From Billgrantia pellis (lineage in GTDB: Bacteria > Pseudomonadota > Gammaproteobacteria > Pseudomonadales > Halomonadaceae): 64,000 nucleotides of DNA. Under the pieces are notes generated by a model. The model worked only from the letters and a program-made list of their open reading frames with translations. It ran no database searches and was not told the origin of the DNA. Below are positions 1 through 64,000 of this stretch, piece by piece. The stretch is taken from NCBI RefSeq assembly GCF_008297955.1, contig NZ_VTPY01000004.1, positions 1 through 64,000 on the forward strand. Reading direction: 5' to 3'. Within the stretch, counting starts at the first letter, position 1. Each line of letters begins with the position of its first letter. Both the position numbers and the translations under genes were made by a program.

Positions 1-117
1 GACGCTGGTGGCCTGGATCTGCACCAGTACCTCGCCCGCCTTGGGCGGCTCGACGTCGATCTCGGTGAGCTCGAGCGGCTTGCCCGCTTCCCAGGCAACG
101 GCGGCGCGCGATTTCAT
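1..117 (-). CDS. frmA: S-(hydroxymethyl)glutathione dehydrogenase (class III alcohol dehydrogenase), N-terminal fragment
   Basis: Only the first 39 codons lie in the window; the gene runs off the left edge. The translation (starting [17 protein letters not shown] and continuing through [12 protein letters not shown]) matches the N-terminus of class III zinc alcohol dehydrogenases, which oxidise S-hydroxymethylglutathione and so detoxify formaldehyde in the cytoplasm. The zinc-binding and NAD-binding parts are outside the window, so another MDR-family dehydrogenase is possible. An AGGAG ribosome site stands a few bases before the ATG. The gene is divergent from the LysR regulator at 238, which is probably its regulator (inference). 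Confidence 0.75.
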
Positions 118-201
118 GGCGAACTCCTGCAATTGGATTAAGTGGAGACGTGTAGTCTAGGCGCCCTTGCCGTAACGATGAAACTGCAACAGAATCATTA
201 C

Positions 202-223
202 ATTATTCCTGTTCAGCAATAAT
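202..223. promoter_or_regulatory. Inverted repeat, probable LysR-type operator
   Basis: ATTATT and AATAAT form a perfect inverted repeat with a 10-base spacer in the AT-rich gap between the divergent frmA and lysR-family genes. This T-N11-A style dyad is typical of LysR-family binding sites. It lies just upstream of the regulator's own start, so it may serve autoregulation and control of frmA. Function is inferred from position only. Confidence 0.45.
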
Positions 224-237
224 AATTGAGGTGGACC

Positions 238-1143
238 ATGGCACGCTGGGACGGTATCGAAGCTTTCGTGGAGGTGGTTAGGCTCGGCACCTTCGCCGCC
301 GCGGCACGCCAGTTACAAGTGTCCAACTCCCATATCAGCCGCCAGGTCGCCCAGTTGGAACAGCAACTCGGCCTTCCGCTGCTCTACCGCACCACGCGGC
401 AAATTCGACTCACCGACGCTGGCGAGCGCTACTATGCGCGTTGTCGCGAACTGATCGAAGGCTTCCACGAAGCGGAGTCGGCCCTTCAAGCCTTACGCGA
501 ACGCCCCGAAGGCATCCTGCGCCTGAGCTCCGCCACGACCTTTGGCGAGCGCTTCATCGCCCCGCTGGTCAACGACTTCCTGCGCGAGCACCCGCAGCTC
601 GAGACTCGCCTGCACCTGACCAACCGTCAGGTCGATGTCATCGACGAAGGCTACGACGTGGTGATCCGCATGGGTACCTTGCAGGACTCGTCATTGGTGG
701 CTAGACGCCTGTGCCAACGACGCGAATTCGTGATCGGCTCGCCCGACTATTTCCAGCGCAACTCCCAGCCGCATACGGTCGCCGAGCTGGGCAAGCATCG
801 TTGCCTGGTGGGTTCCCGCGATCTATGGCGCTTCGATATCGACGGCGTCCATCGCGAAGTCCGTGTTCACGGCCCGTGGCAGGCCAACTCCGGCCCTGCC
901 CTGCTGGATGCGGCATTGAAGGGCCTGGGCCTGGCTCAGCTACCCGATTATTACGTACTGCCCTATCTGGCCAGTGGCGAACTGGTCGAGGTGCTCCATC
1001 CCTTTCGGTGCTGCGATGCCGGCGTCTGGGCGGTGATGCCTCGACACCGCCAGCATGCCGCCAAGGTGCGTCTGTTTGTCGACTATCTGGTCGAGAACCT
1101 GCCTACCCGGCTGACACAGGCCGCCTCATCCAAGCCGGCGTAA
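238..1143 (+). CDS. LysR-family transcriptional regulator
   Basis: A 301-aa protein. The N-terminal winged helix-turn-helix occupies about residues 5-64 (FAAAARQLQVSNSHISRQVAQLE), followed by a linker helix and a type-2 periplasmic-binding-like effector domain (about 90-295). ATG 238 is chosen because GAGGTGG precedes it; an in-frame TTG at 226 has no ribosome site. The sequence resembles the CrgA/AaeR-like branch in which the effector domain contains VIRMG and a W-R-F motif. Divergent from frmA, so likely a regulator of formaldehyde or alcohol metabolism (inference). The effector is unknown. Confidence 0.9.
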   Translation: MARWDGIEAFVEVVRLGTFAAAARQLQVSNSHISRQVAQLEQQLGLPLLYRTTRQIRLTDAGERYYARCRELIEGFHEAESALQALRERPEGILRLSSATTFGERFIAPLVNDFLREHPQLETRLHLTNRQVDVIDEGYDVVIRMGTLQDSSLVARRLCQRREFVIGSPDYFQRNSQPHTVAELGKHRCLVGSRDLWRFDIDGVHREVRVHGPWQANSGPALLDAALKGLGLAQLPDYYVLPYLASGELVEVLHPFRCCDAGVWAVMPRHRQHAAKVRLFVDYLVENLPTRLTQAASSKPA

Positions 1144-1150
1144 TGAAACA

Positions 1151-1166
1151 GCGCCCCGCGGGGCGC
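1151..1166 (-). terminator. Rho-independent terminator of the liv operon
   Basis: GCGCCCCGCGGGGCGC is fully self-complementary. On the minus strand it is followed by the T-rich run TGTTTCATT. It lies between the livM stop (1212) and the stop of the converging LysR gene (1143). Confidence 0.5.
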
Positions 1167-1211
1167 CAGGAAAAGGCCTTGCGAAAATGGCCCTGCGCGA
1201 AGGGAGTCGCC

Positions 1212-2195
1212 TCACTTGAAATTCTTGCGATACATCTTCTGAATTTCGCCAACGATCCCGCTGCGAAAGCTGAGTACGCAGACCACGAAGATCAGGCCGA
1301 GGATCGGGCTCACCCAGTTGCCCAGCGGCGACTGGGCCAACAGGTGCTGCAGGCTGACCACCAGACCGGCGCCCGCCAGGGGGCCGAAAAGGGTGCCCAC
1401 GCCACCCAACAGGGTCATCAGGATCACTTCGCCCGACATGTGCCAATGCGCGTCGGTCAGCGAGGCGAGCTGGAACACCACCGTCTTGGTGGAACCGGCC
1501 AGCCCGGCAAGACCCGCGGAAATCACGAAGGCCACCAGTTTATAGGCATCGACGTTGTAGCCGAGCGAAACGGCGCGCGGCTCGTTCTCGCGGATTGCCT
1601 TGAGCACTTGGCCGAACGGCGAATGAATGGTGCGCTGAATCAGAGCGAAGCCGAGCAGGAATACGGCGAAGACGAAATAGTACATCGCCAGGTTGCTGCG
1701 CAGGCTGATGATGCCGAACAGTTGGCCGCGCGGTACGCCATGCAGGCCATCCTCGCCACCGGTGAACGGAGCCTGGATATAGAAGAAGAACATCAACTGC
1801 GCCAGGGCCAGGGTGACCATGGCGAAGTAGATGCCCTGGCGACGAATCGACAAGGCGCCGAAAATCACGCCTAGCGCCACGGCAGCGACGGTGCCGGTGA
1901 TGATGCCCATTTCCGGCGTCAAGGCCGGATAGCTCGACAGCAGATAGCCGGTCACGTACCCCCCGGTCGCCAGGAACGCCGCGTGGCCGAAAGAGAGCAG
2001 GCCGGCGTAGCCGAGCAGCAGGTTGAAGGCGCAGGCGAACAGGGCGAAGCACAACACCTTCATCAAGAACACGGGATAGACGGCCAGCGGTGCTACCAGT
2101 CCCATCGCGATCAACGCCAGATAGAAGGCGTTGCGCCGCAGATTGGCACGTCGGGCACGCGCCAAGGCTGGCGTCACTGTCTGTGTATTAACCAT
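1212..2195 (-). CDS. livM: Branched-chain-type amino-acid ABC transporter permease LivM
   Basis: A 327-aa inner-membrane permease with about eight to ten hydrophobic segments and the LivM-type core GLLSFGHAAFLATGGYVTGYLLSSY (around residue 65-90), plus a late SGEVILMTLLGGVGTLFGPLAGA segment that contacts the ATPase. Last gene of the liv operon; its ATG follows the livH stop by only four bases, so the two permeases are probably translated together. It forms the channel with LivH, energised by LivF and LivG. The substrate cannot be read from sequence; branched-chain or other amino acids or small amides are all possible for this family. Confidence 0.92.
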   Translation of the reverse strand: MVNTQTVTPALARARRANLRRNAFYLALIAMGLVAPLAVYPVFLMKVLCFALFACAFNLLLGYAGLLSFGHAAFLATGGYVTGYLLSSYPALTPEMGIITGTVAAVALGVIFGALSIRRQGIYFAMVTLALAQLMFFFYIQAPFTGGEDGLHGVPRGQLFGIISLRSNLAMYYFVFAVFLLGFALIQRTIHSPFGQVLKAIRENEPRAVSLGYNVDAYKLVAFVISAGLAGLAGSTKTVVFQLASLTDAHWHMSGEVILMTLLGGVGTLFGPLAGAGLVVSLQHLLAQSPLGNWVSPILGLIFVVCVLSFRSGIVGEIQKMYRKNFK

Positions 2196-2199
2196 ATCG

Positions 2200-3087
2200 T
2201 CATGCCTCCTTGCCGAACAGGCCGGCGGGTCGCAGCAGCAACACCAGTATCATCACCAGGAAGATCACTGTGTTGGCGGCTTCCGGGTAATACACCTTGG
2301 TCAACCCCTCGATCAGCCCCATGCCGAGACCGGTGAGAATCGCGCCCAATATCGAGCCCATACCGCCAATGACCACCACGGCGAAGACCACGATCAGCAG
2401 ATTGGAGCCCATGGTCGGCGATACGGGATAGAGCGGTGCGGCCAGTACACCGGCGAAGGCCGCCAGCGCCACGCCGAAACCGTAGGTGAGCGTGACCAGT
2501 AGCGGCACGTTGACGCCGAAGGCCTGCATCAGCGCCGGATTCTCGGTACCGGCTCGCAGATAGGCACCAAGCCGCGTGCGCTCGATCATGTACCAGGTGA
2601 ACAGGCACACGAGAATGGCCGCCAGCAGCACCCAGGCACGGTACTTGGGCAGGAACATGAAGCCCAGCTGATATCCGCCCTGAAGCGAATCGGGCGTCGG
2701 ATAGCGGGCGCCGGAGACACCGAAGAAGTTGATCAGGCTGCCTTCGAAGATCAACGCCAGGCCGAAGGTCAGCAGCAGCCCGTAAAGATGATCGAGATGC
2801 GCGATGCGCCGCAGCAGCACACGCTCGACCAGCATGCCGCCCAGCCCCACCACCAGCGGTGTCAGCAGCAGAGCGGCCCAATAGTTGATGCCCAGATATT
2901 GCATTCCCAGCAGGGTGGTGAACGCACCCAGCATATACATGGCCCCGTGGGCGAAGTTGACGATCTTCAGCAGGCCAAAGATCACCGCCAGGCCCAAGCT
3001 CAACAGGGCATAGAAGGCGCCGTTGATCAGGCCTAGCAGCAACTGGCCCATGAACACCGCCAACGGCACCCCGAATATCATCGTCAT
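2200..3087 (-). CDS. livH: Branched-chain-type amino-acid ABC transporter permease LivH
   Basis: A 295-aa permease with the family signature LLLGLINGAFYALLSLGLAVIFGLLKIVNFAHGAMYMLGAF near the N-terminus and the coupling segment VVIGGMGSILGAILTGL near the C-terminus. Predicted eight or so membrane spans. It follows the substrate-binding protein gene after 61 bases containing a strong GC hairpin. It pairs with LivM to form the membrane channel. Confidence 0.92.
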   Translation of the reverse strand: MTMIFGVPLAVFMGQLLLGLINGAFYALLSLGLAVIFGLLKIVNFAHGAMYMLGAFTTLLGMQYLGINYWAALLLTPLVVGLGGMLVERVLLRRIAHLDHLYGLLLTFGLALIFEGSLINFFGVSGARYPTPDSLQGGYQLGFMFLPKYRAWVLLAAILVCLFTWYMIERTRLGAYLRAGTENPALMQAFGVNVPLLVTLTYGFGVALAAFAGVLAAPLYPVSPTMGSNLLIVVFAVVVIGGMGSILGAILTGLGMGLIEGLTKVYYPEAANTVIFLVMILVLLLRPAGLFGKEA

Positions 3088-3113
3088 GTCGGATTCTCCT
3101 CGCCGTCAGAGGA

Positions 3114-3133
3114 GCGGCGGCCGCAGCCGCCGC
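3114..3133 (-). promoter_or_regulatory. Intercistronic GC hairpin between substrate-binding protein and livH
   Basis: GCGGCGGC and GCCGCCGC form an 8-bp perfect stem with a 4-base loop in the 61-bp gap after the binding-protein stop. There is no T tract on the minus strand, so it is more likely an mRNA-stabilising or processing stem than a terminator. Such stems behind binding-protein genes are a known way to give more binding protein than permease; here that is inference. Confidence 0.45.
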
Positions 3134-3148
3134 CGTAAGGTGTCACGC

Positions 3149-4372
3149 TCAGTTCTGGACCAGCTTGCACTGGCTCTCGGAAAGCGGACGGTAGGCCTCT
3201 TCCGCGGGAATGGAGGTGAGAATCTCGTAGAGATCCCATTCGTGGGTGGACGCTTCCGGCGACTTCACGCGGGCCAGGTACATGTCGTGCACCATGCGAC
3301 CGTCCTCACGAATGCGGCCGTTGCGCGCGAAGAAGTCATGGACCGGCTGTTTCATCATGTAGTCACGCACCGTCTGAGTGTCGTCGCTGCCGGTCGCCTC
3401 GACGGCCTGAAGGTAGTGCATGGTGCTGGAGTAGATGCCGGCCTGGACCATGGTCGGCATGCTGCCCACGCGCTCGTAGTAGCGCTCGGCCCACTCGCGG
3501 GACTGTTCGTCCATGTTCCAGTACCAGCCGGTGGTCAACAGCAATCCCTGGGTCGCGTCGAGCCCCATGGCATAGACATCGTTGAGGAAAACCAGCAGGC
3601 CGGCGAGCTGCTGGCCGGCCTCGACCACGCCGAACTGGCTGGCGGTGTTGATCGCGTTGACGGTGTCGGCGCCAGCGTTGGCCAGACCGATGATCTTGGC
3701 TCCCGAGCCCTGTGCCTGGAGAATATAGGAAGAGAAATCATCGGTCGGGAATGGATGACGCACGCCACCGACGATCTCGCCGCCATTCTCCTCCACCACC
3801 TTGGTCACATCGGCTTCCAAGGCATGGCCAAAGGCATAATCGGCCGTCAGCATGAACCAGGTGTCACCCCCGTGCTCGACGATGGCCCGTGCGGTACCGT
3901 TGGCCAGCGGGTAGGTGTCGTAAACCCAATGGATATGATTGGGCGTGCAGTGCTCGTTGGTAATGCTCGACGCCGCAGAACCGGAGACGATACCGAAGCC
4001 GTCGTTCTCTTCGAGCACTTTGGTCACGGCGATCACCACCGAGGAGGCGACCATGCCGGCCACCAGGTCGACGTTGCGTTGATCGACCCACTCGCGCACG
4101 GTGTTGGCGCCAACGTCGGCGCTGTTGCGATCGTCGGCGCTGAACACTTCGATCGGCATGCCGCCGACGCTGCCGCCGAAATCCTCGATCGCCATCTGGA
4201 GGGCCTCGAGGCCACCCGGACCGGCCAGGTCGCGATAGGTGCCCGACATGTCGGCGAGATAGCCGATGCGCACCTCCCCATCGCTGATCTCGGCCTGGGC
4301 GGTCATGGCCGTCATCGAAGCAGTGGCGGCAATGGCGATATGGCTGGCGAGGGTCTTCTTGGTGAAGGTCAT
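3149..4372 (-). CDS. Periplasmic substrate-binding protein of the liv-type ABC transporter
   Basis: A 407-aa exported protein of the type-1 periplasmic binding fold (LivK/amide-binding group). ATG 4372 follows GGAGACGAAA; a longer in-frame reading to 4513 has no export signal and was not used. Residues 1-26 form a Sec signal (K-rich start, hydrophobic core, cleavage after TAQA). The mature part begins EISDGEVRIGYLADMSGTYRDLAGPGGLEALQMA, the usual first strand and ligand-binding loop of this family. Two late cysteines are not diagnostic. It delivers substrate to LivH-LivM. Placed between livF and livH, a less common order than livK-first. Substrate unknown. Confidence 0.88.
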   Translation of the reverse strand: MTFTKKTLASHIAIAATASMTAMTAQAEISDGEVRIGYLADMSGTYRDLAGPGGLEALQMAIEDFGGSVGGMPIEVFSADDRNSADVGANTVREWVDQRNVDLVAGMVASSVVIAVTKVLEENDGFGIVSGSAASSITNEHCTPNHIHWVYDTYPLANGTARAIVEHGGDTWFMLTADYAFGHALEADVTKVVEENGGEIVGGVRHPFPTDDFSSYILQAQGSGAKIIGLANAGADTVNAINTASQFGVVEAGQQLAGLLVFLNDVYAMGLDATQGLLLTTGWYWNMDEQSREWAERYYERVGSMPTMVQAGIYSSTMHYLQAVEATGSDDTQTVRDYMMKQPVHDFFARNGRIREDGRMVHDMYLARVKSPEASTHEWDLYEILTSIPAEEAYRPLSESQCKLVQN

Positions 4373-4509
4373 TTTCGTCTCCGTGGCCCGTTCGGGCGGC
4401 TTGTTGTTGTGGCGAGCTGCGTGACAGGTCGCGGTTGTGGTGGTGGTTACGAAAGTTGCTGTTAGGGGTTGGATGCGCCACCGACGCGGCGCGGGCAGTG
4501 TCGAGAGTG

Positions 4510-5262
4510 TCAAACACCCAGCAGCGTATGCAGGTGGTCGCGCTTCGATGGCAGCTCCGCCGCCGCGATCTCCTCGACGATACGTCCATGCTCCATGACG
4601 TAATGACGGTCGGCGAGCGGCGCGGCAAAGCGGAAGTTCTGCTCCACCAGCACGATGGTCATGCCGCGGTCGCGCAGTTGGATCAGCACCTCGCCAAGCG
4701 CCTGGACGATGACCGGCGCCAGCCCCTCGGTGATCTCGTCGAGCAGCAACATCTGGGCGCCGGTACGCAGAATGCGCGCCATCGCCAGCATCTGCTGCTC
4801 GCCACCCGAAAGCCGGGTGCCCTGGCTGCGACGCCGCTCGTAGAGGTTGGGAAACATCTCGTAAATTTCATCCAGCGACATCCCCCCCGATCGCACGGTC
4901 GGCGGCAGCAGCAAGTTCTCCTCCACATCGAGGCTGGCAAAGATGCCACGCTCCTCGGGGCAGTAGCCGATCCCGAGCCGCGGAATGCGATGCGGCTTCA
5001 TGGCGATGGTTTCGGTGCCGTCGATCACGATCGAGCCGGTGCGGCGACCGACCATGCTCATGATCGCCTTGAGTGTCGTACTGCGCCCGGCGCCGTTGCG
5101 CCCCAGCAGGGTGACCAGTTCGCCACGACGAACCTCGAGGTCGACGCCATGCAGGATATGGGATTCACCGTAGAAGGCATGCAGATCCCTGATGCGCAAC
5201 ATGTCGACACGGTCATGATCCCGATACGGGGCGGCTGCGGGACGTTCCGCGACCTGATTCAT
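4510..5262 (-). CDS. livF: Branched-chain-type amino-acid ABC transporter ATP-binding protein LivF
   Basis: A 250-aa ABC ATPase with Walker A at residues 58-66, signature RLSGGEQQMLAMARIL and Walker B MLLLDEITEGLAP. The Walker A reads GRNGAGRST: arginine (codon 5085-5083, residue 60) stands where lysine normally contacts the phosphates. Arg-variant LivF-like ATPases exist to my knowledge, but this one deserves a check. Start ATG 5262 overlaps the livG stop by four bases (ATGA) and has GAGGAGG upstream; a later ATG at MLRIRDLH is possible. It works as heterodimer partner of LivG. Confidence 0.9.
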   Translation of the reverse strand: MNQVAERPAAAPYRDHDRVDMLRIRDLHAFYGESHILHGVDLEVRRGELVTLLGRNGAGRSTTLKAIMSMVGRRTGSIVIDGTETIAMKPHRIPRLGIGYCPEERGIFASLDVEENLLLPPTVRSGGMSLDEIYEMFPNLYERRRSQGTRLSGGEQQMLAMARILRTGAQMLLLDEITEGLAPVIVQALGEVLIQLRDRGMTIVLVEQNFRFAAPLADRHYVMEHGRIVEEIAAAELPSKRDHLHTLLGV

Positions 5263-6032
5263 GCACCGACCTCCTCTGCTTCGGCTTCGCTGCCCATGTA
5301 GGCTTCCCGCACCCGCGGGTCGGCGGAAACGGTGGCATAGTCGCCCTCCGCCAGTACGGCACCGCGCGCCAGCACGGTGATACGATCGCAAAGCCGACTC
5401 ACTACGCTGAGGTTGTGTTCCACCATCAGCACGGTGCGCCCCTTGGCCACCCGGCGGATCAGTTCGACGATGCGATCCACGTCCTCGGCACCCATGCCTT
5501 GGGTCGGCTCGTCGAGCAGCATCAGGGTCGGCTCCATGGCGAGCGTCGTGGCCACTTCCAGCGCACGCTTGCGGCCATAGGGCATCTCCACGGTCAACAC
5601 GTCGGCATCGTCGCGCAGCCCCACCTCGTCGAGCAGCTCGAGCGCGCGCACGTTGAGAGGCTCGAGGGTGCGCTCGGACTTCCAGAAGTGGAACGAGGTG
5701 CCGATCGGCCGCTGCAATGCCACACGTACGTTCTCGAGTGCGGTCATGTGACCGAATACCGCCGAGATCTGGAACGAGCGCACCAATCCCATGCGGGCAA
5801 TCTCGTTGGCCTTCATCCGCGTGATCGACTTGCCTCGGTAATGAATCTCGCCACGGGTGGGAGACAGGAATTTGGTGAGAAGATTGAAGACGGTCGTCTT
5901 GCCGGCCCCATTGGGTCCGATCAGAGCGTGAATGTGTCCTTCCCGGACCTGCAGGTTGACATCGTCCACAGCCGTGAAGCCGCGGAACTGCTTGGTCAAC
6001 CCGTGAGTTTCCAGTATGAACTCCTGGGTCAT
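5259..6032 (-). CDS. livG: Branched-chain-type amino-acid ABC transporter ATP-binding protein LivG
   Basis: A 257-aa ABC ATPase: Walker A GPNGAGKTT with normal lysine, Q-loop within VRSFQISAVF, and Walker B LMLLDEPTQGMG. The signature is divergent (VEMPYGRKRALEVATTLA instead of LSxGxQ), which is usual for LivG-type subunits (LSYG variants). ATG 6032 follows GGAGAGG; a longer open frame to 6242 has no ribosome site and runs through the promoter. First gene of the operon, so the promoter and operator at 6128-6168 control all five genes. Confidence 0.92.
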   Translation of the reverse strand: MTQEFILETHGLTKQFRGFTAVDDVNLQVREGHIHALIGPNGAGKTTVFNLLTKFLSPTRGEIHYRGKSITRMKANEIARMGLVRSFQISAVFGHMTALENVRVALQRPIGTSFHFWKSERTLEPLNVRALELLDEVGLRDDADVLTVEMPYGRKRALEVATTLAMEPTLMLLDEPTQGMGAEDVDRIVELIRRVAKGRTVLMVEHNLSVVSRLCDRITVLARGAVLAEGDYATVSADPRVREAYMGSEAEAEEVGA

Positions 6033-6127
6033 GTGACGTCCTCTCCGGATCGCTTGGCGGCGACCCATGCCGATTGTTGTCGTTGTCATGAAGGCTGCCG
6101 CTTGGCTCAGCCCGGGACTTCTAACCT

Positions 6128-6168
6128 TTACGTTAACGTAAGCTAGAGGAGAGATTCCTCGGTAGCAA
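6128..6168 (-). promoter_or_regulatory. liv operon promoter with overlapping palindromic operator
   Basis: On the minus strand TTGCTA (6168-6163) and TAGCTT (6145-6140) are separated by 17 bases and fit a sigma-70 promoter about 110 bases before livG. The perfect 14-bp palindrome TTACGTTAACGTAA (6128-6141) overlaps the -10 element and start-site region. From memory it resembles operators of the MerR-family regulator LiuR (branched-chain amino-acid and acyl-CoA catabolism), which have a TTTACGT...ACGTAAA form; this was not checked against a motif collection. Confidence 0.5.
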
Positions 6169-6230
6169 TAGCCTGAGGGCCATACTCGACCAATGGTGTA
6201 GAGATGCCTCCATTCAATAGCTTGCAAACG

Positions 6231-6257
6231 AAAACGCGACACCGTTCGGTGTCGCGT
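6231..6257 (-). terminator. Rho-independent terminator of sdaA
   Basis: ACGCGACACC and GGTGTCGCGT form a 10-bp stem with loop GAAC on the minus strand, directly followed by TTTTCGTTT. It lies about 50 bases after the sdaA stop and insulates the liv operon. Confidence 0.75.
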
Positions 6258-6308
6258 CTTCCGGCTCGGCGAGCCAAGGCGAAAGGGGAGCTCGAGTGCT
6301 CGCCCTCT

Positions 6309-7688
6309 TCAGCACTCGATGGCGTTGACTGCCAATCCGCCGCGGGAGGTTTCCTTGTACTTGTCCTGCATGTCGCGCCCGGTATCGCGCATGGTGCGGA
6401 TCGCCTTGTCCAGCGAGATGAAATGGTCACCATCGCCGCGAAGCGCCATCTGAGCGGCATTGATCGCTTTGACCGAGGCAATGGCGTTGCGCTCGATGCA
6501 GGGTACCTGTACCAGGCCGCCCACCGGATCGCAGGTCAGCCCCAGGTTGTGTTCCAGACCGATTTCAGCGGCATTTTCCACCTGAGCCACACTGCCCCCC
6601 ATCACCTCGGCAAGGCCCGCCGCGGCCATGGCGCAAGCCGAGCCGACCTCGCCCTGGCAGCCCACCTCGGCACCGGAGATGGAAGCGTTCTTCTTGCACA
6701 AGATGCCCACCGCCCCGGCGGCAAGCAGAAAATCCACCACATCCCGCTCGCAGGCGCCGGACTGGAACTTCATGTAGTAATGCAGCACGGCGGGAATGAT
6801 GCCTGCCGCGCCATTGGTCGGCGCGGTCACCATACGCCCGCCTGCGGCGTTCTCCTCGTTCACTGCCAGGGCGAAGACGTTGACCCAATCCATCGCACCG
6901 AAAGTCGTGGCGATCAGGCCGCGGTCATCCTGTGCCGCCAGCAAGCGCCGATACAGCGCCGCGGCTCGCCGCTTGACGTTGAGCCCTCCGGGCAGTATGC
7001 CTTCATGTTGCAGTCCGGCGTCGACACAGTCCTGCATGGCTTGCCAGATCTGCCACAGGCCTTGGCGAACCTCGTCCTCGCTGCGCCAGGCCTTCTCGTT
7101 TTCCAGCATCAGCTCACTGATGCGCAGGTTATGCATGCGACACAGCGCCATCAGCTCGGCGGCGGAGTTGAAGTCGTAGGGCAGTACCGTCGTATCCTGG
7201 TCCAGCTCGCCCCGAGCCGCCTGTGCCTCATCGACGACGAAACCGCCTCCCACCGAGTAATAGGTGTTGTGCCATAGCGCGTCGGTATGCCCATGGGCGA
7301 CGAGTGTCATGGCATTAGGGTGGTAGGGTAGGCACTCCTCGTACCATTGCATGTCCCGCGCCCACAGGAAGGGGATCGGCAACCGGCCATCCAGCATCAA
7401 GGTGCTGGACTCGAGCAATTCCTCGAGGCAGGGCGTGACGATGGCCGGATCGATCTTGTCGGGGCGCTCTCCCATCAGCCCCATGATCGCGGCACGATCG
7501 GTACCGTGCCCTTTGCCCGTCGCGCTGAGCGAACCGTAGAGCTTCACTTCAATCCGCGCGACCCGCTCCAGCAGGTCCCGCTCGCGTAGCGCCTGGATGA
7601 AATCGTAGGCAGCCCGCATCGGCCCCACGGTGTGCGAGCTGGAGGGTCCAAGGCCCACCTTGAAAAGATCGAAGACGCTGATTGCCAT
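6309..7688 (-). CDS. sdaA: L-serine ammonia-lyase (L-serine dehydratase), iron-sulfur type
   Basis: A 459-aa protein, the usual length of single-chain bacterial SdaA. It deaminates L-serine to pyruvate and ammonia in the cytoplasm using an oxygen-sensitive [4Fe-4S] cluster. It carries the N-terminal [14 protein letters not shown] motif, the cluster-region cysteines in [31 protein letters not shown], and [22 protein letters not shown] 7688 has GAGGTGAA upstream and gives the family N-terminus [10 protein letters not shown]; an upstream in-frame start at 7721 is not needed. Divergent from a GcvA-like regulator with CTAAT boxes between, so probably regulated by it in response to glycine or serine (inference). 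Confidence 0.95.
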
Positions 7689-7763
7689 GCGGTTCACCTC
7701 GTTGTCGCCCAGGCCGCTCAATCCGGGACACGGACGGATCAGCCTGACTAAAACATCTTTGTC

Positions 7764-7785
7764 ATTAGGGTGTGTCTGCCATTAG
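7764..7785 (-). promoter_or_regulatory. Paired CTAAT boxes upstream of sdaA (probable GcvA-type site)
   Basis: On the minus strand CTAAT occurs twice, 17 bases apart (7785-7781 and 7768-7764), within the longer direct repeat CATTAGRGTG of the plus strand. CTAAT is the core reported for E. coli GcvA sites. The neighbour at 7851 is a GcvA-like regulator, so this is the likely control site for sdaA or for autoregulation. Confidence 0.4.
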
Positions 7786-7850
7786 AGTGGTGGCATATTC
7801 CGCTTCAAACAAGCGAGAATAACTCCTTCTCAATATAGTATGACTAAACC

Positions 7851-8780
7851 ATGAGTCGCCTCTTGCATGCCCAGACCCACGCTTGGCTGAAAGTCTTCGC
7901 CGTCAGCGCCCGTCATCTCTCCTTCACCCGCGCGGCGGAGGAGCTGCATGTCACTACCGGTGCGGTGAGTCAGCAGATCAAGCAGCTCGAGGAGCGACTC
8001 GGGTTCAAGCTCTTCCGCCGCCTGCCCCGACGCCTGGAGCTAACCGAAGAGGGTAAACGGCTCGCCGCCGTAGTCGACGAGGCTTACCAGTCGGTCGGCC
8101 TCGAGGTGAAGCGCCTGCGCAGCGGCGTAATGAGCGGCGTGATTCGGCTACGCAGCGTACCGGCCTTTCTCAGCAAGTGGCTGATGCCGAGACTGCCACG
8201 ACTGCAGGCGCGTTTTCCCGATATCGAACTGCAGGTAATCGCCGAGGACAGCAGCCTGTCGCTGCGCGAGGGGGAGTTCGATCTGGCGGTCGATCTCAAT
8301 GATGGCCACTATCCTGGGTTATCGATTACGCCACTGATGGAAGAGATCATTTTTCCCGTCTGCTCACCGGCGCTGATGCGCCGACGCCCCGCCCTATCGC
8401 GGCCACAAGACCTCGCCTGGTATCCGCTTCTACACGACGTTACCGCCTGGCGGGGTGGGCACCCCTACGCCGAATGGGAGCATTATCTGGAAGCCATCGA
8501 AGCTCCACCGCTCAATGTGCGCCGCGGCTACACGTTCAACCGACATCGCCTGACCCTGGAAGCGGCAGTGGCGGGCATGGGAGTCGCTATCGCGCGGCAG
8601 GCACTGCTGACCGACGAGCTACGGACCGGCAGCCTGATCGCGCCCTTCCCACAGCGCATACCGACCGGCAAGCGCTACGGCATCGTGTATGCGCAGGGCT
8701 CGCTCGACGACCGGCGTGTACGGGCCGTGCATGACTGGCTCTTGGAGGAGGCGTGCAGGGGAATGGTCATAAAGTGGTAA
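7851..8780 (+). CDS. LysR-family regulator, GcvA-like
   Basis: A 309-aa LysR-type regulator. The helix-turn-helix FTRAAEELHVTTGAVSQQIKQLEERLG (about residues 24-50) and following FRRLPRRLELTEEGKRLA are of the GcvA type. The effector domain (about 95-300) contains VIAEDSSLSLREGEFDLAVDL and AAVAGMGVAIARQALL. Divergent from sdaA over a 162-bp gap, which suggests it controls serine or glycine catabolism. It is not certain to be the true GcvA orthologue, since the gcv genes are not here. Confidence 0.88.
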   Translation: MSRLLHAQTHAWLKVFAVSARHLSFTRAAEELHVTTGAVSQQIKQLEERLGFKLFRRLPRRLELTEEGKRLAAVVDEAYQSVGLEVKRLRSGVMSGVIRLRSVPAFLSKWLMPRLPRLQARFPDIELQVIAEDSSLSLREGEFDLAVDLNDGHYPGLSITPLMEEIIFPVCSPALMRRRPALSRPQDLAWYPLLHDVTAWRGGHPYAEWEHYLEAIEAPPLNVRRGYTFNRHRLTLEAAVAGMGVAIARQALLTDELRTGSLIAPFPQRIPTGKRYGIVYAQGSLDDRRVRAVHDWLLEEACRGMVIKW

Positions 8781-8839
8781 GAGAGGGAAGATGACGGTAA
8801 AATGACATACATCCTTGAATGTATTGTTGAAGTGTTCCC

Positions 8840-9487
8840 ATGCCGCCTAATCCTACGACATACCCCATCGGCTTTGCCGCCACCTGCGCACGCGCCACGC
8901 TCTACATCCTGCTCGTGGCCGCGCTTCTCCAAGGCGCCTATCTGGAAGCGCTGTACCTGGATGAAACGCGCTTTACCGAACGCGGCTATACCGAACTGAC
9001 CCAGAGCGCTCTGCTGGCGAGCGTTTCGCTGTTGCTAATCTATACACGTCAGGTGCTAAAAGCCGCCCCTACCCTGACGCTGCTGCTATTCGCCTTCGCC
9101 TTTAGCTCACTGATTCGGGAACAAGACGCCTGGCTGGATATCTATGTGGCCAAGCATACCTGGAAAGTGCTGGTGGCATTGGTCATTGTGCCCACCCTTT
9201 ACTGGGTGATACAGAAACGACACCAATTTCTCGAGGAATTCGCCGCTTACTCCAATACCTTCTCCTTCGGCCTCTTCGCCTCGGGCTTCCTCGTCACCTA
9301 CGTCTTCTCGCGCCTGTATGGACGCAGCGAGATGTGGATGGCCATCCTCGGGGAGCATTATCAGCGCACCTTCAAGGACGCCGCCGAAGAGATCACCGAG
9401 CTGCTGGGCTACAGCCTGATTCTTATCGCCGCCATCGAGCTGGTCCTGCTCGCGAGGCGCTGGCAGCAGGCCCGCTCCACGCCCTGA
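8840..9487 (+). CDS. Multi-pass membrane protein of unknown function
   Basis: A 215-aa protein with about five or six hydrophobic segments (roughly residues 14-32, 56-68, 78-90, 107-122, 140-158, 190-206) separated by short charged loops such as LREQDAWLD and SRLYGRSEMW. No motif was recognised. The ATG follows GTTCCC with no strong ribosome site. It sits between the GcvA-like gene and the rpoD terminator, with an inverted repeat (ATACAT-N6-ATGTAT, 8807-8824) just upstream that could be an operator. Coding looks real: length, single frame, membrane pattern. No function is proposed. Confidence 0.7.
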   Translation: MPPNPTTYPIGFAATCARATLYILLVAALLQGAYLEALYLDETRFTERGYTELTQSALLASVSLLLIYTRQVLKAAPTLTLLLFAFAFSSLIREQDAWLDIYVAKHTWKVLVALVIVPTLYWVIQKRHQFLEEFAAYSNTFSFGLFASGFLVTYVFSRLYGRSEMWMAILGEHYQRTFKDAAEEITELLGYSLILIAAIELVLLARRWQQARSTP

Positions 9488-9532
9488 ACGCCAGCGTCGC
9501 TCTTGAAAGACAGCCACCGTCGGCCAAACGCA

Positions 9533-9562
9533 AGACGCCCGCAGCCATGACTGCGGGCGTCT
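9533..9562 (-). terminator. Terminator downstream of rpoD
   Basis: AGACGCCCGCAG and CTGCGGGCGTCT form a perfect 12-bp stem with a 6-base loop. On the minus strand it is followed by TGCGTTTGG, a weak T tract. It separates rpoD from the converging membrane-protein gene and may act for both. Confidence 0.65.
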
Positions 9563-9580
9563 GCGTGATCGACCCCGGAC

Positions 9581-11443
<1,863 letters not shown>

Positions 11444-11657
11444 AGAAACCCTATCTCGACGAAGAAGAATGAAGCACCTGAGCGGTGAGGTGGAGAAAAC
11501 TCATGAAGCCCAATAGTATAGCGGGAAACATCGCATCCCCGCCAGTACGGCCATTTGCTCTGTCATTCAGGTGTGTTAATTTAATCGGTTGTGCCGACGC
11601 TGGAACTCGTATCCTTCAATGTGGTGGCGACAGGGGAAAATTCAACCCATCGCCCGG

Positions 11658-13502
11658 CTACCCTTTCAGTTCCATCAGTAGCTCCATCAGCCGCCGCCTT
11701 GCCTCCACCGGCAGCCGCTCCCCGCCGCGCTCTCTTTCCAACAGCGCATCGAGCTCTTCCTGCGGCGACTGGCGCTGACGATGCCGCTGCAGATAAGCGA
11801 TCAATCCCTCCAGCTCACGACCTCGCGTCTCGCGGGGAATCAGTAGTTCGCGCCGAGCCAGCGCCGCCAGCCGCTGCCCGGTCTCGCTGCCCTGGAAGTG
11901 GGCCAGCAGTACCTGCGGGCTGCGATAGCGTCCGGCACGCAGCAACCGCACCAGCTCACGGCATAGTTCGCTGTCGGCCTCCTCGGAGGGGTACCAGTCG
12001 TCCCCCTCGGGCAAACGCTCGATCAGCGCAGGCTCGTGAACCAGCAGCTGCACCACGCGTGCCACCGGCCCCAACGGCACACGCCCTCCCGCCTGCGAGA
12101 CCTCCCCCGCCCCAGCAGGCTCGGCAGTGACGGGCTGACCGAGAGATGGCACCGCACGCGGCGACTCCTCGGCGGCAAGGTGGGACGACGCCTCGTCTTG
12201 ACGTCGCATGAGCGCTTCGAAACGCGCCTGATCGACGCCGGTACGTCGCGAGAGCTCACCCAGCAATACCGTCCTGAGCACCCCCTCCGGCAATCGCTGC
12301 GCGGCCTTCAACACTTGGCTGGCAAAGCGTTCACGCTCCTCGACCCGTGCCAGGTCGCGTCCACGCGATGCCTGCTCGAACAAGAACTCGGACAGCGGAC
12401 TGGCGCAGGTGATGCGGTCCTCGAAGGCGGCAGCCCCTTCGCGACGCACCAGGGTATCCGGATCCTCGCCCTCCGGCAGGAACAGGAATCGCGCCTCGCG
12501 ACCGTCGATCATTTGCGGCAGCACCGTCTCCAGCGCCCGGCTGGCCGCTTGACGTCCCGCACGGTCGCCGTCGAAGCAGAACACCACCTCGCCGACCAGG
12601 CGAAACAGCCGGGCCAGATGCTCCTCGCTGGTCGACGTCCCCAGCGTGGCCACGGCATTGCGAATGCCGAACTGAGCCAGCGCCACCACATCCATGTAGC
12701 CCTCGACAATCACCACCCGCTCCAGGCGAGGGCTGGCCTGGCGTGCCTCGAACAGCCCGTAGAGTTCTCGCCCCTTGTGGAAGACCGGGGTTTCCGGCGA
12801 GTTCAGGTACTTGGGCTTGGCATCCCCGAGCACGCGCCCACCGAAGGCGATGGTACGCCCGCGCACATCGCGGATCGGAAACATGACCCGATCGCGAAAG
12901 CGGTCGTAGGTGCGCCCGCTCTCCTCGCGGTGCACCAGCAGGCCGTACTCCACCTGCACCGGCTCCGGGACACCCCGCTGACCCAAGTGGTGCTTGAGCG
13001 CCTCCCAGTCATCGGGCGCATAACCGATACCGAAGTCGCGCAGCACGTCAGGCGACAGACCGCGCCGAGCCAGATAGTCGCGAGCCGCTTGCCCCTCGGG
13101 CATTTTCAGGCGCTCTCGAAAGAAGCTGGCCGACAGTTCCAGCAGGTTGACGCCTTCCTGACGCTTGCGCTCGCGCGCCTGGGCCCGAGGGTCGTCGGCC
13201 CCTTCGCGCGGCACTTCGATTCCCTGCCTCGCGGCCAGTTGCTCCACCGCCTCGGGAAACCGCAGCTTGTCGTACTCCATCAGGAAACGCAGCGCGTTAC
13301 CGTGAGCGCCGCAGCCAAAGCAGTGGTAGAACTGCTTGTCGGCACTCACGGTAAAGGACGGCGTCTTCTCCTGATGAAACGGGCACAGACCGGAGTAGTT
13401 GCGCCCAGCCTTCTTCAACGCCACCCGTTCGCCCACGACCTCGACCACGTCGACGCGAGCAAGCAGGTCATCGATGAAACGCTGGGGAATCTGGCCGGCC
13501 AT
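11658..13502 (-). CDS. dnaG: DNA primase DnaG
   Basis: A 614-aa primase that makes RNA primers at the replication fork with DnaB. The zinc finger is C40-x2-H43...C61-x2-C64 (CPFHQEKTPSF, YHCFGCG). The TOPRIM core follows with VVIVEGYMDVVALAQFG and CFDGDRAGRQAA, and a C-terminal helicase-binding domain ends with RRRLMELLMELKG. ATG 13502 is preferred because GGGAGG precedes it and it gives the family start MAGQIPQRFIDDLL; the frame is open to 13577 through the rpsU-dnaG hairpin. A yqeY gene, present between rpsU and dnaG in Pseudomonas, is absent here. Confidence 0.97.
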   Translation of the reverse strand: MAGQIPQRFIDDLLARVDVVEVVGERVALKKAGRNYSGLCPFHQEKTPSFTVSADKQFYHCFGCGAHGNALRFLMEYDKLRFPEAVEQLAARQGIEVPREGADDPRAQARERKRQEGVNLLELSASFFRERLKMPEGQAARDYLARRGLSPDVLRDFGIGYAPDDWEALKHHLGQRGVPEPVQVEYGLLVHREESGRTYDRFRDRVMFPIRDVRGRTIAFGGRVLGDAKPKYLNSPETPVFHKGRELYGLFEARQASPRLERVVIVEGYMDVVALAQFGIRNAVATLGTSTSEEHLARLFRLVGEVVFCFDGDRAGRQAASRALETVLPQMIDGREARFLFLPEGEDPDTLVRREGAAAFEDRITCASPLSEFLFEQASRGRDLARVEERERFASQVLKAAQRLPEGVLRTVLLGELSRRTGVDQARFEALMRRQDEASSHLAAEESPRAVPSLGQPVTAEPAGAGEVSQAGGRVPLGPVARVVQLLVHEPALIERLPEGDDWYPSEEADSELCRELVRLLRAGRYRSPQVLLAHFQGSETGQRLAALARRELLIPRETRGRELEGLIAYLQRHRQRQSPQEELDALLERERGGERLPVEARRRLMELLMELKG

Positions 13503-13568
13503 TCGGGTCTTGCCACCTCCCGGCGGGACACAAGTGAAGAAAGGTGTGGCGCCGCTTGCGGAAAGACA

Positions 13569-13592
13569 AGCGGCCACCTGACGGCGGCCGCT
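13569..13592 (-). terminator. Attenuator-type hairpin between rpsU and dnaG
   Basis: AGCGGCC and GGCCGCT pair as a 7-bp stem that extends to about 10 bp with one mismatch and a TGAC loop. On the minus strand TTGTCTTT follows. E. coli has a leaky terminator at the same place in its macromolecular synthesis operon, which lowers dnaG relative to rpsU. Confidence 0.55.
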
Positions 13593-13647
13593 CGCGCATC
13601 CTTCCAGGGCTACCGCCGCATGCTGCGTCGGTCACCCCCAGTACGGA

Positions 13648-13863
13648 TCAATAGAGCCGTTCGAAGCGCTTGCGCTCACGCTGCAGCTTCTTGGCGTGAC
13701 GCTTCACCGCAGCGGCGGCCTTGCGCTTGCGCTCCGCAGTCGGCTTCTCGTAGTGCTCACGACGACGCACTTCGGAGAGGATGCCGGCTTTCTCACAGGA
13801 ACGCTTGAAACGGCGCAGCGCGACGTCAAACGGCTCGTTATCACGTACTTTGACAGAAGGCAT
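13648..13863 (-). CDS. rpsU: 30S ribosomal protein bS21
   Basis: A 71-aa basic protein ([18 protein letters not shown]... ending FERLY), the normal length and near-invariant sequence of S21, which sits near the 3' end of 16S rRNA in the 30S subunit and aids initiation. First gene of the rpsU-dnaG-rpoD operon, with a good promoter at 13999-14027. Confidence 0.98.
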
Positions 13864-13998
13864 TAAGCACTCACCTACCTTAGATCTTGAGTTCGGTTCG
13901 TACGTACACCCTCTTCGTCACTTCCCATCCGCGCCACGCGGTGCCGAATCGGCGGGGAAGCGTCTCTGGATGCACGACCCAGTTGTACAGCGCACGGT

Positions 13999-14027
13999 AG
14001 TTTAGTCGTCGAATCGACACTTTGCAA
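13999..14027 (-). promoter_or_regulatory. Predicted sigma-70 promoter for rpsU-dnaG-rpoD
   Basis: On the minus strand TTGCAA (14027-14022) and TAAACT (14004-13999) are spaced by 17 bases, in the 253-bp gap between the divergent rpsU and tsaD genes. Position and spacing support it; it was not measured. Confidence 0.5.
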
Positions 14028-14116
14028 ATCGTCACGGCCTTTCGGCTCGCAGGCGGGAAGCCGTCGGCGCGGCGTTTTGCTAGACTACCGCTTCTCACTT
14101 TGCGCGAGCCGATATC

Positions 14117-15154
14117 ATGCGAGTACTGGGCATAGAGACCTCCTGCGACGAAACCGGCGTTGCGATCTACGACACCGAGCAGGGCCTGGTGGCCGACGCC
14201 CTCTACAGCCAGGTCGCCATGCACGCCGAGTACGGCGGCGTGGTACCCGAGCTCGCCTCCCGCGACCATACTCGCCGGCTGCTGCCGCTGATTCAGCAAG
14301 TGCTCGACGCCGCCGGCATGCGCCGCGACGAGCTCGATGCCATCGTTTATACCGCCGGGCCCGGGCTGGTCGGCGCGCTGATGGTGGGCGCCAGTACCGC
14401 CCATGGTATGGCGCGCGCTCTGAACGTACCGGTGCTCGGCGTGCATCACATGGAAGGCCACCTGATGGCACCGATGCTCGAGGACTGCCCGCCCGAGTTC
14501 CCCTTCGTCGCGCTGCTGGTATCGGGCGGCCACACTCAATTGGTCGAGGTGCGAGGCATTGGGCGCTATCGCCTGCTCGGCGAATCGGTGGACGATGCCG
14601 CCGGCGAGGCCTTCGACAAGACCGCCAAGATGTTGGGGCTGGCCTACCCCGGCGGTCCTGAGGTGGCGCGACTGGCCGAATCGGGCGATCCAGGACGCTT
14701 CCGCTTCCCCCGTCCCATGACCGACCGCCCCGGACTCGACTTCAGCTTCTCGGGATTGAAGACCCACACCCTGACGGCCCTACGCCAGTTGGAACAGGCG
14801 GGCGAGCTAGACGACCAGGCCCGTGCGGACGTGGCGCGAGCCTTCGAGGAAGCCGTCGTCGACACTCTGGTGATCAAGTGCCGCCGTGCACTGGACGACA
14901 CCGGGCTGAAACGCTTGGTCATGGCTGGCGGGGTAAGCGCCAACGAACGCCTGCGCGAACGTCTGGCCCGTGAGGCGGACAAACGCAAGGCTCGGGTCTA
15001 CTACCCCCGTGGACGTTTCTGCACCGATAACGGAGCCATGATCGCGCTGGCTGGCGCCCAGCGTCTGCTAGCCGGCGAGCGTGACGAGATCGGCTTCATG
15101 AAAGCGGTACCGCGATGGCCGATGGAGACGCTGAAAGCACCGACCGGCACCTGA
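14117..15154 (+). CDS. tsaD: tRNA N6-adenosine threonylcarbamoyltransferase TsaD
   Basis: A 345-aa enzyme that transfers the threonylcarbamoyl group to A37 of ANN-decoding tRNAs, with TsaB and TsaE. The N-terminus [19 protein letters not shown] is diagnostic. Metal ligands H111 and H115 lie in VHHMEGHL. The ATPase-like core continues with [24 protein letters not shown] and, near the C-terminus, the [12 protein letters not shown] motif holding the last metal-binding aspartate. Divergent from rpsU, as in Pseudomonas and E. coli. Converges with plsY, leaving only 23 bases between stops. Confidence 0.98.
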
Positions 15155-15177
15155 CGACCCGAAGCGATTCTAGCGGG

Positions 15178-15768
15178 TTAGAGTCCCGGTTCATCGCCGC
15201 GCCCCAGCCGGCGAATATTGAGCAGATGCCGCACCAGCACCAGCGCGGTGAAGGTCGTGACTACCAGCACATAATCCGGCGCCAGCCACAGGCTGGCCAG
15301 CGGCGCCACCCCGGCGCTCGACAGCGATGCCACCGCAGCGGTACGTACCCGCCATGCCAGCAATGCCCACAGGACGGCACAGCACATCGCCACCCCGGGA
15401 GTCAGCACCAACAGGACGCCGAAGGCACTGGCCACCGCCTTGCCGCCACGAAAGCGATGCCAGGGGGGATAGCTGTGGCCCAGCAGCACGGCGAGGCCGA
15501 TCACGCCCTGAGCCCAGGGCGGCAAGCCGAACGCCATGGCCAGCCCCAGCGCAGGCATCCCCTTGACAGCGTCGAGCGCCAGCGTCGCCGCGGCCAGCCG
15601 TCGTCCGTACAGGCGTAGCACGTTGGAGAAGCCCGGATTGCCCGAGCCCGCCAGGCGCGGATCGTCCACGCCCGCCAGACGGCAGACCCATAGCGCCCCC
15701 AGCCAGGAACCGCTGGCATAGCCCAGCAGCAAACACGCCAACAGCTGCAGTAGCCCTTCATGCGTCAC
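15178..15768 (-). CDS. plsY: Glycerol-3-phosphate acyltransferase PlsY
   Basis: A 196-aa inner-membrane enzyme that acylates glycerol-3-phosphate from acyl-phosphate, the first step of phospholipid synthesis. It has five or so membrane spans and the family motifs SGNPGFSNVLR, GHSYPPWHRFRGGKAVA and LLNIRRLGRGDEP. Start: GTG 15768 with GGGAG about 9 bases before is preferred; an in-frame TTG at 15786 would add six residues. Same neighbourhood (tsaD, plsY, folB) as in Pseudomonas. Confidence 0.92.
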   Translation of the reverse strand: MTHEGLLQLLACLLLGYASGSWLGALWVCRLAGVDDPRLAGSGNPGFSNVLRLYGRRLAAATLALDAVKGMPALGLAMAFGLPPWAQGVIGLAVLLGHSYPPWHRFRGGKAVASAFGVLLVLTPGVAMCCAVLWALLAWRVRTAAVASLSSAGVAPLASLWLAPDYVLVVTTFTALVLVRHLLNIRRLGRGDEPGL

Positions 15769-15898
15769 CTGACATCGCTCCCTCAACGGTCATCCTCGGA
15801 TGATGCCAGCCGCGGCGCCGAGGGGACAGCGCTCGAATCTGTCATCGCCACCTGCGCTCACGTACAATCGGGCCTCTTTCACCATACGGGAGCCGCGC

Positions 15899-16264
15899 AT
15901 GGACCGCGTACTGATAGAGTCGCTCGAGGTTGAGACGGTCATCGGCGTCTATGACTGGGAGCGCACCATTCGTCAGCGGCTTACGCTCGACTTGGAGCTC
16001 GCCACCGACATCCGCCCGGCCGCCGCCGACGACGACCTGGCGCTGACGCTCGACTATGCCGCGATCAGCCAGCGCATTGCCCATTTCGCCGACGAGCACG
16101 CTTTCTCCCTGGTGGAGACCTTCGCCGAGCGGTTGGCGCAGGCCCTGCTCGCCGAATTCCCCATTCCCTGGCTGCGGCTGACGCTGCGCAAGCCCGGCGC
16201 CGTGCCGGCGGCAGCAGCCGTGGGCGTACGCATCGAGCGCGGCACGCTTCCGGAGGCACCCTGA
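15899..16264 (+). CDS. folB: Dihydroneopterin aldolase FolB
   Basis: A 121-aa cytoplasmic enzyme of folate synthesis that cleaves dihydroneopterin to 6-hydroxymethyl-dihydropterin and glycolaldehyde. It has the T-fold sequence MDRVLIESLEVETVIGVYDWERTIRQ, LDYAAISQRI and a LVETFAERLA segment containing the substrate-binding glutamate, ending with the K-P-G motif (LRKPGAVPAA). ATG 15899 follows GGGAG; the longer open frame to 15800 is upstream sequence. One-base overlap with folK (TGATG). Confidence 0.95.
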   Translation: MDRVLIESLEVETVIGVYDWERTIRQRLTLDLELATDIRPAAADDDLALTLDYAAISQRIAHFADEHAFSLVETFAERLAQALLAEFPIPWLRLTLRKPGAVPAAAAVGVRIERGTLPEAP

Positions 16265-16767
16265 TGGCTCGAGTCAGCGTCAGTATCGGCAGCAACATCG
16301 ACCGCGAACATCATGTCCGCGCCTGCCTGGATGCGCTGACGGCCAGCTTCGGCGAGTTGCTCGTTTCGCGGGTCTACGAAAGCGAGCCGGTGGGCTTCGA
16401 GGACGGGCGCAACTTCTACAATCTGGTGGCGGCGTTCGAGAGCGACTGGTCAGTGGGTGACCTGCAAGCCTGGTGCAAGCGTGTCGAGCGCGTCAATGGG
16501 CGGCATCCCGGAAGCCCCAAGTTCAGTCCGCGCACGCTCGATATCGACCTGCTGACGGTGGACGATCTGGTAGGCGAGCACGATGGCGTCATATTGCCGC
16601 GCGGCGAGATACTGCACCATGCCTTCGTGCTGCTGCCGCTGGCCGAACTGCTGCCGGATACCCATCATCCCGTGGCGGGGCGTTCCTATGCCGAACTCTG
16701 GGCCGAATTCAATGCCGGCGATCAACGCCTGTGGCCGGTAACGCTTAATTGGGCATCGCGGCGCTGA
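16264..16767 (+). CDS. folK: 2-amino-4-hydroxy-6-hydroxymethyldihydropteridine pyrophosphokinase FolK
   Basis: A 167-aa enzyme that pyrophosphorylates 6-hydroxymethyl-dihydropterin with ATP, directly after FolB in the pathway. Family motifs: SVSIGSNIDRE, YESEPVGFEDGRNFYNLV, and FSPRTLDIDLLTVDD with the magnesium-binding D-x-D. It overlaps folB by one base, so the pair is translationally coupled. Confidence 0.95.
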   Translation: MARVSVSIGSNIDREHHVRACLDALTASFGELLVSRVYESEPVGFEDGRNFYNLVAAFESDWSVGDLQAWCKRVERVNGRHPGSPKFSPRTLDIDLLTVDDLVGEHDGVILPRGEILHHAFVLLPLAELLPDTHHPVAGRSYAELWAEFNAGDQRLWPVTLNWASRR

Positions 16768-16774
16768 CAGGCTG

Positions 16775-17914
16775 CTAGGCCGGCCCCAGCTCGCTCTCAA
16801 GGATGGTCCGGCGCCGCCGGGCCAGCTCCGCGCCCAGCTCGCCGCCGCGAAACCCTTCCGCCAGCAGCTCGCGCGCTTCGAGTCGCGACACCGCCCGCCA
16901 GGCCCGCTCGAGCGCTTCGGCCATAGCCGGGGCGTCGATCGCCAGCAGCGCGACCAGGGGGCGAACACGTTCGCTTCGACGCCAGGCATCGACCCCATCC
17001 AGCCAAGCCTGTACCGCCCCGGCACCGAGCTCGCCCCGTTCGCGCAGTCGTCGGGTCAAGGCCGCCTGGCGTCCCAAGTCGCGATAGATGCGCGGCAATC
17101 GCAACCGCTCGGCCAGCGACTCCTGCTGCGCGTCATCAAGATGTTCCACCAGTCGTGCCCAGCGCCAGCGGGGGCGCTCCTCCTCTTCTAGCTCGGCGGG
17201 CAGGCGCTCCATCCGCCCCAAGGCGCTCTCCAGGAATTCGACATCGTCGACGAGCTCCGGCATCAGCACCGTCAGCGCCCCGCAGTCGCCCAGCGTGCGG
17301 AAGTAGACCGCAGGCGCCGGTTCGCCCAGCGCCTTCTCGGTCTCGGTCCAGACCCGCTCGGCCACCAGATGGGCAAGTTCGCCGCTGTCGGCGAGCTTGC
17401 GCATCAATGCCCGGGTTTCGTCGGCAATGACGAAGCCGAGGCCGGCGTAGCGGGCCAGAAAACGCGCGGTGCGCAGCACCCGCAGCGGATCTTCGACGAA
17501 GGCCGACGAGACATGGCGCAGCACGCCGGCACGCAGGTCGGCCAGGCCGCCGTAGGGATCGACCAGCGCCCCTCCTGGCGTCTCAGCCATGGCGTTGATG
17601 GTCAGATCGCGCCGGGCCAGATCCTCTTCCAGCGTCACATCGGGGCTGGCGTGGATCTCGAAGCCGGTATAGCCGTGACCCGACTTGCGTTCGGTGCGAG
17701 CCAGAGCGTACTCCTCGTGCGTTTCGGGGTGCAGGAACACGGGGAAATCACGGCCCACCGAACGAAAACCGCGCTGGCGCATTTGTGCCGGCGTGGCACC
17801 TACCACCACCCAGTCGGTGTCGGCGACCGGCCAACCCAAGCGGGCATCGCGCACTGCGCCGCCCACACGATAAACCTCGAGCCCCTCGAGGCTTCGATCG
17901 CGCTCACGGCTCAT
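16775..17914 (-). CDS. cca: CCA-adding tRNA nucleotidyltransferase, HD-domain-less form
   Basis: A 379-aa class II nucleotidyltransferase that builds or repairs the CCA end of tRNAs. Motifs: YRVGGAVRD (G-G-x-V-R-D), ADTDWVVVG (the catalytic D-x-D), [15 protein letters not shown] and [17 protein letters not shown]. coli Cca (412 aa) has a C-terminal HD phosphohydrolase domain; here I see no HD pair and the tail is shorter, so it should lack phosphatase activity. ATG 17914 overlaps the glpE stop by four bases; the longer open frame to 17956 lies inside glpE. Confidence 0.93.
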
Positions 17915-18249
17915 GAACCGCTGCGCTCCACCCGGGCCGGCAAGCGGTATTCCCATTCGGTGAAACCGCCGTCGAGACTGTAGACCTCGGCAAAGCCCTG
18001 GCCGGCCAGCCAGGCCGCGGCCTGCTGGCTGGAATGGCCATGGTAGCAGACCACCACCAGCGGCTGCTGGCGCGGGGCGGTCTCGAACAGCGTCGGCACG
18101 CTGTCGTTGCTCAAGTGGCGACTGCCGGGGATATGGCCGGCGTGGAAACTCATCGAATCGCGGATGTCCACCAGCGTGAGCAAGGTGTCGTTCTCGAGCC
18201 AGCGCTCGAGGGTCTCGATCGTCAGATGCTGAAACGAGGGGGTCGTCAT
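17911..18249 (-). CDS. glpE: Thiosulfate sulfurtransferase GlpE (single-domain rhodanese)
   Basis: A 112-aa single rhodanese domain. The catalytic cysteine lies in [13 protein letters not shown] (GlpE-type loop). Preceding motifs [23 protein letters not shown] are typical. It moves sulfane sulfur to acceptors in the cytoplasm. ATG 18249 was chosen over an in-frame start at 18303, since the domain starts at MTTPSFQHL. Sits 25 bases after apaH. Confidence 0.88.
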
Positions 18250-18274
18250 GCGGGCCTCCCGGGTCGCGAAAAGG

Positions 18275-19102
18275 TCAACGGCGTTGATGGCTGGGCACGT
18301 CAATGCGCTCGCCGCTGGACAGGTTCAGGGCCGTGAGGGTGCCGCCCCAGACACAGCCGGTATCAAGCGCCTCGGCACGAACCTGGGCGCCTTCGGCACG
18401 GCCTTCGAGCGCCGCCCAGTGCCCGAATACCAGGCGCAGGTCGTCGCCGCGCGGGTAGCGAAACCAGGGCGCGAATCCAGGTGGCGCGCTATCGAGCCCT
18501 TCCTTGGCACTGAAGTCGAGGCAACCCCCGGCATCGATGAAGCGCATCCGAGTCAGCACATTGACGATGGCACGCAGGCGTTCGATACCCTCGAGCGAAG
18601 CTTTCCAGCAGGCGGGAGCATTGCCGTACATGCGCTCAAGGAAAGACCCGCTGCATTCGCCGCCGAGTCGCGCTTCCACCTCGGCGGCAAACCCAGCCGC
18701 CTCGTCCTGGGTCCACTGCGGCAGCAGCCCGGCATGGGTCATCACGGTATCGCCCTGTCCGTCGAAGGCTTGACGTACCAGCAGCGGCCGCGACTGCAGC
18801 CAGTCGAGCAAGGCGTCCCGGTCGGGGGCGTCGAGAATCGCCGCCAGCGTATCCTTGCGGTTCAATCGACCGCCGCCGCGAGCCACCGCGAGCAGGTGCA
18901 GGTCGTGGTTGCCGAGCACGGTGATCGCCGCCTCGCCCAGTGCCCGAACCTCACGCAGGCAAGCCAGCGACGCCGGGCCACGATTGACCAGGTCACCCGC
19001 CAGCCACAGCCGGTCATGGCGTGGGTCGAAGTCGATCCGCTCCAGCAGTTCGACGAATTCTGCGTGGCAACCCTGCAGATCCCCGATGGCGTAGGTAGTC
19101 AT
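18275..19102 (-). CDS. apaH: Bis(5'-nucleosyl)-tetraphosphatase, symmetrical (ApaH)
   Basis: A 275-aa metallophosphatase that splits Ap4A into two ADP. The metal-site motifs are at the N-terminus: YAIGDLQGC (G-D-x-Q-G), WLAGDLVNRGPAS (G-D-x-V-x-R-G) and VLGNHDLHLL (G-N-H-D/E). It lies downstream of apaG with 65 bases between, in the usual lptD-surA-pdxA-rsmA-apaG-apaH order. Confidence 0.96.
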   Translation of the reverse strand: MTTYAIGDLQGCHAEFVELLERIDFDPRHDRLWLAGDLVNRGPASLACLREVRALGEAAITVLGNHDLHLLAVARGGGRLNRKDTLAAILDAPDRDALLDWLQSRPLLVRQAFDGQGDTVMTHAGLLPQWTQDEAAGFAAEVEARLGGECSGSFLERMYGNAPACWKASLEGIERLRAIVNVLTRMRFIDAGGCLDFSAKEGLDSAPPGFAPWFRYPRGDDLRLVFGHWAALEGRAEGAQVRAEALDTGCVWGGTLTALNLSSGERIDVPSHQRR

Positions 19103-19167
19103 GGCACGTTCCCTATGGCGCTATGGCAAAAAAAATCGGGCATCTTCCCTGTCGGCATCGATGCGCG

Positions 19168-19569
19168 TCAGTGAACCTGGTTGGGGCTGGCCAGACGGAA
19201 GGGGGCGATGGCGACCTCGAAGGGACGCTGGCTGGCCGTGTCGACGCAGGTATAGGCGCCCTCCATCACGCCCACCGGTCCATCAAGGATGGCCCGACTG
19301 GTGTACCGAAAGGTCTGGCCGGGACCAATCATGGGCTGCTGTCCCACCACGCCCTTTCCGCGCACTTCCTGCACCTTGCCACTGCCTTGGGTGATCCGCC
19401 AATGCCGAGCCAGCAATTGCAGGCTGCGCGTCGAGTGGTTGTGGATGGTCACGGTATAGCTGAAGACATAGCGTGATTCTTCGAGAGAGGACTCGTCGAC
19501 GCGAAAGACGGGTTCCACATCGACGAGCACCTGACGCTCCAGCGGGATGTCCGAAGAAGCCTGGGTCAT
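19168..19569 (-). CDS. apaG: Co2+/Mg2+ efflux-associated protein ApaG
   Basis: A 133-aa small beta-rich protein (FN3-like) with the conserved SYTVTIHNHSTRSLQLLARHWRITQGSGKVQEV and GVVGQQPMIGPGQTFRYTS blocks. Its biochemical role is poorly known; mutants of Salmonella corD (apaG) affect cobalt and magnesium efflux. ATG 19569 overlaps the rsmA stop by four bases. Confidence 0.95.
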   Translation of the reverse strand: MTQASSDIPLERQVLVDVEPVFRVDESSLEESRYVFSYTVTIHNHSTRSLQLLARHWRITQGSGKVQEVRGKGVVGQQPMIGPGQTFRYTSRAILDGPVGVMEGAYTCVDTASQRPFEVAIAPFRLASPNQVH

Positions 19570-20378
19570 GTCGTCGCCTCCGTTGCGGCCAGATGATTGG
19601 CGATGCGCACGAACTCCTCGACGCCGAGCGTCTGGGGACGCCGTCCCGGATCGATACCCAGCGCCCCGAGCGCATCGGCATCGACCACCCCCTTGAGGTT
19701 GTTGCGCAGCGTCTTGCGCCGCTGGGCGAATGCCTGGCGCACGACATGGAACAACAACGTCTCGTCATCGGCCGGCCACGGTAGCACCGTGTGTGGCCTT
19801 AGCCTGACGATGGCCGAGTCGACCTTGGGACGGGGCACAAAGGCCTCCGGTGGCACTGTGAACAGAGCATCCACGCGACAGCGATACTGCGCCATGACCG
19901 AGAGCCGTCCCCAGTCGGGGCCTCCCGGCTCGGCAGCCAGACGCTCCACCACTTCCTTCTGCAGCATGAAATGCATGTCGGCAATGGCGTCGCCCGCTTC
20001 CAGCAGATGGCCGATCAATGGCGTTGAGATATTGTACGGCAGGTTGCCGACCACCCGCAGCGGAGGGCCCTCGCCACGCAGGGCGCGGAAGTCGAACTTC
20101 AGCGCATCGCCTTCGTGGATGATGAAGCCGGAATGGTTGAAGAACTGCACGCGCAGTCCCGGAATCAGGTCGCGATCCAGCTCGATCACTTCCAGATGGC
20201 CATCGGCCGCTTCGAGCAATGGCTCGGTCAGGGCCCCCTGACCGGGGCCGATCTCGACCAGCCGGTCGCCGGAGCGGGGCCCGATGGCGCGCACGATGCG
20301 CGAGATGATGCCGGGGTCACGCAGGAAATTCTGGCCGAAGCGCTTGCGAGCGCGATGGACCGGCGGGCGCGAAGCCAT
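19566..20378 (-). CDS. rsmA: 16S rRNA (adenine1518-N6/adenine1519-N6)-dimethyltransferase RsmA (KsgA)
   Basis: A 270-aa SAM-dependent methyltransferase acting late in 30S assembly. The N-terminus KRFGQNFLRDPGIISRIV is diagnostic. The SAM site is VEIGPGQGALTEPLL and the catalytic motif is NLPYNIST. It follows pdxA after 26 bases. Confidence 0.97.
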   Translation of the reverse strand: MASRPPVHRARKRFGQNFLRDPGIISRIVRAIGPRSGDRLVEIGPGQGALTEPLLEAADGHLEVIELDRDLIPGLRVQFFNHSGFIIHEGDALKFDFRALRGEGPPLRVVGNLPYNISTPLIGHLLEAGDAIADMHFMLQKEVVERLAAEPGGPDWGRLSVMAQYRCRVDALFTVPPEAFVPRPKVDSAIVRLRPHTVLPWPADDETLLFHVVRQAFAQRRKTLRNNLKGVVDADALGALGIDPGRRPQTLGVEEFVRIANHLAATEATT

Positions 20379-20404
20379 GGTAAATCCTTGTCTTGGTCGT
20401 ATCG

Positions 20405-21460
20405 TCAGGAAGCGGCCGCGCCACGGCGGGCCATGTCGGCGGCGAGCGCGACGGCGATGCGCAGGCTGCCGATATCGGCGACCCCATGGCCGGCCAGGTC
20501 CAGTGCCGTACCGTGATCCACCGAGGTACGTACGAACGGCAACCCCAAGGTCACGTTGGCGGCCCGGCCGAAGCCGGCGTACTTCAGCACAGCCAGCCCT
20601 TGATCATGATACATCGCCAGCACGGCATCGATAGCGGCCAGGTGACGAGGCGTGAACAGGGTATCGGCCGGCAGCGGCCCGTCAAGCGCCAGCCCCTCGC
20701 GACGCAGCTGTGCCAGGCAGGGCGAAATCACCTCGAGTTCCTCGCGGCCGAGGTGACCGCCTTCGCCGGCATGAGGATTGAGTCCACACACGGCGATGCG
20801 CGGCGTCGCGATGCCGAACCAGCGCGCGAGGCCGGCGTGAAGGATAAGCAGAATGCGCTCAAGGCGCGTGGCGGTGATCGCGTCGGCCACCTCCCGCAAT
20901 GGCAGATGCGTGGTGGCCAGCGCCACGCGCAACGCCGAGCTGCCCTGCCAATCTGGCACGCGAGCGTGCAGGGCACTGTCCGTTGCCAGCATCATGACCA
21001 CTTCCTCGATGCCGCAGGCATCGCGCAGGTATTCGGTATGGCCCCGAAAGCCGGCGTGGCCGGCATCGAGAATCACGCCCTTGTGCAGCGGCGCGGTGAC
21101 CATGCCGTCGGCCTGCCCGCGATGGCAGGCGTCGATCGCCATGTCGAGCGTTTCGAGCACGTAGCCGGCATTGGCCACATCGAGCTTGCCGGGGTGGCTG
21201 GGTCGGCGCAGCGCCACCGGCCACACCGGCAACACGCCAGGCCTCGTCGGCGGTACCGCTTCGCCCGGAGCCAGCGCGCGCAGGGCGACCTCGAGACCGA
21301 GCGTGGCCGCTCGCTCGGCCAGCAGCCGCGGATCGCCTATCGCCACGATCCGCCCCGGCAGCTCCTCCTCCGTCATCAACTGCAACACCAGTTCGGGCCC
21401 GATGCCGGCGGGTTCGCCGGTGGTGAGAGCCAGTACGGGCGCATCAGGCGGCATCGTCAT
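20405..21460 (-). CDS. pdxA: 4-hydroxythreonine-4-phosphate dehydrogenase PdxA
   Basis: A 351-aa zinc enzyme of pyridoxal 5'-phosphate synthesis. Motifs: LALTTGEPAGIGPEL at the start, GHTEYL, NPHAGEGG and MYHDQGLAVLK, FVRTSVDHGTALDLAG near the end. The histidines in these blocks are the metal ligands of the family. One-base overlap with surA (TGATG), so the two are coupled. Confidence 0.97.
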   Translation of the reverse strand: MTMPPDAPVLALTTGEPAGIGPELVLQLMTEEELPGRIVAIGDPRLLAERAATLGLEVALRALAPGEAVPPTRPGVLPVWPVALRRPSHPGKLDVANAGYVLETLDMAIDACHRGQADGMVTAPLHKGVILDAGHAGFRGHTEYLRDACGIEEVVMMLATDSALHARVPDWQGSSALRVALATTHLPLREVADAITATRLERILLILHAGLARWFGIATPRIAVCGLNPHAGEGGHLGREELEVISPCLAQLRREGLALDGPLPADTLFTPRHLAAIDAVLAMYHDQGLAVLKYAGFGRAANVTLGLPFVRTSVDHGTALDLAGHGVADIGSLRIAVALAADMARRGAAAS

Positions 21461-22125
21461 CAGCGACCTTCGGCGAGCCGATTGTCGACGAACGCCTCGG
21501 CACGGATTTCCTGGAGCCAGGCCTCCAGCGCCTCGTTGGCCTTGCGCTGGAAGACCATCTGGCGCGCTTGCTCGCGGCTCACGTTGCCGCCCTGCTGCTC
21601 CATAAAGCGCTCGACCTCGCGCTCGCTGACGTTGACGCGGCCTCCGATGCGACGCTGATGCAGTTCGCGCAGCAGCATCTCGCGACGGATCTCCTCACGC
21701 ACGGTCGACATGGTCAGTCCGTCGGCCTCCAGCGCATCGGCGAACTGATCGAGGGTCATGCCGTTGCTCTCGGCAATTTCACGGATCTGGCGGTTGAGTG
21801 CGGTATCGTCGACGGAAAGCCCGGCATCCGCCGCCATTTGCAGTTGGATTTCCTCGACGATGATCTGCTCCAGAACCTGCTCCCGCAGCATCGCCTCGGG
21901 AGGCAACTGTTGGCCACGCGCGGCCAGTTGGCTGCGCGCCTGCGCCATGCGTTCCTCGAGTTGGCTCTGCATGATGGCCTGCTGGTTGACCACGGCCACG
22001 ATGCGGTCCAGGGATTGCCGCTGTACCGGCTGATAGTCCTGGGCCTGGGCCGCGAACGGCAAGACGCCAAGGCACAGGGCCAACCCCAGGGTGGCCCCCA
22101 GGGACGCGAGTCGCGGAATCCGCAT
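21460..22125 (-). CDS. surA: Periplasmic chaperone SurA, lacking both PPIase domains
   Basis: A 221-aa protein where E. coli SurA has about 428. ATG 22125 follows GAGAGGAAAG; an upstream in-frame ATG at 22143 has no ribosome site. A signal peptide (about residues 1-28, cleavage after AQA) precedes the SurA N-terminal domain (LDRIVAVVNQQAIMQSQLEERM, LEQIIVEEIQLQMAADAGLSVDD, TMSTVREEIRREMLLREL). The chain then passes directly into the C-terminal helix (EQARQMVFQRKANEALEAWLQEIRAEAFVDNRL), with neither parvulin domain. The N plus C core carries outer-membrane-protein chaperone activity in E. coli, so this is probably functional. Next to lptD, a known SurA client. Confidence 0.88.
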   Translation of the reverse strand: MRIPRLASLGATLGLALCLGVLPFAAQAQDYQPVQRQSLDRIVAVVNQQAIMQSQLEERMAQARSQLAARGQQLPPEAMLREQVLEQIIVEEIQLQMAADAGLSVDDTALNRQIREIAESNGMTLDQFADALEADGLTMSTVREEIRREMLLRELHQRRIGGRVNVSEREVERFMEQQGGNVSREQARQMVFQRKANEALEAWLQEIRAEAFVDNRLAEGR

Positions 22126-22200
22126 GTCGTTCTTTCCTCTCATGATGTGACTGCCAAAGGGCCAACCCGGGTCGGCTCAGAAATCCTGCCAAGGCTCTGC

Positions 22201-24627
22201 TCAGAACTCTGTGGCGCGATAGCCGGGTATGGCCGTTTCGAAATATCCGGCGGCATTGCCGCCGACGCCGCCCAGTCCTTTGAACACGAAGCGCAGGAAG
22301 ATACCGCGCTCGGTGGTGTCATCCTCGATGGTATTCGCAGTGTCGTTGTCCTCGATCCACTCACGCCATACCAGCTGCAGACCATAGCAGCAGTCGTTCC
22401 ACTGTACACCGGCCATCTGATCCAGGCTGCGACGGTTGGTATGGTCGTGGAGATAGCGTCCGATGACATCGATCCTCGGATTGACCTTGTAGGCGAAGGA
22501 GAGCTCGTACTCCTCGCGATCGTACCCCAGGCGATCTTTGTCTTCCCCGGACGGATCGAATCCTTCGAGTTGCCAGCGATAGGCAAGGTTCAATACATGG
22601 CCGCGGGGATCGCGATAGGCAACGCCTACGCTGCTGCGCTCCGTGCGACTCCGATGGTCGTCGTAGAGCCACTCGTAGCGCGTGCTCCAACGGTCGTTGA
22701 TTCGCCAGTCCAGGCGCGTCACCCACGGAGATCGGTCGCGTATCGCCTGATAGAGGCGCTCACCGTCGTCGGCTCGCGGTGAAGGCAGCGTGTCGGGATC
22801 GCCGGCCATGTCGATGCTGCGGTCGTCGAAGTAGTACGCTTGTCCCACGCCCAGCATGAAGCGGTCACGACCGCTCCCGTCTTCCAGGAAACGACTGCTC
22901 ACCGCGTAGGAGATACGGTTGAGGTCGCCGATGCGATCAGAGCCCGTGAAACGGTATGGCGACCAGAGCTGATTCCAGGAAAAGGCGCGTTCGTCGCTAT
23001 CGAAATCGGGAAACTCGCTCTGGTCGCGGGCCGGCACGTAGGCATAGTTGAGCCGCGGCTCCAGGGTCTGACGGTAGTCGCGCCCTCCGAGCTCGAGCTC
23101 GCGCTCGAATATCAGGCCACCGTCGATCGAGGCGACCGGCACTGCACGCTGCAGCGAGGTACTGCGTTCGGTTTCCCGTTCGCCGTAGTCGAGGTCGTAG
23201 GCGGTGTAGAGCCACTCCACCCTCGGCTCCAGGTGCCCCCAGGATTCATCGAAGCGCCAGCCTGTCGCCGGCGACAGGTGCAGTCTCGTTCCGGTGGCGG
23301 ATTCCCGCAGCGGCACGCGGGTGCGATCGACGTCGCGCCAGAAGTAGGTGACGTCGGAGCGCCACTGCTGGTAGAGCCCACCGGGTTGGGACCAGCGCGC
23401 GGCGGCGCTAAGGCTGGGCAGTCGATAGAACGGTTTGTCACGGTCACGCAGCGGGTGTTCGAGCCGCTGGTAGCCCTGGGCGCGCGCCTGCAGGTTCCAT
23501 GTATCACCGCGGTAGTTGAGCAGGGCCAGCCGTGGCATGTTGCTGGGCCCCTCGCCGAAGGCGCTGCCGAAGTCGTCGAAGTAGCGACCGTCGCTGGCCG
23601 CGCCGTAGCGCAGGTTGTAGCGGGTGCGGGCGTCGAACGAACCGCTATGCATGTAGTCGACGTACCAGCGATCCTCGCCTTCGAAGCGCCGGGTTTCATC
23701 ATCGCTGGCGCCGCCGTCGTCGTTCGACAGGTAGGCCCCCTCGATCTGACCGGCATCGGTGGGGAACAGGTAACGGTATTCGCCCCCCAGCAGCAAACCA
23801 TGCTCGGTAATCCAACGCGGCGTGATGGTGGCGTCGTGATTGGGCGCGATGTTCCAGTAGAACGGCTGGGCGTAATCGAGACTGTCGCTGGAGAGTCCCA
23901 GCGCGGGCCACAGGAAGCCCGTATGACGTCGGTCGTCGATGGGAAAGCGCACCCAGGGCCAGTAGAATACCGGGACCCGTCCCACTTCCAGGCGCGCGTG
24001 ACGCGCGGTACCGAAGCCGCTCTCGCGGTCGAGAATCAGGTCGCGCGTCGCCAGTCGCCACAGGGAATCGCCGGGATCGCAGGTAGTGAAGTTCGACGAG
24101 ATCAGCCGATAGCGCCCATCTTCCAGCCGCGACAGTTGCACCGCATCGCCGCGCAGGTGCTGGTCATGGATCACGTAGTGGGCCGAATCGACACGGGCCG
24201 CGTCGCTGTTCAACGAAACCTCGGCGGCCTCCCCACGCACCAGCAGATTGAGATCGCGCAGCGCCAGCGGCCCCTCGGCCTCGGCATGCTCACGCCCGGA
24301 AGGCATGCGCACCTTGGGGGATTCGAGCTGGCTGTCGCCGCGACGCAGGATCACCTCGCCATTGAGAATGGTCTCGCCATCCTCACCGTAATAGGCGCTG
24401 TCAGCTTCGGCGCTGACCCTCCCTGGGTCTTCGGTCGCGGGCAAACGATAGGCGGGCATCACGTAGACACCGCGGCACAGCGCCTCGTCGGGTCGATCGC
24501 TTCCCCAAGGGTGCCAGTCCAGTTGCCAGGCCGGCAATGGCTCAAGTGCCATCGCCAGCGGCGCACCGATCGTCAGGCCGGAAGAGATCAAGCCGGCCAA
24601 CGCCGTTCCCGCATGTCGCTTGCCCAT
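22201..24627 (-). CDS. lptD: LPS-assembly protein LptD
   Basis: An 808-aa outer-membrane translocon that inserts lipopolysaccharide with LptE. A signal peptide occupies residues 1-27 (cleavage after AMA). An OstA-like periplasmic domain (about 65-165: VSAEADSAYYGEDGETILNGEVILRRGDSQLES) precedes the LptD beta-barrel. The cysteines needed for the interdomain disulfides are present: C51, C183 and the late pair in QWNDCCYGLQLVW. It is first of the lptD-surA-pdxA-rsmA-apaG-apaH run and is divergent from amgK. Confidence 0.97.
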   Translation of the reverse strand: MGKRHAGTALAGLISSGLTIGAPLAMALEPLPAWQLDWHPWGSDRPDEALCRGVYVMPAYRLPATEDPGRVSAEADSAYYGEDGETILNGEVILRRGDSQLESPKVRMPSGREHAEAEGPLALRDLNLLVRGEAAEVSLNSDAARVDSAHYVIHDQHLRGDAVQLSRLEDGRYRLISSNFTTCDPGDSLWRLATRDLILDRESGFGTARHARLEVGRVPVFYWPWVRFPIDDRRHTGFLWPALGLSSDSLDYAQPFYWNIAPNHDATITPRWITEHGLLLGGEYRYLFPTDAGQIEGAYLSNDDGGASDDETRRFEGEDRWYVDYMHSGSFDARTRYNLRYGAASDGRYFDDFGSAFGEGPSNMPRLALLNYRGDTWNLQARAQGYQRLEHPLRDRDKPFYRLPSLSAAARWSQPGGLYQQWRSDVTYFWRDVDRTRVPLRESATGTRLHLSPATGWRFDESWGHLEPRVEWLYTAYDLDYGERETERSTSLQRAVPVASIDGGLIFERELELGGRDYRQTLEPRLNYAYVPARDQSEFPDFDSDERAFSWNQLWSPYRFTGSDRIGDLNRISYAVSSRFLEDGSGRDRFMLGVGQAYYFDDRSIDMAGDPDTLPSPRADDGERLYQAIRDRSPWVTRLDWRINDRWSTRYEWLYDDHRSRTERSSVGVAYRDPRGHVLNLAYRWQLEGFDPSGEDKDRLGYDREEYELSFAYKVNPRIDVIGRYLHDHTNRRSLDQMAGVQWNDCCYGLQLVWREWIEDNDTANTIEDDTTERGIFLRFVFKGLGGVGGNAAGYFETAIPGYRATEF

Positions 24628-24660
24628 GGTCCCTCGATGTCCTTGGCGAAGAGAATCGGT

Positions 24661-24666
24661 ATTATA
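24661..24666 (-). promoter_or_regulatory. Candidate -10 element for lptD
   Basis: A perfect TATAAT on the minus strand, 34 bases before the lptD start, in the 137-bp gap shared with amgK. No good -35 hexamer was seen at 16-18 bases, so only the -10 is called. Confidence 0.3.
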
Positions 24667-24764
24667 CAGACCGCACCCAGCCTGTCGTATGTGCCGGAGC
24701 GGTCAGCATGCGGCGGTGCCCCACGGGCGTCAACCGGCACCGTCCGACACAGCAAGGAGCCAGC

Positions 24765-25808
24765 ATGACCCAGGCCGACACATCGACGCGCTTCGACGCC
24801 CTACGCCACTGGGCAGCCGAGCGGCACCGGTTACCCGCCGAGGCGCTCGACCTGCGTCTGGCCGCGGGCGACGCCAGCTTTCGCCGCTACTTTCGCCTGA
24901 CCCTGCCCGGTGGTGACACGCGCATGCTCATGGATGCGCCACCCGTCCAGGAAGACAGCCGCCCCTTCGTCGACATCGCGCGCCGCTGGCGGGCCGGGGG
25001 CCTGCCGGTGCCGGCGCTGTACGCGGTGGACCTGGAGGCCGGTTTTCTCGAACTCGATGACCTGGGCGATACCCCGCTGCAGACCCGTTTTGCCGGCGAA
25101 ACCCATCCGGAGACCCTGACCTGGCACGAACGCGCTTTCGAGCTGATTCACCAACTGCAGGATCGCGCCGGTCCCGGCGCGCTGCCGAACTACGATGCCG
25201 CCCTGCTCGGCCGCGAGCTGGATCTGTTCATCGATTGGTGCCAGGACAGGTGGCTGGGCATGGCCACGCCACCGCCCGGCTGGGGCGAACTTCGCGAAGC
25301 GCTGATCGACTCGGCCCTGGCCCAACCGGTGGTGACGGTGCACCGCGATTTCGATGCCATGAACCTGATGGTGCGCGACGAGCGCCTCTACCTGATCGAT
25401 TTCCAGGACGCCGTGGCCGGCCCCATCAGTTACGACCTGATCTCGTTGCTGCGCGGTCGCTACTGTCACTTTTCCGCAGAACGCTTCGCCTCCTGGACCG
25501 AAGCCTTCCGTCAGCGGGCGATCACAGACGGTCGCCTGCCGGGCACCATGACTGCCGAGGGTTTCCACCGGCAGGTGCAGGCCATGGCCGCCCAGCGCTC
25601 GCTCAAGGTACTCGGTATCTTCTGCCGCCTGACCCTGCGTGACGGCCGCTCGGGCTATCTCGAACGATTGCCTCACTTTCTCGCCCACCTGGAAGCGAGC
25701 CTCGTCGACCTGCCCGAGCATCAGCGCTTCTATCGCTGGCTCCTCGGAGAGTTCCGCCCCGCTCTGGCGCATCGCCTGGCTTCCCTGGCCCAAGGAGGGC
25801 CCCGATGA
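24765..25808 (+). CDS. amgK: N-acetylmuramate/N-acetylglucosamine anomeric kinase AmgK
   Basis: A 347-aa aminoglycoside-phosphotransferase-fold kinase. In Pseudomonas, AmgK phosphorylates MurNAc at C1 and MurU then makes UDP-MurNAc, bypassing the fosfomycin-sensitive MurA step. Seen: [15 protein letters not shown] near the N-terminus, catalytic loop [14 protein letters not shown], metal motif [23 protein letters not shown] 24765 is preceded by AAGGAG; the earlier open frame overlaps the promoter. Gene order lptD-amgK-murU matches Pseudomonas, which supports the call. Overlaps murU by four bases. Confidence 0.93.
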
Positions 25809-26476
25809 AGGCGATGATCCTTGCCGCCGGCCTCGGAAAACGCATGCGACCGTTGACCGACCGCTGCCCCAAACCGCTGCTGCCCGTGGCGGGCAAGCCG
25901 CTGATTGTGCACCATCTGGAGCGGCTGGCGTCGGCGGGGATCCGGGATGTGATCGTCAACGTCAGCTATCGCGCCGAGCAGATCGTCGAGGCGCTGGGCG
26001 ACGGCAGCGCCTATGGTGTGTCGATCGCCTGGAGCCGCGAGAGCACCCCGCTGGAGACCGGCGGTGGCATCCGCCAGGCGCTGCTGCTGCTGGGTGACGC
26101 CCCCTTCCTGCTGGTGAATGGGGACGTCTGGAGCGATTTCGATCCTGCCAACCTGCCCCCGCTGGGCGACGACCTGGCCCACCTGGTACTGGTCGACAAC
26201 CCCGCGCACCACCCCATGGGGGATTTCCACCTCGGCGCCACCGGGCGGGTACACGCTCAGGGTGAGCCACGGTTGACCTACGCCGGGCTCGGCCTGCTTG
26301 ACCCGGCCCTGGTCGCCGACCAAGCGCCGGGTGAGTTCCCCCTGGCCCCGCTGCTGCGCGAGGCGATGCACGCCGGACGCGTCGGCGGCACCCATCATTG
26401 CGGTCGCTGGGTCGACGTGGGCACGCCTGAGCGCTTGGCCGAACTCGACCGCGAGCTGTGCCGGCGCCGGGGCTGA
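25805..26476 (+). CDS. murU: N-acetylmuramate alpha-1-phosphate uridylyltransferase MurU
   Basis: A 223-aa sugar nucleotidyltransferase with the N-terminal signature [19 protein letters not shown] and [20 protein letters not shown]. The acidic metal site is in [11 protein letters not shown] and the late [10 protein letters not shown] motif is present. It converts MurNAc-1-P to UDP-MurNAc after AmgK. ATGA overlap with amgK indicates translational coupling. Confidence 0.94.
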
Positions 26477-26516
26477 GCCCGAGGCAACACAGTGGTAAGC
26501 TGCCCGAAATTGCCGT

Positions 26517-26741
26517 GGATCAGCGCATCTAACCAATAGGAAGGAGTTCAGCTCGTGAAAGCCAGCGTCAAGTGGACCGATAATTGCCAGTTCGTCGCCT
26601 GGGGTTGTAGAGAGTGGGCAGCGGCCACGGGGCCGTCGCGGATCAGCGCATCTAACCAATAGGAAGGAGTTCAGCTCGTGAAAGCCAGCGTCAAGTGGAC
26701 CGATGGTCGCCAGTTCGTCGCCGAGTCCGGCAGCGGCCATA
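26517..26741 (+). repeat. Imperfect tandem duplication of the osmC-family 5' region (123-bp period)
   Basis: Bases 26517-26581 are identical, without gaps, to 26640-26704 (65 bp). The repeat covers the leader, the AAGGAG ribosome site, the GTG start and nine sense codons after it. Similarity continues with substitutions (CCAGTTCGTCGCC shared) and, after an insertion in the first copy, reappears as GGCAGCGGCCA. The period is 123 bp, a multiple of three. The upstream copy looks like a decayed partial duplicate. Confidence 0.9.
26555..26662 (+). CDS. Short upstream ORF (35 aa) made by the duplicated osmC 5' end
   Basis: GTG 26555 with a perfect AAGGAG site opens a 35-codon frame beginning like the downstream protein (MKASVKWTD), then diverging (CQFVAWGCREW) and ending at TAG 26660-26662. 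That stop lies directly before the second AAGGAG, so translation here could be coupled to the real gene at 26678. It may be a decayed gene fragment, a functional leader ORF or simply noise; the ribosome site argues that it is translated. Confidence 0.45.
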   Translation: MKASVKWTDNCQFVAWGCREWAAATGPSRISASNQ

Positions 26742-27097
26742 GCGTCGTGATTGACGGTCCGCCCGATCATGGCGGCCGCAACACCGGGCCGCGCCCCATG
26801 GAAATGTTGCTGATGGGCCTGGGCGCCTGCACGTCCTTCGACGTGCTGGAGATTCTCGAGAAGTCGCGCGCCGGCGTCACCGACTGCGTGGCGAGCATCG
26901 AGGCGGAACGCGCCGACACGGTGCCGAGCGTATTCACCAAGATCCACGTTCACTTCACTGTCAGCGGCCACAAGCTCAAGGAGAACCAAGTCAAGCGCGC
27001 CGTGGAGCTTTCCGCCGAGAAGTACTGCAGCGCCTCGATCATGCTGGCCAAGGGCGGCGTCGAAGTCACCCACTCCTACAGCATCGTCGACGATTGA
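26678..27097 (+). CDS. OsmC-family protein, YhfA-like
   Basis: A 139-aa OsmC/Ohr-fold protein with GTG start and a strong AAGGAG. Seen: PRPMEMLLMGLGACTSFDVLEIL, with the first redox cysteine, and LSAEKYCSASIMLAKG, with the second; these two cysteines reduce peroxides in OsmC and Ohr. The sequence is closest in memory to E. coli YhfA, whose role is unclear. A PrkB-type kinase, YhfA's neighbour in E. coli, is also close by (28982). A convergent terminator follows. Confidence 0.88.
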   Translation: MKASVKWTDGRQFVAESGSGHSVVIDGPPDHGGRNTGPRPMEMLLMGLGACTSFDVLEILEKSRAGVTDCVASIEAERADTVPSVFTKIHVHFTVSGHKLKENQVKRAVELSAEKYCSASIMLAKGGVEVTHSYSIVDD

Positions 27098-27121
27098 TTC
27101 GGCGAAACCACCTCGCCTCAT

Positions 27122-27158
27122 GAACGCAAGGGGCCCGCCAAAGCGGGCCCTTGCGTTC
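27122..27158. terminator. Bidirectional terminator between the OsmC-family gene and the glycosylase gene
   Basis: GAACGCAAG pairs with CTTGCGTTC, with an inner GGGCCCGC/GCGGGCCC stem and a small bulge. It lies between two converging genes and has short T runs on both sides (TTGCGTTC). Confidence 0.65.
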
Positions 27159-27170
27159 GTGCCGTGCCAG

Positions 27171-27773
27171 CTAGACGGGCGGCGCGTCCACGTGTCGCCA
27201 GAGATACAGCGCCAGGTGCGAGCGGTACGGAGCGAAGCGTGCGGCTGTACGCTGGGTCTTGCGCCGTGGGCTGGTGAGTCGCGCCAGCGTCTTGCGTGCG
27301 GCCACGTCCCCTTCCGGCCAGACATCCGGCTCGCCGAAATAGAAGATCGATACCATATCGGCCGTCCACTGCCCCACGCCCCACAGCGCGGTCAGGCGCC
27401 TCGATCGCTCGGCATGATCGAGTTCACGCAGGATGTCGGCCTCGAGGCGACCGGCCCGCGCCTCCTCGGCGATCAGGCACAGCGCCCTGACCTTGGCGCC
27501 TGACAGGCCACAGCCACGCAGGACGTCCTGGTTGGATGCGGCAAGGAACTCCATCAGCGGGGCATCGCCCGCTGCAGCGAGCACGCGCCCCCAAATCGAG
27601 CGCGCCGCCTTCACCGAGAGTTGCTGTCCCGCCACCGAACGACACAGACGTTCGGCCAAGGGCTGGCGGTTGTCGACCATGAGCGTTATCGGCCCGCCCC
27701 GCTCGATGGCATCGGCGAGCAGAGGACTCAGCTCTCGAGCGACCTCGACGAAGCGTTCATGGATGTCGGACAT
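27171..27773 (-). CDS. DNA-3-methyladenine glycosylase II family (HhH-GPD)
   Basis: A 200-aa base-excision repair glycosylase removing alkylated bases. The helix-hairpin-helix LTALWGVGQWTADMVSIFYFGEPDVWPEGDVA holds the catalytic aspartate (last D of the G-x-D-V block). The upstream block RLCRSVAGQQLSVKAARSIWGRV is the family's first helix pair. It is shorter than E. coli AlkA (282 aa), lacking AlkA's N-terminal domain, so it is an AlkA-like MagII-type enzyme; exact substrate range is not readable. Confidence 0.9.
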   Translation of the reverse strand: MSDIHERFVEVARELSPLLADAIERGGPITLMVDNRQPLAERLCRSVAGQQLSVKAARSIWGRVLAAAGDAPLMEFLAASNQDVLRGCGLSGAKVRALCLIAEEARAGRLEADILRELDHAERSRRLTALWGVGQWTADMVSIFYFGEPDVWPEGDVAARKTLARLTSPRRKTQRTAARFAPYRSHLALYLWRHVDAPPV

Positions 27774-27787
27774 GGCCTGGGCTCGGC

Positions 27788-28432
27788 TCAGAGATGATAG
27801 ACGCTCTTGGTCATTACCCTGGACATCAGGCTCATGCCGAACTTGACCGGCGCCGGGAAACGCGCCCCACCCGCCTCCAGCGCCAGTTGCGCATGGTGAG
27901 CCTCGTCGATGGCCATCTGGCGCAATACGGCGCGCGACCGATGATCCCCCGCCGGCAACTTGACCATATGCTCATCGAGGTGGCGCCCGACCTGCTCCTC
28001 GGTGGCCGCAACGAAGCCGAGGCTGATGCGGTCGCCAATGGCACCCGCCACCGCGCCCAACCCGAAGGAAGCGGCATAGAAAAGCGGGTTGAGTACGCTG
28101 GTATGGCTGTCCAGCTCATGCAGCCGGTCGTCGCACCACGCCAGATGATCGATCTCCTCCTGAGCGGAATGCTCCATCTGGGTGCGCACTTCAGGCAGCT
28201 TGGCAGTGAAGCCCTGGCCTTGGTAGAGGGCCTGGGCGCAAACCTCGCCGGTATGGTTGACCCGCATCAGCCCCGCGGCATGCCGCCGCTCCTCGGCGCT
28301 CATGTCGTCGTCGTGGACGTCCGGTGTCGCCGGTGAAGGCCGCGACGCACGCGCGGCATGCGGCAGGAGGGTACGCAGCACGGTGTCGAACTGGTGAATC
28401 AGATTATCGGCACGGGAGTAATGACGGCTCAT
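27788..28432 (-). CDS. coq7: 3-demethoxyubiquinol 3-hydroxylase (Coq7-type di-iron monooxygenase)
   Basis: A 214-aa membrane-associated di-iron enzyme catalysing the last ring hydroxylation of ubiquinone synthesis. Iron ligands are in [38 protein letters not shown] and [16 protein letters not shown]. This is the Coq7 form used by Pseudomonas relatives in place of UbiF. It starts cleanly at [12 protein letters not shown]. Confidence 0.95.
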
Positions 28433-28602
28433 CTCATCCTCTTAGCGATGCGGACGGTGTGGCGACCTCGTCGGCGCGCCGTCCGCTCGATGACCATGGC
28501 ACATCGCATCGACGCCACCTCGAAGGTGTCGTCGGCGGAACGAGGTGCACCTGATGGCGTCGCACGCCTCGACGCGCGCGGTGTTTCACCGTAAGGCGCC
28601 AG

Positions 28603-28944
28603 CTAGCCAGCCGGCCAAGTAAAGCGGCGACCGCCCATCAGGTGCATATGGATATGATAGACCGTCTGGCCTCCCTGGTCATTGCAGTTCATCACCACGC
28701 GGTAGCCATCCTCGGCAAAGCCGCGCTCCTCCGCCAATCGAGCCGCGACGTACGGCAGTCTCCCGACCAGCGCCAGGTCACGCTCCTCAATGTCGTTGAG
28801 GGTGGCGATATGGGCCTTGGGTACGATCAGGATATGGGTCGGGGCCTGCGGATTGATATCGTTGAACGCCAGCACGCGTTCGTCCTCGTAGACGATATCG
28901 GCCGGAATTTCGCGATTCACGATCTTGCAGAACAGGCAGTCCAT
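28603..28944 (-). CDS. HIT-family nucleotide hydrolase (HinT-like)
   Basis: A 113-aa histidine-triad protein: [19 protein letters not shown] at the N-terminus and the catalytic triad HIHMH at residues 97-101 ([13 protein letters not shown]). HinT enzymes hydrolyse nucleoside phosphoramidates such as AMP-lysine. In Pseudomonas, coq7 and a HIT gene are also neighbours. A 170-bp gap before coq7 shows no supported gene. Confidence 0.93.
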
Positions 28945-28981
28945 CGGCTCGTGCTCCTGTCAAGGGTGGCGAATGGCGCGG

Positions 28982-29854
28982 TCAGCGGAAGCGGCGCTGG
29001 GCCAGCAGATGGCGCACCAGCGGCGCCAGGATCAGCTCGATCGCCAAGGACATGCGCGCGCCTGGCACCACCAGCGTATGTGGGCGACTCATGAACGAAT
29101 CCTGGATCATCGCGAGCAGCCAGGGGAAGTCCACCGTCGAAGGGTCGCGAAAGCGGATCACCACGAACGACTCGGCGTCGTTGGGGATGTCCTGCACCTC
29201 GAAGGGATTGGACGTGTCCACGGTGGGTACGCGCTGGAAGTTGATATGCGTGCGCGAGAACTGCGGCTGGATGTAGCGCACGTAGTCATCCATGCGACCG
29301 AGGATGGTGTCGATCACGGCTTCCTGCGAGTAGCCGCGCATCTTGATATCGCGATCGATCTTCTGGATCCACTCCAGGTTCATGGTGGGCGCCACGCCCA
29401 CCAGCAGATCGACGTGCCGCGCGATGTCGTGCTCCGCCGTGACCAGCCCGCCATGCAGCCCTTCGTAGAAAAGCAGGTCGGTGCCGCAGGGCAGCGGCTG
29501 CCACTCGGTGAAGGTGCCCACCTGGTAGCCTGCCTCGATCATCTGCTTGTCTTCGGCATGAATATAGTGGCGGAAAGTGCCGGTGCCGTGCTCGCCGTAC
29601 TCGAGGAACAACGCCTCGAGACGATCGAGCAGGTTGGCCTCCACGGCGAAATGGGAGAGTTGATTCTTGCGCTCGGGCTCCTCGCGAAAGATCCGCGCCA
29701 ACTCTTCCCGGGTATAACGATGGAAGGCGTCGCCGTCGACGAAGGCGGCGTGCACGTCCTCGCGCGCGAACATGCGCTCGAAAGTACGCTTCACCGTGGT
29801 CGTCCCGGCCCCGGAGGAGCCGGTCACGGCGATGATGGGGTATTCGCGCGACAT
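28982..29854 (-). CDS. prkB: Phosphoribulokinase/uridine kinase-family protein, PrkB-like
   Basis: A 290-aa P-loop kinase: IIAVTGSSGAGTTTVKRTF (Walker A), FVDGDAFHRYTREEL and LLFYEGLHGGLV are phosphoribulokinase motifs. E. coli prkB is an orthologue of unknown role with no Calvin cycle. No RuBisCO gene is present in this window, so carbon fixation is not claimed. Start ATG 29854 shares one base with the thioesterase stop (TGATG), so the two are coupled. Confidence 0.85.
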   Translation of the reverse strand: MSREYPIIAVTGSSGAGTTTVKRTFERMFAREDVHAAFVDGDAFHRYTREELARIFREEPERKNQLSHFAVEANLLDRLEALFLEYGEHGTGTFRHYIHAEDKQMIEAGYQVGTFTEWQPLPCGTDLLFYEGLHGGLVTAEHDIARHVDLLVGVAPTMNLEWIQKIDRDIKMRGYSQEAVIDTILGRMDDYVRYIQPQFSRTHINFQRVPTVDTSNPFEVQDIPNDAESFVVIRFRDPSTVDFPWLLAMIQDSFMSRPHTLVVPGARMSLAIELILAPLVRHLLAQRRFR

Positions 29855-30294
29855 CAGGCAGCCCCTGCCCGGGCCAGGGTGTCGCTGACGCTCTGCGGCA
29901 CCGCGACGGGGCGCCCTCGCGCGGGGTCGAGCAGCAGCAGGTTGAGGCGCGCGGTGGCCACCGGCCGGCCCCCCTCGGCGTGGCACACGCGATGAAAGAC
30001 GGTGATTGATTTGCCGGCCGGCGCCGGTATCGCCGTCTCCACCACCAGCGCATCCGGCCAGCGGGCCTCGGACTGATACTGCACGGCCAGGTCGACCACG
30101 ACGCTGGGATAGCCGCCCAGGTCCCATTCGACGAGCCCGAGATCGGCAAAGGCCTGAATACGCGCCTCGTGGAGCAGCGACACCAGAGCGTCATGCCCCA
30201 GATGACGGCCATAGTTCATGTCGGCAATGCGCACCGACAGGGGGTGACGATGGACGACGTCGCTCTGCGGAAAGTCCAGCTTGATGCGCTCCAT
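29854..30294 (-). CDS. Acyl-CoA thioesterase, hotdog fold
   Basis: A 146-aa 4-hydroxybenzoyl-CoA-thioesterase-like protein. Seen: VRIADMNYGRHLGHDALVSLLHEARIQAF (family D-x-N-x-G-H-x-x-H/N block) and the beta strand block VVVDLAVQYQSEARWPDALVVET. ATG 30294 follows GGGAGC; the extension to 30351 has no such site. It lies between purD and the prkB-like gene. Substrate unknown. Confidence 0.85.
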   Translation of the reverse strand: MERIKLDFPQSDVVHRHPLSVRIADMNYGRHLGHDALVSLLHEARIQAFADLGLVEWDLGGYPSVVVDLAVQYQSEARWPDALVVETAIPAPAGKSITVFHRVCHAEGGRPVATARLNLLLLDPARGRPVAVPQSVSDTLARAGAA

Positions 30295-30335
30295 GCTCGC
30301 TCCCTGAATCTTGTTATAGGTCGTGTCGGTGAGTT

Positions 30336-31631
30336 TCAGCCGACCTGGCACTTGCGGGCAATGGCACGGTGGGCGATGTCACACCGGTACTGTGCCCCTT
30401 CCCAGCGGATCGCCGCCACGCCTGCGTAGGCCCGGTCGCGGGCCTGCGCCACGTCCTGTCCCAGTGCCGTGACACACAGCACACGGCCGCCGCCGGTCAC
30501 GATACGCCCTTGGTCGTCTTCGGCGGTTCCGGCATGGAATACCTTGCAGCCAGCCGCGGCGGCGGCCTCGAGACCTTCGATCGCGTCGCCTTTGCGGTAG
30601 CTACCGGGATAGCCACCTGCGGCCATCACCACGCCCACCGCGGCGTGCGGGTCCCACTCGCAGGTTTGCCCGGCCAGTTCACCGCGCGCTCCGGCCAGAC
30701 ACAGCCCTGCCAGATCCGATTGCAGGCGCAGCATGATCGGCTGGGTCTCGGGATCGCCGAAACGGCAGTTATACTCGATGACCTTGGGGTTGCCCTCGGC
30801 GTCGATCATCAACCCGGCGTAAAGAAAACCGGTATAGGCGTGGCCCTCCGCCGCCATGCCGTACACCGTGGGCATGATGACGCGCTCCAGGATACGCTCG
30901 TGCACGCTGTCGGTGACCACCGGCGCCGGCGAGTAGGCGCCCATGCCGCCGGTATTGGGCCCGGCATCGCCATCCAGGGCACGCTTATGGTCCTGACTGG
31001 TGGCCATGGGCAGCACCGTGGTGCCGTCGACCATCACGATGAAGCTCGCCTCCTCGCCCTCAAGGAACTCCTCGATGACCACGCGGGCACCGGCATCGCC
31101 GAAGGCATTGGCCTCGAGCATGTCGCGCACCGCCGCCTCGGCCTCGGCCAGGGTCATGGCCACGATCACGCCCTTGCCCGCCGCCAGGCCGTCGGCCTTG
31201 ATCACGATCGGCGCCCCCTGCTCGGCGAGATACGCCAGTGCCGGCTCGACCTCGGTGAAGGTGCGGTACTCGGCGGTAGGGATGGCATGACGCGCCAGAA
31301 AGTCCTTGGTGAAGGACTTCGATCCTTCGAGCTGGGCGGCGCCCCGGGTCGGCCCGAAGATCGCCAGTCCCGCCTCGCGGAAACGATCGACCACGCCCTC
31401 GACCAGCGGTGCCTCGGGGCCCACCACGGTCAGCTCGACGCCTTCGTCACGAGCAAACGCCACCAGGCCCTCCAGGTCTGACACCTCGATGGCGACATTG
31501 GTCAGGCCCGGCTCATGCGCCGTGCCGGCATTGCCGGGTGCCACGAAGACCCGCTCCACGCGGGGCGACTGGCCAATTTTCCAGGCCAGGGCGTGTTCGC
31601 GGCCACCGCCGCCGATGATCAGAACCTTCAT
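30336..31631 (-). CDS. purD: Phosphoribosylamine-glycine ligase PurD (GAR synthetase)
   Basis: A 431-aa ATP-grasp ligase, second step of purine synthesis. MKVLIIGGGGREHALAWKIGQSP is the N-terminal nucleotide fold. The ATP-grasp core has IKADGLAAGKGVIVA and the metal site EYNCRFGDPETQP. In many relatives purD follows purH; here no purH is adjacent. Confidence 0.97.
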   Translation of the reverse strand: MKVLIIGGGGREHALAWKIGQSPRVERVFVAPGNAGTAHEPGLTNVAIEVSDLEGLVAFARDEGVELTVVGPEAPLVEGVVDRFREAGLAIFGPTRGAAQLEGSKSFTKDFLARHAIPTAEYRTFTEVEPALAYLAEQGAPIVIKADGLAAGKGVIVAMTLAEAEAAVRDMLEANAFGDAGARVVIEEFLEGEEASFIVMVDGTTVLPMATSQDHKRALDGDAGPNTGGMGAYSPAPVVTDSVHERILERVIMPTVYGMAAEGHAYTGFLYAGLMIDAEGNPKVIEYNCRFGDPETQPIMLRLQSDLAGLCLAGARGELAGQTCEWDPHAAVGVVMAAGGYPGSYRKGDAIEGLEAAAAAGCKVFHAGTAEDDQGRIVTGGGRVLCVTALGQDVAQARDRAYAGVAAIRWEGAQYRCDIAHRAIARKCQVG

Positions 31632-31723
31632 CCGCTGCTCTACCTGTCTCTCGCTGATATCGCCGTGGGGTTCGGCGGGGAAAACGTCGCGGCATTATGG
31701 CAGAAAGCCTCGGCGTTCGCCGC

Positions 31724-32221
31724 TCAGGAGGATTCGCCGCTGCCCTTTTCTTCCTCCTCCTTGCTTTCCTCTTCCTTCGAAGCCTTCCTGCCGGGCTGCC
31801 CCCGGCCAATGGCCTGCTGCCAGAAGCGCATGTTCTCTTCGGCCATCTCCCGCATCAACTCCATGGGTGAATGCCGCATGGCCTGCTGCCACTGGTCCTG
31901 CATGCGCTTCTGCTGTTCCAGCATCAGTTGGGTGCCCTGCTCGAGGTAGCGCGCCAGCGGCAACGGCTGAGCCATGTCGTAGACCCGGATGAACTGGGCC
32001 AGCAGATCGTTGGAAAACACCTCGGCCTCGCCGTCGGCCTGCTCCTGCTCGATGATGATCGACAGCAGGATGGTGCGGGTGAGGTCCTCGCCGGTCTTGG
32101 CGTCCTCGACCCGGAAAGGTTCCTCGTCGAGGATGAGGCGCCGCAGATCCTCGAGCGTCACATAGCGGCTCTGTTCGGTATCATAGAGCCTGCGGTTGGC
32201 ATACTTGCGAATCACGCGCAC
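31724..32221 (-). CDS. phaR: Polyhydroxyalkanoate synthesis regulator PhaR-like
   Basis: A 165-aa protein with the PHB/PHA accumulation DNA-binding domain at the N-terminus (VRVIRKYANRRLYDTEQSRYVTLEDLRRLI, SRYVT block) and the second PHB domain (about residues 50-100). A strongly acidic tail (ESKEEEEKGSGESS) ends the chain. PhaR represses phasin genes and senses PHA granules in other bacteria. Start: GTG 32221 with AAGGAG seven bases upstream is preferred; an in-frame ATG at 32239 (MTRSAVVRV) lacks a ribosome site. Confidence 0.85.
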   Translation of the reverse strand: MRVIRKYANRRLYDTEQSRYVTLEDLRRLILDEEPFRVEDAKTGEDLTRTILLSIIIEQEQADGEAEVFSNDLLAQFIRVYDMAQPLPLARYLEQGTQLMLEQQKRMQDQWQQAMRHSPMELMREMAEENMRFWQQAIGRGQPGRKASKEEESKEEEEKGSGESS

Positions 32222-32313
32222 GACGGCACTCCTTGTCATAGGGGCAGGTTTGCCCATAGCTGCTATTGTGCACCGCGTTACCGCCCATGCAAATCGAACC
32301 GAGACGAGAGCCG

Positions 32314-33027
32314 ATGAACCTGATCCTGCTTACCCCCGCGGAGATCCAGCGCGAGCGCCTGGCATGCGTGCGCGACCCGCGCCGTCTGCGTCACCTCAGG
32401 GAGGTTCACCGGGCGCAGGTCGGCGATCGCCTGACGCTCGGCGTGACGGGGGGAGGAATCGGTTACGGCGAGCTCGTGCGGCTGACCGATGACGAGGCCC
32501 GCTTCGCCTTGGGCGCATTCGACACGCCCCCCCCGCCACCGCTACCGGTGCACTTGGTGTTGGCTCTGCCGCGGCCGCGCATGCTGGCGAGAAGCCTGGA
32601 GCATCTCACCGCGCTCGGTGTGAAGCAGGTCACGCTTTTGCATACGCAACGCGTGGAGAAGAGCTATTGGCAATCACCGGAGCTCGCCGCGAAGAAGATT
32701 CACGAGCATCTCGTGCTGGGTCTCGAACAGGCGCGGGACACGATGCTGCCCGACGTGAGCCTGGCCAAGGGATTTCGCCCCTTCGTCGAGGAATGCCTGC
32801 CGGCCCTGCTCGATGGCCGCCGCGGCCTGCTCGCCCATCCCGGCATGGCGCAGTCGTGTCCGCGAGGACTGAATGAGCCCACCGTACTGCTGGTGGGCCC
32901 CGAAGGCGGCTTCATTCCCTACGAAGTGGAACGGCTGCTCGCGGCCGGCTGCGAGGGCATCCATTTGGGGCCGCGCATCCTGCGCGTGGAAACGGCGGTC
33001 ACCGCCCTGCTTGCTCGCCTGTTCTGA
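32314..33027 (+). CDS. rsmE: 16S rRNA (uracil1498-N3)-methyltransferase RsmE
   Basis: A 237-aa SPOUT methyltransferase with N-terminal PUA-like domain (MNLILLTPAEIQRERLACV) and the SAM knot motif VLLVGPEGGFIPYEVERLLAAG followed by LGPRILRVETAVTALLARL. ATG 32314 has GAGAG upstream; the frame is open earlier, without family sequence. It methylates U1498 of 16S rRNA. Its stop converges with the retropepsin-like gene, 24 bases apart. Confidence 0.95.
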   Translation: MNLILLTPAEIQRERLACVRDPRRLRHLREVHRAQVGDRLTLGVTGGGIGYGELVRLTDDEARFALGAFDTPPPPPLPVHLVLALPRPRMLARSLEHLTALGVKQVTLLHTQRVEKSYWQSPELAAKKIHEHLVLGLEQARDTMLPDVSLAKGFRPFVEECLPALLDGRRGLLAHPGMAQSCPRGLNEPTVLLVGPEGGFIPYEVERLLAAGCEGIHLGPRILRVETAVTALLARLF

Positions 33028-33051
33028 CACTCTGCAACCAGGCGATCCGCG

Positions 33052-33663
33052 TCATTCCTCATCGTCCTCGATATCGCCCTCCTCATCGTCGTCATAGCGC
33101 ATGACTTCGGCATCTTCGTCGCAATCGGGCGAATGGAGAAACGTCCGAGTCACGTCAAGCAATCCCAAGTGACCGATGGTGCGCCGCCCCAGCAGCAGCG
33201 GGTAGTGCATCTCGCCGCGGTCGCGCAGGCTGAACTGTTCCTCATAGAGGGTATCGCCCATGCAGACCTCCATCAGCACTACCGGTCGCTCGTCGCGGCC
33301 ACCGGCGCCACGCACGCGAATGTCGCGGAACAACGGCAGCTCCAGCTGCTTCTCGAACGCTTCGCCGCTACGCTCGTCGGTCAGCTCGAGACGAAAGCGC
33401 ACCCACTCCTCGCCCTCCTTGTCGAAGGTCTCGATGTCGCGGGCATCGAGCGAGGAGGTCAGCGCGCCACTGTCCAGCTTGGCCTTCACCTCGACGCCCC
33501 AGGGCTCGATCGTGCTCTTCTCGACCCAGCCGAACACCGGCGTCTCGTCCGCTACCACTCCCGGTGCCAGGCCGGCCGCAAGCCATAGCCCGCCGACCAG
33601 GCCGAGCAGGTTCCACTGACGGCCTCGCCGTGCGCGGCCGAACCCATATCCCTTCTGGGGCAT
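33052..33663 (-). CDS. Exported retropepsin-like aspartic peptidase (RimB / 'ATP-dependent zinc protease' family)
   Basis: A 203-aa protein with a signal peptide or membrane anchor (about residues 14-38, hydrophobic LLGLVGGLWLAAGL, cleavage likely near VVADE) followed by the conserved domain: VFGWVEKSTIEPWGVEVKAKLDSGALTSSLDARD, where D-S-G is the retropepsin active-site motif, and the late LLLGRRTIGHLGLLDVTRTFL. Databases often call this family a zinc protease, but the motif is aspartic. The C-terminus is very acidic. ATG 33663 follows GGGAGGAAGG. Target unknown. Confidence 0.75.
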   Translation of the reverse strand: MPQKGYGFGRARRGRQWNLLGLVGGLWLAAGLAPGVVADETPVFGWVEKSTIEPWGVEVKAKLDSGALTSSLDARDIETFDKEGEEWVRFRLELTDERSGEAFEKQLELPLFRDIRVRGAGGRDERPVVLMEVCMGDTLYEEQFSLRDRGEMHYPLLLGRRTIGHLGLLDVTRTFLHSPDCDEDAEVMRYDDDEEGDIEDDEE

Positions 33664-33786
33664 GCCTTCCTCCCTTTGCATGATTGACGCTTGATGGACC
33701 CGATCCATGGCGGTCGGTTCCGTCACTGACACGCACGTTACGTCGTCTACACTGTCCGTGTCACCAAGGATAAGGAGGGCAAAACG

Positions 33787-34380
33787 ATGATACCGTCACG
33801 TCTGACAAGGACCGCACTCGTCGCTTCCACCGGCCTGCTGGTGGCCGGCCTGGCCATTGGCGTGCAGGCACAGTTCGAGGCGCAGGGGCTATATTCCGCA
33901 CGCGACATCCTCGATGCCGAGGTGCATTTCGAATCCGCCCCCGAGGGACAGCCCAGCGAGGTCGCCGACATTCTCCTCGGCGATGACCGAAAGGTCCACG
34001 CGATCGTGGTCGACACCCACGACTCGGTGGGCCAGAACGGCGATACGCTGGTCATTACCAATCAGCACTATCGGCTGGTCAACTTCGAGGAGGAAGGCGA
34101 GACCCAGCACGACATTATCGTCGGGACCGACGCCGAGGCGCTCGAGGCCATGCCGCGTTATGACCAGGAGTGGATGAACACCGCTCGTCAGCGCGCCCGC
34201 GAGGCCTGGGACAGTGCCGGCGAGGGTGCCGAGAGCGCCTGGCATCAGACGCGCGAGGGCCTGGAGCGTATCGGCGAAGGCGCCGAGAGCGCCTGGGAGC
34301 GTACCCAGGAGGGGGCCGAGCGGGCCGGACGTCGCATCAGCGAGACGCTCGACGAATGGACCCGCGATAGCGAGAACTGA
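33787..34380 (+). CDS. Exported PRC-barrel-like protein with amphipathic repeat tail
   Basis: A 197-aa protein with signal peptide (residues 1-28, cleavage after VQA) and an N-terminal PRC-barrel-like part (LYSARDILDAEVHFES...VADILLGDDRKVHAIVV). The C-terminal part holds two near-identical 18-residue units (GEGAESAWHQTREGLERI and GEGAESAWERTQEGAERA), giving an amphipathic, strongly charged helix. AAGGAGGGC is the ribosome site. Secretion is supported by the signal; a role in envelope stress or osmotic protection is only a guess. Confidence 0.75.
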   Translation: MIPSRLTRTALVASTGLLVAGLAIGVQAQFEAQGLYSARDILDAEVHFESAPEGQPSEVADILLGDDRKVHAIVVDTHDSVGQNGDTLVITNQHYRLVNFEEEGETQHDIIVGTDAEALEAMPRYDQEWMNTARQRAREAWDSAGEGAESAWHQTREGLERIGEGAESAWERTQEGAERAGRRISETLDEWTRDSEN

Positions 34381-34400
34381 TCTCCACGGCAGGTGGCATG

Positions 34401-34423
34401 CCGGGCTCCACGTATAAGCCCGG
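34401..34423. terminator. Possible bidirectional terminator
   Basis: CCGGGCT and AGCCCGG form a 7-bp stem with a 9-base loop between the converging PRC-barrel and lytic-transglycosylase genes. There is no T tract, so the call is weak. Confidence 0.3.
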
Positions 34424-34431
34424 CCGGCACC

Positions 34432-35727
34432 TCAACGTCGCTGCAGTCGTTCCAGCAGGCTCACGGTGGCGAAACCGTCCGGCGTCTCGCCAATGCTGCG
34501 CTGGTACTCGCGCAGGCCGCGGCGAGTATTCGGCCCCATCACGCCGTCCGGCTCACCGACATCGAAACCGCGCTCGTTGAGCGCTCGCTGCAGGTCGCGC
34601 ACTTGGCTGCGCGAGAGCGGCTGCGCATCGCGCGGCCATTCGCCTTGTATACCCGGATCACCGGCGATCCTGTCGGACAGCGATGCCACGGCCAGGGCGT
34701 AGCTCGTCGCGTTGTTGTAACGCAGGATGGCGCGGTAGTTGGCCCCCACCAGGAAGGCCGGCCCACGAGCACCGGCGGGCGCGATCACCGAGGCCTGCCC
34801 GAACGACGGCAGCGTATCGTCGCGTATGCCGCGCACGCCCTGCTCCGCCCACTCCTGGCTACTACGGCGGGTCGTCAGTTCGGTCTGGGAATAGTCGAAG
34901 CCTTGCGGCAAACGGACTTCCATGCCCCAGGGCTGTCCGCTCTGCCAGCCGGCACGCGCCAGGTAGTTGGCCGTCGACGCCATGACATCGGGAATGCTGC
35001 CCCAGATGTCGCGTCGCCCATCGCCGTCACCGTCGATGGCATAGGACTCGAAGCTCGAAGGCATGAACTGGGTATGGCCCATGGCACCCGCCCAGGAGCC
35101 GATCATGCGCTCCGGGGCGATGTCGCCGGCGTCGAGGATACGCAGCGCCGCCATCAGCTCGCCACGGGCGAAATCGCGTCGCCGCCCCTCGAAAGCCAGG
35201 GTGGCCAGCGCCTCGAGGGTGGAAAAATCGCCGAAGTTGCCGCCATAGTTGCTCTCGAGACCCCAGATCGCCACGACCACTTCGGCCGGCACGCCATAGC
35301 GCTGCTCCATACGCCGGGCCGTCTCGCGATGTTCGGCGAGCTTGGCACGCCCTTCGCTGACCCGGGCCGACGACACGGCGCTATCCAGGTACTGCCAGAT
35401 GGGACGCACGAACTCGGGCTGCGAGCGGTCGAGCTCGATGACGCGTGGCCGATAGCGCACGTCGTCCAGCGCACGCGCCAGCGTCGCCTCGCTGATCCCC
35501 TCGGCATGTGCCTGGCGCCGGAAGTCCTGCAACCAATCCGGAAAATCGTCCGGTGCGCTCCGGTCGGCTTCATTGCGGGCCGTATCGTCAACGGTCCGAG
35601 GCGAGACCTCCGCTGACTCGGCGACCTCCTGCTCGCGCTCGTCGGCCACGGCGCTGGTCAGCGGGCCATGCTGGCACCCGGCCAGCAGCAGGGTCAGGGA
35701 AACGACAGGCAAGAGTGGACGTAACAT
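34432..35727 (-). CDS. Membrane-bound lytic murein transglycosylase, MltB-like lipoprotein with peptidoglycan-binding domain
   Basis: A 431-aa lipoprotein: lipobox LLAGC with Cys18. The SLT/MltB domain spans about residues 64-355, with catalytic Glu158 in IWGLESNYGGNFG and AMGHTQFMPSSF further on. The C-terminal peptidoglycan-binding domain (about 370-431, RDLQRALNERGFDVGEPDGVMGPNTRRGLREYQR) is absent from E. coli MltB, so this is the SLT-plus-PG_binding_1 form of the family. It cleaves glycan strands from the outer-membrane side. Confidence 0.9.
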   Translation of the reverse strand: MLRPLLPVVSLTLLLAGCQHGPLTSAVADEREQEVAESAEVSPRTVDDTARNEADRSAPDDFPDWLQDFRRQAHAEGISEATLARALDDVRYRPRVIELDRSQPEFVRPIWQYLDSAVSSARVSEGRAKLAEHRETARRMEQRYGVPAEVVVAIWGLESNYGGNFGDFSTLEALATLAFEGRRRDFARGELMAALRILDAGDIAPERMIGSWAGAMGHTQFMPSSFESYAIDGDGDGRRDIWGSIPDVMASTANYLARAGWQSGQPWGMEVRLPQGFDYSQTELTTRRSSQEWAEQGVRGIRDDTLPSFGQASVIAPAGARGPAFLVGANYRAILRYNNATSYALAVASLSDRIAGDPGIQGEWPRDAQPLSRSQVRDLQRALNERGFDVGEPDGVMGPNTRRGLREYQRSIGETPDGFATVSLLERLQRR

Positions 35728-35844
35728 TGGCTAGCATTCCTTGCATCGAAGCCACCGTTGAACAGCAGCGATTGGAAGTCAGAAACGGAGGCTAGACCAG
35801 CGCATCGCCGCCGGCAATCGCTATCGCCCTTCTCGACGTCGGCG

Positions 35845-36252
35845 CTAATCGCTTCCCCCATCCCGGAGGGGCCGCTTCCGAGCGTCGTCGTCGGGCTCCA
35901 TGCCGCTTCTGAGTTCGTGGGTCAGGGGGTCGTAGTGGGGGCGCAGTTCGTCCTTCACCGTGCCGTGCCACAGTTTGGAACCGACGAAGTAACCGGCCCG
36001 GCCGATGACATGGGCGGCCACCGGCGCTGTCAACATGATAAACAGAATCACCCCGAGCGCCCGCGCCACCACCGCCACCTCGCCGAAATGCAGAGCCACC
36101 GCCAGCATGATCAGCGAGGCCCCGAGCGTAGCCGCCTTGGTGGTGGCATGCATGCGCGTCAGCAAGTCAGGCAGGCGCATCAGGCCGAGAGCGGCCAGAA
36201 ACATGAAGAGGGCGCCGACCAGGATCAGGCCGGCCTTGAGCGTCTCAATCAT
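35845..36252 (-). CDS. mrpG: Na+/H+ antiporter subunit G (Mrp operon 1)
   Basis: A 135-aa protein with three membrane spans: LILVGALFMFLAALGLMRLPDLLTRMHATTKAATLGASL is the Mrp subunit G signature. ATG 36252 overlaps the mrpF stop by eight bases. The acidic C-terminus (EPDDDARKR) is cytoplasmic or surface exposed. Last gene of the minus-strand operon; its paralogue is at 47329. Confidence 0.93.
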   Translation of the reverse strand: MIETLKAGLILVGALFMFLAALGLMRLPDLLTRMHATTKAATLGASLIMLAVALHFGEVAVVARALGVILFIMLTAPVAAHVIGRAGYFVGSKLWHGTVKDELRPHYDPLTHELRSGMEPDDDARKRPLRDGGSD

Positions 36253-36514
36253 CGCGCGGCCCTCCGCGTTCCAGGAAACGCGCAAAACCAATGGCCGCCA
36301 TGAAGGCCATCAGCGCCATGACGATGGCCACATCCAGCAGGCTGGGCACGTCGGTGGCGATGGCCACCACCCCGATGATGCCGACGATCATCGAGGAGAA
36401 GAGTTCCAGCGCCACCACTCGGTCCGGCAGGCTGGGTCCTATGAAGAGGCGCACGAAGGCGAGGCACAGCGCCAGCGTCATGAGTATCAGGCTCAGCATG
36501 ATCACGGTCGACAC
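36245..36514 (-). CDS. mrpF: Na+/H+ antiporter subunit F (Mrp operon 1)
   Basis: An 89-aa protein with three membrane helices and the MrpF core FVRLFIGPSLPDRVVALELFSSMIVGIIGVVAIATDVPSLLDVAIVMALMAFMAAIGFARF (RxxxGPxxPDR). Small hydrophobic subunit needed for complex assembly. 15 bases after mrpE. Confidence 0.93.
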   Translation of the reverse strand: MSTVIMLSLILMTLALCLAFVRLFIGPSLPDRVVALELFSSMIVGIIGVVAIATDVPSLLDVAIVMALMAFMAAIGFARFLERGGPRDD

Positions 36515-36529
36515 GAATCGCCTCCTCTC

Positions 36530-37003
36530 CTAGTGGAACAGTTCCAGCGCACGGCGCTCCAGCTCCGCCAGATTGCGGCGCAGCTCGGCCTCGTCGTCGA
36601 GGAACATGGCATGGATGTAGAGCACTCTTCGGTCGTCGGAAACGTCCAGGCTCAGGGTACCCGGCGTCAGCGAGATGAGGTTGGCCACGAGAGCGATCTC
36701 GAATTCGCTGCGCGCCTTGAGCGGCATGGCGATCACGCCGGGCTTCATGTACCAAGGCGGCGTGACGACATCGAAGGCGACCTTGAGATTGGCCAACAGC
36801 AGCTCCTTGAAGAAGAAGCCCACGAAGAGGATCAGCCGCGGCAGGCGCTGGGCGTAGCCGGCAAGCGCCGGTACCTGGGGCTGGATCAACGCCAGCACCA
36901 GGTAGCCGAAGGCCAGGCCGGCAAGCAGGTTACGACCGCTGAAGTCGCCGGTCAGTACGACCCAGGCGACACCCAGCAGCAGGTTCCAGGCGGCCCCGAT
37001 CAT
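36530..37003 (-). CDS. mrpE: Na+/H+ antiporter subunit E (Mrp operon 1)
   Basis: A 157-aa protein with two N-terminal membrane segments and a soluble C-terminal part holding [33 protein letters not shown], the MrpE signature TPGTLS. Its start overlaps the mrpD stop by four bases. Confidence 0.92.
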
Positions 37004-38517
37004 GGCGAAGTCTCCCCGAGCGGACCGAGCACCGCCTCGATATAGCGCTCAGGCGCGAGCAACTCGTCCGCCGAAGCCTCGGCCAGGGCATAGAGAGGTG
37101 CGGCGTTGAGCCCGATGAACAACGTGCACAGCGCCAGGCCCACCGCCGGCAGCGACATCAGCCATATCTCACGCTGGTCGACCGCCGGATTGGCGTCGAC
37201 CTCGTCTCGGTCGGGCGCTGTTTTCCAGAACACTTCGGACCAGATCTTGATCATCGAGTAGAGCGTGAGCAGCCCCACCAGTAGCGCAATGGCGGTGATT
37301 CCGTAGGCCTCTGCCTCGAGACCGGCCCGGATCACGATGAACTTGGCGAAGAAGCCCGACAGCGGCGGCATGCCGGCCAGCGACAGCGCCGGTATCAGGA
37401 ACAGCACGGCCAGCCATGGATGGCTGCGATAGAGCCCACCCAGGCGCTTCAGCTGGTAGCTGCCCTGCAGGCGATGAACGATGCCGCTGACCAGGAAGAG
37501 ATTCGTCTTCACCAGGATGTGGTGCATGATATAGAAAACGCCGCCGATGATGGCCAGCGGCGTGAACAGCGCCAATCCCAGGATCATGTAGCCGATCTGG
37601 CTGACGATATGAAACGACAGGATGCGACGGAACTCGTATTGCGCCGCCGCTCCCAGCACCCCCGAGAGCATGGTGAGACCCGCTCCCCACAGCAGGATCT
37701 CATGGGTGTACCCCGGGCTGTGGTGGAAGATCAGCGTGAACACTCGGAACAGGGCGTAGACGCCGACCTTGGTCAACAACCCGGCGAACAGCGCCGATAC
37801 CGCCACCGGCGGCGTGTGATAGGAGGCTGGCAGCCAGAAGAACAGCGGGAAGGCCGCGGCCTTGATGCCGAACGCGACCATGAACATCATCGCCAGGACG
37901 TCGGCCATGCCGCTATCCTCCAGGCTCGCCATCCGCCGAGCGATATCGGCCATGTTGAGCGTGCCGACCATGCCGTAGAGCAGCCCCACGGCCACCAGGA
38001 AGATCACCGATGACAGCAGGTTGAGGGTGACGTACTTGATCGCCCCCTCCATCTGCGCCTTCTCGCTGCCGAGTATCAGCAACGCGAAGGAAGCGACCAG
38101 CATCACCTCGAACCAGACGTAGAGGTTGAAGATGTCGCCGGTGAGAAAGGCACCGGCGACTCCGGCCAGCAGCAAATGCATCAGCGGAAAGTAACCGTAG
38201 GCTTCGTGGCCGCGGCCGGTGGTGGCCAGCGAATAGAGCGCCACCGCGAAACCGATGATGCCGGTGAGCACCACCATGATGGCGCCGAGCAGATCGGCCA
38301 CCAGGCTGATGCCGAAGGGAGCCGGCCAGTCGCCCACTTGCAGCACCAGGATCCCCTCGCGAACGACCGAGACCAGCAACCAGACGCTGGCCAGCAGCAG
38401 CAGCCCGGTGCCGGCCACTGCGATCAGCCGTTGCATCAGGCGTGAGCGCCAGAACATCAGCGATACGGCCCCCGCCAGCAGCGGGATCAGGATGGGCAGT
38501 GCGATCTGCGGGTTCAC
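37000..38517 (-). CDS. mrpD: Na+/H+ antiporter subunit D (Mrp operon 1)
   Basis: A 505-aa NuoN/NuoM-like protein with about 14 spans. The conserved glutamate lies in [19 protein letters not shown] and the conserved lysines in [43 protein letters not shown]. These residues carry the proton path in the family. Overlaps mrpC by four bases. Confidence 0.96.
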
Positions 38518-38861
38518 GTGTCGGTATCCCTCATCCGGTCGAGGTCGTCGGCACGCACGATCTCCCAGGCGCGGCGTACCAGCACCACGGCGAACGACAG
38601 TACGCCGAAGGCGATGACGATGGCGGTCAGCACCAGTGCCTGGGGCAGCGGATCGGCCACGACGCCCTCCGGCGCGGCCATGCCCTGCGGCACCAGCGGC
38701 GGCCCGCCGCGGGTCAGCCCCGCAGAAACGAAGATCAGCAGATTGGCCGCGTTGGAAAGCAGCATCAACCCGATCACCAGCTTGACGATGGAGCGGCGCA
38801 GCATCATATAGATGGCTGCGGCGAACAGGATACCAATGGCAATCGCTAGCAGGGGTTCCAT
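38514..38861 (-). CDS. mrpC: Na+/H+ antiporter subunit C (Mrp operon 1)
   Basis: A 115-aa NuoK-like protein with three spans. Signature: [38 protein letters not shown] and [26 protein letters not shown]. 15 bases after mrpB. Confidence 0.94.
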
Positions 38862-38876
38862 GGAGTCTCCTCGTCG

Positions 38877-39308
38877 TTAGGCATCATCTTCCCTGTCGGT
38901 GTCCACCAGGGCGGTGATGGCGGTCAGCACGGAGCCCAGCACCACGAGATAGACGCCGATATCGAACAACAGCGGCGTTGAAGCCTTGAAGCCGATCACC
39001 GGAATCGTCCACCACTGGGCGGTGAAGAACGGCTCGCCCTGCCACCATGCCGGCAAGGTCGAGATGACGCCGAGCGTCAGGCCGACGCCGATCAGGTCCC
39101 GCGGCGAAACCTTGAGCATGGCATGCATCGCCCGACCGCCGTAGGCGAAGAGATAGAGCGCGAAGGCACCTGCTGCCACCAACCCGGCGATGAAGCCGCC
39201 CCCTGGCTCGTCGTGGCCGCGCAGCAGCAGGAACAGCGAGAACAACAGTTGCAGCGGCAGCAGCAAGCGCGCCGCCACGCTGAGAATCAGCGTACCGGAT
39301 CTAACCAT
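38877..39308 (-). CDS. mrpB: Na+/H+ antiporter subunit B (Mrp operon 1)
   Basis: A 143-aa four-span protein with the MrpB signature [36 protein letters not shown] and late [24 protein letters not shown] 39308 overlaps the mrpA stop by eight bases; the longer frame to 39470 lies inside mrpA. Here B is a separate gene, unlike the fused form in the plus-strand operon. Confidence 0.93.
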
Positions 39309-41628
39309 CGTCGCTCTCCCGCTGCGGGATGCGCCCGGTGCCGCTTGCCTCGGCATGGAAGCGCAGCATGGCCAGCACACCGATGGCCGCCAACGCCAGG
39401 ACGAACATTTCGCCCAAGGTATCCAGGGCACGAAAATCCACCAGGATAACGTTGACGATATTGTGCCCATGGCCCTGCGGCTGACTGTTGGCGATCAGGT
39501 AGTCGGAGATACGCGGCAGCCGCTCGCCGGTCAGCACCGAGAGCATCAGCAGCGTGACCAGCATCCCGCACAACCCGGCCACGATCAGATCGCGCACGCG
39601 CTCGGTGGGCGTGGACAGGGTGGCGAAACGCGGCAGGCGAAACAGCACCAGCACCAGCAGGATGACCGTCAGGGTCTCCACCAGCAGCTGGGTGATCGCC
39701 AGGTCAGGGGCGCTGAATAGGACGAAGGTCAGGGCGATGGAGAAGCCCATGATGCCCACCGCCGCGACGGCCGCCAGGCGCGAGCGCATCACGCAGGCGG
39801 CTATCGCCCCGGCGACCATCAATCCGGCGACCACGGCCTCATGCAGATAGAGATCGAGGGAAGCGTCGAGATTCGGCGCGTGGCGGAAGAACAACGCATG
39901 GCCGACCAACCCCAGCAGCGTCAGCAGCGTCACGATCAGATAGTTGCGCATGTGGCCGTTCTGAAGCATGCGGGTCTGCCATTCGGCACCGGCGACCATT
40001 CCCGCCATCAACGCCTCGTAGCCGGCTTCGGGGCCACGCGCCATGAGCGGCGCGAGACGGGCCAGATACGCCCGCAGGCGATCCCAGCGGTACCACACCA
40101 CCAGCCCCAGCGCCAAGCTCGCCAGCGATAGCAGGAGCGGAAGATTGATACCGTGCCAGAGTGCCAGATGCACCTCATGGTCAACGACGCCAAGCCCGCC
40201 CACGGTTGCCGCCACCAGTGTATCGAGCCGACCCGGTGCCAGGCCGAGCAGCAGCGACAACCCCGCCAGCAGGGCCGGCCCCAGGAGCATGCCTGCCGGG
40301 GCCTCGTGCGGCGAACGTGGCGTTCGTCGGGGAGGGCCGAAGAACGGCTTCAAAGCGACGATGGCCGCCACGGCCAGGGTCAGGAAGGCCGCCACGAACG
40401 CTAACGCCACGATCAGCAGCCGGTATCGCTCGGCGGCCAGCACCGTCTCCAGCATCAGTTCCTTGCCGACGAAGCCCAGCAGGGGCGGCAACCCGGCCAG
40501 CGATAGCGCGGCAACGGTGGCCACCGCAGCGGTGCGTGGCATCACGTGGCGCAACCCGCCCATGTGGGTGACGTCCTTGGTGCCGGTCTCGTGATCGAGG
40601 ATACCGGCCACCATGAACAGTGCCCCCTTGTAGAGGGAGTGGGCCAGCAGGAAAGTCACGAACGCGACGAGCGCGCCGGGGGTGCCGATCCCCAGCAGCA
40701 GGGTCAGGGTCCCCAGCGCCATGACCGTCGAATAGGCCAACAGCTTCTTGATATTGGTGTGCTGGATCGCCAGGAAGGCACCGCTGGCCATGGTGACGGC
40801 CCCCACCAGCGACAGGCAGGTCACCCAGGCTTCGGTACCGCCCAGAGCCGGATGCAGCCGGGCCAGCAGATAGATGCCCGCCTTGACCATGGTCGCCGAA
40901 TGCAGGTAGGCGGAAACCGGTGTCGGCGCGGCCATGGCGTTGGGAAGCCAGAAGTGGAACGGGAACTGGGCCGACTTGGTAAAGGCCCCGATCAGCAGGC
41001 AGAACAGTAGCGGCGGGTACAAAGCATGGTCGCGCAGCGTATCGCCCCGGGTCGTCAGCTCGCTCAATGACCAACTATCTCCCGCCACGGCCAGCATGAC
41101 GAAGCCGGCAAGCAGCGCCAGCCCGCCTCCAACGGTAACGTAGAGCCCCTGTTGCGCGGCCTTGCGCGCCGAGAGATCAGCGTGGTTGAAGCCGATCAGG
41201 AGAAACGAGGTGATACTGGTCAACTCCCAGAACACGAACAGAGTGACCAGGTTATCGGCCAGCACCAGGCCAAGCATCGACATCATGAAGGCGATGATCA
41301 CGACCAGGAAGCGCGGCAGGTCGCGATGGCCGCGCAGGTAGTCGCCGGTATAGACCAGCACCAGGCTACCGATCACCGTGATCAGCATGGCAAACAGCCA
41401 GGCCAGGCCATCGATCAGGAAATTCAGGGTGATGTCGAGCCCCGGCACCCAGGCCCATTCGAGCAGCAGCGTCTCACCCGACGCAATGGCCGGCCACTGC
41501 CCGAGTAGCCAGATCGTCATCGAGGCCGGTAGCAGTGCCAACATCAACGGCGTGCGATCACCGAACCAGCGATGCAGCAGCGGCGCCATCCCCGCCACCA
41601 CGAAGCCTCCCAGCACGGCCAGCTGCAT
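39301..41628 (-). CDS. mrpA: Na+/H+ antiporter subunit A (Mrp operon 1)
   Basis: A 775-aa large subunit, NuoL-like at the N-terminus with an extra C-terminal membrane part typical of MrpA. Conserved glutamate in [16 protein letters not shown], lysine in [46 protein letters not shown]-terminal region: [25 protein letters not shown], an MrpA mark. ATG 41628 follows GGGAGGGCG. First gene of the minus-strand operon. Confidence 0.96.
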
Positions 41629-41694
41629 ACGGCGCCCTCCCAGTTATCGTCGGAGCCACGCCCTGGCATCGCTCCCATCGGTTCGACGCCCTAC

Positions 41695-41722
41695 TGTATA
41701 GAGACAAGGTGTTGAATGGCAA
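41695..41722 (-). promoter_or_regulatory. Predicted promoter of minus-strand mrp operon
   Basis: Minus-strand TTGCCA (41722-41717) and TATACA (41700-41695) are separated by 16 bases, about 67 bases before mrpA. Confidence 0.45.
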
Positions 41723-41748
41723 GGAACCTCGGGCGCGCACGCTTTGCG

Positions 41749-41776
41749 TTGATGCTGCGGGAGGCGGCATTATAGG
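41749..41776 (+). promoter_or_regulatory. Candidate promoter of plus-strand mrp operon
   Basis: TTGATG (41749-41754) and TATAGG (41771-41776) are separated by 16 bases, about 107 bases before the fused mrpA-B gene. A TATAAT on the opposite strand overlaps the -10, so this region may serve both directions. Confidence 0.35.
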
Positions 41777-41791
41777 AGCGACCTGGCCCAA

Positions 41792-41831
41792 GGACGGGAA
41801 ACAAGCGCTTTATGCTTGCGTCGTCCCGTCC
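41792..41831 (+). promoter_or_regulatory. Stem-loop in the 5' leader of the plus-strand mrp operon
   Basis: GGACGGGA and TCCCGTCC form an 8-bp perfect outer stem, with inner pairing CAAGC/GCTTG, in the untranslated leader. No T tract follows, so it is not a classic terminator. It may control mRNA stability or translation. Confidence 0.4.
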
Positions 41832-41882
41832 CGTAGGCAAACTATGCCCTCTCCTCACGGAACCGCGCAGGATGAGCGAACG

Positions 41883-44717
41883 ATGACATTATTGTGGATA
41901 CCCCTGCTACCGCTGCTGGGCATGCTGGTGCCCATGCTCAGCGCGCACCGTGGCCGTCGCTTCTGCACGCTGGTCACCTCTGTTCCACCGGCGCTCGCCC
42001 TCATCCTTGCACTGCTCCAGTGGCCGGCAATCGCGGCCGACGAAGCGCTGCGCTTCTCGCTGGAGTGGCTACCCGCCCTAGGCCTGGAGCTGGCCTTCCG
42101 GCTCGATGGACTGTCGCTGCTGTTCAATTTGCTGATCCTCGGCATCGGCCTGTTGATCCTGCTCTATGCGCACTACTACCTTTCGCCGGAGGAGCCCTTC
42201 GGACGCTTCTATGCCTACCTGGTCCTGTTCATGGCGTCCATGGTCGGCATCGTCATGGCGGACAACCTGATTCTGCTGTGGCTCTATTGGGAACTGACCA
42301 GCATTTCCTCCTTCCTGCTGATTGGGTTCTGGTCCCACCAGAGCGATGCCCGCAAGGGCGCGCGCATGGCTTTGACCGTGACCGGCGCGGGCGGCCTCGC
42401 CCTGCTCGCTGGCCTGCTCCTGCTGGGCGACATGGCGGGCGGCTTCTCCATGGATCGGGTGTTGGCGAGCGGCGATGTCATCGTCGCCGATCCGCGCTAT
42501 CCGATGATGCTCGTTCTGGTGCTGCTGGGCGCCTTCACCAAGTCGGCCCAGTTCCCTTTCCAGTTCTGGCTGCCGCATGCCATGGCGGCGCCGACACCGG
42601 TCTCCGCCTACCTGCACTCCGCCACCATGGTCAAGGCGGGCATTTTCCTGATGGCACGGTTGCATCCGGCCATCGCCGACAGTGCACTGTGGTCGGTAAC
42701 GGTATCGCTCGTGGGTGCCGCCACGCTACTGTACGGCGCTTGGTTCGCGCTGCTCAAGACCGACCTGAAAGGCATCCTGGCCTTTTCCACCGTCAGCCAC
42801 CTGGGCCTGATCACCCTGTTGCTGGGGATCGGTAGCCCCATGGCCGTGCTCACGGCACTTTTTCATATCCTCAATCACGCCACCTTCAAGGCGGCGCTGT
42901 TCATGAGCGCAGGCATTGTCGACCATGAAACCGGCACTCGTGAACTCGGACGCTTGGGTGGGCTGCGCCGCGCCATGCCGGTCACCGCGGCGCTGACCAC
43001 TTTGGCGGCAGCGGCCATGGCCGGCGTACCGCTGCTCAACGGTTTCCTCTCCAAGGAGATGTTCTTCACCGAGACGCTGGCCACCCCGGTGCTGGGAGGA
43101 CTGAGCTGGCTGTTGCCGGCACTGGCCACCGTGGGAGGTGTGCTTTCGGTCGCCTACTCCCTGCGCCTGGCGCATGCGGTCTTCTTCAAGCCCGCCCAGG
43201 AACCGCCGCCGAAGTCACCCCACGAGCCCCCTCGCCTGATGCGCGCGCCGGTCGAACTGCTGGTGGTACTGTGCGTGGCCGTGGGGGTCGCGCCGGTATT
43301 GGCGGAGGGCGTGCTTGCCCCCGCCACTCGCGCCGTGCTGGATGAGCCGCTGGTCTTCCATTTGGCGATCTGGCACGGGGTCAACCTGCCTCTCTTCATG
43401 AGCCTGATCGCGCTGGTCGCCGGCGTGGCGCTCTATTGGCGTCACGCGGACCTGCAGCGCTTCGTTCGCAGTTTCGACACTATCGACGCCCGGCTCGTCT
43501 TCGAGGCGGCCGTACAGCGCCTGGGCAATGTCGCCGAGGCCGGCCTGGCCTGGTTCGATGGCGGTTCGTTGCAGCGCTACATGACCTGGCTGCTGCTCGC
43601 CACCCTGGTCGCCGGTGCGCTGGGGCTCGCCGGCATGGCCGGCCTTACCGGAGAAAAGGGCAACCAGCCACTGGACGGCATCCTGCTGCTGGGTGCCGGC
43701 CTGCTGCTCTTCGGGGGTCTCGGCACCGCGATCACGCATCGCTATCGCCTAATCTCGCTGTTATTGTTGTCAGTGGTGGGCTTGGTAGTGTCGCTGACCT
43801 TCGCCCGCTTCTCCGCTCCCGACCTGGCCCTGACCCAGCTTTCGGTGGAAGTGGTGACCATGATTCTGCTGATGCTGGCGCTTTTCTTTCTGCCGCAGAA
43901 GACACCGCCGGAATCCTCGAATCGCCGCAGCCTGCGCGATGTGATCCTGGCCGGCTCCCTCGGCTTGGTGGTGGCGAGCCTCAATTATGCCGTGCTGACC
44001 CGCGACAACGCATCCATCTCCGGTTTCTTCCTGGAGAACAGCGTGCCCGGTGGTGGCGGCCACAACGTGGTCAACGTCATTCTGGTCGACTTCCGCGGCT
44101 TCGATACCCTGGGCGAAATCACCGTGCTGGCGCTGGCCGGCCTGGCCATCTTCAAACTGCTCAATCGCCTCCGGCTGTTCATGCCGCACAGCGACGGCGA
44201 AGGGCGCGTGTGGACGCCGGACCGCTACCCGGCGATCCTCACCTCGATCTCCATGGCATTGCTGCCGCTGGCCCTGCTGGTGTCCGCCTTCATCTTCCTG
44301 CGCGGCCACAACCTGCCCGGCGGCGGTTTCATCGCCGGGCTGATCACCGCCGTAGCGTTAATCCTGCTCTACATGGCGCGTGGGGTGGAATGGGCACAGG
44401 AAAGGCTCGACTTCCCCTACCAACCCGTCGCTGTCGCTGGTGTCGGCATTGCCACGCTGACCGGCCTCGGCAGTTGGCTGTTCGGCTATCCTTTCCTGAC
44501 TTCGGCCTTCGGCTACTTCAGCCTGCCGCTGGTGGGCAAGTTCGAACTGGCAACCGCCCTGCTCTTCGACCTCGGCGTCTATCTCGCCGTGGTGGGCGCC
44601 ACGCTGATGATCCTGGCCAACCTGGGTAAGGTCACCACGCCACATCGTCCGGCCAAGGAGCCCGTCGCGAGCTTCACCGACGCCCCCCCTCTGCGCCCCA
44701 GCAAGGAGAAGTCCTGA
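41883..44717 (+). CDS. mrpA: Na+/H+ antiporter fused subunits A and B (Mrp operon 2)
   Basis: A 944-aa protein fusing MrpA and MrpB, as in Pha-type (group 2) systems. The NuoL-like part has [16 protein letters not shown] and [45 protein letters not shown]; the MrpA tail has [25 protein letters not shown]. The fused MrpB part follows: [32 protein letters not shown] and [25 protein letters not shown] 41883 has GGATGAG upstream; an in-frame ATG at 41844 would add 13 residues. Confidence 0.94.
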
Positions 44718-45058
44718 TGGAAAGCCTCTATGCCATCACTACCGGCATGTTGACCGCCTGCGGGCTCTACCTGACCCTGCGCGGCCGCACCTTCCCGGTC
44801 GTCGTCGGCCTGACCCTGCTCTCCTACGCGGTCAACCTGTTCCTGTTCTCCATGGGGGGGCTCACCACCGACGGGGCGGCCATCGTCAATGGCGGCGGTT
44901 CCTATGCCGACCCACTGCCGCAGGCGCTGGTGCTCACCGCCATCGTCATCGGTTTCGCCATGACCGCCTTCGTGGTGATTCTGGCGATGCGGGCCCGCAG
45001 CGAGGTCGGCAACGACCACGTGGACGGCCGCACCCATGAAGACGAGGAGCGCAGCTGA
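44717..45058 (+). CDS. mrpC: Na+/H+ antiporter subunit C (Mrp operon 2)
   Basis: A 113-aa NuoK-like subunit with three spans: ITTGMLTACGLYLTLRGRTFPVVVGLTLLSYAVNLFLFSMG and [32 protein letters not shown]. It shares one base with the fused A-B gene (TGATG) and its stop shares one base with mrpD, so all three are coupled. Confidence 0.94.
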   Translation: MESLYAITTGMLTACGLYLTLRGRTFPVVVGLTLLSYAVNLFLFSMGGLTTDGAAIVNGGGSYADPLPQALVLTAIVIGFAMTAFVVILAMRARSEVGNDHVDGRTHEDEERS

Positions 45059-46563
45059 TGGCGCACCTCATCGTACTGCCCGTCGTGTTGCCCCTGGTGG
45101 CGGGGATACTGCTGCTCTATCGCCGACAGGGCGGCACCTACCTGAAGCGAATGATCGGCGTGGGCAGCACCGCCCTGCTGGTATTGGTCGGCATCGCTCT
45201 GGTCGCCCGGGCCGGAAGCGGCGACGTGACCTATTATGCACTGGGCGACTGGCAGCCCCCCTTCGGCATCGTGCTGGTACTCGATCGCCTGTCGGCGTTG
45301 ATGGTACTGCTCACCGCCGTACTGGCCTTGGGCGCCGTGGTCTTCGCCTGCGACGGGGACGACGAGCGCGGCAGCAACTTCCACGGCCTGTTCCAGTGGC
45401 AGCTGATGGGCATCAACGGCGCCTTCCTGACCGGCGACCTGTTCAACCTCTTCGTCTTCTTCGAGGTGCTGCTGCTGGCCTCTTATGCCCTGCTGCTGCA
45501 CGGTGGCGGCAAGGCACGCATTCAGGCCGGGGTGCATTACGTGGTGCTCAACCTGGCCGGTTCCGCGCTGTTCCTGATCGCTGTGGGCGTGCTCTATGGC
45601 GCCACCGGCACCCTGAACATGGCCGACATGGCGGCGCGCCTCGCCGAGCTGCCCGCCGAACGGGCGGGGCTGGTTACCGCCGGCGGGCTGATGCTGCTGG
45701 TAGTGTTCGGGCTCAAGGCCGCCATGCTGCCGCTTTATTTCTGGCTCCCGCGCACGTATGCCGCGGCGCCCGCGCCGGTGGCGGCGCTGTTCGCCATCAT
45801 GACCAAGGTGGGCGTCTATGCCATCCTGCGCGTCTATTCACTGATCTTCGGCGAGGCAGCGGGGCCGCTTGCCAACCTGGAGCAGGCCTGGGTCTGGTGG
45901 CTGTCGCTGGCCACCCTGGTCGCGGCCGGCATCGGTGTGCTGGCGGCACGCGACCTGCGCCTGCTGGTGGCCTACCTGGTGCTCGTCTCGGTGGGTACCC
46001 TGCTCGCCGGTATCGGCATGGGGTCGCCGCGAGCGGTCTCCGCCCTGCTCTATTACCTGATCCATACCACCCTGATTACCGGCGGGCTGTTCCTGCTGGC
46101 CGAACTGATCGGCCAGCAGCGCGGCAAGGCCGGCACCCGCCTGGTGCGGGGCCGCCCGCTGCAGCAGGGAGGCTGGCTGGCGGTGCTGTTCTTCCTCGGC
46201 GCCGTATCGGTGGCCGGCTTGCCGCCCCTCTCCGGTGCCATCGGCAAGGCCCTGCTCCTGGCCGCCGCCGAAGGCGAGCAGCGCCCCTGGCTATGGCCGA
46301 CCCTACTGCTCACCGGCCTCTGCTCGTTGATCGCGCTCTCCCGTGCCGGCTCCACGCTGTTCTGGCGTAGCCAGGGCGAGCCCTCCGGTGATCCGCTGAC
46401 CTGGCGCAAGTGGTTCGGCGTGACCTGGCTGCTTGCCGCCTCGCCGCTACTGGTGATACTGGCCGGCCCAATCAGCCACTATACCAATGCGACTGCCGAC
46501 CAGTTGGCCGCCCCCCAGCTCATGATCGATGCGCTGCTGCCCAGCGCCGGAGACGCCCAATGA
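45058..46563 (+). CDS. mrpD: Na+/H+ antiporter subunit D (Mrp operon 2)
   Basis: A 501-aa NuoN/NuoM-like subunit. Conserved glutamate in FVFFEVLLLASYALLLHGGG and lysines in FGLKAAMLPLYFWLPRTYAAAPAPVAALFAIMTKVGVYAILR. About 14 spans. Overlaps mrpE by four bases. Confidence 0.95.
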   Translation: MAHLIVLPVVLPLVAGILLLYRRQGGTYLKRMIGVGSTALLVLVGIALVARAGSGDVTYYALGDWQPPFGIVLVLDRLSALMVLLTAVLALGAVVFACDGDDERGSNFHGLFQWQLMGINGAFLTGDLFNLFVFFEVLLLASYALLLHGGGKARIQAGVHYVVLNLAGSALFLIAVGVLYGATGTLNMADMAARLAELPAERAGLVTAGGLMLLVVFGLKAAMLPLYFWLPRTYAAAPAPVAALFAIMTKVGVYAILRVYSLIFGEAAGPLANLEQAWVWWLSLATLVAAGIGVLAARDLRLLVAYLVLVSVGTLLAGIGMGSPRAVSALLYYLIHTTLITGGLFLLAELIGQQRGKAGTRLVRGRPLQQGGWLAVLFFLGAVSVAGLPPLSGAIGKALLLAAAEGEQRPWLWPTLLLTGLCSLIALSRAGSTLFWRSQGEPSGDPLTWRKWFGVTWLLAASPLLVILAGPISHYTNATADQLAAPQLMIDALLPSAGDAQ

Positions 46564-47057
46564 TCAAGCCTCGTCAATGGCTGCCGACACCACTGCTGTC
46601 GATCCTGCTGCTCGTGGTCTGGTTGCTCTTGGTGCGCAGTCTGGCTTTCGGCCACGTGCTGCTGGGCAGTTTCCTGGCAATAACGATCCCTCTGGCGACC
46701 CATCGCTTCTGGGATGCCCAGCCTCACATTGCCAAGCCTTGGCTGTTGCTGCGTTTCGTCTTTCGCGTGCTGGGGGACATTCTGATCGCCAATATCGAGG
46801 TGGCTTGGTTGATCATCAATCCACGTCGACGTCTGCATCCGCACTTCGTGGAATACCCACTGATGCTGAAGGAGCGCTTCACCATCACGCTGCTGGCCAA
46901 CACCATTAGCCTGACGCCGGGGACGGTCTCGGCCAACCTGCGCATGGATGGAAAGACGCTGCTGATCCACGCCTTGAATGCGAAGGATGAGGCGGCACTC
47001 ATCGCGCACATCCGCGAGCGCTACGAGCAGCCGTTGAAGGAGATCTACGAATGCTAG
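46560..47057 (+). CDS. mrpE: Na+/H+ antiporter subunit E (Mrp operon 2)
   Basis: A 165-aa protein with N-terminal membrane segments and ITLLANTISLTPGTVSANLRMDGKTLLIHAL, the MrpE signature. ATG 46560 overlaps the mrpD stop (ATGA); the upstream open frame is inside mrpD. Its stop overlaps the mrpF start. Confidence 0.92.
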   Translation: MIKPRQWLPTPLLSILLLVVWLLLVRSLAFGHVLLGSFLAITIPLATHRFWDAQPHIAKPWLLLRFVFRVLGDILIANIEVAWLIINPRRRLHPHFVEYPLMLKERFTITLLANTISLTPGTVSANLRMDGKTLLIHALNAKDEAALIAHIRERYEQPLKEIYEC

Positions 47058-47320
47058 ACATCGCGCTGACGATCAGCCTGACGCTGGTGGTCCTCGCCCT
47101 GCTGCTGAACGTCTACCGGCTTGCAGTGGGGCCGGACATGCCCGACCGTATTCTGGCGCTGGACACCATGTACATCAACTCCATCGCGCTGATCGTACTG
47201 ATGGGGCTGTGGCTCAACACCAAGACCTATTTCGAGTCGGCCCTGTTGATCGCCATGCTCGGCTTCATCAGCACCGTGGCGGTATGCAAGTACCTGCTGC
47301 GCGGCGACATCATCGAATAG
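47051..47320 (+). CDS. mrpF: Na+/H+ antiporter subunit F (Mrp operon 2)
   Basis: An 89-aa three-span subunit with LNVYRLAVGPDMPDRILALDTMYINSIALIVLMG (RxxxGPxxPDR, then D-T-M-Y typical of Pha-type F). Its start overlaps the mrpE stop by seven bases. Confidence 0.93.
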   Translation: MLDIALTISLTLVVLALLLNVYRLAVGPDMPDRILALDTMYINSIALIVLMGLWLNTKTYFESALLIAMLGFISTVAVCKYLLRGDIIE

Positions 47321-47328
47321 GAGGTCCC

Positions 47329-47721
47329 ATGACCCTATACGTGATCCTCGAGGGCGTAATTGCCTTCTTCCTTGTCGCTGGCGGCGTTTTCGCCTTCATC
47401 GGCTCGTTGGGCATGGCCCACCTGCGCGACTTCTACATGCGCCTGCACGGCCCCACCAAGGCCACGACATTGGGGATCGGCTGCATGTTGGTCGCCTCGA
47501 TGCTCTATTTCTGGGTCACCCAGGGCAAGCCTGATATTCAGGAGATGCTGATCACGCTGTTCCTTTTCATCACCGCCCCGGTGAGCGCTCACCTACTGGC
47601 CAAGACCGGGCTGCACATGCAGCTCAAGCATATCGACGAAACCGGTGGGCGCCCCCCGGAGCTGCGCCCCGAGGAGATCGGCGAGAAGCCCGTCCCCCAC
47701 CCGGATCGCGGCCACGGCTGA
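47329..47721 (+). CDS. mrpG: Na+/H+ antiporter subunit G (Mrp operon 2)
   Basis: A 130-aa three-span subunit: LVAGGVFAFIGSLGMAHLRDFYMRLHGPTKATTLGIGCML is the MrpG signature. ATG 47329 follows GGAGG; the longer frame to 47209 is inside mrpF. Last gene of this operon, converging with hemH after 16 bases. Confidence 0.92.
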   Translation: MTLYVILEGVIAFFLVAGGVFAFIGSLGMAHLRDFYMRLHGPTKATTLGIGCMLVASMLYFWVTQGKPDIQEMLITLFLFITAPVSAHLLAKTGLHMQLKHIDETGGRPPELRPEEIGEKPVPHPDRGHG

Positions 47722-47737
47722 TTGACGGGCCAGCAGG

Positions 47738-48811
47738 TTACAGCCAGCCGGCCAGTTCGTTCTCGACGATCGTCAGCAGCGCAGCGATATGGTCGTCCCG
47801 ATCGTTGAGGCAGGGAATGTAAGTGAAGCGCTCGCCGCCGGCCGCCAGAAAGCTCTCGCGGATTTCCTCGTTGATCTCCTCGAGCGTCTCCACGCAGTCG
47901 GAAGCGAACGCCGGTGAGATTACCGCTATATGCTTCCTGCCCTGGCGCGCCAGCTCCGCCACATGGTCCACGGTCGGCGGACCCACCCACGCTTCGGGTC
48001 CGAACTGGGACTGGAAGGCGGTCTGTATCGCACTCTCTTCCCAGCCCAGCCGCTCGCGCAGCAGGCGCGTGGTCTTCTGACACTGGCAATGGTAGGGGTC
48101 GCCTTCCGTGAGGAAGCGCTTGGGTACGCCGTGGTAGGAAGCCACCAGTACTTCCGGCGGCGTCTCCGCAGCGTCGTATGCCTCGCGTACCGAATTGGCC
48201 AGGGCCTCGAGGTAGGCAGGGTGCTCGAAGTAGGCCGGCACGGTGCGAATGGCCGGCTGCCACTTGAGCCTCATTAGCGTGCGAAAGGCATGGTCGTTGG
48301 CGGTGGCGGTGGTCGGCGAGGCATACTGCGGGTAAAGCGGGAAAAACAGGATGCGCTCGCAGCCCTCGGCTTGCAGCCGACGCAGCACGCTGTCGGTGGA
48401 AGGATTGCCGTAGCGCATGCAGAAATCGACCCGCACCCGGTCGCCGTGACGCGCCTCCAGGGCTTCGGCCATCTTGCGGGTCTGCTCGCGGGTGATGGTC
48501 AACAGCGGGCTCTCGTTCTTCTCGCTGTTCCAGATACTGCGGTAGGCCTCGCCGGATTTGAACGGACGCCGGCTGAGAATGACCAACTGCAGCAGCGGCT
48601 GCCACTTCCAGCTCGGATAGTCGACCACTCGCTTGTCGGAGAGAAACTCACTGAGGTAACGCCGCATCGACCAGTAGTCGGTAGCGTCCGGCGTGCCCAG
48701 GTTCGCCAGCACGACGCCCACCCTGGCGCGCGCTACGGGAGGATGATCCGATGAGGCAAGGGCGGGACGTTCGCAGTCCGATGGCTCCTGCTCTACTTGC
48801 GGTGAGGGCAT
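47738..48811 (-). CDS. hemH: Ferrochelatase HemH
   Basis: A 357-aa enzyme inserting Fe2+ into protoporphyrin IX, the last step of heme synthesis. Family motifs: GVVLANLGTPDATDYWSMRRYLSEFLSD, ASYHGVPKRFLTEGDPYHCQCQKTTRLLRERLG with the catalytic histidine, and ISPAFASDCVETLEEINEE. A 30-residue N-terminal extension (PSPQVEQEPSD) is not conserved. AAGGAG precedes ATG 48811. Converges with mrpG. Confidence 0.95.
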   Translation of the reverse strand: MPSPQVEQEPSDCERPALASSDHPPVARARVGVVLANLGTPDATDYWSMRRYLSEFLSDKRVVDYPSWKWQPLLQLVILSRRPFKSGEAYRSIWNSEKNESPLLTITREQTRKMAEALEARHGDRVRVDFCMRYGNPSTDSVLRRLQAEGCERILFFPLYPQYASPTTATANDHAFRTLMRLKWQPAIRTVPAYFEHPAYLEALANSVREAYDAAETPPEVLVASYHGVPKRFLTEGDPYHCQCQKTTRLLRERLGWEESAIQTAFQSQFGPEAWVGPPTVDHVAELARQGRKHIAVISPAFASDCVETLEEINEEIRESFLAAGGERFTYIPCLNDRDDHIAALLTIVENELAGWL

Positions 48812-48935
48812 GCAGTGCGCTCCTTACTGAAACGACGGAGCGCCTAGTGTATCAGGCCGGAGCCGGGGGCGGCATGAAGTTATACTATCGAGACAATTTG
48901 TATAACTTGAAGAGAAGGCAACAGGCTCGGATACG

Positions 48936-49238
48936 TCAGAAGACCAGCGGCGTGCGCGATGATAAAGGATCGTGATAATGCGCCTCGCGACCGATCACCT
49001 CGTCCTCCGGTACGTGCTGGACCAGAAAGGCATGATGAATGCCGGCACGCTGAAGTTCGAGGTAAACGTCCTCCAGCGCACGAAACACCATCGGCTTGCC
49101 GCGCCGCGTCAGCATGTGCCGGCGGCCTTCGAGGTCTTCGAGTTCCACTTGGTAGCAGCGGCTGCCGGCGTGAGTGATGACCCGAATCTCGAAGTTGTCG
49201 TTCCGCTCAGCAAAGTCCTTGAGTTCTTCGAATTGCAT
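48936..49238 (-). CDS. Small acidic protein, DUF6482-like
   Basis: A 100-aa protein of unknown function. The sequence (MQFEELKDFAERNDNFEIRVITHAGSRCYQVELED...FRALEDVYLELQRAGIHHAFLVQHVPEDEVIGREAHYHDPL) resembles from memory the DUF6482 group of Pseudomonas and Halomonas. ATG 49238 follows GGAGGG; another in-frame start at 49250 lacks a site. No motif suggests a catalytic activity. Confidence 0.6.
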   Translation of the reverse strand: MQFEELKDFAERNDNFEIRVITHAGSRCYQVELEDLEGRRHMLTRRGKPMVFRALEDVYLELQRAGIHHAFLVQHVPEDEVIGREAHYHDPLSSRTPLVF

Positions 49239-49283
49239 GGCTCCCTCCATGTCTCATTCAATGTTCGTTTGAGAATATACGAT

Positions 49284-49308
49284 TCGGGCACAGCTTGACT
49301 GTGCCCGA
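49284..49308 (-). terminator. Possible terminator after the 97-aa gene
   Basis: TCGGGCACAG and CTGTGCCCGA form a perfect 10-bp stem with a 5-base loop, 75 bases downstream of the stop at 49383 and before the DUF6482-like gene. The T tract on the minus strand is poor. Confidence 0.4.
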
Positions 49309-49382
49309 TATCAATTACATGACGAAATTCTAACTTTTGTATGACAGCGCTCTTGCCCAAGGGTTCAGAACGGTGTTCGGAG

Positions 49383-49676
49383 CTACTGGTAATTCGAAGG
49401 ATCGATCGCCCTGGCCAGGGAGTTGCGATCGACCCACTTGCCTGCCTTGGTCTCCTTGTAGCGAAACACCACGCGGTCGCCAACCGCCACGGCAAGCTCG
49501 GCATCCTCGGTCTGGTAGCTGTAGGCTTCGCCGTCGACGACCAGGTGAAAGCGGTAGAGATCCGGCATACCCAACCACTCCTTGAAAGGTCCTTCGCGCT
49601 CCAGCGACTGGAGTTCACCGCGCGCCTCCAACTTTGGGGTGCGCTGGCGCTTGCCGCGCCGAAATCCGCCTGCCAT
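49383..49676 (-). CDS. Small basic-start protein of unknown function
   Basis: A 97-aa protein with a basic N-terminus ([15 protein letters not shown]) followed by a beta-rich part (LYRFHLVVDGEAYSYQTEDAELAVAVGDRVVFRYKETKAGKWVDRNSLARAID), which looks like a compact SH3- or OB-like barrel. A GAGGAGAG site precedes the ATG. It lies 74 bases downstream of dnaB on the same strand. No family was recognised. Confidence 0.65.
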   Translation of the reverse strand: MAGGFRRGKRQRTPKLEARGELQSLEREGPFKEWLGMPDLYRFHLVVDGEAYSYQTEDAELAVAVGDRVVFRYKETKAGKWVDRNSLARAIDPSNYQ

Positions 49677-49750
49677 GGTCTCTCCTCGGTTGCCAGCTAT
49701 CGGGGGTCGGCATTATACGGCTTCGCACACAAGGCTCAAGCGCGCTTTGG

Positions 49751-51139
49751 CTACTCGCCGAATGCCTCGCCGTAGCTGTCCGGCGCCAGGTCCTCGAAGC
49801 GCGTGTACTTGCCGATGAAGGCCATGTGCACCGTGCCGATGGGGCCGTTACGCTGCTTGCCGATGATCAGCTCAGCCAGCCCCTGATTGTCGGGATTATC
49901 CGGATTGTAGACCTCATCGCGATAGACGAAGGCGATCAGGTCGGCATCCTGCTCGATGGCGCCGGATTCGCGCAGATCCGACATCACAGGCCGCTTGTTG
50001 GGGCGCTGCTCGAGCGAGCGATTGAGCTGGGACAGGGCGATGACCGGACAGCCGAACTCCTTGGCCATGCCTTTCAAAGAGCGTGAGATCTCCGAGATCT
50101 CGCCGGTGCGGTTCTCGGAGAAGCCGGGTATCTGCATCAGTTGAAGGTAGTCGATCATGATCATCGCCAGGTTGCCGTGCTCGCGCACCACCCGACGAAT
50201 GCGCGAGCGCATCTCGTTGGGTGACAGCGCGGCGGTATCGTCGATGAACAGCTGCTTGTCCTTGAGCAAGTTCACCGCCGAGGTCAGCCGCGGCCAATCC
50301 TCGTCCTCGAGCTGACCGGTGCGCACCCGGGTCTGATCGATACGGCCCAGTGACGACAGCATGCGCAGCATCAAGGCATCCGCCGGCATCTCCATGGAGA
50401 ACACCATCACCGGCTTGTCGCTGGCGATCACCGCGTGCTCGACCACGTTCATGGCGAAGGTGGTCTTGCCCATCGAGGGGCGACCGGCAATGATCACCAG
50501 ATCCGAGGGCTGCAGGCCCGAGGTCATCTCGTCGAGGTCGCGAAAGCCGGTCGACAGGCCGGTCATCTCGCCCTTCATGTTGAACAGCTCGTCGATACGA
50601 TCCACCGCCTTGGCCAGCAGCTCGCTCATGCCGATGGGGCCGCCCGACTTGGGGCGCTCCTCGCTGATCTGGAACACGAGCCGCTCGGCTTCGTCGAGCA
50701 GTTCGTCGGCCGGCCGCCCCTGGGGACTGAAGGCGCCGTCGGCGATCTGGCTGGCGGCGCGAATCAGCTTGCGCAGCGTCGCCCGCTCGCGAACGATATC
50801 GGCGTAAGCGCGGATGTTGCTGGCCGAAGGCGTGTTGCGCGCCAGCTCGGCCAGATAGGCGAGTCCACCGATAGTGTCGAGCTGATCACGCCCCTCCAGC
50901 GCCTCGGAGAGCGTCACCACATCCAGCGGACGCCCCGTCTCGGCGAGGCCCGCCATGACATTGAAGATCAGGCGATGCTCGTAGCGATAGAAGTCGTCGG
51001 CCACCAGACGGTCGGCCACGTTGTCCCAGGCGGCGTTGTCGAGCATCAGCCCCCCGAGCACCGACTGCTCCGCTTCCAGCGAATGCGGCGGCACCTTCAG
51101 CGCGGCGGCTTCCCTATCGAGCTCGAGCGTATCGTTCAT
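49751..51139 (-). CDS. dnaB: Replicative DNA helicase DnaB
   Basis: A 462-aa hexameric helicase of the replication fork. N-terminal primase-binding domain begins LKVPPHSLEAEQSVLGGLMLDNAAWD. The RecA-like core has Walker A IIAGRPSMGKTTFAMNVVEHA, Walker B MIMIDYLQLM and SQLNRSLEQRPNKRPVMSDLRESGAIEQDADLIAF. No intein. 168 bases, including a strong terminator, separate it from rplI. Confidence 0.97.
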   Translation of the reverse strand: MNDTLELDREAAALKVPPHSLEAEQSVLGGLMLDNAAWDNVADRLVADDFYRYEHRLIFNVMAGLAETGRPLDVVTLSEALEGRDQLDTIGGLAYLAELARNTPSASNIRAYADIVRERATLRKLIRAASQIADGAFSPQGRPADELLDEAERLVFQISEERPKSGGPIGMSELLAKAVDRIDELFNMKGEMTGLSTGFRDLDEMTSGLQPSDLVIIAGRPSMGKTTFAMNVVEHAVIASDKPVMVFSMEMPADALMLRMLSSLGRIDQTRVRTGQLEDEDWPRLTSAVNLLKDKQLFIDDTAALSPNEMRSRIRRVVREHGNLAMIMIDYLQLMQIPGFSENRTGEISEISRSLKGMAKEFGCPVIALSQLNRSLEQRPNKRPVMSDLRESGAIEQDADLIAFVYRDEVYNPDNPDNQGLAELIIGKQRNGPIGTVHMAFIGKYTRFEDLAPDSYGEAFGE

Positions 51140-51256
51140 GGCGTGACAACCTTGGTGATGGCGGGCCGTGCCATTCTACCCGATGGCCGGGGTCCGCCCT
51201 ACTCTCGAAACCGTAAAGACACTCCGATCGCTACCGCATTTCCGTCAGAGACGAAC

Positions 51257-51287
51257 AAGGGGCGCGAGGAAACTCCTCGCGCCCCTT
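51257..51287 (-). terminator. Rho-independent terminator after rplI
   Basis: AAGGGGCGCGAGGA and TCCTCGCGCCCCTT form a perfect 14-bp stem with a 3-base loop. On the minus strand TGTTCGTCT follows. It ends the rpsF-rpsR-rplI operon and separates dnaB. Confidence 0.8.
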
Positions 51288-51308
51288 GGCGTCGATGCGT
51301 GGCGAAAC

Positions 51309-51755
51309 TTACTCGGCCACGACGACCACGCGAACGGTAGCGTCGACTTCGGCATGCAGGTGCAGATCGATGTCGTATTCGCCGGTCTGGCGAATCGGGC
51401 CTTCGGGCATGCGAACCTCGCTCTTGGCGACTTCGATGCCGGCCTGACCCAGCGCCTCGGCCAGATCACGCGGGCCGATGGAACCGAACAACTTGCCCTC
51501 TTCACCGGCCTTGGCGACCAGCGACAGCTCGATCTCGGCCAGCTGAGCGGCACGAGACTCGGCGATCGCCTTGCGCTCGGCGGCCTGCGCCTCGAGCTCG
51601 GCGCGCTGCGCCTCGAAGGCTTCCACGTTATCCTTGGTAGCCGGCACGGCCAGGCCATAAGGCACCAGGTAGTTACGACCGTAGCCAGGCTTCACGGCGA
51701 CCTTGTCGCCCAGGCCGCCCAGCTTGCCAATGTTGTCGAGCAGAATGACTTCCAT
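51309..51755 (-). CDS. rplI: 50S ribosomal protein bL9
   Basis: A 148-aa ribosomal protein: [40 protein letters not shown] is the L9 N-terminal domain, then the long helix ([20 protein letters not shown]) and C-terminal RNA-binding domain. Normal length. Follows the DUF2232-like gene by 15 bases. Confidence 0.98.
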
Positions 51756-51770
51756 CTCGTTAACCTCATG

Positions 51771-52625
51771 TCAGTCGCTGCGAGGGGCCAGACGGCCGCG
51801 GAAATCCACGAACACATCGATGAAGGCCGCCAGCAGCACGATCAAAATCATGGGCCAGGTAGTGATCAACAATCCGTAGAAAGCGACCAGCCACAGCCCG
51901 TTCATACCCTTTATTCCGATAAAACCATGGACCAGCGCGATGCCAGCCACCAACAGCGGGACCCAGGCCAGCATGGAGAGCGAGGGCAGCCCCAACACCA
52001 TGCCGACCACGCCCAGCAGCACCAGCAACGCCAGCTCGCGCGGTACCAGACGCAGCGCGTGGAACTCCTCGCGAAAGCCGCCGGGGTTGTAGAGCCCCGC
52101 TTGCCAGCTGCGCGCCAGCGCCAAGCAGCCGATGGCTGCGATCAGCACCATCAGGCCGGTGATGCCACCGATCAGAAGCGTGGCCAGCTCTTCGGTATCA
52201 TACCCTTGGCGTACCAGCTCGCCGAGCACCTGATCGATTTCATCCGAGCTCTGGCGCAGCTGCTCCAGCAGCGGCCCCGTGCCGCCCGGCGGAATGAAGA
52301 CGCCCAACTGAATCAGCACGGCGCCGGCCAAGGTGCCGGCGATCAATGCCTCGCTCCAGCGCATGCGCTCGCGCAGCACCACCGCCATCAGCGTGACCAG
52401 CAGCACGCTGGCCAGCGGAATGACGTCGCCCTGCATCCACCACCAGCCGGCAGGCAAGGCGCCCGCCGCCAGCACCGGCAGTGCCGGCAGCATGCCGCGA
52501 CGCAGCGTCACCAAGGCGACGATGGCGGCACTCAGCCAGAACAGCCAAGGTACGATCGCAGCCAGGGCCGCCCCGCCAGTCGCGTAGGGCGTGCCCCGCA
52601 TCAGCCAGCGGGCAATCGGCAGCAT
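51771..52625 (-). CDS. Multi-pass membrane protein between rpsR and rplI (DUF2232-like)
   Basis: A 284-aa hydrophobic protein with about eight spans. The middle stretch (LRQSSDEIDQVLGELVRQGYDTEELATLLIGGITGLMVL) is the soluble loop region that resembles the DUF2232 group. A membrane protein stands at this place (rpsR-x-rplI) in Pseudomonas too. The function is unknown. Co-transcribed with the ribosomal genes by tight spacing. Confidence 0.75.
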   Translation of the reverse strand: MLPIARWLMRGTPYATGGAALAAIVPWLFWLSAAIVALVTLRRGMLPALPVLAAGALPAGWWWMQGDVIPLASVLLVTLMAVVLRERMRWSEALIAGTLAGAVLIQLGVFIPPGGTGPLLEQLRQSSDEIDQVLGELVRQGYDTEELATLLIGGITGLMVLIAAIGCLALARSWQAGLYNPGGFREEFHALRLVPRELALLVLLGVVGMVLGLPSLSMLAWVPLLVAGIALVHGFIGIKGMNGLWLVAFYGLLITTWPMILIVLLAAFIDVFVDFRGRLAPRSD

Positions 52626-52637
52626 CGGGCCAGCGGC

Positions 52638-52865
52638 TTACTGATGGCTGTCGGTGTAGGGCAGCAGGGCCAGATAGCGCGCGCGCTTGATGGCGGTGGC
52701 CAACTGGCGCTGATAGCGCGCCTTGGTGCCGGTGATGCGGCTGGGTACGATCTTGCCGGTCTCGGTGATGTAAGCCTTCAGCGTGTCCAGATCCTTGTAA
52801 TCGATCTGCTTGACGCCTTCAGCGGTGAAACGACAAAACTTGCGACGGCGGAAAAAGCGTGCCAT
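52638..52865 (-). CDS. rpsR: 30S ribosomal protein bS18
   Basis: A 75-aa protein: [72 protein letters not shown], the near-invariant S18. It binds with S6 on the platform of the 30S subunit. Confidence 0.98.
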
Positions 52866-52888
52866 GTCAGGACTCCTTGGACGTGCGA

Positions 52889-53269
52889 TCAGTTGGCTTC
52901 GGCAGTTTCTTCGGTACGCGGACGCTCATCGCGACGCGCACGCTTGTCGTCTGCCGGCTTCATCATTGGCGAAGCTTCGGTGATGGCTTCCTTGCAGCGC
53001 ACCACCAGGCTGCGAATGATGGCGTCGTTGAAGCGGAAGATATTCTCGATCTCCTCGAGAGTCTCGCCGCTACACTCGACGTTCATCAGCACGTAGTGAG
53101 CCTTGTGAATCTTGTTGATCGGGTAGGCCAGGTGACGACGGCCCCAGTCCTCGAGACGATGCACGGTGCCGCCACTCTCGGTGACGATGCTGGAGTAACG
53201 CTCGACCATGGACGGCACTTGCTCGCTCTGGTCCGGGTGGACCATGAACACGATTTCGTAATGACGCAT
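52889..53269 (-). CDS. rpsF: 30S ribosomal protein bS6
   Basis: A 126-aa protein: [29 protein letters not shown] is the S6 start, and [29 protein letters not shown] the core. ATG 53269 is the family start; the frame is open to 53314. It follows rlmB after 152 bases with a hairpin and starts the ribosomal operon. Confidence 0.97.
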
Positions 53270-53348
53270 GGGGTCTCCTTGCGGGTTGGCAGCTTCCTCG
53301 GGAGGCGTTCGCACTCAAGGGAAGCAAGGAGTGATAGTCAAATAATTA

Positions 53349-53372
53349 CGCCCGCTCACACAGGAACGGGCG
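53349..53372 (-). terminator. Hairpin between rlmB and rpsF
   Basis: CGCCCG and CGGGCG pair with a 12-base loop; on the minus strand TAATTATTTG follows, AT-rich but not a clean T run. It would act as a terminator of rnr-rlmB. Confidence 0.5.
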
Positions 53373-53421
53373 CATGCATTCTAGTGAGCCACGCCGCCAC
53401 TTGCAAGGCGGCGAGCGTTTT

Positions 53422-54240
53422 TCAGCTCCGCTCTGCACCGCGCTGACGCACCGCCTCGAACAAACAGATGCCGGTGGCCACCGATACGTTGAGACTGGGG
53501 ACGCTGCCGGCCATGGGAAGCTTGACCAGGCCATCACAGGCCTCGCGGGTCAAGCGGCGCATGCCCTTGCCTTCGGCCCCCATCACCAAGGCCATGGGAC
53601 CGGATAAGTCGGCCTCGAAGAGCATCGCCTCTGCCTCACCGGCGGTTCCGATGACCCAAACACCGAACGCCTTGAGCCGGGCCAGGGCGCGCGCCAGATT
53701 CACGACCTGATAGACCGGCACGCTATCCGCAGCGCCGCAGGCGACCTTGCGCACCGTGGCACTGAGTGGCGCGGCCCGGTCCTTGGGCACGACCACGCCA
53801 TGCGCACCGGCGGCGTCGGCGCTACGCAAGCAAGCACCGAAATTGTGCACGTCGGTGACACCGTCGAGCACCAGCAGCAAGGGAGGCGCCTCGTGGGGCC
53901 AGGCTTCGAGTTTGAACCAAAGCGATGCCTCGCTCTCGAAGGCAAGCGGCGCGGCGAAGGCGACGATGCCCTGGTGGGCCGACTCGCGCGCCAGTTCATC
54001 CAGCATGTCGCGCGGCTGGCGCTTCACCCGGCAGCCACCGGCGCGGGCCTGCTCCACCAGTTCGGCCAGTCGACTCCCAGCGTCGCCCACCTGCACCCAT
54101 AGCTCTTGCGGCGTTTCGCCTCGCTGCAGCAGGGCGCGTACCGCATGCACCCCGAACACCGCATCGAGGCCGGCAGGTGCCCCGGCGCCACGCTGCGGTG
54201 CGCGCCGGCTTCGACGCTCGTGCTTGCGCGAAGCCCCCAT
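53422..54240 (-). CDS. rlmB: 23S rRNA (guanosine2251-2'-O)-methyltransferase RlmB
   Basis: A 272-aa SPOUT methyltransferase with an N-terminal L30e-like domain (LDAVFGVHAVRALLQRGETPQELWV) and the knot motifs LVLDGVTDVHNFGACLRSADAAGAHGVVVPKDR, VMGAEGKGMRRLT and LNVSVATGICLFEAVRQR. The first 22 residues are a basic extension. One-base overlap with rnr (TGATG). Confidence 0.95.
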   Translation of the reverse strand: MGASRKHERRSRRAPQRGAGAPAGLDAVFGVHAVRALLQRGETPQELWVQVGDAGSRLAELVEQARAGGCRVKRQPRDMLDELARESAHQGIVAFAAPLAFESEASLWFKLEAWPHEAPPLLLVLDGVTDVHNFGACLRSADAAGAHGVVVPKDRAAPLSATVRKVACGAADSVPVYQVVNLARALARLKAFGVWVIGTAGEAEAMLFEADLSGPMALVMGAEGKGMRRLTREACDGLVKLPMAGSVPSLNVSVATGICLFEAVRQRGAERS

Positions 54241-56645
54241 CAGCCGCGCGCTCGCGACTTGCGCGGCCCGCGACGGCGCTTGCCGCTCTTGCCCTTGGCA
54301 CCGTCTCCCTTGTCGTCGGCCTTGCCTTTGCTGGAAGCGGGCTGGGGAGAGGCCGTCGCCGTGCTCTCGCCACGGCGCCTGCGCGGCTGGCGCTTGGGCC
54401 GTGGCTTCTCGTCCTCGAGCACGAAGTCGATCTTGCGCTCGTCGAGATCGACACGGGCCACTTGAACGGTGACGCCGTCGCCCAGGCGATAGCTCATGCC
54501 GGTCCGCTCGCCCTTGAGGCGATGCTTCTCGGGCTCGTAATGGTAATAGTCCGAAGGCAGCGAGGTGACGTGTACCAAGCCCTCGACGTAGAACTCATCG
54601 AGACGCACGAAGATGCCGAACTGAGTCACCGACGCAATGGCCCCTTCATAGACCTCGCCCAGCTTGTCGGACATGAACTCGCACTTGAGCCAGCCCTCTA
54701 CGTCGCGGGTGGCGTCATCGGCACGGCGCTCCGTCATCGAGCAGTGCTCGCCGAGCTCGAGCATCTGCTCGAAGGTATAGGGGCACCACTTGCTCGGCGG
54801 CTCCACCGGCGCCCCTTCGGCACGCAGTACGGTGTTGGTCTGGCGCGGGCCGCGTATCACCGAGCGGATGGCGCGATGCACCAGCAGGTCGGGATAGCGA
54901 CGAATCGGCGAGGTGAAGTGAGCATAAGCGGGGTAGGCCAGGCCGAAGTGCCCCTCGTTGTGAGGCGAATAGACCGCCTGGCTCATGGAGCGCAGCATCA
55001 CGGTCTGAATCACGTCGGCATCCGGACGACCACGAATCGCCTCGGTCAGCGCCTGGTAATCCTGCGGGGTCGGTGCATCGCCTCCGCCCAGCGACAGTCC
55101 CAGCTCGTTGAGAAACAGGCGCAGCTTGTCGAGACGCTCCGGCGAAGGCCGCTCGTGGATGCGGTACAGCGCCGGCAAGTCATGCTTGTCGAGGAAGCGT
55201 GCGGTGGCGACGTTGGCCGCCAGCATGCACTCCTCGATGAGCTTGTGGGCGTCGTTGCGCGTGCGCGGCACGATCTTCTCGATCTTGCGCTCCTCGTTGA
55301 AGAGGATCGCCGTCTCGGTCGTCTCGAAGTCGATGGCGCCGCGCTCCTCGCGCGCCTGACGCAGCGCCTTGTATAGCGCGTGCAGGTTTCGCAATGATGG
55401 CACCAGCTCCCGATACTCCTCGCGCAGCGTATCGCCTTCGGGATCGTCCTCGTCGAGGATGGCCGCCACCTTGTTGTAGGTCAGGCGCGCATGCGAGCGA
55501 AACACCGCCTCGTAGAAATGATAGCGACTGATCGTCCCGTTCTTGGAGATATTCATCTCGCAGACCAGAGCCAGCCGATCGACGTGCGGGTTGAGCGAGC
55601 ACAGCCCATTGGAGAGCAGCTCAGGCAGCATCGGCACCACCTGCCCCGGGAAGTAGACCGAATTGCCGCGGCGAATCGCCTCCTCGTCCAGCGGGCTGCC
55701 GGGACGCACGTAGTGCGAGACATCGGCGATCGCGACGAGCAGTTTCCAACTGCCGGACTTGGTCTTCCAGGCACATACCGCGTCGTCGAAGTCCTTGGCG
55801 TCCTCGCCATCGATCGTCACCAGCGGCACGTCGCGCAGATCGATGCGGTGCTGCTTGTCCTGTTCGGCCACCTCGGCGGACATCTCGGCGATCTGATCGT
55901 GTACCTCGGGCGGAAATTCGGCAGGAATCTCGTAGCTGCGGATGGCGATGTCTATCTCCATCCCCGGGTCCATGCGCTCGCCGAGCACCTCGACCACTTC
56001 CCCCACCGGCTGTACGCGGGTCTCGGGTTGCTGGACGATTTTCGCCGACACCACCTGGCCATCCCGAGCACCGCCACTGGCGCTGTGAGGGATGATCACT
56101 TCCTGGGTAATGCGCGGGTTCTCGGGAATCAATACGCCGAAGTCAGAGGTATTGGCGCGGAAGACCCCCACGATGGTCTGGGTATTGCGCGCCAGCACCT
56201 CGGCGATGGTCGCTTCGTCGCGGCCCCGGCGATCGCGTCCACTGATACGCACCAGTACGTAGTCGCCATGAAAGACCCGCCGCATCTGGCGAGGCGGCAG
56301 CACCAAGTCAGGCTTCTTGCCGTCATCACGCAGCACGAAGCCGAAGCCATCGCGGTGTCCCAGCACCTTGCCCCTGATCAGATCGAGCTTGTCGATCAGT
56401 GCATAGGCCCCCGCACGGTTGCGCAATACTTGACCGTCGCGTTCCATGGCAGCGAGGCGCCGTCGCACCGCTTCCTGCAATTCCTCATCCTCGAGGCCCA
56501 GCATGCGGCTCATCTTCTCATGAGTGATCGGCTTGCCGTACTCCTCCAGACGGGCGAGCAGGTACTCGCGACTGGGTGCCGGTTTGTCGTACTTGTGGGC
56601 CTCGCGGCTGGCGTGCGGGTCGTCGCTGAGCGTCCAGTGGGTCAT
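54240..56645 (-). CDS. rnr: Ribonuclease R
   Basis: An 801-aa 3'-5' exoribonuclease that degrades structured RNA and takes part in rRNA quality control. N-terminal HTH (SREYLLARLEEYGKPITHEKMSRML), cold-shock domains (GKVLGHRDGFGFVLRDD), catalytic RNB domain with VTIDGEDAKDFDDAVCAW (metal-binding aspartates), S1 domain (VYEGAIASVTQFGIFVRLDEFYVEGLVHVTSLPSDYYHY) and a Lys/Arg-rich tail. Same rnr-rlmB order as E. coli and Pseudomonas. Confidence 0.97.
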   Translation of the reverse strand: MTHWTLSDDPHASREAHKYDKPAPSREYLLARLEEYGKPITHEKMSRMLGLEDEELQEAVRRRLAAMERDGQVLRNRAGAYALIDKLDLIRGKVLGHRDGFGFVLRDDGKKPDLVLPPRQMRRVFHGDYVLVRISGRDRRGRDEATIAEVLARNTQTIVGVFRANTSDFGVLIPENPRITQEVIIPHSASGGARDGQVVSAKIVQQPETRVQPVGEVVEVLGERMDPGMEIDIAIRSYEIPAEFPPEVHDQIAEMSAEVAEQDKQHRIDLRDVPLVTIDGEDAKDFDDAVCAWKTKSGSWKLLVAIADVSHYVRPGSPLDEEAIRRGNSVYFPGQVVPMLPELLSNGLCSLNPHVDRLALVCEMNISKNGTISRYHFYEAVFRSHARLTYNKVAAILDEDDPEGDTLREEYRELVPSLRNLHALYKALRQAREERGAIDFETTETAILFNEERKIEKIVPRTRNDAHKLIEECMLAANVATARFLDKHDLPALYRIHERPSPERLDKLRLFLNELGLSLGGGDAPTPQDYQALTEAIRGRPDADVIQTVMLRSMSQAVYSPHNEGHFGLAYPAYAHFTSPIRRYPDLLVHRAIRSVIRGPRQTNTVLRAEGAPVEPPSKWCPYTFEQMLELGEHCSMTERRADDATRDVEGWLKCEFMSDKLGEVYEGAIASVTQFGIFVRLDEFYVEGLVHVTSLPSDYYHYEPEKHRLKGERTGMSYRLGDGVTVQVARVDLDERKIDFVLEDEKPRPKRQPRRRRGESTATASPQPASSKGKADDKGDGAKGKSGKRRRGPRKSRARG

Positions 56646-56872
56646 GCGTGGGGCATCCTTGGCAACGGAAGCAGCGTTCGGGGAAAGGCGCGGGCGAGAG
56701 GCCGCGTGCGTAGGATGTTACTAATGAAGTCGTTTGTCATGCCTGCAGTATAGCGCCGGTGCCGGTTCCACCCAACCATGGCGGAATGATCCGGGGATCA
56801 GGCGCGTCGGGGTTGCATGGCGGATCGCCTCCCCAGCCGCCCTGGCGGCGGTTGAAATTTCTCCTGCCACTC

Positions 56873-56900
56873 TTGCATTGAGGCCCAAATTGGGTAAGAT
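56873..56900 (+). promoter_or_regulatory. Promoter of the tRNA-Leu cluster
   Basis: TTGCAT (56873-56878), 16-base spacer, TAAGAT (56895-56900), followed by a GC-rich discriminator ACGCGTCGCC, typical of growth-rate-controlled stable RNA promoters. The first tRNA starts 11 bases later. Confidence 0.6.
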
Positions 56901-56911
56901 ACGCGTCGCCT

Positions 56912-56998
56912 GCCCAGATGGCGGAATTGGTAGACGCGCTAGCTTCAGGTGCTAGTGTCCTTACGGACGTGGAGGTTCAAGTCCTCTTCTGGGCACCA
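56912..56998 (+). tRNA. tRNA-Leu (CAG)
   Basis: An 87-nt class II tRNA with the CCA end encoded. The acceptor arm pairs GCCCAGA with TCTGGGC. The anticodon loop reads UUCAGGU between CUAGC/GCUAG stems, giving anticodon CAG. The long variable arm is TGTCCTTACGGACG. First of three tandem copies. Confidence 0.97.
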
Positions 56999-57065
56999 TC
57001 GTCCCCTTCGGGATCGGTGATCGGGTAGGCTCCAGGCTCTTTGTCAGCTCGACTCGCTCGTGTTC

Positions 57066-57152
57066 GCCCAGGTGGCGGAATTGGTAGACGCGCTAGCTTC
57101 AGGTGCTAGTGTCCTTACGGACGTGGAGGTTCAAGTCCTCTCCTGGGCACCA
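57066..57152 (+). tRNA. tRNA-Leu (CAG)
   Basis: An 87-nt second copy, with acceptor GCCCAGG/CCTGGGC instead of GCCCAGA/TCTGGGC (a compensated change). Same anticodon CAG, same variable arm, encoded CCA. 67 bases after the first copy. Confidence 0.97.
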
Positions 57153-57197
57153 TCCCAGATGCGCGAACACGCGGCAGGTATGACGACAGCATGATGC

Positions 57198-57284
57198 GCC
57201 CAGGTGGCGGAATTGGTAGACGCGCTAGCTTCAGGTGCTAGTATCCTTAAGGATGTGGAGGTTCAAGTCCTCTCCTGGGCACCA
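57198..57284 (+). tRNA. tRNA-Leu (CAG)
   Basis: An 87-nt third copy. The acceptor matches the second copy. The variable arm reads TATCCTTAAGGATG, where both sides of a stem pair changed (G-C to A-T) relative to the other copies, so pairing is kept. 45 bases after the second copy. Confidence 0.97.
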
Positions 57285-57345
57285 CTGCTCTTCACTCGCT
57301 GATTGCGTCATGCAAGCTGACATCTCATCAGAGCGCCCCCAGAAG

Positions 57346-57367
57346 CCGCGACGAATCGCGGTTTTTT
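57346..57367 (+). terminator. Rho-independent terminator of the tRNA cluster
   Basis: CCGCGA and TCGCGG pair with loop CGAA, followed by six T. It closes the three-tRNA transcript. Confidence 0.85.
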
Positions 57368-57399
57368 CGTGCCTGTGATTCGCTCGCGCAGCCATTTAT

Positions 57400-58284
57400 T
57401 TAGTAGCGAGCAGGCAGGCGGGCCACCTCTTCTAAAGCCCATCCTCGGGTCGACACCCGCCCTTCCAGCCTCTCGGCCACCGCTTCGGGCAGCTGCGGGA
57501 AGAAATTCAGCCCGGTGCGCGCCTCCACTTCGTCGATGCTCACCAGAAAATCATCCAGCGGTTCGTCGCCGCGAACCTGTTGCGGCATGATGAAGGCCAA
57601 CGCCAGCGGCTCCTCGGCCGGCACCACGATGATCTTGTAGAAGGCCTCGGGAATCTCCACCAGCCCCACCCGCCGGGTCACGTTGTCGAGGAAACGCTCG
57701 GGAAATACCGGCCCCGTGAGCACCTGTACCACACCGAAGCGCGGCACGAAGTGGTCGATCACCACCTCCTCCAGACGTTGCCACAGCCGGCGGTTGAGGT
57801 CGGGCCGCTGGGGCGAGATATTGCTCATCAGAAACGACTGCTCCTGGGCCTCGCGCCCATGCACCACGGCAATGGCATAATTGGGGGCCAGATGACCGCG
57901 ATCGTAGCCACTGCCGAAGTAGCTGTCGGTGGAGATCGGCCATAAGGTACGCCAGTCCTGACGGAAATCGGGTCGTTGGCCGGCTCGCGGCTCCTCGACC
58001 TCATGCAGTAGGTAACTGACCCAGAGCGGATTGACACGAACGTCCGACCAGCCCACCAGAAAGCCATCGTTGCGCAGCACGCGATGCAGGGTCAGCGGCG
58101 TCAGGCTCTCCCAGGTGGGCACGCCCATCCAGCTCAGTTGATCGCGGTACGCCTGCTCCTGGCTGTACCATAGGCCACTGCCGACCAGCACGAAGACGAG
58201 AGTGACGGCAAACCGGCGCAGCCGAGGGCGCCAGAGGGATAGCGACGCACGTCGGCGCCGCGGCCGAGAGCGAGCAGTGGCCAT
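57400..58284 (-). CDS. Membrane-anchored DNA/RNA non-specific endonuclease (NUC1 family)
   Basis: A 294-aa protein. The N-terminus has a very basic stretch (ARSRPRRRRASLSLWRPRLRR) and a single hydrophobic segment (about 25-40, FAVTLVFVLVGSGLW), so it is an anchored or exported protein. The nuclease domain has YDRGHLAPN, where the histidine is the catalytic base, and SNISPQRPDLNRRLWQRLEE with the metal-binding asparagine. ATG 58284 has AGGA before it; an in-frame TTG at 58302 is possible. It may digest extracellular or periplasmic nucleic acid (inference). Confidence 0.88.
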   Translation of the reverse strand: MATARSRPRRRRASLSLWRPRLRRFAVTLVFVLVGSGLWYSQEQAYRDQLSWMGVPTWESLTPLTLHRVLRNDGFLVGWSDVRVNPLWVSYLLHEVEEPRAGQRPDFRQDWRTLWPISTDSYFGSGYDRGHLAPNYAIAVVHGREAQEQSFLMSNISPQRPDLNRRLWQRLEEVVIDHFVPRFGVVQVLTGPVFPERFLDNVTRRVGLVEIPEAFYKIIVVPAEEPLALAFIMPQQVRGDEPLDDFLVSIDEVEARTGLNFFPQLPEAVAERLEGRVSTRGWALEEVARLPARY

Positions 58285-58359
58285 TCGTAGCGATCCTGAC
58301 AAGGGGCCGCCGACGTTGCCGGCAGCCGGAAAGAGAACATCATGGCTGGCGTGGCGCGA

Positions 58360-58635
58360 TTACCAGCCCAGCGAGAACATGGTTTCCAGGTCGTGGCGAG
58401 AATGCACCTGCATGGCGTTGAGGGTCTCGGTGTCGCGTATGCCATCGACCGCGTTGAGACGCTCGGTGACCAGTTCGGCCAAGCTCTCGAAGTCACGGGT
58501 CCGGGCAATCGCCACCAGGTCGTAACGTCCGCAGGTGGAGTAGACCTCGCTGATGCCCTCGACATCGGCGAGCCGCTCGGCGACCGCCTTGACCTGGCCT
58601 TTCTCGGTATTGATCAAGATCACGGCATTCTGCAT
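58360..58635 (-). CDS. Stand-alone Lrp/AsnC-type ligand-binding (RAM) domain protein
   Basis: A 91-aa protein made only of the alpha-beta effector domain of Lrp/AsnC regulators (AVILINTEKGQVKAVAERLADVEGISEVYSTCGRYDLVAIARTRDFESLAELVTERLNAVDGIRDTETLNAMQVHSR). No DNA-binding helix-turn-helix is present. Such proteins form oligomers and bind amino acids or other small effectors. AGGGAG precedes the ATG. Its job here is unknown. Confidence 0.88.
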   Translation of the reverse strand: MQNAVILINTEKGQVKAVAERLADVEGISEVYSTCGRYDLVAIARTRDFESLAELVTERLNAVDGIRDTETLNAMQVHSRHDLETMFSLGW

Positions 58636-58745
58636 CGGTCTCTCCCTCGATTAGGCATCTCCCGCGGCAGCATGACGTCGCCGCGACCTGGCGCGAGTAT
58701 AGCAGGCCATGGGCGGCGGCTGAATCGACCCGAAGCAAGGCTCGT

Positions 58746-59096
58746 TCACAGGCAGGGCGGCAGAAAGACCGCTGGATAACCAACGAACAGCGTCGCGCCC
58801 ACCGCGAACAGGTAATTGCCCGCCGACACGAGGCCGAAGAAGCGCTCTCGCCGTACACCCGCCCGTCTCGACGCCCTCACGCAGGCCCAGGTCAGCCATA
58901 CCAGCAGCGCAGCGGTCGCCAGTGTCGACACGCCGACGGCGACGTTGATGCCGGTCAGGGTATCGCGCCCGGGGGCGGGCGGTGCCACCGAGCAGGCCAC
59001 CGATAGCCCGCCGTAGATGGCAATGAACCAGATCCCCCAGATCGTGTGGCCACCGACCAGATGAATCGGGTGGGTCAAGCTCAGCAAGTGCCTCAT
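58746..59096 (-). CDS. Small membrane protein of the cytochrome c oxidase operon
   Basis: A 116-aa protein with three hydrophobic segments (about 17-32, 47-67, 89-108): HLVGGHTIWGIWFIAIYGGLSVACS, TGINVAVGVSTLATAALLVWLTWACV, LVSAGNYLFAVGATLFVGYPAVFLP. ATG 59096 overlaps the ctaD stop by four bases, so it is expressed with the oxidase. I do not recognise a known subunit; it may be an accessory or small subunit. Confidence 0.7.
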   Translation of the reverse strand: MRHLLSLTHPIHLVGGHTIWGIWFIAIYGGLSVACSVAPPAPGRDTLTGINVAVGVSTLATAALLVWLTWACVRASRRAGVRRERFFGLVSAGNYLFAVGATLFVGYPAVFLPPCL

Positions 59097-61624
59097 GGCG
59101 CCCCTCCCAGTACCGTCGGTATGACCCAGATGGCGACGAACAGGCTCCAATAAACCACCAGGTTGTAATACCACAGGCGCAGGACCACCACCGGCTCCAG
59201 GGGCACCTCGGCGCTGACGAAGCCATACCCTACCCGCAGCCCCTGCAGCAGGCATAGCAGGGCGCCCAGCAGCGCATGGATCAGCACATAGAGCAGTGCT
59301 ACCAGTAGCGTGGCATCGTGTGCACTCTCGGTGGGAGCGAGCTCCGCCAGCCAGACCACGCCTATCAGCAGCGTCGACTGCAGTGCGCCAAGTGCCGCGG
59401 CGACGTTCATGCCCGCCCTCAAGCCGGCGTCATGGCGACGGCGCAGCCGGCGCACCAGCTTGGCCAATAGCAGTACGCCCAGCGTCAGCGCCAACCCGGC
59501 CGCGACCAGCAGCGGCATGGAGAGCGGCGAGGTCTCCGGCATCCGCCACTCGGGAGCCACGGTCCATAAATAGAACCAGCCGAACAGCAGGGAGAGATAG
59601 AGGGAGCCGTTGGCCAGATGGGAGACCGACATGGTCCATACCCCCGGGCCATTCATGGTGCGCGAATGCAGCGGCGGCTGACCGGGGGCCACCGTGGCGT
59701 CCGGCGCCGCCTTCGGATGCGCCCCGTTCTCCCACGACCAGCGCAGCAGGAACCCCACGGCAATCAGCGTCGCGACCGCGGCCAGCGGGTAGAGCCGCAC
59801 CAGCAGGCTGATGCACACCACCGCCAGGCTCAGGGCGGCGAGCAGCGGCCACCAGGAATTGGTTGGCAAGTGGACCACCTCGCGCAGCTTGCCGGTCAGA
59901 GGGTCGCTGCCCCAGGTCTCGCGGCGCCCATGGTCGATGGTGGCCAGCCCATGCCGGCCTTCGAGCAGGGTGCGCGGCAGCTCGGGAACGTCCCACAAGG
60001 GATTTCGCGTTTCGAGCCGGGGCAGGCTGACGAAGTTGTAGGGGGTGGGTGGCTTGGGCATGGCCCACTCCAGGCCGTCGGCATTCCAGGGGTTCTGCGG
60101 TGCCGGTTTGCCGAAGCGGAAGTGCAGCGCCACGTCGATGATCAGCAGCGCCACACCACCTGCCATCATGAAGCCGCCGATCGAGGAAATCAGGTTGTAG
60201 ATATCCCAGCCCATGGCGGTATCGTAAGTGAACACCCGCCTGCGCATACCCAGCAGTCCCGTCCAATGCATGATCAGGAAGGTGAGGTTGAAACCGAGGA
60301 AGATCAGCCAGAAGCTCCATTTGCCCAACCGCTCGGAAGGCATGCGCCCCGAGACTTGGGGCAACCAGTAGTAGAGCCCCGCCAGCAGCGGGAACAGCAT
60401 GCCGCCCACCAGCACATAGTGCATGTGAGCCACCACGAAATGGGTGTCGTGCACCTGCCAATTGAACGGTACCAGCGCCAGCATCACTCCGGTCAGCCCG
60501 CCCAGCACGAAGATGACCAGAAAGCCTAGGATCCACAGCATGGGGAGTGACATGATCGGGCGTCCCAGCCATAGCGTGGAGAGCCAGACGAATAACTGGA
60601 TGCCGGTGGGAATCGCCACCAGCATGCTCGCCGCCGAGAAGAAGGCCGTCGCCAGTTGCGGGATGCCCAGGGTAAACATGTGGTGCACCCAGAGGCCGAA
60701 GCTGACGAAACCCATGATGACGATCGCCGCCACCACCCAACCGTAGCCGACGATGGGGCGGCGAGCGAAGACCGGAATCAGCGTCGCGACGATCCCCGCC
60801 CCCGGCAGAAAAATGATGTAGACCTCGGGGTGACCGAACAGCCAGAACAGATGAGCCCACAGCACCGGGTCGCCGCCACCGGCGGGGTCGAAGAACGGCA
60901 TGCCGGTGGCGCGCTCGAGCTCGAGCAGGATGCTGCCCAGAATCAGCGGCGGGAAGCCCACCACGATCATCAAGGCCATGGCCAGGATGTACCAGGCGAA
61001 TAGCGGCATCTTGTGCAGCGCCATGCCCTCGGTGCGGGTACGCAGAATCGACACCACCAGTTCCACCCCGGCGGAAAGCGCCGATATCTCGACGAAGGTG
61101 ATCCCCAATAGCCAGAAATCCGAACCGCTGCCGGGCGAGTACTCGCCGCTGCTCAGCGGTGTGTACATGAACCAGCCGCTGCTGGGCGCCATGTCCAGGA
61201 ACAGGCTCGCGGTGAGGATGATGCCGCCGAAGAGATAGCAGAAATAGCCGAAGGCGGTCAGTCTTGGGCAGACCAGGTCGCGCGCACCGATCATCTTGGG
61301 AATCATGTAGATCGCCAGCCCCTCGAGGATGGGAATGGCGAACAGGAACATCATCACCGTGCCGTGCATGGTGAAGACCTGATTGTAGGTCTCGTTCGAC
61401 ATGAAATTGTTGTCGGGAAAGGCAAGCTGCGTGCGGATCAGCATCGCCAGCAGGCCACCGATCAGAAAGAACACCGCACCGGTGGCCATGAAGCGCAGCC
61501 CCAGGGTCGTGTGGTTGACCACCGTCAGGGCGCCGAGGCCGCGCGGATTGGCCCAGACCCTGGCCAAGCCCTCATGCAGTTGGCGGGTGTCGGGCGTCAG
61601 GGAAGCGTCCTTGGTATCGCTCAT
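59093..61624 (-). CDS. ctaD: Cytochrome c oxidase subunits I and III, fused
   Basis: An 843-aa protein. The subunit I part (about 1-555) has the heme and copper ligands: VFTMHGTVMMFLF, FWLFGHPEVYIIFLPGAGIV (His-Tyr cross-link motif with the D-channel glutamate), VHHMFTLG, and HDTHFVVAHMHYVLVGG. A subunit III-like part follows after a soluble linker (about 650-843, LANGSLYLSLLFGWFYLWTVAPEWRMPETSPLSM onwards). Such fusions occur in caa3-type oxidases. ATG 61624 overlaps the coxB stop by four bases; the frame is open to 61735. Inner-membrane proton-pumping oxidase. Confidence 0.94.
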   Translation of the reverse strand: MSDTKDASLTPDTRQLHEGLARVWANPRGLGALTVVNHTTLGLRFMATGAVFFLIGGLLAMLIRTQLAFPDNNFMSNETYNQVFTMHGTVMMFLFAIPILEGLAIYMIPKMIGARDLVCPRLTAFGYFCYLFGGIILTASLFLDMAPSSGWFMYTPLSSGEYSPGSGSDFWLLGITFVEISALSAGVELVVSILRTRTEGMALHKMPLFAWYILAMALMIVVGFPPLILGSILLELERATGMPFFDPAGGGDPVLWAHLFWLFGHPEVYIIFLPGAGIVATLIPVFARRPIVGYGWVVAAIVIMGFVSFGLWVHHMFTLGIPQLATAFFSAASMLVAIPTGIQLFVWLSTLWLGRPIMSLPMLWILGFLVIFVLGGLTGVMLALVPFNWQVHDTHFVVAHMHYVLVGGMLFPLLAGLYYWLPQVSGRMPSERLGKWSFWLIFLGFNLTFLIMHWTGLLGMRRRVFTYDTAMGWDIYNLISSIGGFMMAGGVALLIIDVALHFRFGKPAPQNPWNADGLEWAMPKPPTPYNFVSLPRLETRNPLWDVPELPRTLLEGRHGLATIDHGRRETWGSDPLTGKLREVVHLPTNSWWPLLAALSLAVVCISLLVRLYPLAAVATLIAVGFLLRWSWENGAHPKAAPDATVAPGQPPLHSRTMNGPGVWTMSVSHLANGSLYLSLLFGWFYLWTVAPEWRMPETSPLSMPLLVAAGLALTLGVLLLAKLVRRLRRRHDAGLRAGMNVAAALGALQSTLLIGVVWLAELAPTESAHDATLLVALLYVLIHALLGALLCLLQGLRVGYGFVSAEVPLEPVVVLRLWYYNLVVYWSLFVAIWVIPTVLGGAP

Positions 61625-62580
61625 GGTGCCAACGTCTCCAGCCAGGCGCCGATATCCTGCAGCGTCTCGGTCTCGATGTGGTTGTGGGGCGGCATCCGGT
61701 TGCCGGGCTTGAGCATCTGGTGGAACTGCAGCCAATAGGCGATGGCGCCCTCCTCCATGGGCAACACGCCGGCTCCCAGCGTCGGGCGCGAGCCGATGTC
61801 GCTGAGGTCGGGTCCCTTGATGTCGTGCTCAGTGTCATCGACGACAAGCTCGTCGGGGAAGCCGGCAACACGGTGACAGGCCGCACAGTGCTCGCCGAAG
61901 GCGCGGGCCGCATCGCCCTTCTCGATCGATTCGCGCGGTGCGCGCCGCTCGTCCAGCCAGGCATCGTAGTCGTCGCGCTCCAGCGCCTCGACATGCAGTT
62001 GCATGCCGGTGTGCTGGGCGCCGCAGAATTCGGCACACTGGCCGCCGAAGACACCTGGCGCATCGGCCTCGAGGCGAATGGTGCTAAAGCGCCCCGGCAC
62101 CATGTCGCGCTTGCCTCCCAGGCGAGGAATCCAGAAGGCGTGAATGACGTCCTCGCTGGTGACGCGGAAATCGACCGGTTCACCCGCCGGCATCACCAGC
62201 CGGTTGGCGGTGACCACATCCGGCTCACCCTCTTCCCCCGGGTAGCGCACTTCCCACCACCACTGGTGGCCGATCACCTCGATGCGTTCGGGGTCGGTAG
62301 TCGCCAGTGGCAATGGCAGCATGCCGCGGCCGGTGGGCGCGGCGAATATCAGCAGCGCAACGATACTGAGCACCGGCAGCAGGACGCCGCCACCCAGCAC
62401 CCAGCGCAGCATGACGCGTTGCTCCTCGCGTGGCGTGCGCTGGGGTTGGTGGCGACGACGAAACGTGTAGAGCCATAGCGCATACACACCGAGCGATACG
62501 ACGACGGTGACGATGAGCATGGCCCACCAGACCCAGAACTGGCTTCGCGCGGCCGGCCCGGTCGGGTCGAGAATCGACAT
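61621..62580 (-). CDS. coxB: Cytochrome c oxidase subunit II with C-terminal cytochrome c domain (caa3 type)
   Basis: A 319-aa protein from ATG 62580 (weak GGCGAG site). Two N-terminal spans (about 16-40 and 60-80), then the CuA domain: IEVIGHQWWWEVRYP, the ligands H147, C182, E184, C186, H190 and M193 in GGQCAEFCGAQHTGM, and a heme c domain with CAACH (residues 232-236) and distal-Met region MLKPGNRMPPH. The frame continues upstream of this ATG through a lipoprotein-type signal (LAGLPLVWLLAGC) with no ATG, GTG or TTG; the true start may be the ATT at 62679. The given start is therefore the safest, not certain. Confidence 0.88.
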   Translation of the reverse strand: MSILDPTGPAARSQFWVWWAMLIVTVVVSLGVYALWLYTFRRRHQPQRTPREEQRVMLRWVLGGGVLLPVLSIVALLIFAAPTGRGMLPLPLATTDPERIEVIGHQWWWEVRYPGEEGEPDVVTANRLVMPAGEPVDFRVTSEDVIHAFWIPRLGGKRDMVPGRFSTIRLEADAPGVFGGQCAEFCGAQHTGMQLHVEALERDDYDAWLDERRAPRESIEKGDAARAFGEHCAACHRVAGFPDELVVDDTEHDIKGPDLSDIGSRPTLGAGVLPMEEGAIAYWLQFHQMLKPGNRMPPHNHIETETLQDIGAWLETLAP

Positions 62581-62718
62581 CTCGCCAGCACAGCCGGCAA
62601 GCAGCCATACGAGCGGGAGCCCGGCAAGCCGCCCGGGCCGGCGTGGGCGGTTGACCGCACGCGCACCAAGGCGTTGAATGCAGGTTAGTCGACCTATCCG
62701 ATCGCAAAGGACGCGAAC

Positions 62719-63207
62719 ATGGCTGACGAACCGAAACGCTCGATCAAGAGCCGCGCCGGCATTGCCGGCCACCCACTGCACCCTACCGTGGTCCACTTCC
62801 CCGTTGCCTGCCTGCTGCTGGTCGTGGTCAGCGACGCCGCCTTTCTCTATACAGGCGATCCCTTCTGGGCCCGCTCCAGCCTGTGGCTCGCCGGCATAGG
62901 CGCGCTGGGTGGATGGGTGGCCAGCACCTTGGGACTGATCGATCTGGTCTCGCTCAGGCGGGTACGCAACCTTATCCTCGGCTGGTGCCACGCCATCCTC
63001 GCCGTCATGATGCTGTCGCTGGCTTCGCTCAATTGGTTGTGGCGTTACTTGAACCCCGTCGACCTGCTGCCCTGGGCGGTTGGCCTCACACTGCTGACCG
63101 CGGGATTGGTTACCCTGGCCGGCATCCTTGGCGGCATGCTGGTCTACGACCACGCCGTCGGTGTCGATATCGAAGACAAGATTCGAGCCGCGATCGAGGA
63201 TGAATGA
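62719..63207 (+). CDS. DUF2231-family membrane protein
   Basis: A 162-aa four-span protein with the DUF2231 mark AGHPLHPTVVHFPVACLLLVVVSDAAF (H-P-L-H-P-x-x-V-x-F-P) and LGLIDLVSL. Its histidines could bind heme or metal. It is divergent from coxB over about 140 bases. The function is unknown; the family is often found near respiratory genes. AAAGGACG is the ribosome site. Confidence 0.85.
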   Translation: MADEPKRSIKSRAGIAGHPLHPTVVHFPVACLLLVVVSDAAFLYTGDPFWARSSLWLAGIGALGGWVASTLGLIDLVSLRRVRNLILGWCHAILAVMMLSLASLNWLWRYLNPVDLLPWAVGLTLLTAGLVTLAGILGGMLVYDHAVGVDIEDKIRAAIEDE

Positions 63208-63254
63208 ACCGGACCAGACGCGGTGGGTTGGATTGCGCATCATGACTCTCCCTG

Positions 63255-63677
63255 TCATGCCTCGAAGGGCGTGCTCAATACCAGCACCAGCACCGCCAAC
63301 ATCAGCGCTGCCGACACGATGGCGATCAGCGCGCTGGCCGGCGCCAGCCCACGCAGCCGCTTCTGCTCCAGCCTGACGATCAGCGCCCCGCACAACACAT
63401 GACACAGCACCATGCCGCTGACGGCGGCGAGTTTCAGCACCAGCCAGCCTCCGGCGATCTGTCCGACGATGAACAGCAGGGTTCCGCTTATGATCGCGAG
63501 CAGGGCGAACGGCGTGGCAATATGAGTGAAAAGAAAACGCAGGATGACCGTTGCGGGCACTTCGAACGAGGAAGCGCTGCGCGATCTGGCGTTGGCGAGC
63601 AGCAGCGCCGGCAGGTAGAGAAGCGCCCCGCACCAGCAAACCAGCGTGGCGATATGCAGGAACTTGATCCACGTCAT
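63255..63677 (-). CDS. CopD/HemJ-like four-span membrane protein
   Basis: A 140-aa protein with four hydrophobic segments, beginning MTWIKFLHIATLVCWCGALLYLPALLL, which resembles the CopD and HemJ (protoporphyrinogen oxidase) group; the conserved early histidine is present. A late KLAAVSGMVLCHVLCGALIVRLEQKRLRG block fits. Near the oxidase genes a role in copper or heme supply is plausible, but which one is not resolved. Confidence 0.65.
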   Translation of the reverse strand: MTWIKFLHIATLVCWCGALLYLPALLLANARSRSASSFEVPATVILRFLFTHIATPFALLAIISGTLLFIVGQIAGGWLVLKLAAVSGMVLCHVLCGALIVRLEQKRLRGLAPASALIAIVSAALMLAVLVLVLSTPFEA

Positions 63678-64000
63678 GACAGCATCCTTGCGGTCCAGTG
63701 TGAAGCTACCCTACCCAATGTAAAGAGTCTGGGCCAGACATACCCGCTGCCGGCACCAACCGGCGTATTGCCCCGGCACAGCGCCTTGCTTACCGAACGA
63801 ATCGTCCCGCAATCTTCGGATACCCAAAGCAACGCTACGATACGTTCGGCAATTGCCCCAGCGGAGGAAAAGGTGTTTCCTCTGCTTAACGTCCAACCGG
63901 CCCCATACACCTCAGCGTGACTGGGCGGCATGCCAGTTTCCCCTACACGCCATGCCACACGGCGAGTGACGATACACATTGAACCGTGCCAGAGCAGGAG
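63678..64000. other. 323-bp right end without a supported gene
   Basis: I see no recognisable protein here. A frame on the minus strand (63674-63979) lacks motifs and has no clear ribosome site. A TTTACA on the minus strand just upstream of the CopD-like gene might be part of its promoter. A partial gene could begin beyond the window. Confidence 0.4.

Follow-up and report, generated by a model that had tools for sequence, protein, structure and literature searches.

The window, by which we mean the whole stretch of 64,000 nucleotides of Billgrantia pellis DNA that was analysed, carries on its minus strand a surA gene encoding the core of this chaperone without either of the two parvulin-type peptidyl-prolyl isomerase (PPIase) domains, P1 and P2 (a "core-only" SurA). 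The gene order lptD-surA-pdxA-rsmA, assigned with Pfam, and the 1-bp overlap of surA with pdxA are the same as in E. coli K-12 MG1655, an arrangement that supports, rather than defines, membership of the SurA family. The surA open reading frame (ORF) occupies positions 21460-22143; translation from the ATG at 22125 yields 221 amino acids, the form numbered here, and an alternative ATG at 22143 would yield 227. The features of the locus are as follows.

22201..24627, minus strand: lptD, the upstream neighbour of surA (Pfam LptD, E 2.7e-84).
21460..22125, minus strand: surA, core-only, a 221-residue chaperone, presumably periplasmic (ORF, Pfam SurA_N, parvulin HMM, dN/dS).
22042..22125, minus strand: N-terminal signal-like segment, residues 1-28 (translation judged by eye).
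22000..22017, minus strand: QSLDRI, residues 37-42, putative equivalent of the segment docking on BamA POTRA-1 (pairwise alignment).
21661..22011, minus strand: SurA_N domain, the N-lobe of the core (PF09312 match).
21571..21591, minus strand: junction at which P1 and P2 are missing, about residues 179-185 (alignment with other SurAs, linker lengths).
21466..21576, minus strand: C-terminal helix of the core, residues 184-220 (AlphaFold2 helix, structural alignment with 1m5y).
20405..21460, minus strand: pdxA, overlapping surA by 1 bp as in E. coli (ORF call, Pfam, comparison with E. coli K-12).

Membership of the SurA family is established by the SurA_N domain (PF09312), which matches residues 39-155 at E 2.3e-38 with 131.4 bits against a cut-off of 30.8. 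For the rotamase family, Pfam gave no match in this protein up to E 0.1, and no parvulin domain was detected in the window gene by a parvulin HMM seeded with the P1 and P2 of E. coli and then rebuilt with the matches found among the fetched SurAs. A whole-genome search with PF00639 returned three matches, none at the surA locus, which places the protein outside the parvulin PPIases. In a phmmer comparison with SurA sequences of the PDB, residues 37-182 matched the N-lobe and residues 183-213 the C-terminal helix, the latter piece alone being weak at 10.2 bits; the match to 2pv3 had an E value of 9.4e-27. Pfam and phmmer thus agree with the initial annotation, which had described a single 221-residue frame with a signal (signal-like to us by eye), a SurA N-domain and a C-terminal helix and with both PPIase domains missing. 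By the same Pfam and parvulin HMM results, the protein lacks the P1 and P2 that mark the three-domain SurA of E. coli type, and it has the architecture for which the term core-only SurA is used in the literature, a core without any PPIase domain (PMC11401910). At 221 residues, it also differs from PpiD, which has about 600 residues with the parvulin domain set between SurA_N-like and C-terminal parts. The further suggestion of the initial annotation, a natural minimal SurA beside lptD, is borne out by the core-only architecture together with the gene order.

When aligned with the SurAs of E. coli, Pseudomonas, Litchfieldella, Vreelandella and H. heilongjiangensis, the window protein matches E. 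coli SurA as far as residue 167 or so and picks up again near residue 392, which corresponds to a deletion of about 168-391 in E. coli numbering. These cut points are nearly those of the engineered E. coli SurA-core, reportedly the work of Behrens et al. (2001), with the difference that the latter was made in the laboratory, whereas the Halomonas protein evolved domain-free. The engineered construct is a deletion of residues 172-389 (PMC11401910). An AlphaFold2 model built from 46 aligned sequences reached a mean pLDDT of 71.1 and a pTM of 0.61, with residues 52-214 mostly above pLDDT 70 and residues 1-51 and 215-221 below 50; the low-scoring first 51 residues include the putative BAM-docking segment. 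The best 13 PDB matches found with Foldseek were all SurA chains, with E values of 0.001 or below in 12 cases. The top VIA-align match was 1m5y, with a Z of 14.6, an rmsd of 2.8 Angstrom over 165 structurally aligned residues, an identity of 35% and a chain range of 31-427, so that the N-lobe and the C-terminal helix were both matched; a Z of 14.6 can occur for helical models without kinship, and the sequence match is independent evidence. The helix that completes the discontinuous core is therefore present, as seen in the 1m5y alignment and in a conserved C-terminal block, and the model, of moderate confidence, shows the SurA core fold.

Near the N-terminus, QSLDRI aligns with residues 23-28 (QVVDKV) of E. 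coli SurA, and its L39 and D40 are invariant in the 46 aligned sequences. The E. coli segment docks on BamA POTRA-1 (PMC11366764, PMC9797188), and D26, the counterpart of window D40, has been cross-linked to BamA (PMC9797188). Another core site, Y128, the aromatic residue at the base of the E. coli client site, was considered as a marker and set aside: it is V in the window SurA, but V or A also occurs in the domain-bearing relatives shown, so the position does not discriminate. The three-domain SurA of E. coli (1M5Y) has in common with the window protein its place in the operon, SurA_N, the C-terminal helix and the position of the BAM-docking strand, and differs in keeping P1 and P2, neither of which the window protein has. 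Campylobacter jejuni PEB4 and Cj1289 are, we presume, SurA-like proteins with one PPIase domain. Helicobacter pylori HP_0175 likewise has one, fewer than E. coli SurA (PMC9820271), and the window SurA has zero.

The surA locus was examined in all 89 same-genus genomes with a SurA match, out of 90 searched; the one miss, G082, is 77% complete. Classing genomes by the span of the match proved unsafe, since the match of G244 spans residues 8-217 despite a P2 domain; span-only classing was therefore dropped and the 50 remaining same-genus genomes were fetched. By the parvulin HMM, 87 of the 89 SurAs (37 + 50) have no parvulin domain and the remaining two, in G028 and G037 (Halomonas heilongjiangensis), have one. 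Close relatives with a full-length SurA at this locus, which the initial annotation had named as evidence against its reading, did not appear, the two-domain form being found in 0 of 89. A collection of named records gave 78 loci, of which 48 are core-only, including those of Billgrantia saliphila, Halomonas elongata, H. eurihalina and H. campaniensis; the SurA of B. saliphila, the nearest named relative, is 97% identical to the window protein. Against B. saliphila, dN/dS was 0.048 for surA, 0.075 for lptD, 0.100 for rsmA and 0.193 for pdxA. In comparisons with three relatives further away, the surA values were 0.13-0.24, near those of the neighbour genes, and in the comparison with B. endophytica surA was the highest of the four genes at 0.152. 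The window surA is under purifying selection. An assembly error or a decaying pseudogene, for which only the unusual length speaks, can be dismissed for practical purposes, given this selection, the recurrence of the same architecture in those 87 congeners from separate assemblies (14 of the 90 genomes searched are single-contig) and the lack of an internal stop in any of the 89 SurA matches. Core-only SurA is confirmed as a real, conserved trait of the Halomonas group.

Two side observations concern the H. heilongjiangensis gene. Its signal-like hydrophobic part is expanded to a long Leu-Ala run (L034, minus strand, near 2640-2720; L183), apparently from a short tandem DNA repeat, and the sister genome G028 (L033) is without this expansion.

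Across the family, a SurA match was present in 274 of 275 genomes. In a sample of the order, 52 of 56 genomes had a match, and 50 of the 52, all outside the family, had frames of at least 415 residues; the 10 out-of-family genomes taken as loci (L094-L103) all encode a two-domain SurA. The fetched family SurAs have two, one or zero parvulin domains, and four states were seen: two-domain, P1-only, P2-only and core-only. Outside the window genus, SurAs that were not fetched were classed by match span, frame length and some same-frame rotamase hits among the matches listed. By HMM score, the single domain resembles P2 in G028, G037 and genus g23, whose named members are Vreelandella, and P1 in Aidingimonas, Onishia, Salinicola and others. 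The gap between the P1 and P2 scores of one-domain SurAs is about 54-88 bits (34 bits in the frame-broken L078), and this clean split indicates that single domains were lost by two opposite routes.

Some loci of the family stand apart from this scheme. In genus g23, the surA frames of L078 (G222), L092 (G250) and L059 (G266) are broken or partial, probably through assembly quality, the genomes being 86%, 89% and 74% complete, respectively, and these three loci were assigned no state. In L064 (G190, genus g21), a TGA that could be a sequence error or a mutation falls within the matched C-terminal stretch of a P1-only SurA. Genus g14 includes two-domain (L054, L055) and P1-only (L058) species, a second natural loss series.

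A tree of five neighbour genes was built from 43 chosen rows, and no branch in it separates the outgroup rows from the rest. It unites Halomonas and Vreelandella, none of which has P1, in a single group (support 100/99). In a tree of P2 domains, all of the 18 domains tested from P2-only SurAs cluster together (99/95). Inside this cluster, the H. heilongjiangensis pair (100/96) is placed next to the 16 domains of the Vreelandella group (85/89, not starred), as expected from vertical descent. The two groupings together imply that P1 was most simply lost once, before the genera parted. The Halomonas/Vreelandella ancestor most likely had lost P1 and kept P2, and a first loss of P1 is well supported. 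The idea that H. heilongjiangensis reacquired its P2 from a member of Vreelandella was considered and is unsupported, its pair lying beside those 16 domains; its SurA core is 70-73% identical to the window core.

At least three separate losses of P2 took place, affecting Halomonas, G273 and the lineage of HL-48 and G261. G273 is core-only and its nearest row, G230, keeps P2; the core-only HL-48/G261 lineage adjoins V. arcis, which also keeps P2; and a tree with the three core-only Vreelandella rows as one clade was rejected (p-AU 5e-11). Measured between fixed landmarks, the linker has 27-29 residues in those Halomonas SurAs in which the landmarks could be located. It has 33 residues in G273 and 38 in both HL-48 and G261, which have the same junction and may share one loss, the support in the tree being 77/25. 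Among the Halomonas rows, the free tree places the two P2-bearing genomes inside the core-only species (97/94, 93/93), which, if that tree is right, implies up to three Halomonas losses or a regain; a single loss there is compatible with the data (p-AU 0.236). A tree of LptD and PdxA, made by a quick method from 87 chosen rows and carrying a long-branch warning, needs 10 state changes overall. At the DNA level, no deletion breakpoint could be read in the pairs compared, which were too diverged.

The repeated loss of domains in the family by different routes would also be expected if SurA were reduced and nearly dispensable, with outer membrane protein (OMP) traffic running mainly through Skp, DegP or BAM itself and domain loss reflecting relaxed constraint. 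There is a Skp-like gene in the genome, and Acinetobacter baumannii is unusually tolerant to the loss of SurA, Skp and DegP, to judge from the title of a study (PMC9578438). We consider this explanation unlikely: SurA is retained almost throughout the family and, against the nearest relative, though not against distant ones, its core is under stronger selection than three neighbour genes.

The genome (4.35 Mb, 10 contigs, 99.99% complete) was also searched for other folding factors. A second, full-length SurA elsewhere is excluded, PF09312 finding only the window surA and a PpiD-like protein. Parvulin domains occur only in this PpiD-like protein (606 residues, on another contig, with a membrane-anchored look by eye), and in two smaller proteins without a visible signal by eye, one of 92 residues and one of at most 331; the larger of these two lies directly downstream of an apparent cytochrome-type membrane protein. 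The PpiD-like and cytochrome-type identities are assignments made by eye. The genome also encodes an Skp-like and an FkpA-like protein, both with what looks by eye like a signal at the start.

A separate parvulin might pair with the core and thus supply the PPIase domains in trans, and the three other parvulin-domain proteins offer candidates for such a role. The mean number of parvulin domains among the matches listed is 2.66 in core-only congeners (87 genomes) and, in 70 Vreelandella-group genomes taken as P2-only, 3.46 with SurA's own domain and 2.46 besides it; this comparison omits G082 and 12 of 82 g23 genomes (3 core-only, the others broken, partial or <90% complete). There is no clear sign of compensating extra parvulins in core-only genomes. 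Moreover, the core-only congeners G007, G033 and G055 each have a single parvulin domain among the matches listed, the two smaller parvulins of the window genome lack a visible signal, and the PpiD-like one is apparently anchored in the membrane, so that supply in trans seems very improbable. In G007 and G033, both 99% complete, the lone domain was matched at E 1e-8 or better.

The reading that we prefer, at a probability of about 0.8, is that the window gene encodes a functional core-only SurA, an open core chaperone that docks on BAM and that arose by two in-frame steps. The first step would have been the loss of P1 in the common ancestor of Halomonas and Vreelandella, and the second the loss of P2, which would have occurred independently in Halomonas and in two or more lineages of Vreelandella. 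Once exported to the periplasm, the protein would capture unfolded OMPs in a crevice that the N-lobe and the C-terminal helix form together. Its N-terminal strand would then pair with BamA POTRA-1, so that the OMPs pass to BAM. In E. coli, P1 lies packed against the core, which it has been proposed to keep autoinhibited until a client binds, and the core alone expands the bound client most (PMC11401910). Without P1, the closed, autoinhibited core-P1 state would be impossible, and a permanently open holdase is to be expected. Prolyl isomerisation would be left to other envelope PPIases, such as the FkpA-like and PpiD-like proteins. The window protein is a putative chaperone of OMPs. E. coli LptD is a SurA-dependent OMP, and its level is lower in a surA mutant (PMC11366764). 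The initial annotation had taken the E. coli core to be sufficient for chaperone activity, which holds insofar as most of the activity resides there, but the PPIase domains are needed for full function: full novobiocin resistance depends on them (PMC2556385), as does protection against OmpT aggregation (review, PMC9820271).

Core-only SurAs are already in print: a survey counted 73 among 14,244 homologues, largely from bacteria of extreme environments and with 49 of the 73 in Halomonas (Nat Commun 2024;15:8071, PMC11401910). These Halomonas proteins have the same PPIase-free core and belong to the same genus group as the window SurA. As far as the available part of that paper goes, its account consists of counts, and the order of loss, the intermediates and the separate losses come from the present analysis; no report of the loss order, the P2-only intermediates or the Vreelandella losses was found among open-licence papers. 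What is new here is the history of P1 and P2 loss, not core-only SurA itself.

Why SurA keeps two PPIase domains, given that in E. coli most of the activity lies in the core, is an unsettled question. Of these domains, P2 is active in E. coli and P1 is not (PMC9797188). A single family with all four domain states makes it possible to test the question on closely related natural proteins rather than on truncated versions of E. coli SurA. In the survey cited above, as far as its available part shows, the rarity of core-only SurAs was taken to indicate that retaining at least one PPIase domain is important to survival or virulence (PMC11401910), an argument that is qualified by a genus in which 87 of 89 genomes encode a SurA without any. 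More tentatively, SurA may have been stripped in parallel within the Halomonadaceae, always first of P1 and then of P2, with as many as five losses of P2 if the free tree is right, and salt-loving bacteria may in this way have adapted to a permanently open chaperone; we consider this possible rather than probable. If it is true, such parallel stripping in a fixed order would mean that PPIase loss is adaptive in salt-loving bacteria and not the outcome of drift.
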